In this document: positions 1 through 42,395 of the stretch, piece by piece
How positions within the stretch are numbered: the first letter of the stretch is position 1
Layout: each line of letters opens with the position of its first letter
Assembly: GCA_903925005.1 (NCBI GenBank)
Contig: CAIYDX010000223.1
Span: 1 to 42,395, forward strand
Direction: 5' to 3'
Source of the DNA: an uncultured Geobacteraceae bacterium
GTDB lineage: Bacteria > Desulfobacterota > Desulfuromonadia > Geobacterales > Pseudopelobacteraceae
DNA length: 42,395 bases
Notes under the pieces: generated by a model
The model's database searches: none
The model's input: the letters and a program-made list of their open reading frames with translations, nothing else
What the model was told of the DNA's origin: nothing
Made by a program: the position numbers and the translations under genes

Positions 1-30
1 CTGAAAACGCAAGCGCTCTTTTAGAACGAT

Positions 31-351
31 TCAGGTTATTTTTTCATACTCTTCGATAAACCTTATGAAGTGGAGCCGCGCGGAATTAATATCTCCTTCA
101 ATGGCGCTTCGCTCTATTTTACCGGCTTCATCACTCATGAAGCTGGCCCCCAGCATTGCCGATGATCCCATAACCGTATGAGCAATCCTTTCGGCTAAGC
201 CGTTGTCGCCGGCATCCAGGAATACTTTAAGCTGTTCCACCTGGGAAGGGCTGTTTTTAATAAACAAGGCCTTGATCATGCCAAACATCCGCTCATCACC
301 CTCCAACCACTGAGGAGTCGTCCGTCCGTCACTCTGTCCATGTTCGCTCAT
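31..351 (-). CDS. HPt (histidine phosphotransfer) domain protein
   Basis: A small protein of about 106 residues that is essentially one Hpt domain. The motif AERIAHTVMGSSAMLGA resembles the conserved phosphorelay helix of the family (AHxLKGSSxxLGA), and its His, about residue 58, would carry the phosphoryl group. It should pass phosphate between a histidine kinase or hybrid kinase and a receiver, most simply the two stand-alone receivers encoded just upstream in the same operon. No kinase is visible in the window. I chose the ATG at 351 because AGGAG lies five bases upstream; an in-frame GTG at 357 is the alternative. It is the last visible gene of a minus-strand operon whose gaps are only 9 to 20 bases. 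Confidence 0.82.
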   Translation of the reverse strand: MSEHGQSDGRTTPQWLEGDERMFGMIKALFIKNSPSQVEQLKVFLDAGDNGLAERIAHTVMGSSAMLGASFMSDEAGKIERSAIEGDINSARLHFIRFIEEYEKIT

Positions 352-366
352 TGGCACTCCTAAGCT

Positions 367-741
367 TCATATTCCGAGGATATTTCTCGCCACTCTAAGA
401 ATCTCGTCGGGATTAAAAGGCTTTGTCATATAGATATCGGCTCCGACATCTATACCTCTCTGTCTGTCAACTTTTTGCCCCTTTACCGTAAGCATGACGA
501 TAAACACATCATTGCTGCCCTGTCTGCTTTTGGCCGCACTGCAAACATCGAAACCGTTCATCTTCGGCATCATTACATCAAGAAAAACTACATCAGGATT
601 TTCACTAATGATCATGCCAAGGGCTGTTTCCCCGTTATCAGCGGTTACAAGCTCAACTCCCTCGTCCACCAGCTCTTCGAGGCTCTGTTCAAGAAGACGC
701 CTGATACAGGGATCGTCATCGACAATCAGTATCTTTGCCAT
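367..741 (-). CDS. Single-domain response regulator (receiver only), copy 1
   Basis: A 124-residue CheY-like receiver with nothing attached. The acidic pocket (VDDD near residue 8), the phosphoacceptor Asp55 in VFLDVMMPKMNG, the switch Thr in VMLT and the conserved Lys in MTKPFNPDE are all present, so it should be phosphorylatable. With no output domain it must act by protein contact or as a phosphate shuttle, for example with the HPt protein encoded 9 bases downstream. GGAGG precedes the ATG. It is roughly two thirds identical by eye to the next receiver upstream, with the same length, which points to a tandem duplication. Confidence 0.9.
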   Translation of the reverse strand: MAKILIVDDDPCIRRLLEQSLEELVDEGVELVTADNGETALGMIISENPDVVFLDVMMPKMNGFDVCSAAKSRQGSNDVFIVMLTVKGQKVDRQRGIDVGADIYMTKPFNPDEILRVARNILGI

Positions 742-753
742 TGCTTCCTCCCT

Positions 754-1128
754 TTATAACCCCAGGATACTTCTAGCCTTCTCAAGTACCTCATCCGGGT
801 TGAAGGGCTTTGTCATGTAGATATCGGCACCGACATCCATCCCCTTCTGCTTGTCGAATTCCTGCCCCTTGGCCGTAAGCAGAACGATGTATACACCATC
901 GATACCGAGTTCATTCTTAACCATGTTGCAAACATCGAATCCATTCATTTTAGGCATCATCACATCGAGAAAAACTATTTCGGGAGTTTCGTTCCTGATT
1001 ATATCCAGGGCGGTTTCTCCGTTATCAGCGGTAATCAGCTCAACCCCTTCGTCTTCCAGCTCTTCAAGGGTCTGCTCAAGAAGAAGCCGAATGTATGGCT
1101 CATCATCGACAATCAGTACTTTTGGCAT
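754..1128 (-). CDS. Single-domain response regulator (receiver only), copy 2
   Basis: A second 124-residue CheY-like receiver with the full set of catalytic residues: VDDE near residue 8, Asp55 in VFLDVMMPKMNG, Thr in VLLTAKGQ and Lys in MTKPFNPDE. It lies 12 bases upstream of its near twin and 20 bases downstream of the HD-GYP gene, so all are probably co-transcribed. A strong AGGAG precedes the ATG. Differences from copy 1 cluster in helix 1, the stretch after the phosphorylation site and the C-terminal helix, which usually set partner choice. The two may therefore answer different kinases or contact different targets. The partner is not known. Confidence 0.9.
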   Translation of the reverse strand: MPKVLIVDDEPYIRLLLEQTLEELEDEGVELITADNGETALDIIRNETPEIVFLDVMMPKMNGFDVCNMVKNELGIDGVYIVLLTAKGQEFDKQKGMDVGADIYMTKPFNPDEVLEKARSILGL

Positions 1129-1148
1129 ATTTTTCTCCTTAAATGAAA

Positions 1149-2516
1149 TCAGAGTAAGATTTTCTGTCGAGAGTTGGCCGTAAAAAAAGCGTCCATCACG
1201 TCGGAGGCAAAAAAAGCGTCGACAATCTCCGGGTCAAACTGCGATCCGGAGAACTTCCGCAACTCCTCAAAAGCATCGTCGAGACTCAAACCGTTCCGGT
1301 ATGGCCTGTTGCTTGTCATCGCATCAAAGGAATCCGCGACCGCGATGATCCGTGCCGTAATGTCGATTTCATCCCCCTTGAGTCCCAGCGGGTATCCTCT
1401 CCCATTATGTTTCTCGTGATGCTGTTTAACGCCCGGGACCGCGCTTTTCAGTTGAGCGATACCGCTGATGATCTCTTCACCGTAGACCGCATGCATTTTT
1501 ATCTGTTCGAACTCTTCATCCGTTAGAGCTGATTGTTTGAGGAGAACGTTGTCCCTGACACCGATCTTGCCGATATCGTGCAGAACCGCCCCAAGCTGAA
1601 GCCTGGTCATCTCCTCCTCTGGAAGCCCCAGAGTTCTGCCGATTGCCAAGCTATACTCCATGACTCTCTTGGTGTGATTTCCGGTGTAGGGATCCCTCTT
1701 TTCAATCGTCTCCGCTAGGGTGTAGACCGTCGTGTAGAAGGCATCTTTCAGCTGTTCGTAAAGGCTCGCATTCTCTATGGACACAGCGGCAAGAGAGGCC
1801 AGAGTGGTAAAAAGTTTCAAATCTTCAGCGGTATAGACGACTGATTGTTCGCTCCCGATCTTGATTATGCCGACTACCGCATCCTTGGCTTTCAGGGGCG
1901 CACACATCATGGAACTGATTTTCACCTCCCCGCTGACGAAACGAGGGTCATTTTCGACATCGTTCACTATCTCCGCACGCCCGGAGGCCCAGACGCTGCC
2001 GGCGATACCCACCCCACGCTCAACAGTCGTCGCAACCTCCTGCCCTTGTCCGCATCCGGCAATCAACTCCAGGACATCGGTATCCTTATTTAACAAAAAC
2101 ACCGAAACGCTGGTCAACCTGATCACCCGTTCGGCTTCTTCGATCACAAGACGGGCCACCTCTTTCGTGTCAAGGCAGGATGACACTTTTTCAACCATCT
2201 CGTACAGGAGCGTAATTTCCTTATATTTGTTAAGCGTCTCGCTGACAAGAGCCCGTTTCTCGACCTCCGACTCCGCCATACCGGAGAGCAGCGTTGCAAT
2301 AACCGCGACCTTTTCACTGCCGTATACCCGACCGATCGCCTCGCCGGCCACGGTCACGGAGTATTGCGTAAGCCGTTCGGCTCCGTCGGTAGCCATCAGA
2401 AGCTGCCCCTCAACATCTTCGATAATTATGGACGTCTCGAGATCGCTGACCAAACGGCAAAGCATCGGCATTAACGCCCGTTTTTTTATTAATTTGCTGA
2501 GGCTGACCGGTGCCAT
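1149..2516 (-). CDS. GAF-HD-GYP cyclic-di-GMP phosphodiesterase
   Basis: A 455-residue cytoplasmic protein with no membrane segment. An N-terminal region of about 80 residues and a short linker (ETLNKYKEIT) lead into a GAF sensor domain at about residues 100-250. A C-terminal HD-GYP domain follows at about 260-440. The HD-GYP motifs are complete: HTKRV, HDIGK and HHEKHNGRGYP, so c-di-GMP hydrolysis is likely. The start ATG has GGAGG upstream. It heads an operon with two receivers and an HPt protein, suggesting that c-di-GMP turnover and the phosphorelay are linked. Its front end closely resembles that of the nucleotide cyclase at 3368-5572, so two sensors with a shared input architecture but different outputs lie close together. 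The GAF ligand cannot be read from the sequence. Confidence 0.92.
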   Translation of the reverse strand: MAPVSLSKLIKKRALMPMLCRLVSDLETSIIIEDVEGQLLMATDGAERLTQYSVTVAGEAIGRVYGSEKVAVIATLLSGMAESEVEKRALVSETLNKYKEITLLYEMVEKVSSCLDTKEVARLVIEEAERVIRLTSVSVFLLNKDTDVLELIAGCGQGQEVATTVERGVGIAGSVWASGRAEIVNDVENDPRFVSGEVKISSMMCAPLKAKDAVVGIIKIGSEQSVVYTAEDLKLFTTLASLAAVSIENASLYEQLKDAFYTTVYTLAETIEKRDPYTGNHTKRVMEYSLAIGRTLGLPEEEMTRLQLGAVLHDIGKIGVRDNVLLKQSALTDEEFEQIKMHAVYGEEIISGIAQLKSAVPGVKQHHEKHNGRGYPLGLKGDEIDITARIIAVADSFDAMTSNRPYRNGLSLDDAFEELRKFSGSQFDPEIVDAFFASDVMDAFFTANSRQKILL

Positions 2517-2722
2517 GACTTATCCCTCCGATACAATTACAGAAACAGACATTGGACAGAAAATAACAATAACTTATAACAATGTATACTTAATATTATT
2601 ACACTGTTCGCCGCTTCGAAATGGTTATATGGATAAAGTGCTGCCAGATGGCAGGCAATGGAGAGTTACGGAATGCGAGAGAATCAACAGCCGGGTTTAA
2701 AAGTACTTAACAGCCTCGGTTG
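2517..2722. other. Intergenic region upstream of the HD-GYP operon
   Basis: About 200 AT-rich bases between two minus-strand genes. A small inverted repeat (CTGCCA/TGGCAG near 2642-2654) could end transcription of the cNMP-binding gene, but no T-tract follows it on either strand. The promoter of the HD-GYP operon should lie here; I could not find a convincing -35/-10 pair. Confidence 0.3.
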
Positions 2723-3214
2723 TCAATATTCCAGGTAATGGGCTAAAAGGTTGCTTGTTTGCCGGAAACGTTTGGTCAACGACTTTATTAGCGGCTTAAC
2801 CAGTTTTCCCCATACCCTCGTATTATTCTCATACAGAAGTTCAAAACTGATCTGCTCCAGCACCAGCATCTCTAAAGGAGTAGTGGCAACCGCTGACGCT
2901 GAACGCGGTTCCGCATCAAAAAGCGATATTTCACCCAAAGGATACCCGGGGCCGATGGAGCCGACAATTTTTTCGTTACCTTCATCGTCGGTTTTAATTA
3001 TGTTGGCGCGGCCACGGGAAATGATGCACAAATAAGAGCTGTCGTCTCCCTGATGGCAGATAAACTCTCCCGGCTGCAAACTGAAGGCATCCATGTAGCC
3101 GGCAATAAATTCAGCGGCAGGTTCATCCAATTCCTTGCCGATCTGCGTTGCACAAAAACGTTCGGTTAACTCTTTGCCACTCAGATTTAATTTGCGCCAT
3201 TCAAATTCAAGCAT
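2723..3214 (-). CDS. Cyclic nucleotide-binding domain protein
   Basis: About 163 residues carrying one Crp/PKA-type cyclic nucleotide-binding beta barrel. GEFICHQGD marks the start of the barrel, and GEISLFDAEPRSASAVA matches the phosphate-binding cassette, with the Glu and Arg that contact the ribose and phosphate of cAMP or cGMP. No helix-turn-helix follows; the C-terminus is a short helical tail (LIKSLTKRFRQTSNLLAHYLEY, given here only in part by residue type). It is therefore a stand-alone sensor rather than a Crp-type transcription factor. It is divergent from the nucleotide cyclase gene 150 bases away, an obvious candidate source of its ligand. I prefer the ATG at 3214; an in-frame TTG at 3232 also exists. 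Confidence 0.82.
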   Translation of the reverse strand: MLEFEWRKLNLSGKELTERFCATQIGKELDEPAAEFIAGYMDAFSLQPGEFICHQGDDSSYLCIISRGRANIIKTDDEGNEKIVGSIGPGYPLGEISLFDAEPRSASAVATTPLEMLVLEQISFELLYENNTRVWGKLVKPLIKSLTKRFRQTSNLLAHYLEY

Positions 3215-3263
3215 ATCTCCCTCGCAACTCAATAAAACCAGGTTCTAGCTCCAATTATTAAAT

Positions 3264-3292
3264 ATATTACAGAGTAGTTTTTCTAAGGGCAA
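3264..3292 (-). promoter_or_regulatory. Candidate sigma70 promoter for the cNMP-binding protein gene
   Basis: On the minus strand TTGCCC (3287-3292), a 17-base gap and TAATAT (3264-3269) lie 50 bases upstream of the start codon. The boxes are imperfect, so the call is weak. Confidence 0.35.
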
Positions 3293-3309
3293 TATTTTTC
3301 TTGGATTAT

Positions 3310-3338
3310 TTGTAACATTTTTTTAAAACTGTTATGCT
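3310..3338 (+). promoter_or_regulatory. Candidate sigma70 promoter for the nucleotide cyclase gene
   Basis: TTGTAA (3310-3315) and TATGCT (3333-3338) are 17 bases apart and lie 30 bases upstream of the cyclase ATG, in an AT-rich divergent intergenic region. Each box matches the consensus at four of six bases. Confidence 0.4.
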
Positions 3339-3367
3339 TAATTGTCCGCCATGAGGATTACAATGGA

Positions 3368-5572
3368 ATGAGCCGTATCAATTTCAAAAAAATGGTTTCC
3401 CGCGCAAACGAATCGGCGCTGCTGAGGGATCTGGCCAACATTTGTGGAGACAGTTACACGGTCTGGGATGCCACGGATACGGTAGTCCACGGCCATGGAG
3501 CCGAAAGCGGCAAGAGGTCGCCGGTAACGGTCGATGGCGATGTCGTCGGATGGGTTTCCGCCGGAAAGAGTGAAGAGATGCTGGCGTCTTTGCTGCGTTA
3601 CTTCGCTGTCCGGGAAAAGGAAAAGGTATCGCTGGTCAGGGAGACTCTGCAAAAATACAAAGAAATAACCGTGCTTTACGATCTTGCCGGTAAGATCGCC
3701 GCCAGCCTGAACATCGAGGAGGTGGCTAAATTGGTGATCGATGAAGCGCTCAAGGTGATCAAAGCGGATAACGTTTCCTTGATGCTGATCAACGGTGACT
3801 CCGGATGCCTTGAAACCTTGGGAGCGGTCGGAAAGGAATGCCATCCGAAAACTCCGATCAGCATTGGAACCGGCATTGTCGGCCATGTAGCCGCTACCGG
3901 CAAGGCGGAGATAATCAACTCGGTAGAGACCGATCCACGTTTTGTCCCTGGGAGCAGCATGATCCGCTCGATGATCAGCGCCCCTCTGAAAATCAAGGAA
4001 CGGGTGGTTGGGGTGATAAACTTCAGTTGCGAGGAACTGCATAATTTCGCTGCCGAAGACCTTAAAATGGCGGAAACCATTGCCTTCCAGGCAGCGCTAT
4101 TCATCGACAACGCCCGTTTCGTCACACGGCTCAGCGAATCGGAAAAAGAATTCCGTCAACTGTATGAGCAGTATCATTCTCTATATGAAAATGCGGTCGA
4201 GGGGATTTTCCAGCTGACCCTCGAAGGGCGCTTTATCAGTGTCAACCCTGCAGTAGTCAAGATGCTTGAATACAGCTCTCCCGAAGAAATCATTTCCGGA
4301 CTGACCAATATTGCCACCCAGCTCTACGTAAATGCCGAGGATCATGCCAAATTCAACTCGATCCTGACAGAAAAATCACAGGTCATCGGCTTCGAAGCCC
4401 AAATGCTCCGTAGTGACGGCCAACATATCTGGATCTCCATCTCGGCACGCATTGTGAGCGATGAGCATGACATTCCCCTGTTAATAGAAGGAGCACTGCT
4501 CGATATTACCGAACGCAAGGAAAAGGAAGAGGCCAGAAAGGAACGGGAAGTGGCGGAAATCAAGAGCCGCTTCATCCGTGAAACTTTTGGCCGCTATCTG
4601 TCGGACGAAATCGTGGATTCGATCCTGGAAGATCCGGCCGGTCTTACCCTGGGGGGAGAAAAGCGGACCGTTACCATAATGATGACCGATCTGCGGGGCT
4701 TTACCTCGATATGCGAGAGGCTGCCGGCGGAGGCGGTGGTCGGCATGATCAACATCTATCTGGAGGTCATGACCAGAATCATCTTCAAATACCAGGGCAC
4801 CATTGACGAATTTATCGGCGATGCAATCTTGGTAATATTCGGCGCGCCGGTACTGCGCGACGACGATGCCCTGCGGGCCGTGGCCTGTGCCCTGGACATG
4901 CAGCTGGCCATGCGGGAGGTTAATGAACGCAACCTGGCCGCCGGTTACCCCGAAGTACTGATGGGGATCGGCATCAATACCGGGAGCGCGGTAGTCGGCA
5001 ATATCGGTTCAAGCAGGCGGGTAAAATATGGCGCGGTCGGAAGCAGCGTCAACCTGACATCGCGTATTGAATCATATACCGTCGGCGGACAGATCCTGAT
5101 TTCTGAAAGCACCGCCCAGGCTTGTGGCGAGCATCTCAGAATCGACAGCCAGTTGGAAGTCATGCCAAAAGGGGTCAAAACGCCGATCACGATTTATGAA
5201 GTCGGCGGGACCAAATGGACGGTCAACCTGTCCCTGCCGAAACAGGGTACTGAGGAGATGTCCGAGCTGAGTCCGCCGCTGAAGATCAGTTTTGCGCCGC
5301 TGGTGGACAAGGACGCCGGCACAAGAACTCATAACGGACTGGTCTGCAGACTGTCGGAACGGATGGCCGAGGTGCATGCCGAAACAACCATGGAAAAGCT
5401 TACCAACTTGAGGATTACGGTATTTGACCATCAAGGAGAGTCAATTGCGACGGATATCTACGCCAAGGTCAGCGATCAAATGACCGACACTCCATCCGCC
5501 TTCAGGATTCACTTCACGTCGATCACCCCTGAAACCGCCGAACTCATTAAGAAACTGTCCAATGTGGCGTAG
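3368..5572 (+). CDS. GAF-PAS class III nucleotide cyclase
   Basis: A soluble 734-residue protein. In order it has an N-terminal region and short coiled linker (ETLQKYKEIT), a GAF domain (about 95-255), a PAS domain (about 270-390), a signalling helix (KEKEEARKEREVAEIK), a class III cyclase domain (about 405-600) and a C-terminal region of about 110 residues that may be PilZ-like. Catalytic metal ligands Asp441 (MTDLRGF) and Asp485 (FIGDAI) and transition-state residues Asn562 and Arg566 (VNLTSR) are present, so it should be active. The base-selecting positions are unusual: Glu481 (DEFIGD) where adenylate cyclases have Lys, and Gly555 (KYGAVG) where they have Asp. Product identity, cAMP or cGMP, is therefore open. 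GAGG lies 12 bases before the ATG. A cupin gene starts three bases after its stop. Confidence 0.9.
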   Translation: MSRINFKKMVSRANESALLRDLANICGDSYTVWDATDTVVHGHGAESGKRSPVTVDGDVVGWVSAGKSEEMLASLLRYFAVREKEKVSLVRETLQKYKEITVLYDLAGKIAASLNIEEVAKLVIDEALKVIKADNVSLMLINGDSGCLETLGAVGKECHPKTPISIGTGIVGHVAATGKAEIINSVETDPRFVPGSSMIRSMISAPLKIKERVVGVINFSCEELHNFAAEDLKMAETIAFQAALFIDNARFVTRLSESEKEFRQLYEQYHSLYENAVEGIFQLTLEGRFISVNPAVVKMLEYSSPEEIISGLTNIATQLYVNAEDHAKFNSILTEKSQVIGFEAQMLRSDGQHIWISISARIVSDEHDIPLLIEGALLDITERKEKEEARKEREVAEIKSRFIRETFGRYLSDEIVDSILEDPAGLTLGGEKRTVTIMMTDLRGFTSICERLPAEAVVGMINIYLEVMTRIIFKYQGTIDEFIGDAILVIFGAPVLRDDDALRAVACALDMQLAMREVNERNLAAGYPEVLMGIGINTGSAVVGNIGSSRRVKYGAVGSSVNLTSRIESYTVGGQILISESTAQACGEHLRIDSQLEVMPKGVKTPITIYEVGGTKWTVNLSLPKQGTEEMSELSPPLKISFAPLVDKDAGTRTHNGLVCRLSERMAEVHAETTMEKLTNLRITVFDHQGESIATDIYAKVSDQMTDTPSAFRIHFTSITPETAELIKKLSNVA

Positions 5573-5575
5573 CTT

Positions 5576-5932
5576 ATGACTACAACAGGCATACGACAAA
5601 GCAACAATCTGTTCAAAAATATCCCTTCATCGCTTCAGGAAGAGCTTATTCAAACCTTGGCGGAATCTGAAACGATCCGGATTGAGCGGATTGTATCAGA
5701 TGGCCACGCAACGCCGCCGGGCGAGTGGTATGATCAGAAATGGGATGAGTGGGTGTTACTGGTTTCCGGTGGGGCAACGCTGCTGTTTGAAGAAGATGCG
5801 GGCCAGCTGACATTGAAACCTGGAGACCATGTCATGATTCCCGCCGGCTGCCGTCATCGAGTGGAGCGGACCGACTCCGGGCAGAAAACCATCTGGCTTG
5901 CCGTTCATTTCGGCGGAAGCGGGCCGCAGTGA
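5576..5932 (+). CDS. Small cupin-domain protein
   Basis: A 118-residue single-domain cupin. The core motif pair is recognisable: GEWYDQKWDEWVLLVSG for the first half and LKPGDHVMIPAGCRHRV for the second. The second motif keeps the His-x-x-x-x-x-Gly-type geometry of metal cupins, while the first has Asp/Glu (QKWDEW) in place of the usual two His, so metal binding is uncertain. This subgroup is common next to signalling genes but has no settled function. Only three bases separate it from the cyclase stop codon, so it is almost certainly co-transcribed and may modulate or respond to that enzyme. That link is inference from position. Confidence 0.78.
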   Translation: MTTTGIRQSNNLFKNIPSSLQEELIQTLAESETIRIERIVSDGHATPPGEWYDQKWDEWVLLVSGGATLLFEEDAGQLTLKPGDHVMIPAGCRHRVERTDSGQKTIWLAVHFGGSGPQ

Positions 5933-5946
5933 TTTACACTGCGGCC
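5922..5946. terminator. Hairpin between convergent cupin and GAPDH genes
   Basis: GGCCGCAGTG (5922-5931) and CACTGCGGCC (5937-5946) form a perfect 10-bp stem with a 5-base loop, spanning the cupin stop codon, in the 40-base gap between convergent genes. No T-tract follows on either strand, so it may slow or end transcription from both sides only with help. Confidence 0.45.
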
Positions 5947-5972
5947 ACGCGACATTCCACCAACATCCATCC

Positions 5973-7418
5973 TCAACTTGGCAGGGTCGGCAGATCCAGA
6001 CCGGCCATCTGCTGAACCATGCGCACCACCTGGCAGCTGTAACCGAATTCATTGTCGTACCAAACATACAGGACACAGCGGTTTCCCTGGGCAATAGTCG
6101 CCAATGAATCGATGACACCGGCGTGACGAGAACCGACAAAATCGCTCGAAACGACCTCGGGAGAATTGGTATAGTCAATCTGATTCTGCAACGGCGAATC
6201 AAGCGACATGTTGCGGAGATATGAGTTTAATCCCGAAACATCAACCGGGTGGGCCAGCTCCAGATTAAGAATTGCCAGCGATACGTTTGGTGTCGGAACA
6301 CGAATGGCATTGCCGGTCAATTTGCCGGTCAGTTCGGGGATTACCTTGGCAACCGCCTTGGCGGCGCCGGTTTCGGTAATAACCATATTGAGGGGGGCAC
6401 TGCGGCCACGCCGGGAAGCTTTATGATAGTTATCGATCAGGTTCTGGTCGTTGGTGTAGGAGTGGCAGGTCTCCACGTGGCCGCTCACAATGCCGAACCG
6501 GTCGTTGATCGCTTTAAGCACCGGAACAATTGCGTTGGTGGTGCAGCTGGCTGCCGAGAAGATCTTTTCCTGTTCCGTGATCAGCTCATCATTGATCCCG
6601 GCAACCACATTGGGGATATCCCCTTTCCCCGGAGCGGTAAGAACCACCTTGGTAATCCCCTTGGCCTTCAGATGCCTCCCCAGACCTTCACGGTCGCGCC
6701 ACTTTCCGGTGTTGTCGATTAGTATCGCATCATTGATGCCATACTGGGTGTAATCGATATCTTCGGGAGCGTCGGCATAAATAATCCGAATCATGTTGCC
6801 GTTGGCGATAATGGCGTTTTCCTGCTCATCGATCGTAATAATACCGTCAAAATGACCATGTACCGAGTCCCGGCGCAGCAGGCTGGCGCGCTTCAACAGG
6901 TCATCGGCGCCACCTTTGCGAACTACCGCCGCCCTGATGCGCAGTTTTTCGCCACTTCCCGCTTTTTCAATCAGAATGCGGGCCAACAGGCGGCCGATTC
7001 GGCCAAAACCGTACAACACGATATCCTGAGGCTCGGGTCGCAGAGCGCCGCGCCCGGTATTGATGCGGGACAGCTCCTGACGGATAAAGTCATCTACCGT
7101 CGTCTTCCCATCCAGACTCTGATATTTGACGATCAGCTTGCCGAGATCGACTCTGGCGGGCGCAAGGTCGAGTTTGGCCATTGCTTCCACAAGCGGCAAG
7201 GTATCAGTAACTGAAAGTTCCGTATCTATGATCAGTCTGGCAAAGCGGTGGGCCTTGAGAATATCATTTACCGAGCAGTGCACCAACGGACGACCGTACA
7301 CCGTCGGCACAACATCATTTTCACGGTACATCCGGCCTATAATCGGAAGCATCCGTTCGGCACAGGCTTCGTGGTTTTTCCACTCCCGAAGATACACTTC
7401 CTGTTTTTCTGATTCCAT
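5973..7418 (-). CDS. gap: Glyceraldehyde-3-phosphate dehydrogenase, long type
   Basis: A 481-residue GAPDH. The Rossmann nucleotide-binding motif (YGFGRIGRLLARIL) starts near residue 132, after an N-terminal extension of about 130 residues absent from ordinary 330-residue GAPDHs. The catalytic loop SAASCTTNAIVPVL places the active-site Cys at about residue 292, and the C-terminal WYDNEFGYSCQVVRMV motif is intact. It should interconvert glyceraldehyde 3-phosphate and 1,3-bisphosphoglycerate with NAD(P). The long form usually accompanies a separate short gap gene, and its physiological direction is not clear from sequence. GGGAGG precedes the ATG. It stands alone, converging with the cupin gene on one side and separated from the hyf operon by a palindromic repeat on the other. 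Confidence 0.93.
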   Translation of the reverse strand: MESEKQEVYLREWKNHEACAERMLPIIGRMYRENDVVPTVYGRPLVHCSVNDILKAHRFARLIIDTELSVTDTLPLVEAMAKLDLAPARVDLGKLIVKYQSLDGKTTVDDFIRQELSRINTGRGALRPEPQDIVLYGFGRIGRLLARILIEKAGSGEKLRIRAAVVRKGGADDLLKRASLLRRDSVHGHFDGIITIDEQENAIIANGNMIRIIYADAPEDIDYTQYGINDAILIDNTGKWRDREGLGRHLKAKGITKVVLTAPGKGDIPNVVAGINDELITEQEKIFSAASCTTNAIVPVLKAINDRFGIVSGHVETCHSYTNDQNLIDNYHKASRRGRSAPLNMVITETGAAKAVAKVIPELTGKLTGNAIRVPTPNVSLAILNLELAHPVDVSGLNSYLRNMSLDSPLQNQIDYTNSPEVVSSDFVGSRHAGVIDSLATIAQGNRCVLYVWYDNEFGYSCQVVRMVQQMAGLDLPTLPS

Positions 7419-7507
7419 TACTCATTCCTCCCATTCTCGTATGATATTTTCCAACATCGCACAGACAGCTGCGCCGCCATGCTAAATCCTAAAATCGACA
7501 GTTATTT

Positions 7508-7635
7508 ACCGCAAAGACGCTAAGTGCGCAAAGAAATTCTAATACTTATGAAGAAAGTAACCCTAACCAATCAGGTAAAAGGCTTTTGTAAGATAACTAG
7601 CTAATTTTCCTTCGCGTTCTTAGCGTCTTTGCGGT
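7508..7635. repeat. Palindromic MITE-like element with 17-bp terminal inverted repeats
   Basis: ACCGCAAAGACGCTAAG at 7508-7524 and its exact complement at 7619-7635 bound a 128-bp AT-rich unit with no ORF. Inside the arms the similarity continues imperfectly. It lies between the stop of hyfI (7658) and the start of gap (7418). It may fold into a long hairpin in RNA and could act as a transcription boundary between the two minus-strand units. Confidence 0.7.
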
Positions 7636-7657
7636 TCAAATGTTTTTTATAGAGTTA

Positions 7658-8416
7658 TTACTGAACGCGGCCAACCAGGCGCAGCAATCCGTCCAAAATG
7701 GTCAAGGGGCTGGGGGGGCAACCGGGGATATACAGGTCAACCGGCACAAGACCATCCGCGCCGTTATGTACCTCGGCGTGATCCTTGAACGGGCCGCCAT
7801 TGATCGCGCAGGCACCGGCAACGATGACCAGTTTGGGTTCCGGAATTGCCGCATAGGTGGCCAGCAGCGCCTCGCGCATGTTTTCACTGACCGGGCCGGT
7901 CACAAACATGCCGTCGGCATGACGCGGACTGGCGACAAACTGGATGCCGAAACGCCCCAGATCCCAGCCGATTGTAGAGAGCACGTTGGTATCGGCCTCG
8001 CAGGCATTGCAGCCGCCGGCGCTGACCTCACGCAGTTTGAGCGAGCGGCCGAACAGACGCAGCAGTTCACCTTCCAGCGCTCCCGCCGGATGATACATCT
8101 CGCCGGCGGTTACCGTCAAGCCTTCTCGGCGGCGGCTTGCCAGACGGGCATCCGTCGAGAAGGTAACGGCATCATGGGGACACGCGGCGGCACACTCTCC
8201 GCAGAACAGGCACTTTCCCATATCGAGAGACAGGGGGCCGGAGGCGGAAAGCGCGCCATACGGACAGACCTCGGCGCAGGCACGGCAGCCGTCATCGCAG
8301 CGCGAAGCATCCAGCAGCGGCAGCCCGCGAAAACGGGGGGGGAGCGGTTGCGGCGCATCGGGATACGCCATGGTACGGTGTCCTTGGCGGAAACGTGTAA
8401 GAATCGCTTTTAGCAT
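7658..8416 (-). CDS. hyfI: Complex 1 HyfI/NuoB-like subunit with fused 2x[4Fe-4S] ferredoxin domain
   Basis: A 252-residue fusion. Residues 40-79 hold eight Cys in two ferredoxin motifs (C40-x3-C-x2-C-x3-CP and C69-x2-C-x2-C-x3-CP), equivalent to a separate HyfH/EchF subunit. Residues 130-250 are the NuoB/small-subunit domain, with C136 and C139 (GGCNACEAD), C203 (GACAINGG) and C233 (PGCPPSP), the four ligands of the proximal [4Fe-4S] cluster. Electrons should enter through the ferredoxin clusters and reach the site facing HyfG. It is the last gene of the hyfBCEFGI operon, 12 bases after hyfG, with GGGAG before the ATG. Because HyfG lacks nickel ligands, I call it part of an Ehr-type complex rather than a hydrogenase. 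Confidence 0.9.
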   Translation of the reverse strand: MLKAILTRFRQGHRTMAYPDAPQPLPPRFRGLPLLDASRCDDGCRACAEVCPYGALSASGPLSLDMGKCLFCGECAAACPHDAVTFSTDARLASRRREGLTVTAGEMYHPAGALEGELLRLFGRSLKLREVSAGGCNACEADTNVLSTIGWDLGRFGIQFVASPRHADGMFVTGPVSENMREALLATYAAIPEPKLVIVAGACAINGGPFKDHAEVHNGADGLVPVDLYIPGCPPSPLTILDGLLRLVGRVQ

Positions 8417-8428
8417 ACGAACTCCCGT

Positions 8429-9949
8429 CTACAGATCAAACCCACAGTACGACAGATTGAAACTCTTGTTACAGAGCGGAAAATCGGAAATCTGCTGGTT
8501 GCGCAGGGCAAGCCCCAGGCCGTTCCAGTTATGAAATGATGGATCGACAATTTTGTAGCGTTCGAAGCGTCCCTGGCCGTCAGTCAAGGCGACATGGCAG
8601 ATTTCACCGCGCCACCCCTCGGTCAACGCAATGGCACAACGATCCGGTGCTGTCTCTTTCATCTCGTTACGATAGCCGCCGCGCGGCAAATGGCGCACCT
8701 GCTCATCGATGAAATCCATCGAACGTTCGGCCTCCAGCCATCTGAGCAGCGTACGGGCGGCAACGTCGCAGCTGCTGGCGGTAATTACCGGAATCTGGCT
8801 CATCCGGAAAATTCCGAACGGATGATCGCGACGGACATCGCGGTTCAAACCACACCCCCTGGCGGCTGGGCCGACAAGGCCGATCTCTCTGGCATCAGCT
8901 TCCGTGACGATGCCGATATCCTCAAGCCTTGCCATTACCGAAGGGGTATTCCAGAGCAACTGAACCGCTCCGGCAAGATCTTCCCGGGCCGATTGGAGCC
9001 GGTTGTACAGTTCATCCACAATTGCGGCATCGCAGTCAAAACCGACACCTCCCGGCTTGAGCAGGCCGCGGCCGAACCGGCTGCCACATATCAGGGCGGT
9101 CATATTGAGGAAATCTCCCCTGATCCGGCCGCAGAACGAAGCGGTCGGCAGATAACCGACATCCCCGGCAATCGCTCCCAGATCCCCGGTATGATTGGCC
9201 AGCCGTTCCAGCTCCAGGGCAATTCCGCGCAAAGTCTCGGCCCGTGGCGAAGCAAATACGCCCGCCAGCGACTCCATATTCATGCAGTAGGCCTGGCCAT
9301 GGCCTATCGTGGTATCGCCGGCTATGGTTTCCATCAAGTGAATGGTACGAGGCGTCGGACCGCCGATAAGGGCTCTCTCCAGGCCGCGATGCTGGAAGCC
9401 GAGCGCAATTTCGAGATGAAAGACCTCTTCGCCGTGGCACTGGAAACGAAAGTGCCCAGGTTCTATGATGCCGGCATGCACCGGTCCGACCGCGACTTCA
9501 TGCACTTCATCACCTTCAACGTGATAAAAATCCATAACGGCCGGGAGCAGTCCGCCCCCGTCTGATTCGCTCCAGAATCCTTTACCCTCGCATAGCGGCT
9601 TTTGAAAACGGACCGGCTTGAACCAGGGATGCCCTTCCGGCCGCACCAGGCACTGTTCGGCAATCTCTCGTTCAAACAGCTGCAGCTGCGGACAGATGGA
9701 CGCCAGTGACGGGAAGGTCCGCCCGACGGAAGTGGCGAAAATGCCGAGGACGCTGCTCCCCCCCCGGGCTGACATGACGCAGTAGAGCGTGGCTCCGGCA
9801 GCATTCGGCACACCAAAATAGGAGCAGACGCGCCAGCCGGCCAGAATCGCATCCACAACTCCCTGAAAGAAGGTGTCGTTATCCGGCGTCGGTATTTCAT
9901 TGCGATGAAACGAAGTGCCGTTATAAAAGGTTTTCATACCGTAACTCAC
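8429..9949 (-). CDS. hyfG: Complex 1 HyfG/NuoCD-like large subunit lacking [NiFe] ligands
   Basis: A 506-residue fusion of a NuoC-like N-terminus and a NuoD/hydrogenase large-subunit domain beginning at GPVHAGIIEPGHFRF (about residue 155). At the L1 site, where hydrogenases have RxCGxC, the sequence is TIAGDTTIGH: the two Cys are Ala210 and Thr213. At the C-terminal L2 site (DPCxxC) it reads NLSYCGFDL, with Ser500 and Gly503. No [NiFe] centre can be held in the usual way. The protein ends right at the L2 site, so it has no C-terminal extension for endopeptidase processing. It should form the quinone- or substrate-facing chamber of an Ehr-like complex. The start is GTG with GGAGG seven bases upstream, overlapping the hyfF stop by four bases. 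Confidence 0.9.
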   Translation of the reverse strand: MSYGMKTFYNGTSFHRNEIPTPDNDTFFQGVVDAILAGWRVCSYFGVPNAAGATLYCVMSARGGSSVLGIFATSVGRTFPSLASICPQLQLFEREIAEQCLVRPEGHPWFKPVRFQKPLCEGKGFWSESDGGGLLPAVMDFYHVEGDEVHEVAVGPVHAGIIEPGHFRFQCHGEEVFHLEIALGFQHRGLERALIGGPTPRTIHLMETIAGDTTIGHGQAYCMNMESLAGVFASPRAETLRGIALELERLANHTGDLGAIAGDVGYLPTASFCGRIRGDFLNMTALICGSRFGRGLLKPGGVGFDCDAAIVDELYNRLQSAREDLAGAVQLLWNTPSVMARLEDIGIVTEADAREIGLVGPAARGCGLNRDVRRDHPFGIFRMSQIPVITASSCDVAARTLLRWLEAERSMDFIDEQVRHLPRGGYRNEMKETAPDRCAIALTEGWRGEICHVALTDGQGRFERYKIVDPSFHNWNGLGLALRNQQISDFPLCNKSFNLSYCGFDL

Positions 9950-11379
9950 TTAGGCACCTCCAGAATCGTCGCAGCGTCACGCAGCAGGTCCAGCAACGGC
10001 TCCGGTATCCATATCCCCAGCACAAACACCAGCAGAAGAAGGACTAACGGCGGCCCGACAGTCCCGAGAGTGTCGCGATAAGACGTTGTCTCGCTCTCCG
10101 CGGGGACTTCACCCATGACCATCGGGAGAACGGTCAAGGCCATGCCGATAAAAATAACCGTCAGCGAAAACAGGAATATCCCCCCTACCAGCATCCGCCC
10201 CTGGATGAAAGCGCTGCTGATGATGGTGAACTCGCTGATGAAAGGCGCAAATGGGGGGGAACCGGTAATAGCAATGAATCCGGCCAGAAAAAGCCCCCCG
10301 GACCAGGGAAGACGACGCAGGGCGCCCCGCACATGATCGGTGCTTTTGCTGTTGTAGGAGCGATGTATATTGCCGGAAGAGAGAAACAGAACTCCTTTGG
10401 TCAGGCCGTTGGCAAGAATATGGAACAGCGCGCCGAAGATCGCCCTGCCCCCCAGGCCGAGCGCTACCGCCATTATGCCGACATGCTCGACACTCGAATA
10501 CGCCAGCATTCGCTTGAAATCGGCCTGACGCGCCATAAAAATCGCGGCGATAATCATCGAAAACAGTCCCATGACAACCAGCGCGTTCTGAAAAAAGATT
10601 ATCTCTTTCGTAGCGATACAGAGTTGATAGACTCGCATAAGTGCCAGAAAAGCCAGATTCACCAGGCCGCCCGACAACAGGGCGCCGACCAGACCGGGAG
10701 CCTCGCCGTAAGCATCCGGCTTCCAGGTATGGAGCGGCGCCAGCCCCATCTTGGTGCCGAAACCGACCAGTAGAAAGATAAATGCCGCATGAACCCAGCC
10801 GGAGGAGAGTTTTCCGGCATACAGAACAAGATCGTCAAGCAGCAGTGACGGCTCCACATTGGCGACAATCGTGGCATATGCCAGGAAGTAGAGGCCGATC
10901 AAAGCCAGCGCGACCCCGACCGAGCAGATCAGCAGATATTTCCAGGTCGCTTCAATCGAGCGGGCATTACGATTGAAATAAATCAACGGGGCCATGCATA
11001 TCGTCGTTGTTTCAAGCGCCACCCACATAAGTCCCAGATGGTGCGTAATTGTAACCATCGAAGCGGCCGACAGACAGACGAGCAGCCACACACAGAGCAT
11101 ACGGTTGGAACGTTCACGGCGATAATAAAGGTAGCCTACCGAATATATGGCGCAGGCCAGAAAGAGAATACTGGTGCTTAACAGGACAATTTTCCCGAGC
11201 GCATCGAAGTGAAACCAGCGCCCCGGAGATTCGGGAGGAGTAAAGGTCAGCATATGTATGGTAACGCCCAGATGTGCAAAAGCAAAGAGCGCCAACACCT
11301 TGGGGCGAAGACGGTCAAACGGGATCAGCCAGGTTGCGGCGGCTCCGATGAGCGGGAGTATGATCAGGGCAGCATACAT
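9946..11379 (-). CDS. hyfF: Complex 1 HyfF/NuoN-like antiporter-type membrane subunit
   Basis: A 477-residue polytopic protein of the NuoL/M/N (Mrp antiporter) family with about 14 hydrophobic segments. The conserved Glu of the ion-channel helix is present in LMWVALETTTICMAP, and the Lys-bearing helix in GFGTKMGLAPLHTWKPDAYGEAPG. Both are needed for proton or sodium movement in the family, so ion translocation is plausible. A second conserved stretch, RQADFKRMLAYSSVEHVG, has the expected Lys. It begins 4 bases after hyfE and overlaps hyfG by 4, so translation is coupled. GAGGAG precedes the ATG. Confidence 0.9.
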   Translation of the reverse strand: MYAALIILPLIGAAATWLIPFDRLRPKVLALFAFAHLGVTIHMLTFTPPESPGRWFHFDALGKIVLLSTSILFLACAIYSVGYLYYRRERSNRMLCVWLLVCLSAASMVTITHHLGLMWVALETTTICMAPLIYFNRNARSIEATWKYLLICSVGVALALIGLYFLAYATIVANVEPSLLLDDLVLYAGKLSSGWVHAAFIFLLVGFGTKMGLAPLHTWKPDAYGEAPGLVGALLSGGLVNLAFLALMRVYQLCIATKEIIFFQNALVVMGLFSMIIAAIFMARQADFKRMLAYSSVEHVGIMAVALGLGGRAIFGALFHILANGLTKGVLFLSSGNIHRSYNSKSTDHVRGALRRLPWSGGLFLAGFIAITGSPPFAPFISEFTIISSAFIQGRMLVGGIFLFSLTVIFIGMALTVLPMVMGEVPAESETTSYRDTLGTVGPPLVLLLLVFVLGIWIPEPLLDLLRDAATILEVPK

Positions 11380-11383
11380 TAAA

Positions 11384-12025
11384 CTACTCCTCTTTAAGGG
11401 AGGTCAGAAGCGAGGTATCCAGCGACGAGAACTCACGGCTGATCTGGTTGATGACGATCCCCATCACGAACGTCCCGGCCAGCAGGTCGAGAAGCGCTCC
11501 CGCTTCAACCATGACCGGCATCGCCCCCGCCAGCAAAAGGCCAAAGGTAAAAATGCCGTTCTCAAGGACAAGGTACCCGATTACCTGGGAAATCGCCTTC
11601 CGGCGCGTTGTCAGGATAAGGAAGCCGGTCATCAGAGTGGCAATCGATGCAGGAACGAACATGTAATTCTGATGTTCCGGCAGCATCGGCAGATTTCCGG
11701 CAAAACCGAACGAAAAAGCGGTAAATATCGCTCCGAGCAGCAGTGTCGGAACATATCCGAGGAACGGCTCAATTTCGCGTTTGATCTCGGCGGAACGGAC
11801 CGCCCTCGCCAGCAGTTGGGGAATAACAAAACCCTTGACCGCAATAATCACGATCGTAATTCCGACCAAATGCCAGGAAAACGGATGAATCAGTCCGGGT
11901 AGAATCCCGAGAATTACCCCCTGAACCGCCACCGCACGAATGGAAAAGATCAGACGGCTGGTGCCGAGCGAAATAAAGTTGATCAGCAGCACCAGGACAA
12001 GTAATTGATCGGCTATAGTAATCAT
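11384..12025 (-). CDS. hyfE: Complex 1 HyfE-like membrane subunit
   Basis: About 213 residues and six to seven hydrophobic helices, matching the HyfE/NuoK-like subunit of group 4 complexes. The conserved C-terminal block is readable: ISQVIGYLVLENGIFTFGLL followed by VEAGALLDLLAGTFVMGIVI, including the buried Glu residues seen in NuoK-type subunits. I start it at the ATG at 12025, preceded by AGGTG, because that sits 4 bases after the hyfC stop. A longer in-frame version reaches into hyfC and is unlikely. It is an integral part of the hyfBCEFGI operon. Confidence 0.87.
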   Translation of the reverse strand: MITIADQLLVLVLLINFISLGTSRLIFSIRAVAVQGVILGILPGLIHPFSWHLVGITIVIIAVKGFVIPQLLARAVRSAEIKREIEPFLGYVPTLLLGAIFTAFSFGFAGNLPMLPEHQNYMFVPASIATLMTGFLILTTRRKAISQVIGYLVLENGIFTFGLLLAGAMPVMVEAGALLDLLAGTFVMGIVINQISREFSSLDTSLLTSLKEE

Positions 12026-12029
12026 CGCA

Positions 12030-12938
12030 TCACCTGATAACGAGCAGAGTTGAGAACGCCGCCAGTATCGTGGCGGCAACCAGTAGCTGCGGAATGCGAA
12101 CCAGTCTGAGACGGGCCATCACCGATTCGACGGTTCCGATAACAACGGCCAGGAGCAGCATCGAAATGATGAAAACGCCCCAGTCCATGGCAGGGTTGCC
12201 GGTAGCAAACGGCAGCGCCAGCTGGACAAAAAAGGCCCCCAGCACGAACAGTTTCAGGCTGGCGGCATACTGGATTATCGCAAAGGCCGGGCCGCTATGA
12301 TCAAGGACCATGACTTCATGAATCATGGTCAGTTCAAGATGGGTGTTGGGATCGTCAAAGGGGATACGGCAATTTTCCGACAACAGCACAATAAACATCC
12401 CGCCAACCAGAAGCAGCAGCGAAGCCCTTGCGTACAGCCAGGCGCCGCCACTGACGTTCGACAGCATCCCGGTCAGGGAATATGAACCAGACAGGCGCGA
12501 CAGCGTGATCAGGGCAAAAAAGAGGGTCGGTTCGGCCAGACAGGAATAGGTCGCTTCGCGGGCGGAGCCCATCCCTTCAAAGCTTGAGCCGGTATCCAGA
12601 GCCGCGGCCATCGTAAAAAACCGCCCCAGTGCGAACAGATAAGCATAGAGGATCATGTCGCCGTCAAACGAGACCGGTGATGGGTGCGCACCGAACGGAA
12701 TCAGCAGTGCGGCGACCGCAGTGGTTGCCAGCGCAACAATCGGCCCGGCGCGAAAAACCCAGCTGGTGGTCGTGCTGAAAACGGTCCCTTTCTGCAGCAG
12801 CCGGATGATATCGTAATAGGGCTGCAGAAACGGCGCACCGACCCGCCCGGCAAACGCCGCTTTCGTCTTGCCTATTACCCCCAGGAGCAGCGGCGGCATC
12901 AAGAGCGCCAACAATATATGGATGATGCTGTTCGTCAT
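12030..12938 (-). CDS. hyfC: Complex 1 HyfC/NuoH-like membrane anchor subunit
   Basis: A 302-residue membrane protein of the NuoH/HycD/EchB family, with about eight hydrophobic helices. The signature loops are intact: GKTKAAFAGRVGAPFLQPYYDIIRL near the N-terminus (given only in part here by family), GMGSAREATYSCLAEP in the middle, and RIPFDDPNTHLELTMIHE with its acidic cluster, which lines the channel joining the redox arm to the membrane arm. In complex I this subunit forms the quinone tunnel entrance. It lies 19 bases downstream of hyfB. Function follows the family; what it docks here is unknown because HyfG has no metal site. Confidence 0.92.
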   Translation of the reverse strand: MTNSIIHILLALLMPPLLLGVIGKTKAAFAGRVGAPFLQPYYDIIRLLQKGTVFSTTTSWVFRAGPIVALATTAVAALLIPFGAHPSPVSFDGDMILYAYLFALGRFFTMAAALDTGSSFEGMGSAREATYSCLAEPTLFFALITLSRLSGSYSLTGMLSNVSGGAWLYARASLLLLVGGMFIVLLSENCRIPFDDPNTHLELTMIHEVMVLDHSGPAFAIIQYAASLKLFVLGAFFVQLALPFATGNPAMDWGVFIISMLLLAVVIGTVESVMARLRLVRIPQLLVAATILAAFSTLLVIR

Positions 12939-12957
12939 GGTGACTCCCCAGTGAACA

Positions 12958-14955
12958 TCAATGTGCCCAAAGCATCAGAATGAACAGGGTGGCAAAGATA
13001 TACATCATATACACATGCATCAGACCGTGCTGCAGACGCCGTAAAAAAGCGAACGACGCGCCGGCCAACGCAAACATCGGCGCAATGATCCACTCCAGAA
13101 ACGTTTCGGTTGGGTGGTCGCTGCAGCGCGAACTTGCCGGAAAAAGCCCGCTCAACGTCGGGCGGCCAATTCGTTGGCGCATGATACCATTAAAGACCGA
13201 TACGGTAAGCTCGGAAATTGACGTCGCGCCATACTGCATGCGCGCAGTGCCGCGCTGATACCCGCATCCCCATGTCGGCGCGGACGTCACCCGCCCCGCC
13301 CCCAGACGCCATCTCCAGAACAGCGCAACCAGAGCGGCAGCCGTCAGCAGCAAAATGCCGGCCAGCGATAGACGCCCCAAAACAGCGCCATACTCTCTCG
13401 AAAGCGTCTCTAATATCAACTGCGGAAATACGGCGGCAATAGCGGGTGAAACCAGACTAAGCGCCAACTGTGGAACCACACCGATCAGCAGGCAGAGCAG
13501 CGCGAATAACGCCATCGGCGCCAGCATCGTCACTCCGGCTTCATGCGGATGGGCGGCGCCCGGACTGCGCGGAGTACCGAGAAATACCGAGCTGTACAGC
13601 TTGGTAAAGGCGAACACGGCCAAACCGCCGACCAATGCCAGCGCCGGGGCCAGAAAGACCAGATAGATTAGACTCTCCCCGTTGAGTTGCCTGAAAAAAC
13701 CGAGGTACAGAAGAAATTCGCCGACAAAGCCGTTCAGCGGGGGAATACCGCAGATAGCAACCACACCGACCATGAAGAGCAGCGCCGTACGCGGCATACC
13801 TTTTCCGAGCCCACCCATCAAGTTCATCTCGCGCGTTCCGGCGGCATGAATAATTGACCCGGAGCCTAAGAACAGCAAAGGCTTGAAGAGACTGTGATTG
13901 AGTATATGGAGCAGAGCCCCCGCCATGCCGAGATACGCCAGCGGACTGTTGTGGCTCGACACCCCGAGCAGGGCAACGCCGAGACCGGTCGTGATGATGC
14001 CGATGTTCTCGATGCTGCTGCAGGCCAGCAGACGCTTCAGATCGCGCTGGGCAACCGCGAAGGCGATCCCCAGCAGCGCCGAAATTATTCCGGCTACCGT
14101 CAGTACCGCACCCCATAGGAGTGGCGGGTCGTGAAAAAAAGTCAGCGTGCGAAAGATGCCGTACAGCCCCATTTTCAGCATCACGCCGGACATCACCGCC
14201 GAAACGTGGCTGGGGGCATTGGCATGGGCCGATGGAAGCCAGATATGGAGCGGCATGATTCCGGCCTTGGTGCCGAATCCGACAAAGGCGGCCAACGCAA
14301 TAAACGCCGCGAATGGCGAGAGTGACGAAAGGGAACCGGCGGCAGGAAGCTGAAACGAACCGGTTTGAGCCGCCAGCAGCGAAAAGAAAATCAGCAAAGC
14401 CGCGGTGCCGACATGCGTGGCAATCAGATAGACGATTCCGGCGCGCCGGACATCTTCCCGCTCATGCTCCGTGACAATCAGAAAGTAGGCCGAAAGCGCC
14501 ATGACTTCCCAGACCATGATAAAGAAAACACCATTGCGGGCCATGAGCAGAATCGCCATCGACGACGCCAGCAGACCATAGAAAAAGGTTAGGCAGCGTT
14601 CGGTGGCAGGGTGTTCGGCAGCCGGCCAGTACCCGATCGCAAAAAGAGAGCCGGCGGCGGCGACAAGAAAGACCGGAATAAGAAAGAAAGCGGAAAGGGG
14701 ATCGATGACCAGTTCGCAAGTGCCGAACGGCAGATTCCATTCAAGCAGATAGGTAGAGGTTGTATGGGTGAAGAGGAGCAGCAGAGCGGCCGGCAGACCG
14801 GCCAGAGCAGCAAGAATGGTAACTACCGTTGACAAAACCTGACCGGGGCCCGGTTTCTTAAGGAACAGGCCGGGGATGCCGGCACAGCCTATAACAAGCG
14901 CGGCGGAAAGCGCCACTAGCGCAGGGTCAACGGCTCCCTGCAGAAAGGAATACAT
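12958..14955 (-). CDS. hyfB: Complex 1 HyfB/NuoL-like antiporter-type membrane subunit
   Basis: A 665-residue polytopic protein and first gene of the operon. The antiporter signatures are clear: FIMVWEVMALSAYFLIV with the channel Glu, GFGTKAGIMPLHIWLPSAHANAP with the channel Lys, and AQRDLKRLLACSSIENIGI. The C-terminal part carries TWGCGYQRGTARMQYGATS, the tail typical of HyfB, and a last helix that could be the lateral anchor. It should move protons or sodium ions. It is closely similar to the hyfB-like gene at 26502-28511, more so than to the one at 24437-26479. AAGGAG precedes the ATG. Confidence 0.92.
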   Translation of the reverse strand: MYSFLQGAVDPALVALSAALVIGCAGIPGLFLKKPGPGQVLSTVVTILAALAGLPAALLLLFTHTTSTYLLEWNLPFGTCELVIDPLSAFFLIPVFLVAAAGSLFAIGYWPAAEHPATERCLTFFYGLLASSMAILLMARNGVFFIMVWEVMALSAYFLIVTEHEREDVRRAGIVYLIATHVGTAALLIFFSLLAAQTGSFQLPAAGSLSSLSPFAAFIALAAFVGFGTKAGIMPLHIWLPSAHANAPSHVSAVMSGVMLKMGLYGIFRTLTFFHDPPLLWGAVLTVAGIISALLGIAFAVAQRDLKRLLACSSIENIGIITTGLGVALLGVSSHNSPLAYLGMAGALLHILNHSLFKPLLFLGSGSIIHAAGTREMNLMGGLGKGMPRTALLFMVGVVAICGIPPLNGFVGEFLLYLGFFRQLNGESLIYLVFLAPALALVGGLAVFAFTKLYSSVFLGTPRSPGAAHPHEAGVTMLAPMALFALLCLLIGVVPQLALSLVSPAIAAVFPQLILETLSREYGAVLGRLSLAGILLLTAAALVALFWRWRLGAGRVTSAPTWGCGYQRGTARMQYGATSISELTVSVFNGIMRQRIGRPTLSGLFPASSRCSDHPTETFLEWIIAPMFALAGASFAFLRRLQHGLMHVYMMYIFATLFILMLWAH

Positions 14956-15079
14956 ACCATGAACTCCTTGTAAATAGTTCTGAACAGGTCAAAAAAGAGA
15001 CGGGCTAAAGCGATCCGGCAGGTAGGGATACTGAACCCTGAGCGTATACGTGTCAACCAAAAATTGTAGCAATAACAGT
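14956..15079. other. Upstream region of the hyfBCEFGI operon
   Basis: About 120 bases separate the two hyf units. On the minus strand TTGACA (15051-15056) stands about 100 bases before hyfB, but the matching -10 position reads CAGTAT, a poor fit. The operon may therefore need an activator or use another promoter. No clear terminator follows the upstream hyfI. Confidence 0.3.
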
Positions 15080-15589
15080 CTATATTTTGATCAATTGCAA
15101 AATCCCCTGCAGCAGTTCGACCGGTGACGGGGGGCAGCCGGGGATATGGGCGTCCACCGGTATGACATTGGCAACGGCGCCGAGAGAGGCGTAGCTTTCG
15201 CCGAAGATTCCGCCGTTGCAGCCGCAGTCGCCGACCGCGACAACCAGTTTGGGAGTGGGGGTGGCGTCATAGGTGCGCTTGAGCGCAATCTCCATGTTGA
15301 CCGACACCGGTCCGGTAACAAGCAGCATGTCGGCAAAGCGGGGCGACGCCGTAAACTGGATGCCGAAGCGTTCGCAGTTGTAGATCGGGTTGTTCATCGC
15401 GATGATTTCCAGTTCGCAGGCGTTGCACGAACCGGCATCCACTTCGCGGATCACGAGGCTGCGATGGAAGCGCCGCCTGATTGACTCTTCAAGCCGGCTA
15501 CCCACCTCTAACAACTCCGCTTCCACCGGTTCCGGCAGAGACTCGGTTACAACTCCGGTGCGGAATATCTGGTGCAGTAGTTTTAGCAT
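15080..15589 (-). CDS. hyfI: Complex 2 HyfI/NuoB-like [4Fe-4S] subunit
   Basis: A 169-residue NuoB/HycG-type subunit. All four Cys of the proximal cluster are present: GSCNACELE, GDCGCNGG and PGCPPSP, and the surrounding sequence (FGIQFTASPRFADMLLVTGPV) closely parallels the copy at 7658-8416. It has no ferredoxin domain; the N-terminus is a short amphipathic stretch. I start it at the ATG at 15589, with AGGAG ten bases upstream, instead of a TTG ten codons earlier. By content it completes the second hyf operon, which otherwise lacks this subunit, yet a SulP transporter and a mazEF pair separate it from hyfG. Confidence 0.88.
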   Translation of the reverse strand: MLKLLHQIFRTGVVTESLPEPVEAELLEVGSRLEESIRRRFHRSLVIREVDAGSCNACELEIIAMNNPIYNCERFGIQFTASPRFADMLLVTGPVSVNMEIALKRTYDATPTPKLVVAVGDCGCNGGIFGESYASLGAVANVIPVDAHIPGCPPSPVELLQGILQLIKI

Positions 15590-15631
15590 GGGTATGATTC
15601 TCTCCTGTTCAGGTTCCAAACGTCCTTCTTG

Positions 15632-15976
15632 TTACAGATTCAGATGTACCCGCAACGCATCATTGATCTGGGATTGAAGATCTGCATCCAAAATCTCACC
15701 CAGGCAGACCATTAGGCGCTGTTTGGATATGGTCCGAATCTGGTGGGCAAGAACGATTGAATCCGACTCCAGACCGGCTGTTCCTTTTTTAAGCTGAGCC
15801 TCGTTGGGATAGACCCTGCGCCCCTTCTTGAGCGAGGTTAGAGGAAGGATGGTGACTACCGGCATAACGGAATTAGTCGTCTCATCGCTGATGACCAGCA
15901 CGGGACGCCTCCCCTGCTGCTCCGAACCGATCACCGGATTGAGGTCGGCCATAAACACGGACCATTTGTAGTTCAT
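15632..15976 (-). CDS. mazF: MazF/PemK-type mRNA interferase toxin
   Basis: A 114-residue PemK-like protein. The fold motifs are easy to see: WSVFMADLNPVIGSEQQGRRPVLVIS, then VVTILPLTS and SDSIVLAHQIRTISKQRL (each cited by family recognition). The family cuts single-stranded mRNA at short sequences; the catalytic Arg and Ser/Thr positions are kept. It overlaps the upstream antitoxin gene by four bases (ATGA), as usual for translation coupling. It ends 42 bases before hyfI, so read-through from the mazEF promoter could drive hyfI expression. Confidence 0.88.
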   Translation of the reverse strand: MNYKWSVFMADLNPVIGSEQQGRRPVLVISDETTNSVMPVVTILPLTSLKKGRRVYPNEAQLKKGTAGLESDSIVLAHQIRTISKQRLMVCLGEILDADLQSQINDALRVHLNL

Positions 15977-16221
15977 GATGCCGTTTCGTGGTCGGCATGT
16001 TCGAACGCCTGCTGGATTTCCATAACATCCGCCATAAAAAGCTGATCATTCCCAGCCGAAAGCAGGGCACTCCTGATCTTCTCCTGCCGCATACGTGTGA
16101 GTTCTTCGCGGATGGACCGCTCCACAAAGGCGCTGAGAGACTTGAGATGATTTTTTTTCACGAATTCCCGTGCGTCCTGCAAAACTCCATCATCAATTAC
16201 AAAGGTTGCTTTTACCGACAT
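15973..16221 (-). CDS. mazE: MazE-like ribbon-helix-helix antitoxin
   Basis: About 82 residues. The N-terminal SVKATFVIDDGVLQDAREFV and KSLSAFVERSIREEL form a ribbon-helix-helix DNA-binding unit, and the acidic C-terminal tail (MEIQQAFEHADHE) would wrap the MazF toxin. It should repress its own promoter. I start it at the ATG at 16221, with AGGAG seven bases upstream; an earlier in-frame ATG at 16242 lies inside the operator-like repeat and is unlikely. The toxin gene overlaps its stop. Confidence 0.85.
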   Translation of the reverse strand: MSVKATFVIDDGVLQDAREFVKKNHLKSLSAFVERSIREELTRMRQEKIRSALLSAGNDQLFMADVMEIQQAFEHADHETAS

Positions 16222-16233
16222 GGATGTTCTCCT

Positions 16234-16281
16234 GTATGGCATTTATTACCAATATTATGCCATACATAATTCCGGCGTCAA
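16234..16281 (-). promoter_or_regulatory. mazEF promoter with overlapping operator palindrome
   Basis: On the minus strand TTGACG (16276-16281), a 16-base gap and CATAAT (16254-16259) form a good sigma70 promoter. A perfect 9-bp inverted repeat, GTATGGCAT (16234-16242) and ATGCCATAC (16257-16265), overlaps the -10 box and the start region. That is the expected site for autorepression by the antitoxin. Confidence 0.6.
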
Positions 16282-16307
16282 TCTAAAAATAAGCTGTTTC
16301 ACGCGGA

Positions 16308-18539
16308 TCAGCGTTCCTCCACCACTCTCAATTCGGCATCGGCTTGGCGCAACCGCTCGGCAATCGCGAGCGATATCCGGGCGAAGACCTGCACTCCCAG
16401 CGTCGCATCGGCTTTAGCCAGTTCATTGAAACGGGTTCGCGTCAACACATAGAGATCGGCGGGAACCTTGGCTTCGACGTCCGCCGAGCGGATGCCGCGA
16501 TCCAGAAAGGCCAGTTCGCCAAAGAACCCGCCCTGGCCGATGGTGGCCAGATGGTGCCGTTTCCCCCCCTCCAGCGGAAGCATCACCTGGACCGTGCCGC
16601 GCCGCACCAGAAACAGTTCGTCACCCTGATCCCCCTGACGGAAAGCCTTTTCCCCCTGGGCCAGCGTCAGCTCAGTGACACAGGTTTCAAGATTAGCCAG
16701 TGCCGTATCGCTGAACTTGCGGAACAGGCCAAACTCTTTCAGATCAAGCGGCCTCTCTTCACCGGGGCCACGCGCGCTCACCGCCTCCAGAATGCGTTCT
16801 TCCATCCATTCGAGGGCGCTGTCCCTGGTTTCGGTGATCTTGGCCCCATCCCCTTCGCGAACGAGCCCCATCTGCTCCAGATAGCGCTCGATATTCTGCT
16901 GTTTCAGCAGCCCGGAGGGCATGCCGCTGAACAGAAGCTGGCCGCCGCGTTCGGCCAGTTGGGCATGCATCTGTTCAAACAGGTGTACGGCGGTATAGTC
17001 GATGGATTGGACGTAACGCATGTCCAGCAGCAGATAGCGGCGGGTTCTGAGATCCGGTTCCAGCTGGGTAAATAGCTGGTCAGTGGTGCCGAAGAACAGA
17101 TTACCCTGCAATTCGCAGAAGACAGCCTGCTCGCCGTCCCGGTTGAGAATTTCGCGTTCGACATCGAAGCGGCGGGTTTTGGAGGAGATCTGGTTAAGAT
17201 AGCATTTGCGGCGGATAACCGGGCTGTGTACCTGATCGCGGATAAAGAGCAGGATTGCCAGGGCTACGCCGACACCGGAAGCGGCGATCAGGTCGACAGT
17301 CAGGGCGACCAGCACCACACCGGCAATGACGCAGAAATCAAGCCGCCCGGCCGGATAGCCGAGCAGATGAAACATGCTCTTGTCGAACATCCGCCAGGCA
17401 ATCACCAGCAGGATGCCGGCAAGGGCGCCGATCGGAACCCAGGCGATCAGACCGCTCAGCAAAAGCAGGGCCAGCACGACAAAGACACCTTCGATCACAC
17501 CCGACCGGTAGGTGCGGCCGCCGCTGGTAACATTCACCAGCGTGGGTCCCATTGTCCCGGCGCCGGGAATGCCGCCGGCCAGAAACGACGCCAAGTTGCC
17601 GAGCCCCTGGCCGATCAGTTCGCGATTCGAGTTGTGGCGACTGCGGGTCAGGGCATCAAGACCTACGCAAGTTTTGAGGGTATCAATCGAGAGCAGCACT
17701 GACAGGGTAAGTGCGGGAACCAGAATACGGGTAATCGATGCCATGTCGATATGCAGCAGCGAATGGGCCCGACCTGATACGACCTCCAGAAAACTGCCCA
17801 AAGCCTGTAACGGCCCGATGATTAACGGGTTGCCGCGCAATTCGAGCAAGGCCGGATAAAAAGGGGTCAAGGCAAAATAGGCGAGTATGCCGCCGCAGAG
17901 GCCGAGGATAACGGCGGGGATTTTTTTGGTGAAGAGCGGCGCCAGCGCCATAACCGCCATGGTGACTATTCCGACAGCCAGCCCCTGCCATTTCCAGATT
18001 TCCGGCGAGAATAGCCCCTGCGCAAGCGGTGTTCCTTTAGGGAGGCCGAGTAACTTGGGGAGTTGGCTGATGGCGATCAGCAGCCCTACCCCGGAGAGGT
18101 AGCCGCTTACAACCTGATACGGGATGTATTTAATCAATCGTCCGCCGCCGACGATACCATACAGGGTTTGCAGCAGGGCGGCAATCAGGACGGTCAGCGC
18201 CATCAGCGGCATGATGGCCGCCGGCTCAAATCGTGTTCCGTGTTTTCCCGCCATCAGTTCGGCACTCAGAGCGGTCAGAACGGCAGCCGCCGGAGCGCAG
18301 GGGGCCGAGATCAGCCCTCCGGTCCGGCCACAAAAGGAGGCAACCATACCAAGCGCGGCGGCCCCCAGAAGGCCGGCCATGGCCCCCTGCCCCGCATATT
18401 CCTGGCCGAGCGAAGTGAATACCAGAATACCGAAGGCAACCGAAGAGGGGAGCGCCACCAACATGGCAGCCAGCCCATCCCACACCTCATCCATCCAGGA
18501 AGATGGTTCGAATCTCGTATGTACGCTCTGATCACTCAT
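16308..18539 (-). CDS. SulP-family anion transporter with STAS and cyclic nucleotide-binding domains
   Basis: About 743 residues. Residues 1-430 are a SulP/SLC26 membrane domain with 12 to 14 helices (IPGAGTMGPTLVNVTSGGRT is the conserved substrate-site region). A STAS domain follows at about 450-570, including the DMRYVQSIDYTAVHLFEQ core. A Crp-like cNMP domain lies at about 605-735, with GGFFGELAFLDRGIRSADVEA as its phosphate-binding cassette. It probably carries sulfate, bicarbonate or an organic acid and may be gated by cAMP or cGMP. It lies inside the second hyf gene set, between hyfG and hyfI, with 130 bases of AT-rich spacer upstream, which suggests its own transcription. The start is uncertain: ATG at 18539 or GTG at 18548, neither with a good Shine-Dalgarno. 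Confidence 0.9.
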   Translation of the reverse strand: MSDQSVHTRFEPSSWMDEVWDGLAAMLVALPSSVAFGILVFTSLGQEYAGQGAMAGLLGAAALGMVASFCGRTGGLISAPCAPAAAVLTALSAELMAGKHGTRFEPAAIMPLMALTVLIAALLQTLYGIVGGGRLIKYIPYQVVSGYLSGVGLLIAISQLPKLLGLPKGTPLAQGLFSPEIWKWQGLAVGIVTMAVMALAPLFTKKIPAVILGLCGGILAYFALTPFYPALLELRGNPLIIGPLQALGSFLEVVSGRAHSLLHIDMASITRILVPALTLSVLLSIDTLKTCVGLDALTRSRHNSNRELIGQGLGNLASFLAGGIPGAGTMGPTLVNVTSGGRTYRSGVIEGVFVVLALLLLSGLIAWVPIGALAGILLVIAWRMFDKSMFHLLGYPAGRLDFCVIAGVVLVALTVDLIAASGVGVALAILLFIRDQVHSPVIRRKCYLNQISSKTRRFDVEREILNRDGEQAVFCELQGNLFFGTTDQLFTQLEPDLRTRRYLLLDMRYVQSIDYTAVHLFEQMHAQLAERGGQLLFSGMPSGLLKQQNIERYLEQMGLVREGDGAKITETRDSALEWMEERILEAVSARGPGEERPLDLKEFGLFRKFSDTALANLETCVTELTLAQGEKAFRQGDQGDELFLVRRGTVQVMLPLEGGKRHHLATIGQGGFFGELAFLDRGIRSADVEAKVPADLYVLTRTRFNELAKADATLGVQVFARISLAIAERLRQADAELRVVEER

Positions 18540-18558
18540 TGCGGCCACATCCAGTGAA

Positions 18559-18574
18559 ACAGTATTTTTACTGT
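18559..18574. promoter_or_regulatory. Small palindrome upstream of the SulP gene
   Basis: ACAGTA (18559-18564) and TACTGT (18569-18574) with a 4-base T loop lie 20 bases before the SulP start, in the AT-rich gap after hyfG. It could be a weak operator or a transcript hairpin. There is no further support. Confidence 0.3.
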
Positions 18575-18672
18575 GATGTACTCAGTTCCAAGCTTACCAC
18601 GTCATTGCTTTGATACAAGGTTGGTTTTAGCCTTTCATTCCATTAGTTTATTAACTATTAATAACCAAAATT

Positions 18673-20250
18673 CTACAAATCATGTCCTGAATAAGACTGA
18701 TTGAAACTCTTGTTGCAGAGCGGAAAATCGGGGACGATGTTGCCGTGGATCGCCTGTTCGAGCGCCAGCCAGTTGACACTGGACGGATCGCGCACCGCGC
18801 AGCGATTGATCCCCCCCTGCAAACCTGATTGTAGCCAGTAGACAATCTCCCCACGCCACCCCTCAACGACGGCAAAAGCGCTCTGATCAGGGGGAACATC
18901 GGCCAGCGACGCAATGATTTCCCCGGCCGGCAGCGTCGCAATCATCTCGAGTATCAGGCGAATCGAGTCGCGGATCTCCTCAACCCGTACCCAGGCACGG
19001 GCGTGAACGTCGCACGAATTGAGCACGACCATCCGGGGAGGGAACCGGTTGTAGGGGGGGAACGGCGCCTGCAGACGGCAATCGAGCGGCTGACCGCTGG
19101 CCCTGGCAACAAAGCCGACCGTGCCAAGTTCGCGGGCCGTTTCCGCCGTCAGTATTCCGGTTTCGCGCAGACGATCATCCAGTGACGCATTCAGATCGTA
19201 GATCTTTATGATCCGCTCGAACTCCGCCAGCAGGCTGATCATCTCCTCCTCGATGATAGCCGGTCCTTCAGCCGGAAGATCGGCGGCGACCCCACCCGGC
19301 ACGATCCGGTCCATCAGGTAGCGGTGACCGAACAGCCGCTGGTTGCCGCGCAGCAGAAGCTCCTTCACGCGCATGAATTGATAAAAGAAGAAGGTAAAGG
19401 CGGCATCGTTGGCTATGGCGCCGATATCTCCCAGATGGTTGGCGATCCGCTCCAGCTCCAGCATGACCGCCCGCAGCCAGGCTGCCCTGGACGGCACGTC
19501 CGCCTCGACCAGAGCCTCGACCGCGCGGCAATAGGCCATGGCATGAGCAACGGTCGAATCACCCGACACCCTTCCGGCCAGCCGCGCCCCCTCTCTCCAG
19601 GACAGCTGTTCAAAGCGTTTTTCGATTCCCTTGTGAGTATACCCCAGTCGTTCCTCCAGGTTGAGGACATCTTCCCCCATCGCCTGAAATCGAAAATGCC
19701 CCGGTTCGATGATCCCGGCATGCACTGGACCGACCGGAATCTCATAAACCCCTTCCCCTTCCGCCTGAACCCACGCATAATCACCCGCCACACGTGGCAT
19801 CCGCTGAGCGGCGTCAAAGGACTTTCTAAGCGGCCAGGCATCAAGCGGCCAATCCTCGTGCTTGATCCAGGGGCGCAGGTCGGAGTGGACATGCCCGGTC
19901 GGGGTCAGCCCCATCAAGCTCATGATCTGCCGTTCAAAACGGAAGGCGGGGGGCAGTTTTTTCGACAGGCTGGGGAACGTAGGTTCGTCTACCGGAATCT
20001 CGCATTTTACCAGCAGATATTCGGCATCCCGCGCAAAACAGGCCAGCACCGCAAAGTTCCGCCCCAGCAGGGTTTCATCAGCTCCCCACTCGAACGCCAG
20101 CCGTGCGCCGGCCTCTTTCATCAACCAGCCGACATCCTCGAACTGCTCACGCGGGACCAGTATCTGCGGGACGCTTGTGGGATAGGCGCCGCTGCAGATA
20201 GCCGCATTAGTGCCGTAGTGGGTCATGACTATGTCGCGGAGCGAGTTCAC
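18673..20250 (-). CDS. hyfG: Complex 2 HyfG/NuoCD-like large subunit lacking [NiFe] ligands
   Basis: A 525-residue NuoC-NuoD fusion, paralogue of 8429-9949. GPVHAGIIEPGHFRF starts the large-subunit domain near residue 174. The L1 site reads GRVSGDSTVAH, with Ser229 and Ser232 in place of the two nickel-ligand Cys. The C-terminus reads NQSYSGHDL, with Ser519 and Gly522 at the L2 positions. All four ligands are lost, by other substitutions than in complex 1 at L1. The protein stops at the L2 site, so no maturation tail exists. Start is GTG at 20250 with AAGGA nine bases upstream; an ATG eight codons later is the alternative. It follows hyfF by 19 bases. Confidence 0.9.
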   Translation of the reverse strand: MNSLRDIVMTHYGTNAAICSGAYPTSVPQILVPREQFEDVGWLMKEAGARLAFEWGADETLLGRNFAVLACFARDAEYLLVKCEIPVDEPTFPSLSKKLPPAFRFERQIMSLMGLTPTGHVHSDLRPWIKHEDWPLDAWPLRKSFDAAQRMPRVAGDYAWVQAEGEGVYEIPVGPVHAGIIEPGHFRFQAMGEDVLNLEERLGYTHKGIEKRFEQLSWREGARLAGRVSGDSTVAHAMAYCRAVEALVEADVPSRAAWLRAVMLELERIANHLGDIGAIANDAAFTFFFYQFMRVKELLLRGNQRLFGHRYLMDRIVPGGVAADLPAEGPAIIEEEMISLLAEFERIIKIYDLNASLDDRLRETGILTAETARELGTVGFVARASGQPLDCRLQAPFPPYNRFPPRMVVLNSCDVHARAWVRVEEIRDSIRLILEMIATLPAGEIIASLADVPPDQSAFAVVEGWRGEIVYWLQSGLQGGINRCAVRDPSSVNWLALEQAIHGNIVPDFPLCNKSFNQSYSGHDL

Positions 20251-20269
20251 AATAGCTGTCCTTTTATAT

Positions 20270-21718
20270 TCACTTCAATATCTCCACCGCCAGATGAAAC
20301 CAGTTCGCCAGAAATCCGGGGAGATAGATCCCCAGCAGCAGTACCAGCGCCAGATGCAGAAAAACCGGGATATTTGCGGCCGCCAGAGGTTTTTGCCCGG
20401 GCGGAATCAGCCCCGCCACCATCGGCTGGACTTTGCGGAACAGGGCGGCAAAGGCCACCGTCAACCCCAGCAGCAGCAGCGGGGCCAGATACGGCGCCTC
20501 TTTCATCGTGGCGGTCAGGATCAGGAATTCGCTGGTAAAGATCCCGAACGGAGGCATACCGGCCAACGCCATCCCCCCCAGAAACATCCCCCAGCCGACC
20601 GCCGGATTGCCTCTGATCAGACCGCGAATATGCGCCATCTCCTGTGTGCCATGCATCTGGGCAGCGTGGCCGACACTGAAAAAGGTGGCCGATTTGGCAA
20701 GGCTGTGAACGATCATATGCAGCACCCCGCCAAAGGTTGCGATCGGCCCTCCCAAACCGAAGGCAAAGGTGGCGATCCCCATATGTTCGATGGAGGAGTA
20801 GGCGAACAGTCGTTTGATGTCTTTTTGCCGCAGCATCGAGAAAGCCGCAGTCAGCAGGGAGAGCAGGCCGAACCCCATCATGATGTTGCCGGCAAAGCCG
20901 CTGCCGAGGGAACCATCCACCAGCGCCTTGCAGCGGATCAGCGCGTACAGCGCGATATTCAGCAGCAGGCCGGAAAGTACGGCCGAAACCGGAGTCGGCC
21001 CCTCGCTATGCGCGTCCGGCAGCCAGTTGTGCAGCGGCACCAGACCGGCCTTGGTGCCGTAGCCGACCATCAGAAAAACAAAGGACAAGCGCATCACAGT
21101 CGGGTCCAGCTGACTGCTGATCCGGCTCAGATTTGTCCAGAGAAGAGCGTCGCCACCCGCACCCAGCACCCGTTCAGCGGCAAAGTAGAGCAGCACCGTA
21201 CCGAAGAGCGCCTGGGCGATGCCGACGCCGCAGAGGATGAAATATTTCCAGGCCGCCTCGATTGCGGTCGGAGTCCGGTAGAGAGATACCAGGAGGACGG
21301 TCGCCAGCGTCGCCAGTTCCATCGATATCCAGAGCACCCCGAAATTATTGGTCACCAGCGCAATCAGCATCGCAAAGATGAAGAGCTGGAACATCGCATG
21401 ATAAAAACGCATCCGCCAGTGGCCGACCTTGCCATGTTCCCGTTCGACCCGCATGTAACGGCGGCTGAAGACGGCGGTCGTGGTGGAAACCAGGGTGGTC
21501 AGCACGACCAGCGAGATATTCAGGTAATCGACAAAGAAGTAGGCAGAGCCGGAAACACTCCCCCCCTCGCGGTAGACCTGCAGCGCCAGCAGCAGCGACA
21601 CGACAAAGGTCAGCAGGGAACCGCCTATATTGACCTCCGGCGCGAAGCGCCAGTCACCGACAAAAGCCAGGATCAGCGCCACCAGAATCGATATGCCGAG
21701 GAGAGAGAGTAGAATCAT
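20270..21718 (-). CDS. hyfF: Complex 2 HyfF/NuoN-like antiporter-type membrane subunit
   Basis: A 482-residue polytopic protein. The channel Glu is in LWISMELATLATVLLV, the channel Lys in GYGTKAGLVPLHNWLPDAHSEGP, and a further Lys in RQKDIKRLFAYSSIEHMG. These are the residues used for ion translocation in NuoL/M/N proteins. It is the paralogue of 9946-11379. In complex 1, hyfE and hyfF are 4 bases apart; here 1.1 kb containing a DUF559 element and a KilA-N remnant separates them. No obvious new promoter is visible right upstream, so expression of hyfF and hyfG must cross or start within the inserted DNA. Confidence 0.9.
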   Translation of the reverse strand: MILLSLLGISILVALILAFVGDWRFAPEVNIGGSLLTFVVSLLLALQVYREGGSVSGSAYFFVDYLNISLVVLTTLVSTTTAVFSRRYMRVEREHGKVGHWRMRFYHAMFQLFIFAMLIALVTNNFGVLWISMELATLATVLLVSLYRTPTAIEAAWKYFILCGVGIAQALFGTVLLYFAAERVLGAGGDALLWTNLSRISSQLDPTVMRLSFVFLMVGYGTKAGLVPLHNWLPDAHSEGPTPVSAVLSGLLLNIALYALIRCKALVDGSLGSGFAGNIMMGFGLLSLLTAAFSMLRQKDIKRLFAYSSIEHMGIATFAFGLGGPIATFGGVLHMIVHSLAKSATFFSVGHAAQMHGTQEMAHIRGLIRGNPAVGWGMFLGGMALAGMPPFGIFTSEFLILTATMKEAPYLAPLLLLGLTVAFAALFRKVQPMVAGLIPPGQKPLAAANIPVFLHLALVLLLGIYLPGFLANWFHLAVEILK

Positions 21719-21791
21719 GGCTAGTCCCGCTGTCTCATTTTGCCGTGTCCTATTTTCATAAATGTCCCATTTTTAAGATTAATGAAAATCA

Positions 21792-22422
21792 ACCACCCCC
21801 CACCCCCCTCCTTATAAGGAAGGAGGGGGAGCTTTATCCCCCCCTGATTCAGGTTTTTGCCCCCTCCTATTTTAGGAGGGGCTGGGGGTGGTAAGGTTTC
21901 CGCCGTTTATCTCTTCCAAAATCCTTTCACAAACAGCATTCAGATTATCGTAAACATCAGTATTCAGAAACCGAACTACCTTGATATTCAAAGCGCTCAG
22001 ATATGCTGTTCTTACACAGTCATACTCAATCGCTTCGTCACTGAAATGTGAATCTCCGTCAAGCTCAACAGCCAGTTTTTCTGATGGGCAATAAAAATCC
22101 AGAATATATGCCCCGACACTGTGTTGTCTCCGGAATTTATAGCCGCCAAGATTGCTATGCTGCAACATACTCCAGAGCTTTATTTCCGCTGGAGTGGAAC
22201 CGTTTCGCAACTCTTTTCGGCGGGATTTCAATGCCGGTCGGTTATGGAGCATTGAGAACGTTCCTTAAGGTTGATCAAAGGCTACCACCCCCCAACCCCC
22301 TCCTTATAAGGAAGGAGGGGGAGCTTTATGCCCTCTCCATTCCATAAGAGGGCGAGTTTTGGTTTTGGTTTTGCTTCTAGCCCCCCTCCTATTTTAGGAG
22401 GGGTTGGGGGTGGTAAGGTTTC
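21792..22422. mobile_element. DUF559 cassette flanked by duplicated palindromic repeats
   Basis: Repeat A occurs at 21792-21837 and 22284-22329, repeat B at 21861-21900 and 22383-22422. A contains CCCCCTCCTTATAAGGAAGG and B contains CCCCTCCTATTTTAGGAGGGG-like hairpins (inner arms CCCCTCCTA/TAGGAGGGG). A and B are also roughly inverted to each other (ACCACCCCCCAACCCC against GGGGTTGGGGGTGGT), so A-B is a TIR-bounded unit present twice, about 109 and 139 bp, with the DUF559 gene between them. The second B repeat ends in the same GGTAAGGTTTC as the first. No transposase is present; the unit may be moved in trans or by the encoded nuclease. Confidence 0.7.
21872..22252 (-). CDS. DUF559 endonuclease-like protein
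   Basis: A 126-residue DUF559 protein, related in fold to Vsr and other PD-(D/E)xK nucleases. The family core is intact: LWSMLQHSNLGGYKFRRQHSVG, then ILDFYCPSEKLAVELDGDSHF, whose Asp, Glu and Asp residues would bind metal (cited by family). The final residues TTPSPS and the stop are encoded inside flanking repeat B, so gene and repeat have become one unit. Proteins of this type are often found inside repeat-bounded cassettes in bacterial genomes; their role is not settled. It sits inside the second hyf operon, on the same strand. Confidence 0.82.
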   Translation of the reverse strand: MLHNRPALKSRRKELRNGSTPAEIKLWSMLQHSNLGGYKFRRQHSVGAYILDFYCPSEKLAVELDGDSHFSDEAIEYDCVRTAYLSALNIKVVRFLNTDVYDNLNAVCERILEEINGGNLTTPSPS

Positions 22423-22445
22423 GTCTTCCCTGCCGGCATGCTTTT

Positions 22446-22720
22446 TCATCTAATACGCACTAATACTGCTTTCTCCATCGCTCTATTTTTAAACCCCTCG
22501 AATTCGAGGGGTTTAAAATCGATATTATTTAGTCGCTCCCATATACCCAAAATTCAATGGTATTGCGGTTTCTCATCCAGTTCTGGATAACATGATCTGA
22601 TCGATCCGGCTCTTTGTGTTTAGCGATGTCCGTCAGGGAAATAAACTCATCACGGGCTTGATTGAGAATAGTGATGGCGGTTCCTTGAACCTCGATGGTG
22701 CTTTTTTTTGTTTTGCTCAT
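22446..22720 (-). pseudogene. KilA-N domain gene, frameshifted and truncated
   Basis: From an ATG at 22720 (AGGA upstream) the frame reads MSKTKKSTIEVQGTAI, then ISLTDIAKHK and VIQNWMRNRNTIEF, typical of bacterial KilA-N proteins. It then runs to an early stop at 22529. In the next frame, from 22547, the expected continuation GIWERLNNIDFKPLEFEGF follows at once. One missing base in the TTT-TGG stretch (22548-22552) explains the break: restoring it gives IEFLGIWERLNN. The second frame stops at 22446 without the rest of the usual 200-plus residue protein, so the 3' end is also lost. KilA-N genes come from phages and mobile DNA. An ORF of 80 residues starting at 22771 covers only the first part. 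Confidence 0.75.
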
Positions 22721-22764
22721 ATTTTTTCCTATGGGGCAAACTGGTTCATTTTGTACTTCTATAT

Positions 22765-22799
22765 GAAACAATTGTATTTTTATTCAATACAATTGTTTC
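22765..22799. promoter_or_regulatory. 14-bp perfect inverted repeat between hyfE and the KilA-N remnant
   Basis: GAAACAATTGTATT (22765-22778) and AATACAATTGTTTC (22786-22799) with a 7-base loop lie downstream of the hyfE stop (22826) and upstream of the KilA-N start. No T-tract follows, so I favour an operator for the KilA-N gene, or the edge of the inserted DNA, over a classical terminator. Confidence 0.5.
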
Positions 22800-22825
22800 T
22801 GCCGGAATATCTATGTTTCAGAAAG

Positions 22826-23491
22826 TCAATCCGTCTCCTTGAGCTTTGCCATCTGATCCACATCCAGGCTGTCGAAGGTGGTGTTGATATGGAAGAAGAA
22901 GATGCCGAAGATAAAGGCCGCTATCAGCAGGTCGAGCGCCACCCCCAGCTCCACCACCATCGGCATGCCGTAGGTGGCGCTGGTGGCGGCAAAGAACAGG
23001 CCGTTCTCCATCGCCAGAAATCCGAGGATCTGCGTCACGGCATGGCGGCGGGTAACCATCATCAAAAGCCCGAGCATGACCGTGGCCAAAGCGACCGCCA
23101 GGGTGGAGCGGGTCATCAGGTTCGATAGCTCCCGAATCGGCGCGGTCAGATGATAGCTGAAGACCACCAGCATTATCCCGAGCAGCATCGTGGTTGGAAT
23201 ATTGACAATCGCCTCGATATCGCGATGTATTTTCAGTTTGTGCACCAGTTTGTAGAGGATGTAGGGAAGCAGGAACACCTTCATGCCGAGCGTCAGAAGC
23301 GAGGAGATATACAGGTGGTGCTCGCCGCTGGCAAAGCCGATCACGGCGGTGCTGAGCGCCAGAAAGAATCCCTGCCAGGCGAAGATATGAACCAACCCCA
23401 TGATCTTGCGCTGAGCCAACAGAGCAAATGCGGTCATCAGGATCAGGGCCGCCAGCAGGCTGTTTATTTGGGTTGCCAGTGAGTGACTCAT
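22826..23491 (-). CDS. hyfE: Complex 2 HyfE-like membrane subunit
   Basis: A 221-residue membrane protein with six to seven helices, paralogue of 11384-12025. The conserved block VTQILGFLAMENGLFFAATS and VVELGVALDLLIAAFIFGIFF matches the NuoK-like part of HyfE, including the buried Glu residues. It starts with ATG 4 bases after the hyfC stop. It is the last gene before the 1.1-kb insertion that splits the second hyf operon. In the intact first operon the next gene is hyfF. Confidence 0.88.
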   Translation of the reverse strand: MSHSLATQINSLLAALILMTAFALLAQRKIMGLVHIFAWQGFFLALSTAVIGFASGEHHLYISSLLTLGMKVFLLPYILYKLVHKLKIHRDIEAIVNIPTTMLLGIMLVVFSYHLTAPIRELSNLMTRSTLAVALATVMLGLLMMVTRRHAVTQILGFLAMENGLFFAATSATYGMPMVVELGVALDLLIAAFIFGIFFFHINTTFDSLDVDQMAKLKETD

Positions 23492-23495
23492 GACA

Positions 23496-24440
23496 TTACT
23501 CCAGGATGAAGAACGCGATCATGCCTAGCGTTGCCAGCAGGAAAGCGCCCCCCAGGAATTCGGGAAGCCGGAAGATACGCATCTTGGCCAGACCGGTTTC
23601 GATCAGGACCATAACCACCGCCCCGAACAAGAGCTTGATGACCAGCGTGCCGAGCGCCAGCGTCAGCGAACCGATATCGCCGCCGGCTGCAATCCCCCAC
23701 GGACAGAAAGAGGCGATCCCGAGAGCGAAGAAGAGAGTCAGCTTCATCATCCCGGCCCATTCGATCAGGGCCAGATGGCGACCCGAATATTCCAGGATCA
23801 TCGCCTCATGGATCATCGTCAGTTCCAGATGCGTAGCCGGGTTATCGACCGGAATGCGGCCTGTTTCTGCCAAAGCGATCAGGATAAAGGCCGCCAAGGC
23901 AAAGGCGAGCGACGGACGGATCACAAACTCGGCATGCGCCATGACCGACACCATCTGGGTCAGCGAGGTGGAGTTGCTGGCCAGCGATACCGTAAAAATC
24001 GCCATCAGCATGGCCGGTTCGGCCAGGGAGGCGATGGTCATCTCGCGGCTGGAACCCATGCCGCCAAAGGCGGTGCCGATATCCATCCCGGCCAGGGCGG
24101 TAAAAAAACGGACGAGGCCGAACAGCATCACCAGCGCGATGACGTCGGCGGTAGCCGACAGCGGGAGATCAACCGATATCAGCGGGATTATCCCGGCCGC
24201 AATTGCGGTCACCCCGAAGGTCAGATAAGGGGTAAAGCGGAAAAGCCACGACGCATTTTCGGCCAGGACAATATCCTTGCCGAACAGCCGCCGGATATCG
24301 CGGTAGGGCTGCAGAACTCCAGGCGCAGTGCGCCCCTGCATGCGGCACTTCACTACCTTGACCCATCCGGCGAAGGCGGGGGCCAAGCCAAGCAGCAGAC
24401 AGAACTGGAGCAGTTCTATGGCAATCGGATGGAGGCTCAT
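23496..24440 (-). CDS. hyfC: Complex 2 HyfC/NuoH-like membrane anchor subunit
   Basis: A 314-residue protein of the NuoH/HycD family with about eight hydrophobic helices. Signature loops are present: MQGRTAPGVLQPYRDIRRLFGK, GMGSSREMTIASLAEP and RIPVDNPATHLELTMIHE (first one cited in part by family). The reading frame stays open 150 codons upstream, but that part is antisense-like and overlaps hyfB; the ATG at 24440 overlaps the hyfB stop by four bases (ATGA) and is the true start. It should link the HyfG/HyfI redox arm of complex 2 to its antiporter arm. Confidence 0.92.
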   Translation of the reverse strand: MSLHPIAIELLQFCLLLGLAPAFAGWVKVVKCRMQGRTAPGVLQPYRDIRRLFGKDIVLAENASWLFRFTPYLTFGVTAIAAGIIPLISVDLPLSATADVIALVMLFGLVRFFTALAGMDIGTAFGGMGSSREMTIASLAEPAMLMAIFTVSLASNSTSLTQMVSVMAHAEFVIRPSLAFALAAFILIALAETGRIPVDNPATHLELTMIHEAMILEYSGRHLALIEWAGMMKLTLFFALGIASFCPWGIAAGGDIGSLTLALGTLVIKLLFGAVVMVLIETGLAKMRIFRLPEFLGGAFLLATLGMIAFFILE

Positions 24441-26479
24441 CCGAGAAACACCAGGAGCACGATCAGGGTAACGAACGAATATAGCAGATAGATCTGGATG
24501 CGCCCCTGCTGCAGCTTGCCGACCTGTCGCGCTATCCAGTAGGCTGCATCTGCCTGCGGCGCGTAGAGCCAGTTCCAAATACGGTCCCGCACCCGCAAGC
24601 GGTACTGCAGGCTCCCCGGCATGGCGGGGTGATTGGTGTGCGGCACGATCTCGACCTGTTCGCGCACCGCAAACAGGAACCCCAATACCCGACGGATCGG
24701 CATCGAGAAGGCGGAGGCGGTGTACTGCATGCGAGGCGTCAGTTTGACAAAGCCGCAATCCCAGATCGGCACCCGGCTGACTTGGGTTGCGCGCAGGTGC
24801 AGCAGCAGCCAGGTCAAGGCAACTACCGCCAGAATTCCGACAAAAACGACCGGGCCGGAATATGAGGCGCGTTCGTGAGCTATCGGCGTCAGCCACATCC
24901 AGCCGAATTTACCGGCGGACTCCGCCAACCTGCCGCCGCACAACTCTTCGGGGATCGTGTCCATCCATCCGATGACCCAGGTCGGAAGTATCCCGAGCAG
25001 CAGACAGGTGACCGCCGCCAACAGCATTCCTATCCGCATGGGCCAGCCGACTTCATTGATCCGCTCCGGCTTCTGGTGACCGCGCCACTGCCCCAGAAAG
25101 ACCACGCCGAAAACCTTGACGAAACAGGCCGCCGCGAGCGCCCCGGTCAGTGCCAGCAGCGCGGCTCCGAGCGGAATCAGCAGTTTCAGCAGCGGATGCG
25201 GCAGTGCCGGCGAAAGCAGAAATGCCTGAAAGGTCAGCCACTCCGAAACGAAGCCGTTGAAGGGAGGGAGCGCCGAAATGGAGACACAACCGACCAGAAA
25301 GAGCGGCGCCGTCCAGGGGAGACGATGGATCAGCCCACCCATCTCCTCCATGTTCCGTTCATGGGTCGCGTGCAGCACCGCCCCGGCCCCCATGAAGAGC
25401 AGCCCCTTGAACAGGGCATGGTTGAGGGTGTGGTAGAGCGCGGCAACCAGCGCCAAAGCCGCGAGTGTGGGCAGATAAAAGGAGGCGAAGATCATCGACA
25501 GGCCGAGCCCGATCAGGATGATCCCGATATTCTCGACTGAATGATAGGCCAGAAGGCGCTTCAGATCATGCTGCATCAGGGCGTACAGCACCCCCATTAC
25601 CGCCGAGATCAGCCCCAGCGCCAGCACTACGCCCCCCCACCACCAGGGGAACTCCTTGATAAAGTCGAAAGCGAAGCGGCAGATGCCGTAGATGGAGGTT
25701 TTGAGCATAACCCCGCTCATCAGGGCCGAGATATTGGAGGGGGCTACCGGATGCGCCTCCGGCAGCCAGACATGCAGCGGTATAACGCCGGCCTTGGCGG
25801 CAAAGCCGAAGAAGGCCAGGAAAAAGGCGGCAGTCGCCCAGCCGGAGGAGATATGCGCCGTCCGCATCGCATCAAAGGTGTAACCGTCGAAGCCCCCCTG
25901 CCCGCTCTTCCCCGCCATAACCCCGAAAGCCAAAAGTATCGCCATCGCACCGACATGGGCGATCAGCAGATAGAGAAAGGCGGCCTTCCGGTTTTCCGCG
26001 CGTTCATCCTCGTACATGACCAGAAAGTAGGAGGCGGCCGCCATCAACTCCCACGCCACCAGGAAGAAGTAGGCGTCATCCGCCAGCAGTACCAGCAGCA
26101 TTCCGGCCAGAAATAAATTATAAAAGACGATCATCTGCGTAATCGAACGCTGGCCGCCATACCCTTTGACATATCCGATGGAATAGATGGAGACGAAAAC
26201 GCCCAGCAGTCCGATCACGACCAGAAAGAAACCGGCCAGCGGATCGAGGCGCAGATGGAAGGGGAGACCCGGAATGCCGAGACTCATTATTGCTGAGACT
26301 ACCGAGCCATCTGCAACTGTTATGACCCCGGCCACGACGGCGGCCAATGAAGCCACCGCGCTTAATGAAAAGGAGAACGGGATCTGAACGGCGGGAATCG
26401 GCCACAGCAGTGGGGCTGCAATGGCCAGCGCCAGAAGCAGCAGCACTGAGAGTCCGGCTATGTCGAGGGGTGAGACCAC
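24437..26479 (-). CDS. hyfB: Complex 2 HyfB/NuoL-like antiporter-type subunit, second copy
   Basis: A 680-residue polytopic NuoL-like protein. The channel Glu lies in FLVAWELMAAASYFLVMYED, the channel Lys in GFAAKAGVIPLHVWLPEAHP, and a further Lys in MQHDLKRLLAYHSVENIG. The C-terminal tail has the family motif WDCGFVKLTPRMQYTASAFS. It starts at GTG (26479) with GGAGG six bases upstream. It is clearly more diverged from the other two hyfB-like genes in the window than they are from each other, so it is not a recent duplicate and probably fills its own slot in a longer membrane arm. It lies 22 bases after the first hyfB-like gene. Confidence 0.9.
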   Translation of the reverse strand: MVSPLDIAGLSVLLLLALAIAAPLLWPIPAVQIPFSFSLSAVASLAAVVAGVITVADGSVVSAIMSLGIPGLPFHLRLDPLAGFFLVVIGLLGVFVSIYSIGYVKGYGGQRSITQMIVFYNLFLAGMLLVLLADDAYFFLVAWELMAAASYFLVMYEDERAENRKAAFLYLLIAHVGAMAILLAFGVMAGKSGQGGFDGYTFDAMRTAHISSGWATAAFFLAFFGFAAKAGVIPLHVWLPEAHPVAPSNISALMSGVMLKTSIYGICRFAFDFIKEFPWWWGGVVLALGLISAVMGVLYALMQHDLKRLLAYHSVENIGIILIGLGLSMIFASFYLPTLAALALVAALYHTLNHALFKGLLFMGAGAVLHATHERNMEEMGGLIHRLPWTAPLFLVGCVSISALPPFNGFVSEWLTFQAFLLSPALPHPLLKLLIPLGAALLALTGALAAACFVKVFGVVFLGQWRGHQKPERINEVGWPMRIGMLLAAVTCLLLGILPTWVIGWMDTIPEELCGGRLAESAGKFGWMWLTPIAHERASYSGPVVFVGILAVVALTWLLLHLRATQVSRVPIWDCGFVKLTPRMQYTASAFSMPIRRVLGFLFAVREQVEIVPHTNHPAMPGSLQYRLRVRDRIWNWLYAPQADAAYWIARQVGKLQQGRIQIYLLYSFVTLIVLLVFLG

Positions 26480-26501
26480 GCAGAGCCTCCGTTGCCGACA
26501 G

Positions 26502-28511
26502 TTAAAGGTAGTCGCTCAATAACAATACAATCAAGGTGATCAGGGTATAGAGGACATACTGCTGCAAAATGCCGCTCTGCAGTCTGCGTACCCCGGAAGA
26601 GCGTTGATACAGACGTACCAACGCCGGAATATAAACGAGTTCCAGCACAGCCTCCGGTACATGACTGGAAAAGCGGGTTTTCCCGGGAAAAAGTCCCGCG
26701 ATTCCGTCCGGCCGGTGGCTCTGCGGCTTTAGAACAAAGGCAAACAGAGAGGTCAACATTTCGGCGAATGATGAGGCGCTGTACTGCATCCGGGGCGCCG
26801 GGCGCTGATAACCGCACCCCCAGGTAACGGTTTCGCTGCAGGGAGCCCGCGCCAATCGTCGCCGATACCAGAGAGCAGAAGCTGATATCAGGGCAAGGAG
26901 ACCTATCCCGAAAACGGTTATCATCGTCAACGGCGCCAACTTCTGCAGCAGGAGTCCCCCTGTCCCGACCGACAGCGGAAGAACCTTCAAACTGGCCCGC
27001 TGCAGCGAACCGGCCACCAGACCGGGAGCCAGACCGATGGCGATGCAGAGCCCGCCCAGAAGCAGCATCGGCAGCAGCATCTGCCAACCGGCTTCATGCT
27101 TGGCCGCATGCGCCTCCGTTCGCGGAGTTCCCAGAAATACTATTCCGTACACCTTGACGAAACAGGCCACCGCCAGTCCGCCGACCAGAGCCAGTGCCGG
27201 AGCCGCCAGGGCAACGGCCGCCGCCACCCCCTCCTCACCTTGAATCCCCTGAAAAAACCCAAGGTAAATCAGCAGCTCGCTGACAAAACCATTAAGCGGC
27301 GGCAGCCCGCAAATTGCCACCGAACCGATCCCGAACAGCAGCGCCGTATAGGGGAGACGCCGCGCCACCCCTCCCATAAAATCTATTTCACGACTGCCGG
27401 TAGCATGGATAACCGAACCGGCTCCGAGAAAGAGCAGCGCCTTGAAGGTCGCGTGGTTGAGGACATGCAGCAGCGCCCCGCTCATGCCGAGCAGCATCAT
27501 TGCGACGGAGCCGGTCTTCTGCCCGATCAGCGCCACACCAAGCCCCATGAAGATAATGCCGATATTTTCAATGCTGTGATATGCCAGCAGCCGCTTCAGA
27601 TCGTGCTGCCCGATTGCGAAGGCCACGCCGACCACGCCGGAAACGACTCCCAGGAACAATACGCTGCAGCCCCACCAGAGCGGTACACCATGAAAGAACG
27701 AGAGTATCCGTATCAGCCCGTACACGCCAACCTTGAGGATTACACCCGACATGGCCGCCGAGACATGACTCGGGGCATTGGCGTGGGCCGAAGGGAGCCA
27801 GATATGGAGCGGCATGATGCCGGCCTTCAAGCCGAAGGCAAACAGTGCGGTCAGAAAAATAGCCGTGGAGAGCCAGGAAGAAGCGGCAAGAGAAGCGGGC
27901 GCGGGAAAAAGCCAGGAGCCGTTTAATAAGTTCAAGAGCGGAAAGAGCGCGAACAGGCCGAGCGTTCCGGTGTGGGTGGTAATCATGTACAGGGTGCCGG
28001 CTTCGTTGACCTCCGGCTTTTCGTCTTCGGTCGAGACCAGAAAATAAGCGGCCAGCGCCATGATTTCCCAGGCAAACAGGAAACTGATGCCGTCACGAGC
28101 CAGCACAACGCCGCTCATGCTGGCGGTCATAATACCAAAAAAGAAGGTCATTTTACGAACGTTGGCGGGGTGGTGATCGGCATGCCAATAGGATCGCGCG
28201 TAAAGTGCGGCACAGCCGGGAACAAGAAAGATGGGAAGCAGGAACCAGGCAGACAGGGGATCAAGACCAAGCTGAGCCTGGCCGAAGGGGAGCGACCAGG
28301 ATAGTTCAAACAGGGAGGAACGTCCGGAAAAAAGAGTTAGAATCGATCCGGCCAGACCGGTGCATGCAGCAACAAGCATCAAGACAATTGACAGGATCTG
28401 GGCTTTTGATGCGGCCAACAGCCGGGGTAACAAAATCGGGACACCGGAAATGGCTGCCAGCAGCGTGGCACAAAAAATCAGGGTACTCGGGGCGAACAAC
28501 TCCTGCGCCAT
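26502..28511 (-). CDS. hyfB: Complex 2 HyfB/NuoL-like antiporter-type subunit, first copy
   Basis: A 669-residue polytopic protein. The ion-path residues are present in FLFAWEIMALAAYFLVSTED, FGLKAGIMPLHIWLPSAHANAP and GQHDLKRLLAYHSIENIGI, and the tail TWGCGYQRPAPRMQYSASSF is typical of HyfB. Sequence and length closely match complex 1 HyfB (12958-14955). AGGAGG lies ten bases before the ATG, and only seven bases separate it from the regulator upstream. With the gene downstream and hyfF, complex 2 has three antiporter-type subunits, as Hyf of E. coli has with HyfB, HyfD and HyfF. Confidence 0.91.
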   Translation of the reverse strand: MAQELFAPSTLIFCATLLAAISGVPILLPRLLAASKAQILSIVLMLVAACTGLAGSILTLFSGRSSLFELSWSLPFGQAQLGLDPLSAWFLLPIFLVPGCAALYARSYWHADHHPANVRKMTFFFGIMTASMSGVVLARDGISFLFAWEIMALAAYFLVSTEDEKPEVNEAGTLYMITTHTGTLGLFALFPLLNLLNGSWLFPAPASLAASSWLSTAIFLTALFAFGLKAGIMPLHIWLPSAHANAPSHVSAAMSGVILKVGVYGLIRILSFFHGVPLWWGCSVLFLGVVSGVVGVAFAIGQHDLKRLLAYHSIENIGIIFMGLGVALIGQKTGSVAMMLLGMSGALLHVLNHATFKALLFLGAGSVIHATGSREIDFMGGVARRLPYTALLFGIGSVAICGLPPLNGFVSELLIYLGFFQGIQGEEGVAAAVALAAPALALVGGLAVACFVKVYGIVFLGTPRTEAHAAKHEAGWQMLLPMLLLGGLCIAIGLAPGLVAGSLQRASLKVLPLSVGTGGLLLQKLAPLTMITVFGIGLLALISASALWYRRRLARAPCSETVTWGCGYQRPAPRMQYSASSFAEMLTSLFAFVLKPQSHRPDGIAGLFPGKTRFSSHVPEAVLELVYIPALVRLYQRSSGVRRLQSGILQQYVLYTLITLIVLLLSDYL

Positions 28512-28518
28512 AGTGCGG

Positions 28519-29196
28519 TTACCTCCTGATTACTGTTTCCTCCAGCGAGCGAATCGTAGTCATGATCTCGGCTTCACTGCCGGGACGATGAAGCAATTCC
28601 TGAAAAGGTTGATCATGCAGCAAAAATGCAAGTTTTGCCAACAGGTGCAGATGCGCCTTGACATTGGGAGTTACCAGCGTAAAGAGAATCGTGACCGGTT
28701 GGCCGTCAACCGCATCGAAATCGATAGGATTTTTGAGGAAACAGAGGCTGATGGCCGATTCGTTCGCCTGCCCCAGGATCGGATTGCGTACGTGTGGAAT
28801 GGCGATACCGTTCCCTAAAGCGGTGGAACCAAGCGCTTCGCGCGCCAGAAGAGTATGCAGCAAAAATTCCGGATCGAGGCCGGGTGGCAGGGCAAGTCTG
28901 GAAACAACCTCTCGCAGAGCCGATTCCGGAGTATCGCCCGGCAGGCCGTAAAAGATGCCCCCCTTCTGAAGGGCCTCGGAAACCGACGACAGACGGCTCG
29001 CTTCGTTGCCGGCAACAAAAATATCAGGCGGGATCGTAATGCCCTTATTATTTGCCCATTCAAGCAGATCAACCCGATTTATACGATAGCGGTCATCATG
29101 CTTGTGCGCCGGAAGTCCCTCATGCTTAATCCAGTGCAGCACGGTTTTTTCATCAACGCCGGCAGCAGCGGCAAGATCGGCAACCTTTAAAAACAT
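28519..29196 (-). CDS. HTH domain fused to a PTS EIIA (fructose/nitrogen type) domain
   Basis: A 225-residue two-domain protein. Residues 1-55 form an excisionase/MerR-like helix-turn-helix (FLKVADLAAAAGVDEKTVLH with YRINRVDLLEWA). Residues 75-220 are an EIIA type 2 domain of the PtsN family, with the phosphorylated His135 in GNGIAIPHVRNP and the conserved LFTLVTP and HLLAKLAFLL. It has no sugar-transport partner nearby. It probably reads the phosphorylation state of an EI/HPr-type relay and binds DNA. As the first gene of the second hyf operon, 7 bases from hyfB, it is a likely regulator of that operon and of itself. GGAGAG precedes the ATG. Confidence 0.85.
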   Translation of the reverse strand: MFLKVADLAAAAGVDEKTVLHWIKHEGLPAHKHDDRYRINRVDLLEWANNKGITIPPDIFVAGNEASRLSSVSEALQKGGIFYGLPGDTPESALREVVSRLALPPGLDPEFLLHTLLAREALGSTALGNGIAIPHVRNPILGQANESAISLCFLKNPIDFDAVDGQPVTILFTLVTPNVKAHLHLLAKLAFLLHDQPFQELLHRPGSEAEIMTTIRSLEETVIRR

Positions 29197-29232
29197 CGCG
29201 TTACTCTCCGGGTTCCATCGTTTTTCATGTTA

Positions 29233-29253
29233 TCAGCCAGTAATTATGGCTGA
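29233..29253. promoter_or_regulatory. Candidate operator palindrome downstream of the second hyf promoter
   Basis: TCAGCCA (29233-29239) and TGGCTGA (29247-29253) form a perfect 7-bp inverted repeat with a 7-base centre. It lies just downstream of the expected transcription start and 37 bases before the regulator gene. A dimeric HTH protein such as the adjacent HTH-EIIA regulator could bind it and block transcription. Confidence 0.45.
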
Positions 29254-29263
29254 CTCACAAAAA

Positions 29264-29292
29264 ACAATATGTTATTACCAATAAAACGTCAA
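29264..29292 (-). promoter_or_regulatory. Sigma70-type promoter of the second hyf operon
   Basis: On the minus strand TTGACG (29287-29292), 17 bases and TATTGT (29264-29269) give a good promoter for the HTH-EIIA gene and the hyf genes that follow, with a leader of about 60 bases. Confidence 0.55.
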
Positions 29293-29341
29293 TTGCATTT
29301 TATGGCGGTCATCTGCTCAAAAAGAGCAACAAGGCGGCACT

Positions 29342-30235
29342 ATGGATCACGAACTGAAAGCACAACTCAAACAGGTACTCACATCGCTGCAGCTGCTGCT
29401 GCCGAAACCGGTGGCGGCAATCGATTGGGCGCTCTGCCATGCCGCCAACTGGCGGCGACACTCCTTCAGCGGCTACCTGGAGCCGGTAGACAGCATCGAA
29501 CAGATAACGCTTGACGACCTGCTCGGCATCGACGAGCAGAAACGGATAATTGAAGAGAACACCCGCCAGTTTCTGGCCGGTTATCCCGCCAACAATACCC
29601 TTTTGTGGGGGACGCGCGGCACCGGTAAATCCTCGCTGATCCGGGCCGTACTCAACCACTATGCCGCCGAGGGGTTGCGAATAGTCCAGGTTGACAAGAA
29701 CGACCTGATCCATCTGCCGGACATTGTCGACGACATCAAGCGGCTGCCGTACCGCTTCATCATCTTCTCCGATGACGTTTCTTTCGAAGTAGGGGAGTCA
29801 AGCTACAAAATGCTCAAAAGCGCCCTCGATGGGGCTGTCTATGCGCCTCCCGACAACGTCATTATCTATGTCACCTCAAACCGCCGCCACCTGCTGCCCG
29901 AATTCGAAACCGACAACCGCGGCGCCATGCTGATAAACAATGAGATGCACCATGGCGAGGCGATTGAGGAGAAAATTTCCCTCTCCGGCCGTTTCGGACT
30001 CTGGGTCGGCTTCCACCCGTTCAATCAGGATCAGTACGTCAGCGTCACCCGGCAATGGGTCGAAAAACTTTTTACCAAGCAGGGATCGCCGCTCGGCTGG
30101 GATGATGAAGCGCGGGCAGCGGCAGTCCAGTGGGGCTATGACAAGGGGGACAACAGCGGCCGGATCGCCTATCAGTTCGCCTGCCGCTGGGTCGGCATGC
30201 AGATGTTGAAGCAGAAGCAGACGGCCACCCCATGA
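29342..30235 (+). CDS. DUF815 family P-loop ATPase
   Basis: A 297-residue cytoplasmic AAA-type ATPase of the DUF815 family. Walker A is GTRGTGKSS at residues 90-98; the Walker B-like FIIFSDDVSFE is near residue 140, and a sensor-like IIYVTSNRRHLLP follows. An N-terminal region of about 60 residues precedes the ATPase core, which is the usual layout. Members are widespread in proteobacteria and their cellular role is not known. Its ATG lies in the divergent region opposite the HTH-EIIA gene. The next gene, a Nudix hydrolase, overlaps its stop by four bases, so the two are translationally coupled. Confidence 0.88.
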   Translation: MDHELKAQLKQVLTSLQLLLPKPVAAIDWALCHAANWRRHSFSGYLEPVDSIEQITLDDLLGIDEQKRIIEENTRQFLAGYPANNTLLWGTRGTGKSSLIRAVLNHYAAEGLRIVQVDKNDLIHLPDIVDDIKRLPYRFIIFSDDVSFEVGESSYKMLKSALDGAVYAPPDNVIIYVTSNRRHLLPEFETDNRGAMLINNEMHHGEAIEEKISLSGRFGLWVGFHPFNQDQYVSVTRQWVEKLFTKQGSPLGWDDEARAAAVQWGYDKGDNSGRIAYQFACRWVGMQMLKQKQTATP

Positions 30236-30648
30236 GGCGGCATCTCCACGTAGCCTGCGGCATCATCGAACAAGAGGGGCTGGTGCTGGCGGCCCAGCGT
30301 AGCGCATCCATGACCCTGCCGCTAAAATGGGAATTTCCCGGGGGGAAAATCGAAGCGGGCGAATCGCCGGAGGAGTGCCTGACCCGCGAACTGAGGGAGG
30401 AGCTTGGCATCACGGTATCCATCGGCGTCGCGCTCTCTCCTGCGACCCATGGCTATCCCGACTTTACCGTCACTCTATACCCGTTCACCTGCCGGGTGGC
30501 AGGCGGCCTCATCACCTCGCATGAGCATCACGCCCTGCAGTGGATCGAACCGGAGCGGATGCCGGAGCTGGATTGGGCCGCCGCCGATCTGCCGGTTATC
30601 GGCGAATATATGGCAGCGACAGTTCCAACAGCGTGCAACACTCAATGA
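30232..30648 (+). CDS. mutT: MutT-like Nudix hydrolase (8-oxo-dGTP diphosphatase type)
   Basis: A 138-residue single Nudix domain. The Nudix box is an exact match to GX5EX7REUXEEXGU at residues 38-60 (G38, E44, R52, E53, E56, E57, G59). The preceding LPLKWEFPGGKIE is typical of MutT, which removes 8-oxo-dGTP from the nucleotide pool. Start ATG overlaps the ATPase stop (ATGA), and the stop overlaps the start of the transporter gene in the same way, so all three genes form one tight operon. Confidence 0.88.
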   Translation: MRRHLHVACGIIEQEGLVLAAQRSASMTLPLKWEFPGGKIEAGESPEECLTRELREELGITVSIGVALSPATHGYPDFTVTLYPFTCRVAGGLITSHEHHALQWIEPERMPELDWAAADLPVIGEYMAATVPTACNTQ

Positions 30649-31556
30649 CGACTCAGGCATCACCAGCCATGAACAAGGTATATTTTTTTCTGGTTCTGAC
30701 TACCTTCTTCTGGGGAGGCAGCTTTCTTTTCACCAAAATCGGTGTTGCCACGATTCCGCCGCAGCTGTTTGTCCTGACCAGGTTTATTCTGGCCACCCTG
30801 ATCATGCTGATGGTCTGCTCCAGGCGCTTGAAAAAGCTGGATTCCGCCACGCTGTTCCGCGGCATGGCGGTAGGGGTTGCCCTCGGATTGACCAACCTGA
30901 GCTTCGTCTTCGGCATCCAGGGAACCAGCATCTCGCGGGCCGGCGTCCTCAACAACCTCTTCGTGCTGTTCATCCCGGTGATCACCAAGATCATCTGGCG
31001 CGACCGGATCGGACGGGTCAACATGGCCGGCATCGCCCTGGCGGTGGCCGGGATCTGGCTGCTGGCGACCGGAGGGGGTGGCGGATTCAATCGGGGCGAT
31101 ATCATCTCGACATTCTGCGCCTTCATGATCGCCTGCCACATCATCTCGGTTTCCAAGGTTTTGAAAGACGATGACGTTTTTCTGATCACGCTCGTCCAGT
31201 TCGCCACCGTTGCATTGATCGCCGGGACCGCCGTGCTGCTGCTCCCCCTACCCGCGTTCACCTTCACCAAGTCCGCCGTTATGTCGGTTGTCTACTGTGC
31301 CGTACTCCCGACCGTACTCTGCTTCACCCTTCAGAATATCTATCAGCGCTACGTCACCCCCACCCGGGCCGGTCTGATCTACACCCTCGACCCGGTCTGG
31401 AGCCTGATCGCCGGTTTTTTCGTGTTGGGGGAACGGCTGAACAGCCGGGAATGGCTCGGCTGCGGCATCATCTTCCTGGCCGCCCTCCTGCCGCTGTTGT
31501 ACCGTCTGAGTGCCGAGAGCCGGCTGATCAATTCTTATATCAACCGGAATAACTAA
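30645..31556 (+). CDS. EamA/DMT-family transporter
   Basis: About 303 residues with ten hydrophobic helices in two repeated EamA halves. The first half begins with FFLVLTTFFWGGSFLFTKIG, and the second contains PTVLCFTLQNIYQRYVTPTRAG and FFVLGERLNSREWLGCGIIF (cited by family). The short GERLN motif near the C-terminus is typical. DMT carriers export amino acids, nucleotides or other metabolites; the substrate cannot be inferred. I start it at the ATG at 30645, which overlaps the mutT stop by four bases; a start at 30669 is the alternative. The longer open frame upstream overlaps mutT and is not coding. Confidence 0.87.
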   Translation: MTTQASPAMNKVYFFLVLTTFFWGGSFLFTKIGVATIPPQLFVLTRFILATLIMLMVCSRRLKKLDSATLFRGMAVGVALGLTNLSFVFGIQGTSISRAGVLNNLFVLFIPVITKIIWRDRIGRVNMAGIALAVAGIWLLATGGGGGFNRGDIISTFCAFMIACHIISVSKVLKDDDVFLITLVQFATVALIAGTAVLLLPLPAFTFTKSAVMSVVYCAVLPTVLCFTLQNIYQRYVTPTRAGLIYTLDPVWSLIAGFFVLGERLNSREWLGCGIIFLAALLPLLYRLSAESRLINSYINRNN

Positions 31557-31614
31557 CCGTTATTCACCGCAGAGTTCGCGGAGGGTAGCCGGACTCGGAA
31601 CAGATTGTATCAGC

Positions 31615-31643
31615 TTGATTATTTGATGATTTCTGTACATAAT
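31615..31643 (+). promoter_or_regulatory. Sigma70-type promoter of the phd/parE-like pair
   Basis: TTGATT (31615-31620), exactly 17 bases and CATAAT (31638-31643) lie 42 bases before the antitoxin ATG. Each box differs from the consensus at one or two positions. Confidence 0.55.
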
Positions 31644-31684
31644 GGACCTCTGTTCAAGACTTGAAACATTACATGGGGGCTGAT

Positions 31685-31948
31685 ATGCCGCATATTCATC
31701 CTGTTGCTGAGTTAAAAAACAATCTGGAACACCTTGCCAAAATCTGTCATTCAGAAAACGAGCCGGTGTATTTGACCAGAAAAGGGCATGGTGAATTGGT
31801 TCTTATGAGCCTTGCCGGTTACCAACAGATACAGGCCAAGCTGGAGCTTTATCAAAAACTTGATGAAGCCGAAGCGGAAAGCAAAACCAGCAAGAAACGA
31901 TTATCTCATGAGGATGTCATGCAAAACCTGCGGGCACGGCTGGCATGA
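31685..31948 (+). CDS. Phd/YefM-type antitoxin
   Basis: About 87 residues. The N-terminal HPVAELKNNLEHLAKICH and EPVYLTRKGHGELVLMSLAGYQQI form the Phd/YefM fold, which binds DNA as a dimer. The charged C-terminal half (LYQKLDEAEAESKTSKKRL, then a helix) would neutralise the toxin. The ATG at 31685 has GGGGG a few bases upstream; an in-frame ATG at 31661 is possible. The toxin gene overlaps its stop by four bases. Confidence 0.85.
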   Translation: MPHIHPVAELKNNLEHLAKICHSENEPVYLTRKGHGELVLMSLAGYQQIQAKLELYQKLDEAEAESKTSKKRLSHEDVMQNLRARLA

Positions 31949-32253
31949 ACGCCAAGAAATGGCGTATCCAGTATCTTTCGGTCGCCAGCCGGGACTTGAT
32001 TGAGATAATGGATTACATCAAGGCAGATAATCCGGTTGCCGCATCAGAATTACTCGACAAGTTAGATGCCTCGGTTTCGCGTCTCGAAAATATGCCATAC
32101 AGCGGGAAAACACCTGATGATGCCCGCTTGAAAGCGTTGGGTTATCGCATTCTGGTTGTTGGCAACTACCTCATTTTCTATGTCGTTACCGGTACTAAAA
32201 TTGAGATTCGCCGGGTGCTGCACGGAAAAAGAAATTACGGTTTTCTGTTATAA
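31945..32253 (+). CDS. RelE/ParE-family toxin
   Basis: A 102-residue ParE-like protein. WRIQYLSVASRDLIEIMDYI with DNPVAASELLDKLDASVSRL is the helical hairpin of the family, and LGYRILVVGNYLIFYVV with IEIRRVLHGKRNYGFLL gives the beta-sheet and C-terminal residues (cited in pieces by family). ParE members act on DNA gyrase, RelE members on ribosome-bound mRNA; the layout here fits ParE better. It overlaps the antitoxin stop by four bases (ATGA). Confidence 0.86.
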   Translation: MNAKKWRIQYLSVASRDLIEIMDYIKADNPVAASELLDKLDASVSRLENMPYSGKTPDDARLKALGYRILVVGNYLIFYVVTGTKIEIRRVLHGKRNYGFLL

Positions 32254-32582
32254 AACGTGTATGGGCAAAACAGATTAGACTTGTTTTGCCCATACCAAAC
32301 TAAAGTCACGCAAAAAAGCCCGCAAGGGGGGATATCCCCAGCGGGCTTAAGCAAGCGAAAAAGTTTTGTAGGGTGGGCAGGATTTATCTGCCCACCGATC
32401 ATCGCCCCGCGTGGGCTATTGGCTGACATTCATAATCCCCCCTCCCTTGACGGTTGTAGGGGTAGGGGGTGGGTGACGTTGCAACATGCTGATTTCATGG
32501 CAACCTCCCCCCCCACCCTACCCCTCCCCCGCAAGGGGGGAGGGGACTTTATAAACAACTGCGAAAGTTGAGACTCTGACCC
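32254..32582. repeat. 329-bp repeat-rich spacer with four palindromes and no gene
   Basis: Four structures stand in a row. First, GTATGGGCAAAACA (32259-32272) pairs with TGTTTTGCCCATAC (32282-32295), a perfect 14-bp stem. Second, AAGCCCGC (32316-32323) pairs with GCGGGCTT (32341-32348); on the minus strand this hairpin is followed by six T and looks like a terminator. Third, GGTGGGCAG (32372-32380) pairs with CTGCCCACC (32388-32396). Fourth, a MITE-like unit at about 32435-32548 has imperfect terminal arms (TAGGGGTAGGGGGTGGG at 32457-32473 against CCCACCCTACCCCT near 32512-32525). I see no ORF in it. Confidence 0.65.
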
Positions 32583-34451
32583 ATGCATCATGGCGGAATT
32601 TACGACCAGGAAATTGCCGGCAAGGCCTACGACACCGCCCTGCTGCGGCGCTTTGCGCGCTACGTGGCGCCCTACCGGCTGTCGATCACGATCGTGGTGC
32701 TGATACTGCCGCTCGTTGCCGCCTGCCGGCTGGCGCAGCCCTGGATTATCAAACTCGCCATCGACAGTCACATCATCACCGGAAAACTGGCCGGGCTGGA
32801 AAACATAGCGCTCGGATTCCTCGGCATTCTGCTGGTTGAATCGCTCCTTTCCTTTCTGGAGGTGTATCTGCTGCAGTCGGTCGGACAGCGGGTCATGTCG
32901 GACATGCGTTCGGAGCTGTACCGTCACGTCATGCATCTCCCTGTTTCGTGGTTCGACCGCATGCCAACCGGAAGCGCGGTTACCAGACTGACCAGCGATA
33001 TCGAGGTATTGGGCGAAATGTTCGCCTCGGGCATCATCACCATCATTGGCGATATCCTGCTATTGATCGGCATTATCTCCGTCATGCTCTGGATGGACCT
33101 GAAACTGTCGTTGGTGACATTTTCGATCCTGCCGGTACTGCTGTATGTCGCCTATACCTTCAGGCGCCGCATGAGAAAATCATTCCGGGAAGTTCGTGCC
33201 CGCCTGGGCAACCTGAATGCCTTCCTCAACGAATGCATCTCCGGCATCAGCATAATCCAGATTTTCAACCGCGAACGTGACGAAGAGCGGCGTTTCAGCG
33301 AACTGAACGCATCGTACCGCGACGCCAATATGCCGGTCATCTTCTGGGATGCCTCGCTCTATGCGATGGTCGAGGCGCTCTCATCGATCGCCGTGGCGCT
33401 GATCATCTGGTACGGCGGCGGCGAGATCGTGAAGGGGGCGCTGACCTTCGGCGTGCTGGTCGCCTTTATCCAGTATATTGAAAAGTTCTTCGCCCCGATC
33501 CGCGACCTCTCGGCCAAATACTCGGTCATGCAGGGGGCGATGGCCGCGTTGGAAAGGATATTCGCGCTGCTGGACACGCCGGAGAGGCAGGGTCAAGGAA
33601 GGCAGGGGCAAGGGGCAAGGGTCAAGGGCCAAGAAAAGACTTTAGATTCTCCCCTGGCCCCTGGACCCTGTACCCTGGACCCTAAAAAAGCCCCTGGACC
33701 CTTGACCCTTGCCCCTTTAATAGAATTCCGCGACGTCTATTTTTCCTACCAATCCGGTAACGACATCCTGAGCGGTTTCAGCCTTACGGTCCACCCCGGC
33801 GAGCAGATCGCCATCGTGGGGGAAAGCGGCGGCGGCAAAACGACCATTACCCGGCTGCTGACACGGCTGTATGAAATCGAGTGCGGCTGTATTCTGCTGC
33901 AGGGGACGGACATTCGTGATCTCGAATTGGCAGAGGTGCGCCGCCGGGTCGGCGTGGTTCTCCAGGACCCCTGCCTGTTTGCCGGAAGCATCGAATTCAA
34001 CATCTGCCTCGGTGACGAACAGGCCCGTCAGCGGGTTCGTCAGGCCGCCGCAGCGGTCGGAGCGGATCGCTTTATCGACCGGCTGCCAAACGGCTATGCG
34101 GAAGAGGTGCGGGAACGGGGGAACAACTTCTCCGTCGGCGAAAAACAGCTGATCTCATTTGCCCGCGCCGTCGCCTTCGACCCGGAGATACTCGTGCTTG
34201 ATGAAGCTACCGCCAGCATCGACAGCGCTTCGGAGCAGATGATTCAGGAGGGGATCAAGGGGATGATGGCGGGACGTACTTCGCTCGTCATCGCCCATCG
34301 CCTCTCAACCATCCGGGATGCCAACCGCATTGTTACAATCCAGCGTGGAATCAAGGTTGAAGAGGGTACGCACGAAGAGCTGCTGAACAGAGGCGGAACG
34401 TACTTCAGGCTGTATCAACTGCAGTTTGGCGAAGGCGCTGGCGGGAAGTAA
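32583..34451 (+). CDS. ABC exporter, fused permease and ATPase (MsbA/MdlB type)
   Basis: A 622-residue half-transporter. Residues 1-330 are a six-helix type 1 exporter domain and about 380-615 the ATPase: Walker A GESGGGKTTITRLL, Q-loop VVLQDPCLF, signature FSVGEKQLISFARAVAF (an FSVGE variant of LSGGQ), Walker B ILVLDEATASID and H-loop IAHRLST. It should work as a homodimer exporting lipids, drugs or peptides. The linker between the two domains is abnormal: about 44 residues (335-378) rich in G, Q, K and then P and L, encoded by an in-frame palindromic repeat. Removing it would restore a normal linker. The start ATG lacks a good Shine-Dalgarno. Confidence 0.9.
   Translation: MHHGGIYDQEIAGKAYDTALLRRFARYVAPYRLSITIVVLILPLVAACRLAQPWIIKLAIDSHIITGKLAGLENIALGFLGILLVESLLSFLEVYLLQSVGQRVMSDMRSELYRHVMHLPVSWFDRMPTGSAVTRLTSDIEVLGEMFASGIITIIGDILLLIGIISVMLWMDLKLSLVTFSILPVLLYVAYTFRRRMRKSFREVRARLGNLNAFLNECISGISIIQIFNRERDEERRFSELNASYRDANMPVIFWDASLYAMVEALSSIAVALIIWYGGGEIVKGALTFGVLVAFIQYIEKFFAPIRDLSAKYSVMQGAMAALERIFALLDTPERQGQGRQGQGARVKGQEKTLDSPLAPGPCTLDPKKAPGPLTLAPLIEFRDVYFSYQSGNDILSGFSLTVHPGEQIAIVGESGGGKTTITRLLTRLYEIECGCILLQGTDIRDLELAEVRRRVGVVLQDPCLFAGSIEFNICLGDEQARQRVRQAAAAVGADRFIDRLPNGYAEEVRERGNNFSVGEKQLISFARAVAFDPEILVLDEATASIDSASEQMIQEGIKGMMAGRTSLVIAHRLSTIRDANRIVTIQRGIKVEEGTHEELLNRGGTYFRLYQLQFGEGAGGK
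33585..33718 (+). repeat. In-frame palindromic element inside the ABC exporter gene
   Basis: A tandem G-rich left half (GGCAAGGGTCAAGGG units), a core with TTAGATTCTCCCCTGG at 33642-33657, and a C-rich right half (CCTGGACCC and CCCTTG units). AAGGGGCAAGGGTCAAGGG (33610-33628) is an exact inverted match of 33699-33717. It is translated in frame as KGQEKTLDSPLAPGPCTLDP and neighbours. The same core lies in hypF at 36401-36416, in the same orientation and frame. Confidence 0.75.
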
Positions 34452-34503
34452 CCAGTGTAAACACAATCCTGTTGAAGTGCATATTGCATCTGACCTGAGA
34501 ACC

Positions 34504-34518
34504 TGATACTTTGTATCA
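34504..34518. promoter_or_regulatory. Palindrome upstream of hypB
   Basis: TGATAC (34504-34509) and GTATCA (34513-34518) with a 3-base centre form a compact perfect palindrome 26 bases before the hypB start, next to AGGAG. It could be an operator for the hyp operon. The binding protein is unknown. Confidence 0.4.
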
Positions 34519-34544
34519 AAACATCGTTCCAGGAGTCTCCATCT

Positions 34545-35393
34545 ATGTGCACAACCTGCGGATGTCCCACAGCAGACCATCACCACGACCATGATCACAA
34601 ACATGGCCATCATCACGATCACAAACATGATCATGACAAAGAGCAAGAGAGCGGTCATGGGCACACACACAGCCACGATCACCCAGGCAAACACTCCCAT
34701 GATCATAAACATTCTCACCAGCATGGCCCCGAATCCGGAAAGCGGACGACCATCGCCATCGAAGAAGATATCCTGGGCAAGAACAACCGGCTGGCCGGCT
34801 TTAACCGTGCGCTTTTCAAGGAAAAGGGGATTTTTGTCCTGAATCTGGTCAGCTCCCCAGGTTCCGGCAAAACGACCCTGCTCGAACACACCCTTCGTGA
34901 CCTGTCGCACAAGCTGCGCTGCGCCGTTATCGAAGGAGATCAGCAGACCGATAACGATGCCCGGCGCATCGCCGCCACCGGAGTTCCGGTGCGCCAGATC
35001 AATACCGGCGCCGGATGCCATCTGGATGCTCATATGATCATGCACGGCACCGAAGGGTTTGACCTCGACAACCTGGATCTGCTGCTGATTGAAAATGTCG
35101 GCAATCTGGTCTGTCCGGCCGCCTTCGACCTGGGAGAACACCATAAGGTCGCCGTTCTTTCCGTTACCGAAGGGGAAGACAAGCCGCTCAAATATCCGCA
35201 GATGTTCCATAACTCGACCGTATTGCTGCTGAACAAGATCGACCTGCTGCCGCACCTCGATTTCGATGTCGAAAAATGCAAGGAGTATGCGCGCCGCGTC
35301 AGCCCCGGCATCCTCATCTTTGAAGTATCGGCCAAAACCGGCGAAGGGATGGAGGCCTGGCACAAGTGGCTGACCGAGGGAGCCGCCCGCTGA
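34545..35393 (+). CDS. hypB: Hydrogenase nickel incorporation GTPase HypB
   Basis: A 282-residue HypB. The N-terminus has the high-affinity metal motif CTTCGC (residues 2-7), then a histidine-rich nickel-storage stretch with 23 His between residues 12 and 61. The GTPase domain has the P-loop SSPGSGKTTL, the metal-site region GDQQTDNDARRI and INTGAGCHLDAHM, and NKIDLL as the base-specificity motif. It delivers nickel to the large subunit of a [NiFe]-hydrogenase, normally with HypA. hypA is not in the window. It is the first gene of hypBFCD, with AGGAG before the ATG; hypF starts inside its last codons. Confidence 0.96.
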   Translation: MCTTCGCPTADHHHDHDHKHGHHHDHKHDHDKEQESGHGHTHSHDHPGKHSHDHKHSHQHGPESGKRTTIAIEEDILGKNNRLAGFNRALFKEKGIFVLNLVSSPGSGKTTLLEHTLRDLSHKLRCAVIEGDQQTDNDARRIAATGVPVRQINTGAGCHLDAHMIMHGTEGFDLDNLDLLLIENVGNLVCPAAFDLGEHHKVAVLSVTEGEDKPLKYPQMFHNSTVLLLNKIDLLPHLDFDVEKCKEYARRVSPGILIFEVSAKTGEGMEAWHKWLTEGAAR

Positions 35394-37810
35394 TCCGTCG
35401 TCAAAGGCATATTATTCAGGGGATTGTTCAAGGGGTGGGCTTCCGCCCGTTTGTGTACCGGGTGGCGCACGAACTGGACCTGACCGGTTGGGTGCGCAAC
35501 ACTCCGGCCGGTGTCGAGATTGAAATCCAGGGGGGCACCCCCCTGCTGGATGCTTTTGAAAATTCGCTCCGGAACGACATCCCCCCCCTGGCGCACATAA
35601 CCTCCCATCTCCGCACCGATATCCCGGTTGGTGACGACAATTCTTTTACGATACTTCCGAGCGGTGACGGCGCGGCTGACATCCAGATCGCCCCGGACTC
35701 AGCCCTCTGTTCCGACTGTCTGAAGGAGCTGTTCGATCCGACCGACCGGCGCTACCGCTATCCATTCATAACCTGCACCAACTGCGGCCCCCGCTACAGC
35801 ATCATCATCGGTACCCCCTACGATCGCCCCAAAACAACCATGGCCGGTTTCCCGCTCTGCCCTGACTGTCTGCGCGAATACAAGGACCCGCTCGACCGGC
35901 GCTTCCATGCCCAGCCGATCGCCTGCCATACTTGCGGACCTCAGGTGAGTCTGCTTACTTCGTCAGGCGATGCTGTCTCCGTACGGGACGACGCGGTTTT
36001 ACAAGCCGTAGAGCTTCTTAAAAACGGCGCGATCCTGGCGGTCAAGGGGATCGGCGGCTACCACTTAGCGGTTGATGCCTGCAACAACAATGCGGTACGG
36101 CGGTTGCGGGAACGGAAGAAGCGCGACGAAAAGCCATTCGCCGTGATGGCGGCAACCATTGAAACTGCCCGAGAACTGGCGCTGATGAATGAAATGGAAG
36201 AGCGGCTGCTCTCTTCTCCAGAAGCCCCGATCGTCATAGTCAGAAAACGCCAAGACACACTGCTCTCGCCGCTGATCGCCCCAAACAATGGCTGGCTCGG
36301 CATGATGCTCCCCTACGCGCCGCTTCATCATCTGCTGTTTAAGGGGCAAAGGACTGAAATTCAGGATCAAGGGGCAAGGGGCAAGGGGCAAGAAAACACC
36401 TTAGATTCTCCCCTGGACCCTGAACCCTTGACCCTTGACCCTGTTTTTAAAGCATTAGTCATGACCAGCGGCAACATCTCCGACGAACCGGTCGCCTTCG
36501 AAGACGATGAGGCGCTGCAACGCCTTACAGGGATTGCCGATTATTTTCTGCTCCATGATCGGCCGATTCATATACGGAGCGATGATTCGGTAATGCGCGT
36601 TTTCCAGGGAAAACCGCTCTTTTATCGTCGCGCTCGGGGGTATGCTCCAAGGGCCGTTACGCTCCCCTTTACGGTGCCGCCGCTGTTGGCAACGGGAGCC
36701 GAGCTGAAGAGCGCCGTTTGTCTTGCGGACGGCAACCGCGCCGTTCTCAGCCAGCATATCGGCGACCTTCAGAACAGCTCTACATGCGACTCATTCAGTC
36801 ACACTGTTACGCATCTGTCCGAAATTTTAGAGATTCAGCCGGGGCGGGTTGCCTGCGACCTGCACCCCGATTATCTCTCGTCCCGTTTTGCCGAGGATTC
36901 CGGGTTGCCGGTGACGCACGTACAGCATCATCACGCCCATCTGGCTTCATGCATGGCCGAAAACAGCCTGGATGGCGATGTAATAGGCATAATTTTCGAC
37001 GGCACCGGCTTCGGTTCAGACGACACGATCTGGGGGGGCGAGTTTCTGGTCGGCGGGTACGATGGTTACCGGCGCGCGGGACACTTCCGACCGGTGCCGC
37101 TGCCGGGCGGGGATGCCGCCGTTCGCGAACCGTGGCGCATGGCCATGTCCTATCTGTATCAGGCACTGGGAGAAACCGCATTTACACTCGACCACCCTGT
37201 TGCCGGTTACCTGCCAGGACAAGAGCGGGCACTGTTTGCCCAGATGCTGAGGCGTGGGATCAATTCTCCGCTTACCTCCAGCTGCGGACGTCTGTTTGAC
37301 ACAGTTGCGGCGCTGCTGAATATACGACATATTGTGTCGTATGATGGCCAGGGAGCGATTGAACTGGAGGCGCTGGCGGAGATGAGTGAGGAAGAAGCAA
37401 AATCCCCCTCTGCCCTTTATGCCTCAGAGGGGACACTTTGCCAAACGGGGGAGTATCGATACAACATAGATCTCCATGAAAATGCCCCCCTCCAGCTGGA
37501 CTTTTCACCGATGTTTTCGGAGATCCTGGCCGATATCGCTGCCGGCGCCAGAACTTTCACAATCGCGCATCGCTTCCATCAGACCGTGGCCTCTGCCGCA
37601 ACGGACGTTTGCCTGCATATTGCCGGTTCAACCGGTCTTGACCGCGTTATTTTATCGGGGGGTGTTTTTCAGAATCGCCTTTTGACAGAAATGATATATA
37701 CTGCCCTGACCCAAAAGGGGCTGACCGTTTTCACCCATCGCCTTGTACCGCCCAATGACGGCGGCATCGCCCTGGGACAAGCTGCTATCGCAGGAAGGAG
37801 AACTAACTGA
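35366..37810 (+). CDS. hypF: Carbamoyltransferase HypF with an in-frame repeat insertion
   Basis: An 814-residue HypF, which with HypE makes the cyanide ligands of the [NiFe] site from carbamoyl phosphate. Domains in order: acylphosphatase (IIQGIVQGVGFRPFVYRVA), two zinc fingers (CSDCLKEL...CTNCGPRY and CPDCLREY...CHTCGPQ), a YrdC-like domain (about 215-400) and a Kae1-like carbamoyltransferase domain with VQHHHAHLASCMAE and FDGTGFGSDDTIWGGEFLVG (cited in part). About 30 extra residues (near 331-361) interrupt the YrdC-like domain between PLHHLLF and ALVMTSGNISDEP, encoded by the same repeat as in the ABC gene. Start is GTG at 35366 with GGAGG ten bases upstream, overlapping hypB by 28 bases. 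Confidence 0.95.
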   Translation: MADRGSRPLIRRQRHIIQGIVQGVGFRPFVYRVAHELDLTGWVRNTPAGVEIEIQGGTPLLDAFENSLRNDIPPLAHITSHLRTDIPVGDDNSFTILPSGDGAADIQIAPDSALCSDCLKELFDPTDRRYRYPFITCTNCGPRYSIIIGTPYDRPKTTMAGFPLCPDCLREYKDPLDRRFHAQPIACHTCGPQVSLLTSSGDAVSVRDDAVLQAVELLKNGAILAVKGIGGYHLAVDACNNNAVRRLRERKKRDEKPFAVMAATIETARELALMNEMEERLLSSPEAPIVIVRKRQDTLLSPLIAPNNGWLGMMLPYAPLHHLLFKGQRTEIQDQGARGKGQENTLDSPLDPEPLTLDPVFKALVMTSGNISDEPVAFEDDEALQRLTGIADYFLLHDRPIHIRSDDSVMRVFQGKPLFYRRARGYAPRAVTLPFTVPPLLATGAELKSAVCLADGNRAVLSQHIGDLQNSSTCDSFSHTVTHLSEILEIQPGRVACDLHPDYLSSRFAEDSGLPVTHVQHHHAHLASCMAENSLDGDVIGIIFDGTGFGSDDTIWGGEFLVGGYDGYRRAGHFRPVPLPGGDAAVREPWRMAMSYLYQALGETAFTLDHPVAGYLPGQERALFAQMLRRGINSPLTSSCGRLFDTVAALLNIRHIVSYDGQGAIELEALAEMSEEEAKSPSALYASEGTLCQTGEYRYNIDLHENAPLQLDFSPMFSEILADIAAGARTFTIAHRFHQTVASAATDVCLHIAGSTGLDRVILSGGVFQNRLLTEMIYTALTQKGLTVFTHRLVPPNDGGIALGQAAIAGRRTN
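36340..36452 (+). repeat. In-frame palindromic element inside hypF
   Basis: G-rich units (AAGGGGCAAGGGGCAAGGGG) at about 36368-36390, the core TTAGATTCTCCCCTGG at 36401-36416 and C-rich units (CCCTTGACCCTTGACCCTG) at 36425-36443. It encodes QENTLDSPLDPEPLTLDP, closely like QEKTLDSPLAPGPCTLDP in the ABC gene. The insert lies between two conserved motifs of the YrdC-like domain and keeps the frame open. Confidence 0.75.
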
Positions 37811-38040
37811 TGTGTCTTGGCGTTCCGATGAAAGTGTTAAGTAAAGAAGGCGACAACATCATCGCCGAAGTGGATGGCGTCCAGAAAGAAGCCAATATCA
37901 CGCTTCTGGGCGAAGAGGTGGCGGTCGGCGATTATGTTATCGTGCATGCCGGTTTTGCAATTTCCCGGTTGGATGAGGTATATGCCGAAGAGACCCTGCG
38001 TTTGATGCGGGAGATTTTTTCCGACGAGGACATGGTATGA
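37810..38040 (+). CDS. hypC: Hydrogenase maturation chaperone HypC
   Basis: A 76-residue HypC/HypG/HupF protein. It begins with the invariant MCLGVPMKV; Cys2 binds the Fe(CN)2CO precursor together with HypD and passes it to the large subunit. The beta-barrel pattern (VDGVQKEANITLLGEEVAVG, then DYVIVHAGFAISRLDE) is typical. It overlaps the hypF stop by one base and the hypD start by four, which indicates a translationally coupled operon. Confidence 0.96.
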   Translation: MCLGVPMKVLSKEGDNIIAEVDGVQKEANITLLGEEVAVGDYVIVHAGFAISRLDEVYAEETLRLMREIFSDEDMV

Positions 38041-39140
38041 AACATTCAATGAAATTTCAGGATGAATTCAGAGACCGCGAACTGGTACAAAACATGGCGG
38101 GCAATATCCGCCGCATGGCGAAACGTTTGAAGGCGCCGGTCAACTTCATGGAGGTCTGCGGCACCCATACCATGTCGATCTACCAGTATGGCATCCGCTC
38201 TCTGCTCCCGGAAAACGTCCGGCTGATTTCCGGTCCCGGCTGCCCGGTCTGCGTCACCCCGATCGGCTATGTCGATAAAGCGGTGGCCTGCACCGCCGAT
38301 CCACGCAATATAGTCACCACCTTCGGCGACATGCTGCGCGTCCCCGGAAGCAGGTCGTCATTAATGGAGGAGCGAGCACAAGGGGCCGACGTTCGTATCG
38401 TTTATTCACCGCTCGACGCGGTGTCACTGGCAAAAAACAATCCGGAGCGCCGGGTGGTTTTTCTGGGTGTCGGTTTCGAAACCACCACCCCGGCCGTTGC
38501 CGCCGCAATCCTGTCGGCCGCACAGACCGGACTCACCAATTTTTCGGTTCTGGCTTCGCACAAGACCATCCCGATTCCGATGGAGCTTCTCACCTCCGAC
38601 CCGGAGCTCGGGCTTTCCGGCTACCTCTGCCCGGCCCATGTCAGCACCGTTATCGGCGGAGCCGCGTACAGTCCGCTTGCCGAAAAGTACCATATCCCCT
38701 GTGTTGTCACCGGCTTTGAGCCGGCGGACGTAATGCAGGGTATCGAGATGCTGCTGGCCCAGATACTGTCCAGCAAAAACAAGGTGGAGATCCAGTACAG
38801 CCGGGCCGTTTCGTGGGAAGGAAACCCGAAGGCCCGCACGGTCATCGCCCAGGTATTTGAACCATGCGACACCGATTGGCGCGGCCTGGGAGTACTGCCG
38901 GGGACCGGCATGGCCATACGGGCCGAGTATGCCGGTTTCGATGCCGAGCAGGTTCTGACCCTCGACGTACCGGAAGCGGTTGAAAACCCGGCCTGCCTCT
39001 GCGGAGAGGTGCTGAAAGGTAAACTTGCGCCGTTCGGCTGTCCGCTGTTTGCCAAGGTCTGCACCCCGGAATCGCCGGTCGGCGCCTGCATGGTCTCCAG
39101 TGAAGGGACCTGCGCGGCAGCCTATAAGTACGGGAGATAA
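38037..39140 (+). CDS. hypD: Hydrogenase maturation [4Fe-4S] protein HypD
   Basis: A 367-residue HypD, scaffold for assembly of the Fe(CN)2CO unit. Key Cys motifs are all visible: MEVCGTHT, GPGCPVCVTP (redox-active pair), GYLCPAHVS, and the C-terminal cluster ligands in CLCGEVLKG, FGCPLFAKVC, ACMVSSEGTC. ATGA overlap with hypC shows coupling. The expected next gene, hypE, does not follow; a HAD phosphatase gene starts a few bases downstream. hypE must lie elsewhere, or the set is incomplete. Confidence 0.96.
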   Translation: MKHSMKFQDEFRDRELVQNMAGNIRRMAKRLKAPVNFMEVCGTHTMSIYQYGIRSLLPENVRLISGPGCPVCVTPIGYVDKAVACTADPRNIVTTFGDMLRVPGSRSSLMEERAQGADVRIVYSPLDAVSLAKNNPERRVVFLGVGFETTTPAVAAAILSAAQTGLTNFSVLASHKTIPIPMELLTSDPELGLSGYLCPAHVSTVIGGAAYSPLAEKYHIPCVVTGFEPADVMQGIEMLLAQILSSKNKVEIQYSRAVSWEGNPKARTVIAQVFEPCDTDWRGLGVLPGTGMAIRAEYAGFDAEQVLTLDVPEAVENPACLCGEVLKGKLAPFGCPLFAKVCTPESPVGACMVSSEGTCAAAYKYGR

Positions 39141-39147
39141 CAGAATT

Positions 39148-39732
39148 TTGCCGGGAGCCCACATACTGGCCGGATTTTCCCTCGGCTTTAACCATCGCCG
39201 CGAACTGCGGCGGTTGCATGCCGACACCCCGCCAAATTCCAGCATCCTAGGACTTGCCCCGGAGACGTTGTTATCTTCCGGAATCACCGTTTTGGCGCTC
39301 GATTTCGACGGGGTCCTGGCAGCTCATGGCTCACCTGTCCCGCTCCCGGAGGCTGTCGCATGGATGAAGCGTTGCGAAGCGCTCTTCGGCGGCGACAAGA
39401 TTTTCATCCTTTCCAACAAACCGACCGATGAACGGAGACAATGGTTTGCCGAACGCTTTCCCGCAATGCGCTTCATCTCCGGTGTCCGAAAAAAGCCCTA
39501 TCCCGACGGCCTCAACAAAACAGCGGAACTGGCCGGAGTGCCCCCCGCTAAAATCCTGATGGTCGACGACCGCCTGCTGACCGGCTGTCTGGCCGCGCTG
39601 GTCGCCGGTGCCCGCCCCTGCTACATCCGCCGCCCGTATGTCTCGTTCAGGCAGCGCCCGGCGGCCGAACTGTTTTTCGGATTGTTGCGGAGAGGAGAAC
39701 GGGCATTTGTGCGGGTTATTTCACTCTTCTAA
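39148..39732 (+). CDS. HAD-superfamily phosphatase
   Basis: About 194 residues. HAD motif 1 is ALDFDGVLAAHG (nucleophile and acid Asp), motif 2 FILSNKPTDE, and motifs 3 and 4 RKKPYPDGL and ILMVDDRLLTGC. The order and spacing resemble YqeG-like class III phosphatases that dephosphorylate phosphatidylglycerophosphate, but a different substrate is equally possible. There is no ATG after hypD; I propose the TTG at 39148 (GGGAG upstream), because the open frame further up overlaps hypD in another frame. It is probably co-transcribed with hypBFCD. It is not a known hydrogenase maturation factor. Confidence 0.72.
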   Translation: MPGAHILAGFSLGFNHRRELRRLHADTPPNSSILGLAPETLLSSGITVLALDFDGVLAAHGSPVPLPEAVAWMKRCEALFGGDKIFILSNKPTDERRQWFAERFPAMRFISGVRKKPYPDGLNKTAELAGVPPAKILMVDDRLLTGCLAALVAGARPCYIRRPYVSFRQRPAAELFFGLLRRGERAFVRVISLF

Positions 39733-39738
39733 CCGGCA

Positions 39739-39790
39739 TTGACATATTCAATATACTGCGTTACGCTATGTATTACGTTTTGCAATACAT
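39739..39790 (+). promoter_or_regulatory. Promoter and operator-like repeat of the second MazF-type pair
   Basis: TTGACA (39739-39744) is a perfect -35 box; the -10 at 17 bases reads TACGCT and is weak. An inverted repeat, ATGTATT (39768-39774) and AATACAT (39784-39790), ends directly before the GGAGG of the antitoxin. Autoregulation by the antitoxin is likely. Confidence 0.42.
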
Positions 39791-39801
39791 GGAGGTCAAT
39801 T

Positions 39802-40119
39802 ATGCCCGCCCTGAGTTTGCGTCTGCCGGAAGAGTTGGATCACCGCCTGGGAGATGAAGCCCGCCTTGAACAACTGCCGCGTTCCGAGGTGGTTCGAATC
39901 GCCATAGTTGATTATCTTGCCCGCCGCGAACGGGAGCGTTTCATGGCCGACCTGGTTTCCGAGGCCCGCACCGCCTATGCCGATGACTCCATCCGTGCTT
40001 CCGCACTTGAAATGGCCGAAGAGGGGATGACCGCCAGCAACGAAGCTCTGGACATTGCCGAAGGTCGCAAAGCGCGTGGTTCCCGCCGCCTCGAGCCCGC
40101 TGAAAAATGGTGGAAATGA
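39802..40119 (+). CDS. Ribbon-helix-helix (CopG-type) antitoxin
   Basis: About 105 residues. ALSLRLPEELDHRLGDEA with LPRSEVVRIAIVDYLARRE is a classic ribbon-helix-helix. The C-terminal half is helical and charged, ending in EPAEKWWK, and would contact the toxin. The ATG at 39802 has GGAGG eight bases before it; an in-frame ATG at 39739 lies within the promoter and is unlikely. The toxin gene overlaps the stop by four bases. Confidence 0.82.
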   Translation: MPALSLRLPEELDHRLGDEARLEQLPRSEVVRIAIVDYLARRERERFMADLVSEARTAYADDSIRASALEMAEEGMTASNEALDIAEGRKARGSRRLEPAEKWWK

Positions 40120-40460
40120 TGCGCCGAGGCGAAATATGGGCCGCCAACCTCAATCCGGGCCGGGGGCGTGAAATCGCTAAAATCCGACCAGTCCTGATTA
40201 TCCAGGACAACGCCCTCACGGCAAGCGGTACGCCGATGGTTATAATCCTGCCTCTTACCACACAGATCTATCCATCCTTCAAATTGTGGCGCATCATGAT
40301 CGAACCGCGCGATCGGCTTCTTAAACCATGCCAGGTGGTAGTCGATCAACCCTGCGCCCTCGACCGAGATCGTTTAGGAGATGGCCCTTTGACCAGTCTC
40401 ACTGCAGAAGAGATGGCCGCGGTGGAGCGGAGTCTTAAAGGGGTGTTGGGATTGTTGTGA
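40116..40460 (+). CDS. mazF: MazF/PemK-type toxin, second copy
   Basis: About 114 residues of PemK fold: RRGEIWAANLNPGRGREIAK, IRPVLIIQDN and MVIILPLTT are the conserved elements, followed by CQVVVDQPCALDRDRL. It should cleave mRNA at short sites. It is clearly different from the MazF at 15632-15976, so this is an independent system and not a duplicate. It overlaps the antitoxin stop (ATGATG, with two possible ATG starts). Confidence 0.85.
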   Translation: MMRRGEIWAANLNPGRGREIAKIRPVLIIQDNALTASGTPMVIILPLTTQIYPSFKLWRIMIEPRDRLLKPCQVVVDQPCALDRDRLGDGPLTSLTAEEMAAVERSLKGVLGLL

Positions 40461-40547
40461 ACAGCGGTGAACTGAGGGGATACCCCTTCGGGGAGGTGAA
40501 TGTTTTGAGACCGTCAGAACTGGTGAGTCCGTTTCAAGGAGTTTGAA

Positions 40548-41057
40548 ATGCTTAAAAAGTCACTGTTTATCGCCGTTTCAATTCTGTTGTTGCTGGTGTC
40601 GAGCGCCTTTGGCGCGATGGACGCGAAAAAGGCCGAGGCTTTGGTGGACGACTACCTGCAGACATTAAGCAGCCTCAAACCCCACCTGACGAATTTTGAA
40701 GACACTAGCCTCACAATGGAACAAATGGATGCGGCGCTTCACCAGGCAAACGTAACGGATAATTTCCTCAAGTCGGCCTTCATGGCCGATGAATTCTACA
40801 AATCCCCCGCCATCAGCGTAAATAAGCTGCCAAAAGTTGAATATTTGGTTATCGACAATGTAACTGAACATACCGAGCAAAAGATTGGCGGTTCCAGGTT
40901 AGAGGGGGATTATTGTTTGGTTACGGTGTTGATCGTCAACAACGAAGATAAATGGAAAGTCAAGAACACGTATAAGGTCGTTATGTACCGCCTCAGTCGG
41001 AATTGGACTTTCAGGCCGCTTGATCTAAGGGTAAGTCAGATTCCCCTGAATACCTGA
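40548..41057 (+). CDS. Secreted protein of unknown function, 3' end replaced by an IS element
   Basis: Residues 1-23 are a clear signal peptide (KKSLFIAVSILLLLVSSAFG, cleavage near AFGA), so the product is periplasmic or outer-membrane linked. The mature part is short, with an initial helix (KKAEALVDDYLQTLSSLKPH) and a beta-rich end (YCLVTVLIVNNEDKWKV and NTYKVVMY); I do not recognise the family. The IS terminal repeat begins at 40984, inside codon 146. The last 24 residues of the open frame are therefore read from the IS and are not native. How much of the original 3' end is missing cannot be told. GGAG precedes the ATG. Confidence 0.7.
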   Translation: MLKKSLFIAVSILLLLVSSAFGAMDAKKAEALVDDYLQTLSSLKPHLTNFEDTSLTMEQMDAALHQANVTDNFLKSAFMADEFYKSPAISVNKLPKVEYLVIDNVTEHTEQKIGGSRLEGDYCLVTVLIVNNEDKWKVKNTYKVVMYRLSRNWTFRPLDLRVSQIPLNT

Positions 41058-42042
41058 TTTCAGGAAAGGCTTGTTGTCGTTTTTGTTTTCTCAGTTCTCT
41101 GGCTTCTTCAAGTTTCCTGTCACGCTCTTTGAATATTTCCATGTCTCTGCCGTTCAGTTTATCAGCTGGCGTCACGTAACCAATGGCGCTATGCAACCTG
41201 ACGGTGTTGTAGTGGTCTATGTACTTTTCTACTATCCTGCGGGCATCGTCAAGCGAAAGCGGGACACCCGGACGGATACATTCCGTCTTTATGGTCTTGT
41301 GGAATCGCTCCAATTTGCCGTTTGACTGCGGATAGAAGGGCGAAGTCCGTACATGAGTCATTCCGGAGATCCGGATGAATTCCTTGAAATCTTTGGCAAT
41401 GAATTGCGGCCCGTTGTCGGAAATGATCCGTGGACGGGCAGCAGGGTATTTCTCTTTGGCTCGTTCAAGGATGATTTCTACGTCTCGTTCGGTCATCTGC
41501 TCTCTGATCTCCCAATGGATGATGGAACGGCTACAACCATCCAAAAAGCTGCACAGATAATAGAATGTGCCACGGATATTGAGGTAAGAGATATCCACAT
41601 GCCAGTGGTCGTGAGGTAGCAGCGGCTGAATGAAACCGGTTCCTTTTAGAGATGGTTTGTTGTTCCACTTCTGCAACATGCCTGCTTTTGAAAGAACGCG
41701 CCAGGTACTGGAAGGACTGACAGCAACAATATCCTGATCCAGCATCATGAAGGTTAACCGCCGGTATCCCTCAAGCGGGTTGTCTATGGCGAACTTGATT
41801 ATGGCTTCTCGCTCCCAGAAGGCAAGCCAGAAATCCCGAGGGATCGGAGCGTTATGCTCGTTAACTTTTCCGTACCGCTCGATCCAGGTGTAAAATTTGC
41901 TCTTTGAGACAACCAGCCAGGAGATGAAGTGTTTCAGCGGAATCTCCGCTTTGTCGCTCCATTCCTTGGTGTAATCGACAACGGCATCTCGGATGTCATG
42001 GGGAACCCAGCTGCCGGTTAAAGCTCCCCAAGTTCTTTTTTT
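41011..42042 (-). CDS. IS3-family transposase OrfB (read through -1 frameshift)
   Basis: The DDE integrase core is plain: WHVDISYLNIRG with the first Asp, RIISDNGPQFIAKDF with the second, and SNGKLERFHKTIK with the Glu. The frame stays open upstream of the first in-frame ATGs near 41748, giving RDAVVDYTKEWSDKAEIPL, FYTWIERYG and FWLAFWEREAIIKFA. It joins the OrfA frame at a run of seven A (complement of 42036-42042). It is probably made mainly as an OrfAB fusion by -1 slippage. Its stop lies at the inner end of the left terminal repeat. Confidence 0.85.
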   Translation of the reverse strand, partial: KKRTWGALTGSWVPHDIRDAVVDYTKEWSDKAEIPLKHFISWLVVSKSKFYTWIERYGKVNEHNAPIPRDFWLAFWEREAIIKFAIDNPLEGYRRLTFMMLDQDIVAVSPSSTWRVLSKAGMLQKWNNKPSLKGTGFIQPLLPHDHWHVDISYLNIRGTFYYLCSFLDGCSRSIIHWEIREQMTERDVEIILERAKEKYPAARPRIISDNGPQFIAKDFKEFIRISGMTHVRTSPFYPQSNGKLERFHKTIKTECIRPGVPLSLDDARRIVEKYIDHYNTVRLHSAIGYVTPADKLNGRDMEIFKERDRKLEEARELRKQKRQQAFPEIRYSGESDLPLDQAA

Positions 42043-42326
42043 AGCTTGATGTGCTCCTCCATCAACTCGGAGAGCACTTCATGTTTTCTGATCAACTTGG
42101 CTTCAAGCTGTTGGATTTTAACTTCCTCAACACGCTTTTGAGGCCGGTCTTCACGGGTAAATGCTGCGGCTCCGTTCTCGAAAAACTGCTTCTGCCAGAT
42201 ATAAAAGATCTTCGGCTGAAGCTGATACTCGTCACACAGGTCGGATACAGCAATATGTTCGACCAGGTGACGCCGTAAAATGGAAACCTTTTCTTCTGGG
42301 GTGTAATTGTGACGTTTCTTCCGCAT
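42018..42326 (-). CDS. IS3-family transposase OrfA
   Basis: A 102-residue DNA-binding protein. A helix-turn-helix (EKVSILRRHLVEHIAVSDL and PKIFYIWQKQFF) is followed by a coiled coil (VKIQQLEAKLIRKHEVLSEL) typical of OrfA, which recognises the IS ends and dimerises. Seven A before GAACTT near its 3' end form the slippery site for -1 frameshifting into OrfB. Its start is near the right terminal repeat. Confidence 0.87.
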   Translation of the reverse strand: MRKKRHNYTPEEKVSILRRHLVEHIAVSDLCDEYQLQPKIFYIWQKQFFENGAAAFTREDRPQKRVEEVKIQQLEAKLIRKHEVLSELMEEHIKLKKELGEL

Positions 42327-42395
42327 GGACTTTCCTCCGTTCGTGATGGTTTATCACAAACGAACCAAAAGTCCTATTCACGCTGAGCCAATACA

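Follow-up and report, generated by a model that had tools for sequence, protein, structure and literature searches.

Palindromic elements with tandem-heptamer arms in frame in protein genes of a Geobacteraceae bacterium

The two inserts and their host genes

The window, the whole stretch of 42,395 nucleotides that was analysed, belongs to the draft genome G000 of an uncultured Geobacteraceae bacterium (5.42 Mb, 419 contigs; completeness 94.88%, contamination 6.16%). The named records with the closest HypF matches, within the best 80 of 445 relatives, are MAGs bearing the titles Geobacter, Geobacteraceae, Desulfuromonadaceae or Deltaproteobacteria. The genes of an ABC exporter and of carbamoyltransferase HypF each contain a palindromic element, while both genes are unbroken and have the expected domains (ORF list, Pfam). 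The following features were annotated:

32583..34451, + strand: ABC exporter gene (ABC_membrane and ABC_tran, Pfam), unbroken ORF of 622 aa, hosting copy 1 in the domain linker
33585..33718, + strand: copy 1 of the palindromic element, in the ABC exporter gene, coding for QGQGRQGQGARVKGQEKTLDSPLAPGPCTLDPKKAPGPLTLAP
33588..33633, + strand: left arm of copy 1, AGGGKCA-type heptamers, the first units degenerate
33642..33657, + strand: core of copy 1, TTAGATTCTCCCCTGG, 0 mismatches, comprising the element centre and the first bases of the right arm
33656..33683, + strand: right arm 1 of copy 1, TGGACCC-type heptamers
33691..33716, + strand: extra right arm of copy 1, after an A-run, absent from the same-site copy of the relative L066
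35366..37810, + strand: hypF (carbamoyltransferase HypF, Pfam), unbroken ORF of 814 aa, with copy 2 in its YrdC-like domain
36340..36452, + strand: copy 2 of the palindromic element, in hypF, coding for KGQRTEIQDQGARGKGQENTLDSPLDPEPLTLDP and the following residues
36341..36392, + strand: left arm of copy 2, AGGGGCA-type heptamers, the first units degenerate
36401..36416, + strand: core of copy 2, TTAGATTCTCCCCTGG, 0 mismatches
36415..36442, + strand: right arm of copy 2, TGACCCT-type heptamers

Elsewhere in the window, several adjacent gene sets resembling membrane-bound hydrogenase and NADH dehydrogenase, in which the large membrane subunits are repeated, were seen by eye among the ORFs at 7658–28511, and an insertion sequence, with ORFs like those of an integrase and a transposase, lies at the window end (41011–42326, by eye).

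The ABC copy is located in the linker between the membrane domain (residues 37–305) and the ATPase domain (residues 397–544), as delimited by Pfam, and the HypF copy in a turn inside the YrdC-like domain (Pfam, structure comparison). The first-pass annotation had described one palindrome inserted at tolerant places of two unrelated genes, and both points were confirmed: the sites are a domain linker and a turn, and the copies share strand and frame within unbroken ORFs.

The two copies are identical at 70 of 81 bases in a gapless alignment, and when the centres of 34 copies are aligned, each has its highest score with the other (score 48; runner-up 36 for the ABC copy and 24 for the HypF copy). 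Since they are sisters, their identical frame does not represent two independent events. Only two matches of the core TTAGATTCTCCCCTGG were found in the window at up to three mismatches (0.29 expected) and only two in the 5.42 Mb draft genome at up to one mismatch; the heptamer pair has 11 matches in the window at up to two mismatches (0.22 expected), all of them inside the two copies. In the relative L066, a copy of the same family occupies the ABC site, and an unrelated palindrome the HypF site. The simplest reading of these sequences is that the HypF copy would be the younger of the two; it may have been seeded from the ABC copy 2.7 kb upstream or from a common source.

Both copies are predicted to form long stems (200 shuffles), with −66.3 kcal/mol and z −2.87 for the ABC copy and −41.1 kcal/mol and z −2.24 for the HypF copy. 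Under slightly different limits and with 60 shuffles, z was −3.5 for the window ABC insert and just −1.7 for the HypF insert, so the folding of the latter alone is not outstanding.

A dispersed family of heptamer-armed palindromes

A repeat family dispersed in the genome consists of a short centre flanked by inverted arms, each a tandem run of heptamers (AGGGKCA)n, and the core of the two window copies is a variant of this centre. The heptamer pair gave 125 + 61 matches in G000 at up to one mismatch, as against 5 + 4 for the reversed-pattern control. A covariance model, built from 21 copies and with 150 of 1286 first-look candidates scored, gave 70 matches on both strands, corresponding to at least 35 places with E < 0.001 and one more at 0.7. 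Copies in the stretches examined repeat one architecture, the centre of which is often CTTTRGATTCTACTT-like. The 16-base core, noted in the first-pass annotation as shared, is indeed present in both copies but absent elsewhere in the genome, and the heptamer arms are diagnostic instead. Such absence had been named beforehand as an argument against a repeat; taken literally it holds, but in substance it does not, as the genome does have the heptamer-armed family. As a sole search probe the 16-mer was rejected, finding the two window copies alone, and it was the heptamer search that revealed the family.

The distribution of the family among related genomes is patchy: model matches at E ≤ 0.01 were found in at least 21 of 39 genomes of the genus, G000 included and with a limited number of candidates scored, and the exact heptamer pair in 11 of 58 genomes, including the own genome.

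Terminal inverted repeats, a feature of MITEs, are present; among 26 copies read by eye with their flanks, 25 begin with AGGG and 24 finish with CCCT. No clear target-site duplication was found, the HypF flanks TTTAAG and TTTTTAAAGC being suggestive only. RAYT genes are flanked by their own REPs; RAYT was rejected as the mobiliser, because only one Y1_Tnp gene was found in G000 and the 3.3-kb locus around it is free of heptamer pairs. No transposase linked to the copies was found. The tag GTAG or CGTC, given as a defining feature of REP elements in the part of PMC3733652 consulted, stands at neither end of any of the 26 copies with flanks (by eye).

In stretches of the own genome, 10 of 37 arrays were called intragenic and in frame by a home-made hexamer-based test of both flanks, which counted L038 on a weak score (4.9), so that this call is doubtful, and missed L201; another home-made scan of the same genome gave 38 arrays. 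The L201 copy is probably also intragenic, as an eleventh; it lies in an unbroken ORF with a glycosyltransferase 21 domain, and we take the product to be an HpnI-like glycosyltransferase. Besides the L201 gene, the hosts of intragenic arrays are the genes of the ABC exporter, HypF, CbiD (twice), RarA, RACo, ABC-F, MurG and UvrD, the RarA array and the second CbiD array being single, without an inverted partner. Copies lie between Pfam domains in the ABC exporter (305/397), RACo (172/216), MurG (143/200), UvrD (608/700) and ABC-F (443/568). Some arrays form the ends of genes, namely of EtfA and of another gene, presumably NrdR-like. In three other genomes, 3 of 22 arrays in the stretches examined are intragenic, the UvrD copy of the relative falling outside the 22; an alternative count gave 2 of 23 and missed the relative's MurG copy, recovered in the former. 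Only about a quarter of the copies examined are thus intragenic. In CbiD (L039:4534–5667), two in-frame arrays of the family were observed in one gene, about 240 bases apart.

Twenty-six copies treated as intergenic were picked by hand. For 24 of them, the called genes on the two sides are co-directional (binomial P 0.007 if 70% is assumed), and 17 are at most 25 bases from both neighbouring genes. This set includes L038 and the single arrays L043 and L051:18189, four of its copies overlap a called gene end (L037:4980, L049, L051:4037 and L198), and L046, L200 and L055 were omitted, not being flanked by neighbours on both sides. Such placement is what would be expected if the elements were kept for a role in RNA, where hairpins or G-quadruplexes between cistrons or domains would tune translation, pausing or message stability. 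We regard this explanation as possible though doubtful, and spacers and linkers are also simply the least harmful places for an insertion.

According to the first-pass annotation, the element may be selected to stay open in its frame. Six of the eight complete coding copies are indeed in the + orientation and the K-G-Q frame (binomial P 0.015; 0.037 without HypF), but this frame is already the one most often open outside genes: in the + orientation it is open in 14 of 25 non-coding copies, as against 7 and 3 for the other frames. Overall, 44 of the 150 orientation–frame combinations of these 25 copies, which include the doubtful L038 and a few overlapping gene ends, are open. Because the copies are related, the preference is regarded as weak, and selection for the K-G-Q frame is weakly supported by the sequences. 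The proposition that all coding copies use one frame was rejected, since the MurG and CbiD copies, the arms of which are oppositely oriented, differ.

In our view, the two window inserts are likely to be sisters within a dispersed and non-autonomous palindrome family with tandem-heptamer arms, surviving at tolerant in-frame sites. Copying to new sites is inferred because the copies have a common unit, arms and centre; it may have proceeded by transposition or by copying through single-stranded DNA. The survivors would be those insertions that kept the host gene working, being divisible by three in length, open and situated at a flexible place. Afterwards, the arms would gain and lose heptamers, and the peptide would drift as a disordered loop.

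Different repeats at the HypF turn and the ABC linker in relatives

Without an insert, the HypF turn comprises six codons (like ATGCGGGATAATTTTCAG) between conserved flanks. Occurrence of the same extra residues in distant orthologues had been put forward as an objection to the element; most distant HypF proteins have a turn of about six codons and no insert. Among the best 80 of 445 relatives, the site was cut out in 76, its ends not being placed in L100, L118, L131 and L133, and 21 of these 76 have at least 33 bases at the turn; in the tree, 21 of 58 rows are filled, the window included.

The fillings of the HypF site, as read by eye, are represented by TCACCCC heptamer tracts, a CCCTCTCCC...GGGAGAGGG palindrome, the window family, a GTTCAAC heptamer palindrome and a GGGGACA...TGTCCCC palindrome, and the distant L121 has its own AAATCCG heptamer tract. 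In the ABC linker, GTGAGGG heptamer palindromes, CAGCGGA heptamers, two GGGGAGG-type palindromes and a CCCCCTTTGACAAAGGGGG type were found; in many other relatives, no repeat can be recognised in the linker. The families at both sites were named by eye, and the HypF state 'A' was in part assigned likewise (L068, L073, L074 and L075), with links also taken from blastn. The CAGCGGA family is thin, because there are few copies per genome (3+5, 1+4, 2+0, 0+1 and 1+0). GTGAGGR heptamers have matches in 8 of 10 genomes; in two of them the counts are upper bounds, because the reversed-pattern control is high (24 vs 54 and 28 vs 39). The linkers of MurG and UvrD, compared in 30 genomes each, differ between the rows, and several of them, judged by eye, look like translated palindromes. 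In HypF of a Trichlorobacter MAG (L093:4820–4885), an in-frame GGGGACACGATACCGAAT...GTCATGTCCCC palindrome was observed, resembling a repeat of the RAYT type.

A 58-row tree, calculated from alignments stripped of the insert columns, requires at least 18 changes of the HypF insert state, or 16 if filled and empty are the only states, and a conservative count with doubtful rows dropped gives 12 changes on 51 rows; the ABC insert state changes 13 times on 35 rows. These counts are undirected, 18 of the 55 inner branches of the tree are weakly supported, and recombination between lineages could add changes. Taken as a whole, our preferred explanation, by which such DNA has landed again and again in a few tolerant spots of proteins, is likely to be the right one.

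Another reading is that slippage and template switching within disordered linkers created each insert where it stands, and that the inserts are alike because G-rich heptamers are favoured, with no copying between sites. This would agree with the varying number of heptamers in the arms, with the plain TCACCCC tracts without a partner arm at the HypF sites of L065 and L071, with the plain AAATCCG tract of L121, and with the second right arm that the window ABC copy has and the L066 copy lacks. It accounts poorly for the common unit, the inverted arms and the often CTTTRGATTCTACTT-like centre of the copies, for the 81 gapless bases over which the ABC and HypF copies match, and for the patchiness of the family, which is without a model match at E ≤ 0.01 in 18 of the 39 genomes of the genus (limited candidates scored) and without the exact heptamer pair in 47 of the 58 genomes compared, the own genome being counted among the 58. 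We consider such an origin improbable.

In our estimation it is rather unlikely that tolerance alone does not suffice and that different palindromic repeat families are swapped as cassettes at the same codons, in HypF, the ABC exporter, MurG, UvrD and other proteins, because insertion is targeted, for instance to hairpins or T-runs already present, into which the repeats would be copied. If this were true, selfish repeats would continually rewrite the disordered loops of housekeeping enzymes. The occurrence of several families at common codons makes it possible to test targeted against selection-filtered insertion across many close genomes. As a separate observation, a TTY codon after the conserved Leu-Leu (window 36337–36342) opens 19 of the 21 filled HypF sites as against 9 of the 55 short ones; this start could be a duplicated T-rich target, or the trace of one old insertion later swapped.

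The frame across the site is unbroken, with no stop in the site, in all 80 HypF loci and in 36 of the 37 ABC loci, the remaining locus being cut by a contig end. The loci come from the 80 best-matching of 445 relatives, so broken genes may be too rare among them. The divisibility of insert lengths by three is no evidence in itself, because the inserts were cut from codon alignments, and the crossing of the frame is the test. As the unit of seven is not a multiple of three, any change by a single unit breaks the frame, and the gain or loss of one unit could in principle toggle the host gene by phase variation. This is very improbable, given that the arms of the coding copies are short and impure, that MurG and UvrD are among the hosts, and that no off-frame allele was found in the 80 HypF and 36 readable ABC sites, these loci being best matches. 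Most of the genomes compared are MAGs by title, and the inserts might thus be suspected of being assembly artefacts of metagenome bins. That is hardly credible, since in-frame inserts occur at common sites in many independent records, the isolate record L105 (Trichlorobacter thiogenes ATCC BAA-34) has an in-frame insert in the ABC linker, and two genomes have copies of the same family at common MurG, UvrD and ABC sites.

Constraint, protein structure and comparison with known systems

Many inserts fold strongly, in agreement with a role in RNA. Among inserts of at least 60 bases (n = 47, including the two of the window), 13 have z < −3, as against 1 of 184 control windows taken from the host genes (Fisher P 3e-9), and 17 have z < −2, as against 6 of 184 (Fisher P 5e-9). 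The threshold of z < −2 was not reached by 30 of the 47, namely 25 of the 37 ABC-linker inserts and 5 of the 10 HypF inserts; the weakly folding ABC-linker inserts could be ordinary linker drift.

Copies of the same family are present at common ABC, MurG, UvrD and ABC-F sites in G000 and one relative (L066, apparently G016). The two are not sisters on the tree, so an old shared insertion, transfer and repeated insertion are all possible for the four sites. The frame stays open at these sites while the bases drift. The MurG stretch folds with −43.7 kcal/mol in the relative and −47.7 kcal/mol in G000, and the UvrD stretch with −53.9 and −75.0 kcal/mol, respectively (flanks included, no shuffles), whereas the ABC insert of the relative has kept a strong hairpin (z −6.3, as against −3.5 in the window). 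The evidence is therefore mixed, the MurG and UvrD stretches folding more weakly in the relative and yet its ABC hairpin being strong; we lean towards the view that it is an open and harmless loop that is preserved.

In the structure 3VTH, residues 319 and 324 flank the site of the HypF insert, which there spans some four residues. For the window HypF, AlphaFold gives a model with a mean pLDDT of 85.7 that agrees with 3VTH at TM 0.85/0.92; residues 330–356 are below 50 and in coil. Because the model stays folded, matches 3VTH and has the insert disordered, the prediction is that HypF keeps its fold and accommodates the insert in the form of a disordered loop. This predicted disorder, the fast turnover at one site and the weaker folding of the relative's MurG and UvrD stretches, in which the frame is still open, argue against an RNA role; in its favour are the strong hairpin kept by the ABC copy of L066 and the similar placement of GGGAATC heptamers near ORFs in Xanthomonas and Nostoc, according to the part of PMC4692102 consulted.

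The best-known protein-coding palindromes are those of bacteria living inside cells, such as Rickettsia and Wolbachia, in which weak selection could explain why they survive; Geobacteraceae are free-living. Here, such palindromes were found in Geobacteraceae, in genes such as those of MurG, UvrD and HypF, with several families at few common codons. For protein engineers, these sites offer a natural series of tolerated insertions. The likeness to the in-frame palindromes of Rickettsia, noted in the first-pass annotation, holds for behaviour, in another lineage. As described in parts of PMC2229807, PMC3733652 and PMC10969869, RPE are palindromes of about 105–150 bp situated between genes and in frame in unrelated conserved protein genes, and protein-coding palindromes likewise occur in Wolbachia, judging by the title of a reference. 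Similarly, the palindrome described here has about 100–150 bp, folds into a long stem-loop, and has in-frame copies in several unrelated protein genes and others between genes. It differs from RPE, which are compared by description only, in its tandem-heptamer arms of varying number, in its host family, Geobacteraceae, and in the use of common insertion spots by several different families.

Heptanucleotide elements inside genes of Geobacter metallireducens have already been reported: in the part of PMC2700814 consulted, the elements Gmet_H4## lie within and between genes, include GGGACCG repeated four times in tandem, and are proposed to be regulatory. The present family resembles them in having tandem heptanucleotides within and between genes, and in CbiD, which has two here too. 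Unlike in the elements described there, the unit is AGGGTCA/AGGGGCA, and two inverted arms surround a centre; the same part of that text is silent on in-frame peptides and shared insertion sites. In a literature search with most subscription journals outside its scope, no earlier AGGGKCA family and no shared in-frame insertion sites in Geobacter were found.

Heptamer repeats are represented in other systems as well. The P6b hairpin of the Nostoc tRNA-Leu intron has heptanucleotide repeats on both sides, with a copy number that varies inside the gene (PMC3488679, in part); unlike here, it is a loop of intron RNA in cyanobacteria and not a protein loop. The dispersed G-rich arrays GGGAATC and GGGGAYT of Xanthomonas and Nostoc are over-represented in non-coding DNA and lie near ORF ends (PMC4692102, in the same part), whereas, unlike here, they are direct arrays and under-represented on the coding strand inside ORFs. 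In archaeal Borg elements, tandem repeats create new disordered protein regions (PMC9879509, in part), but these repeats are direct and located on extrachromosomal elements. Long GTGAGGA heptamer arrays were also observed in relatives of the window genome, at G062:C493:2–128, with about 18 units at a contig end, and at G060:C87:44423–44572.
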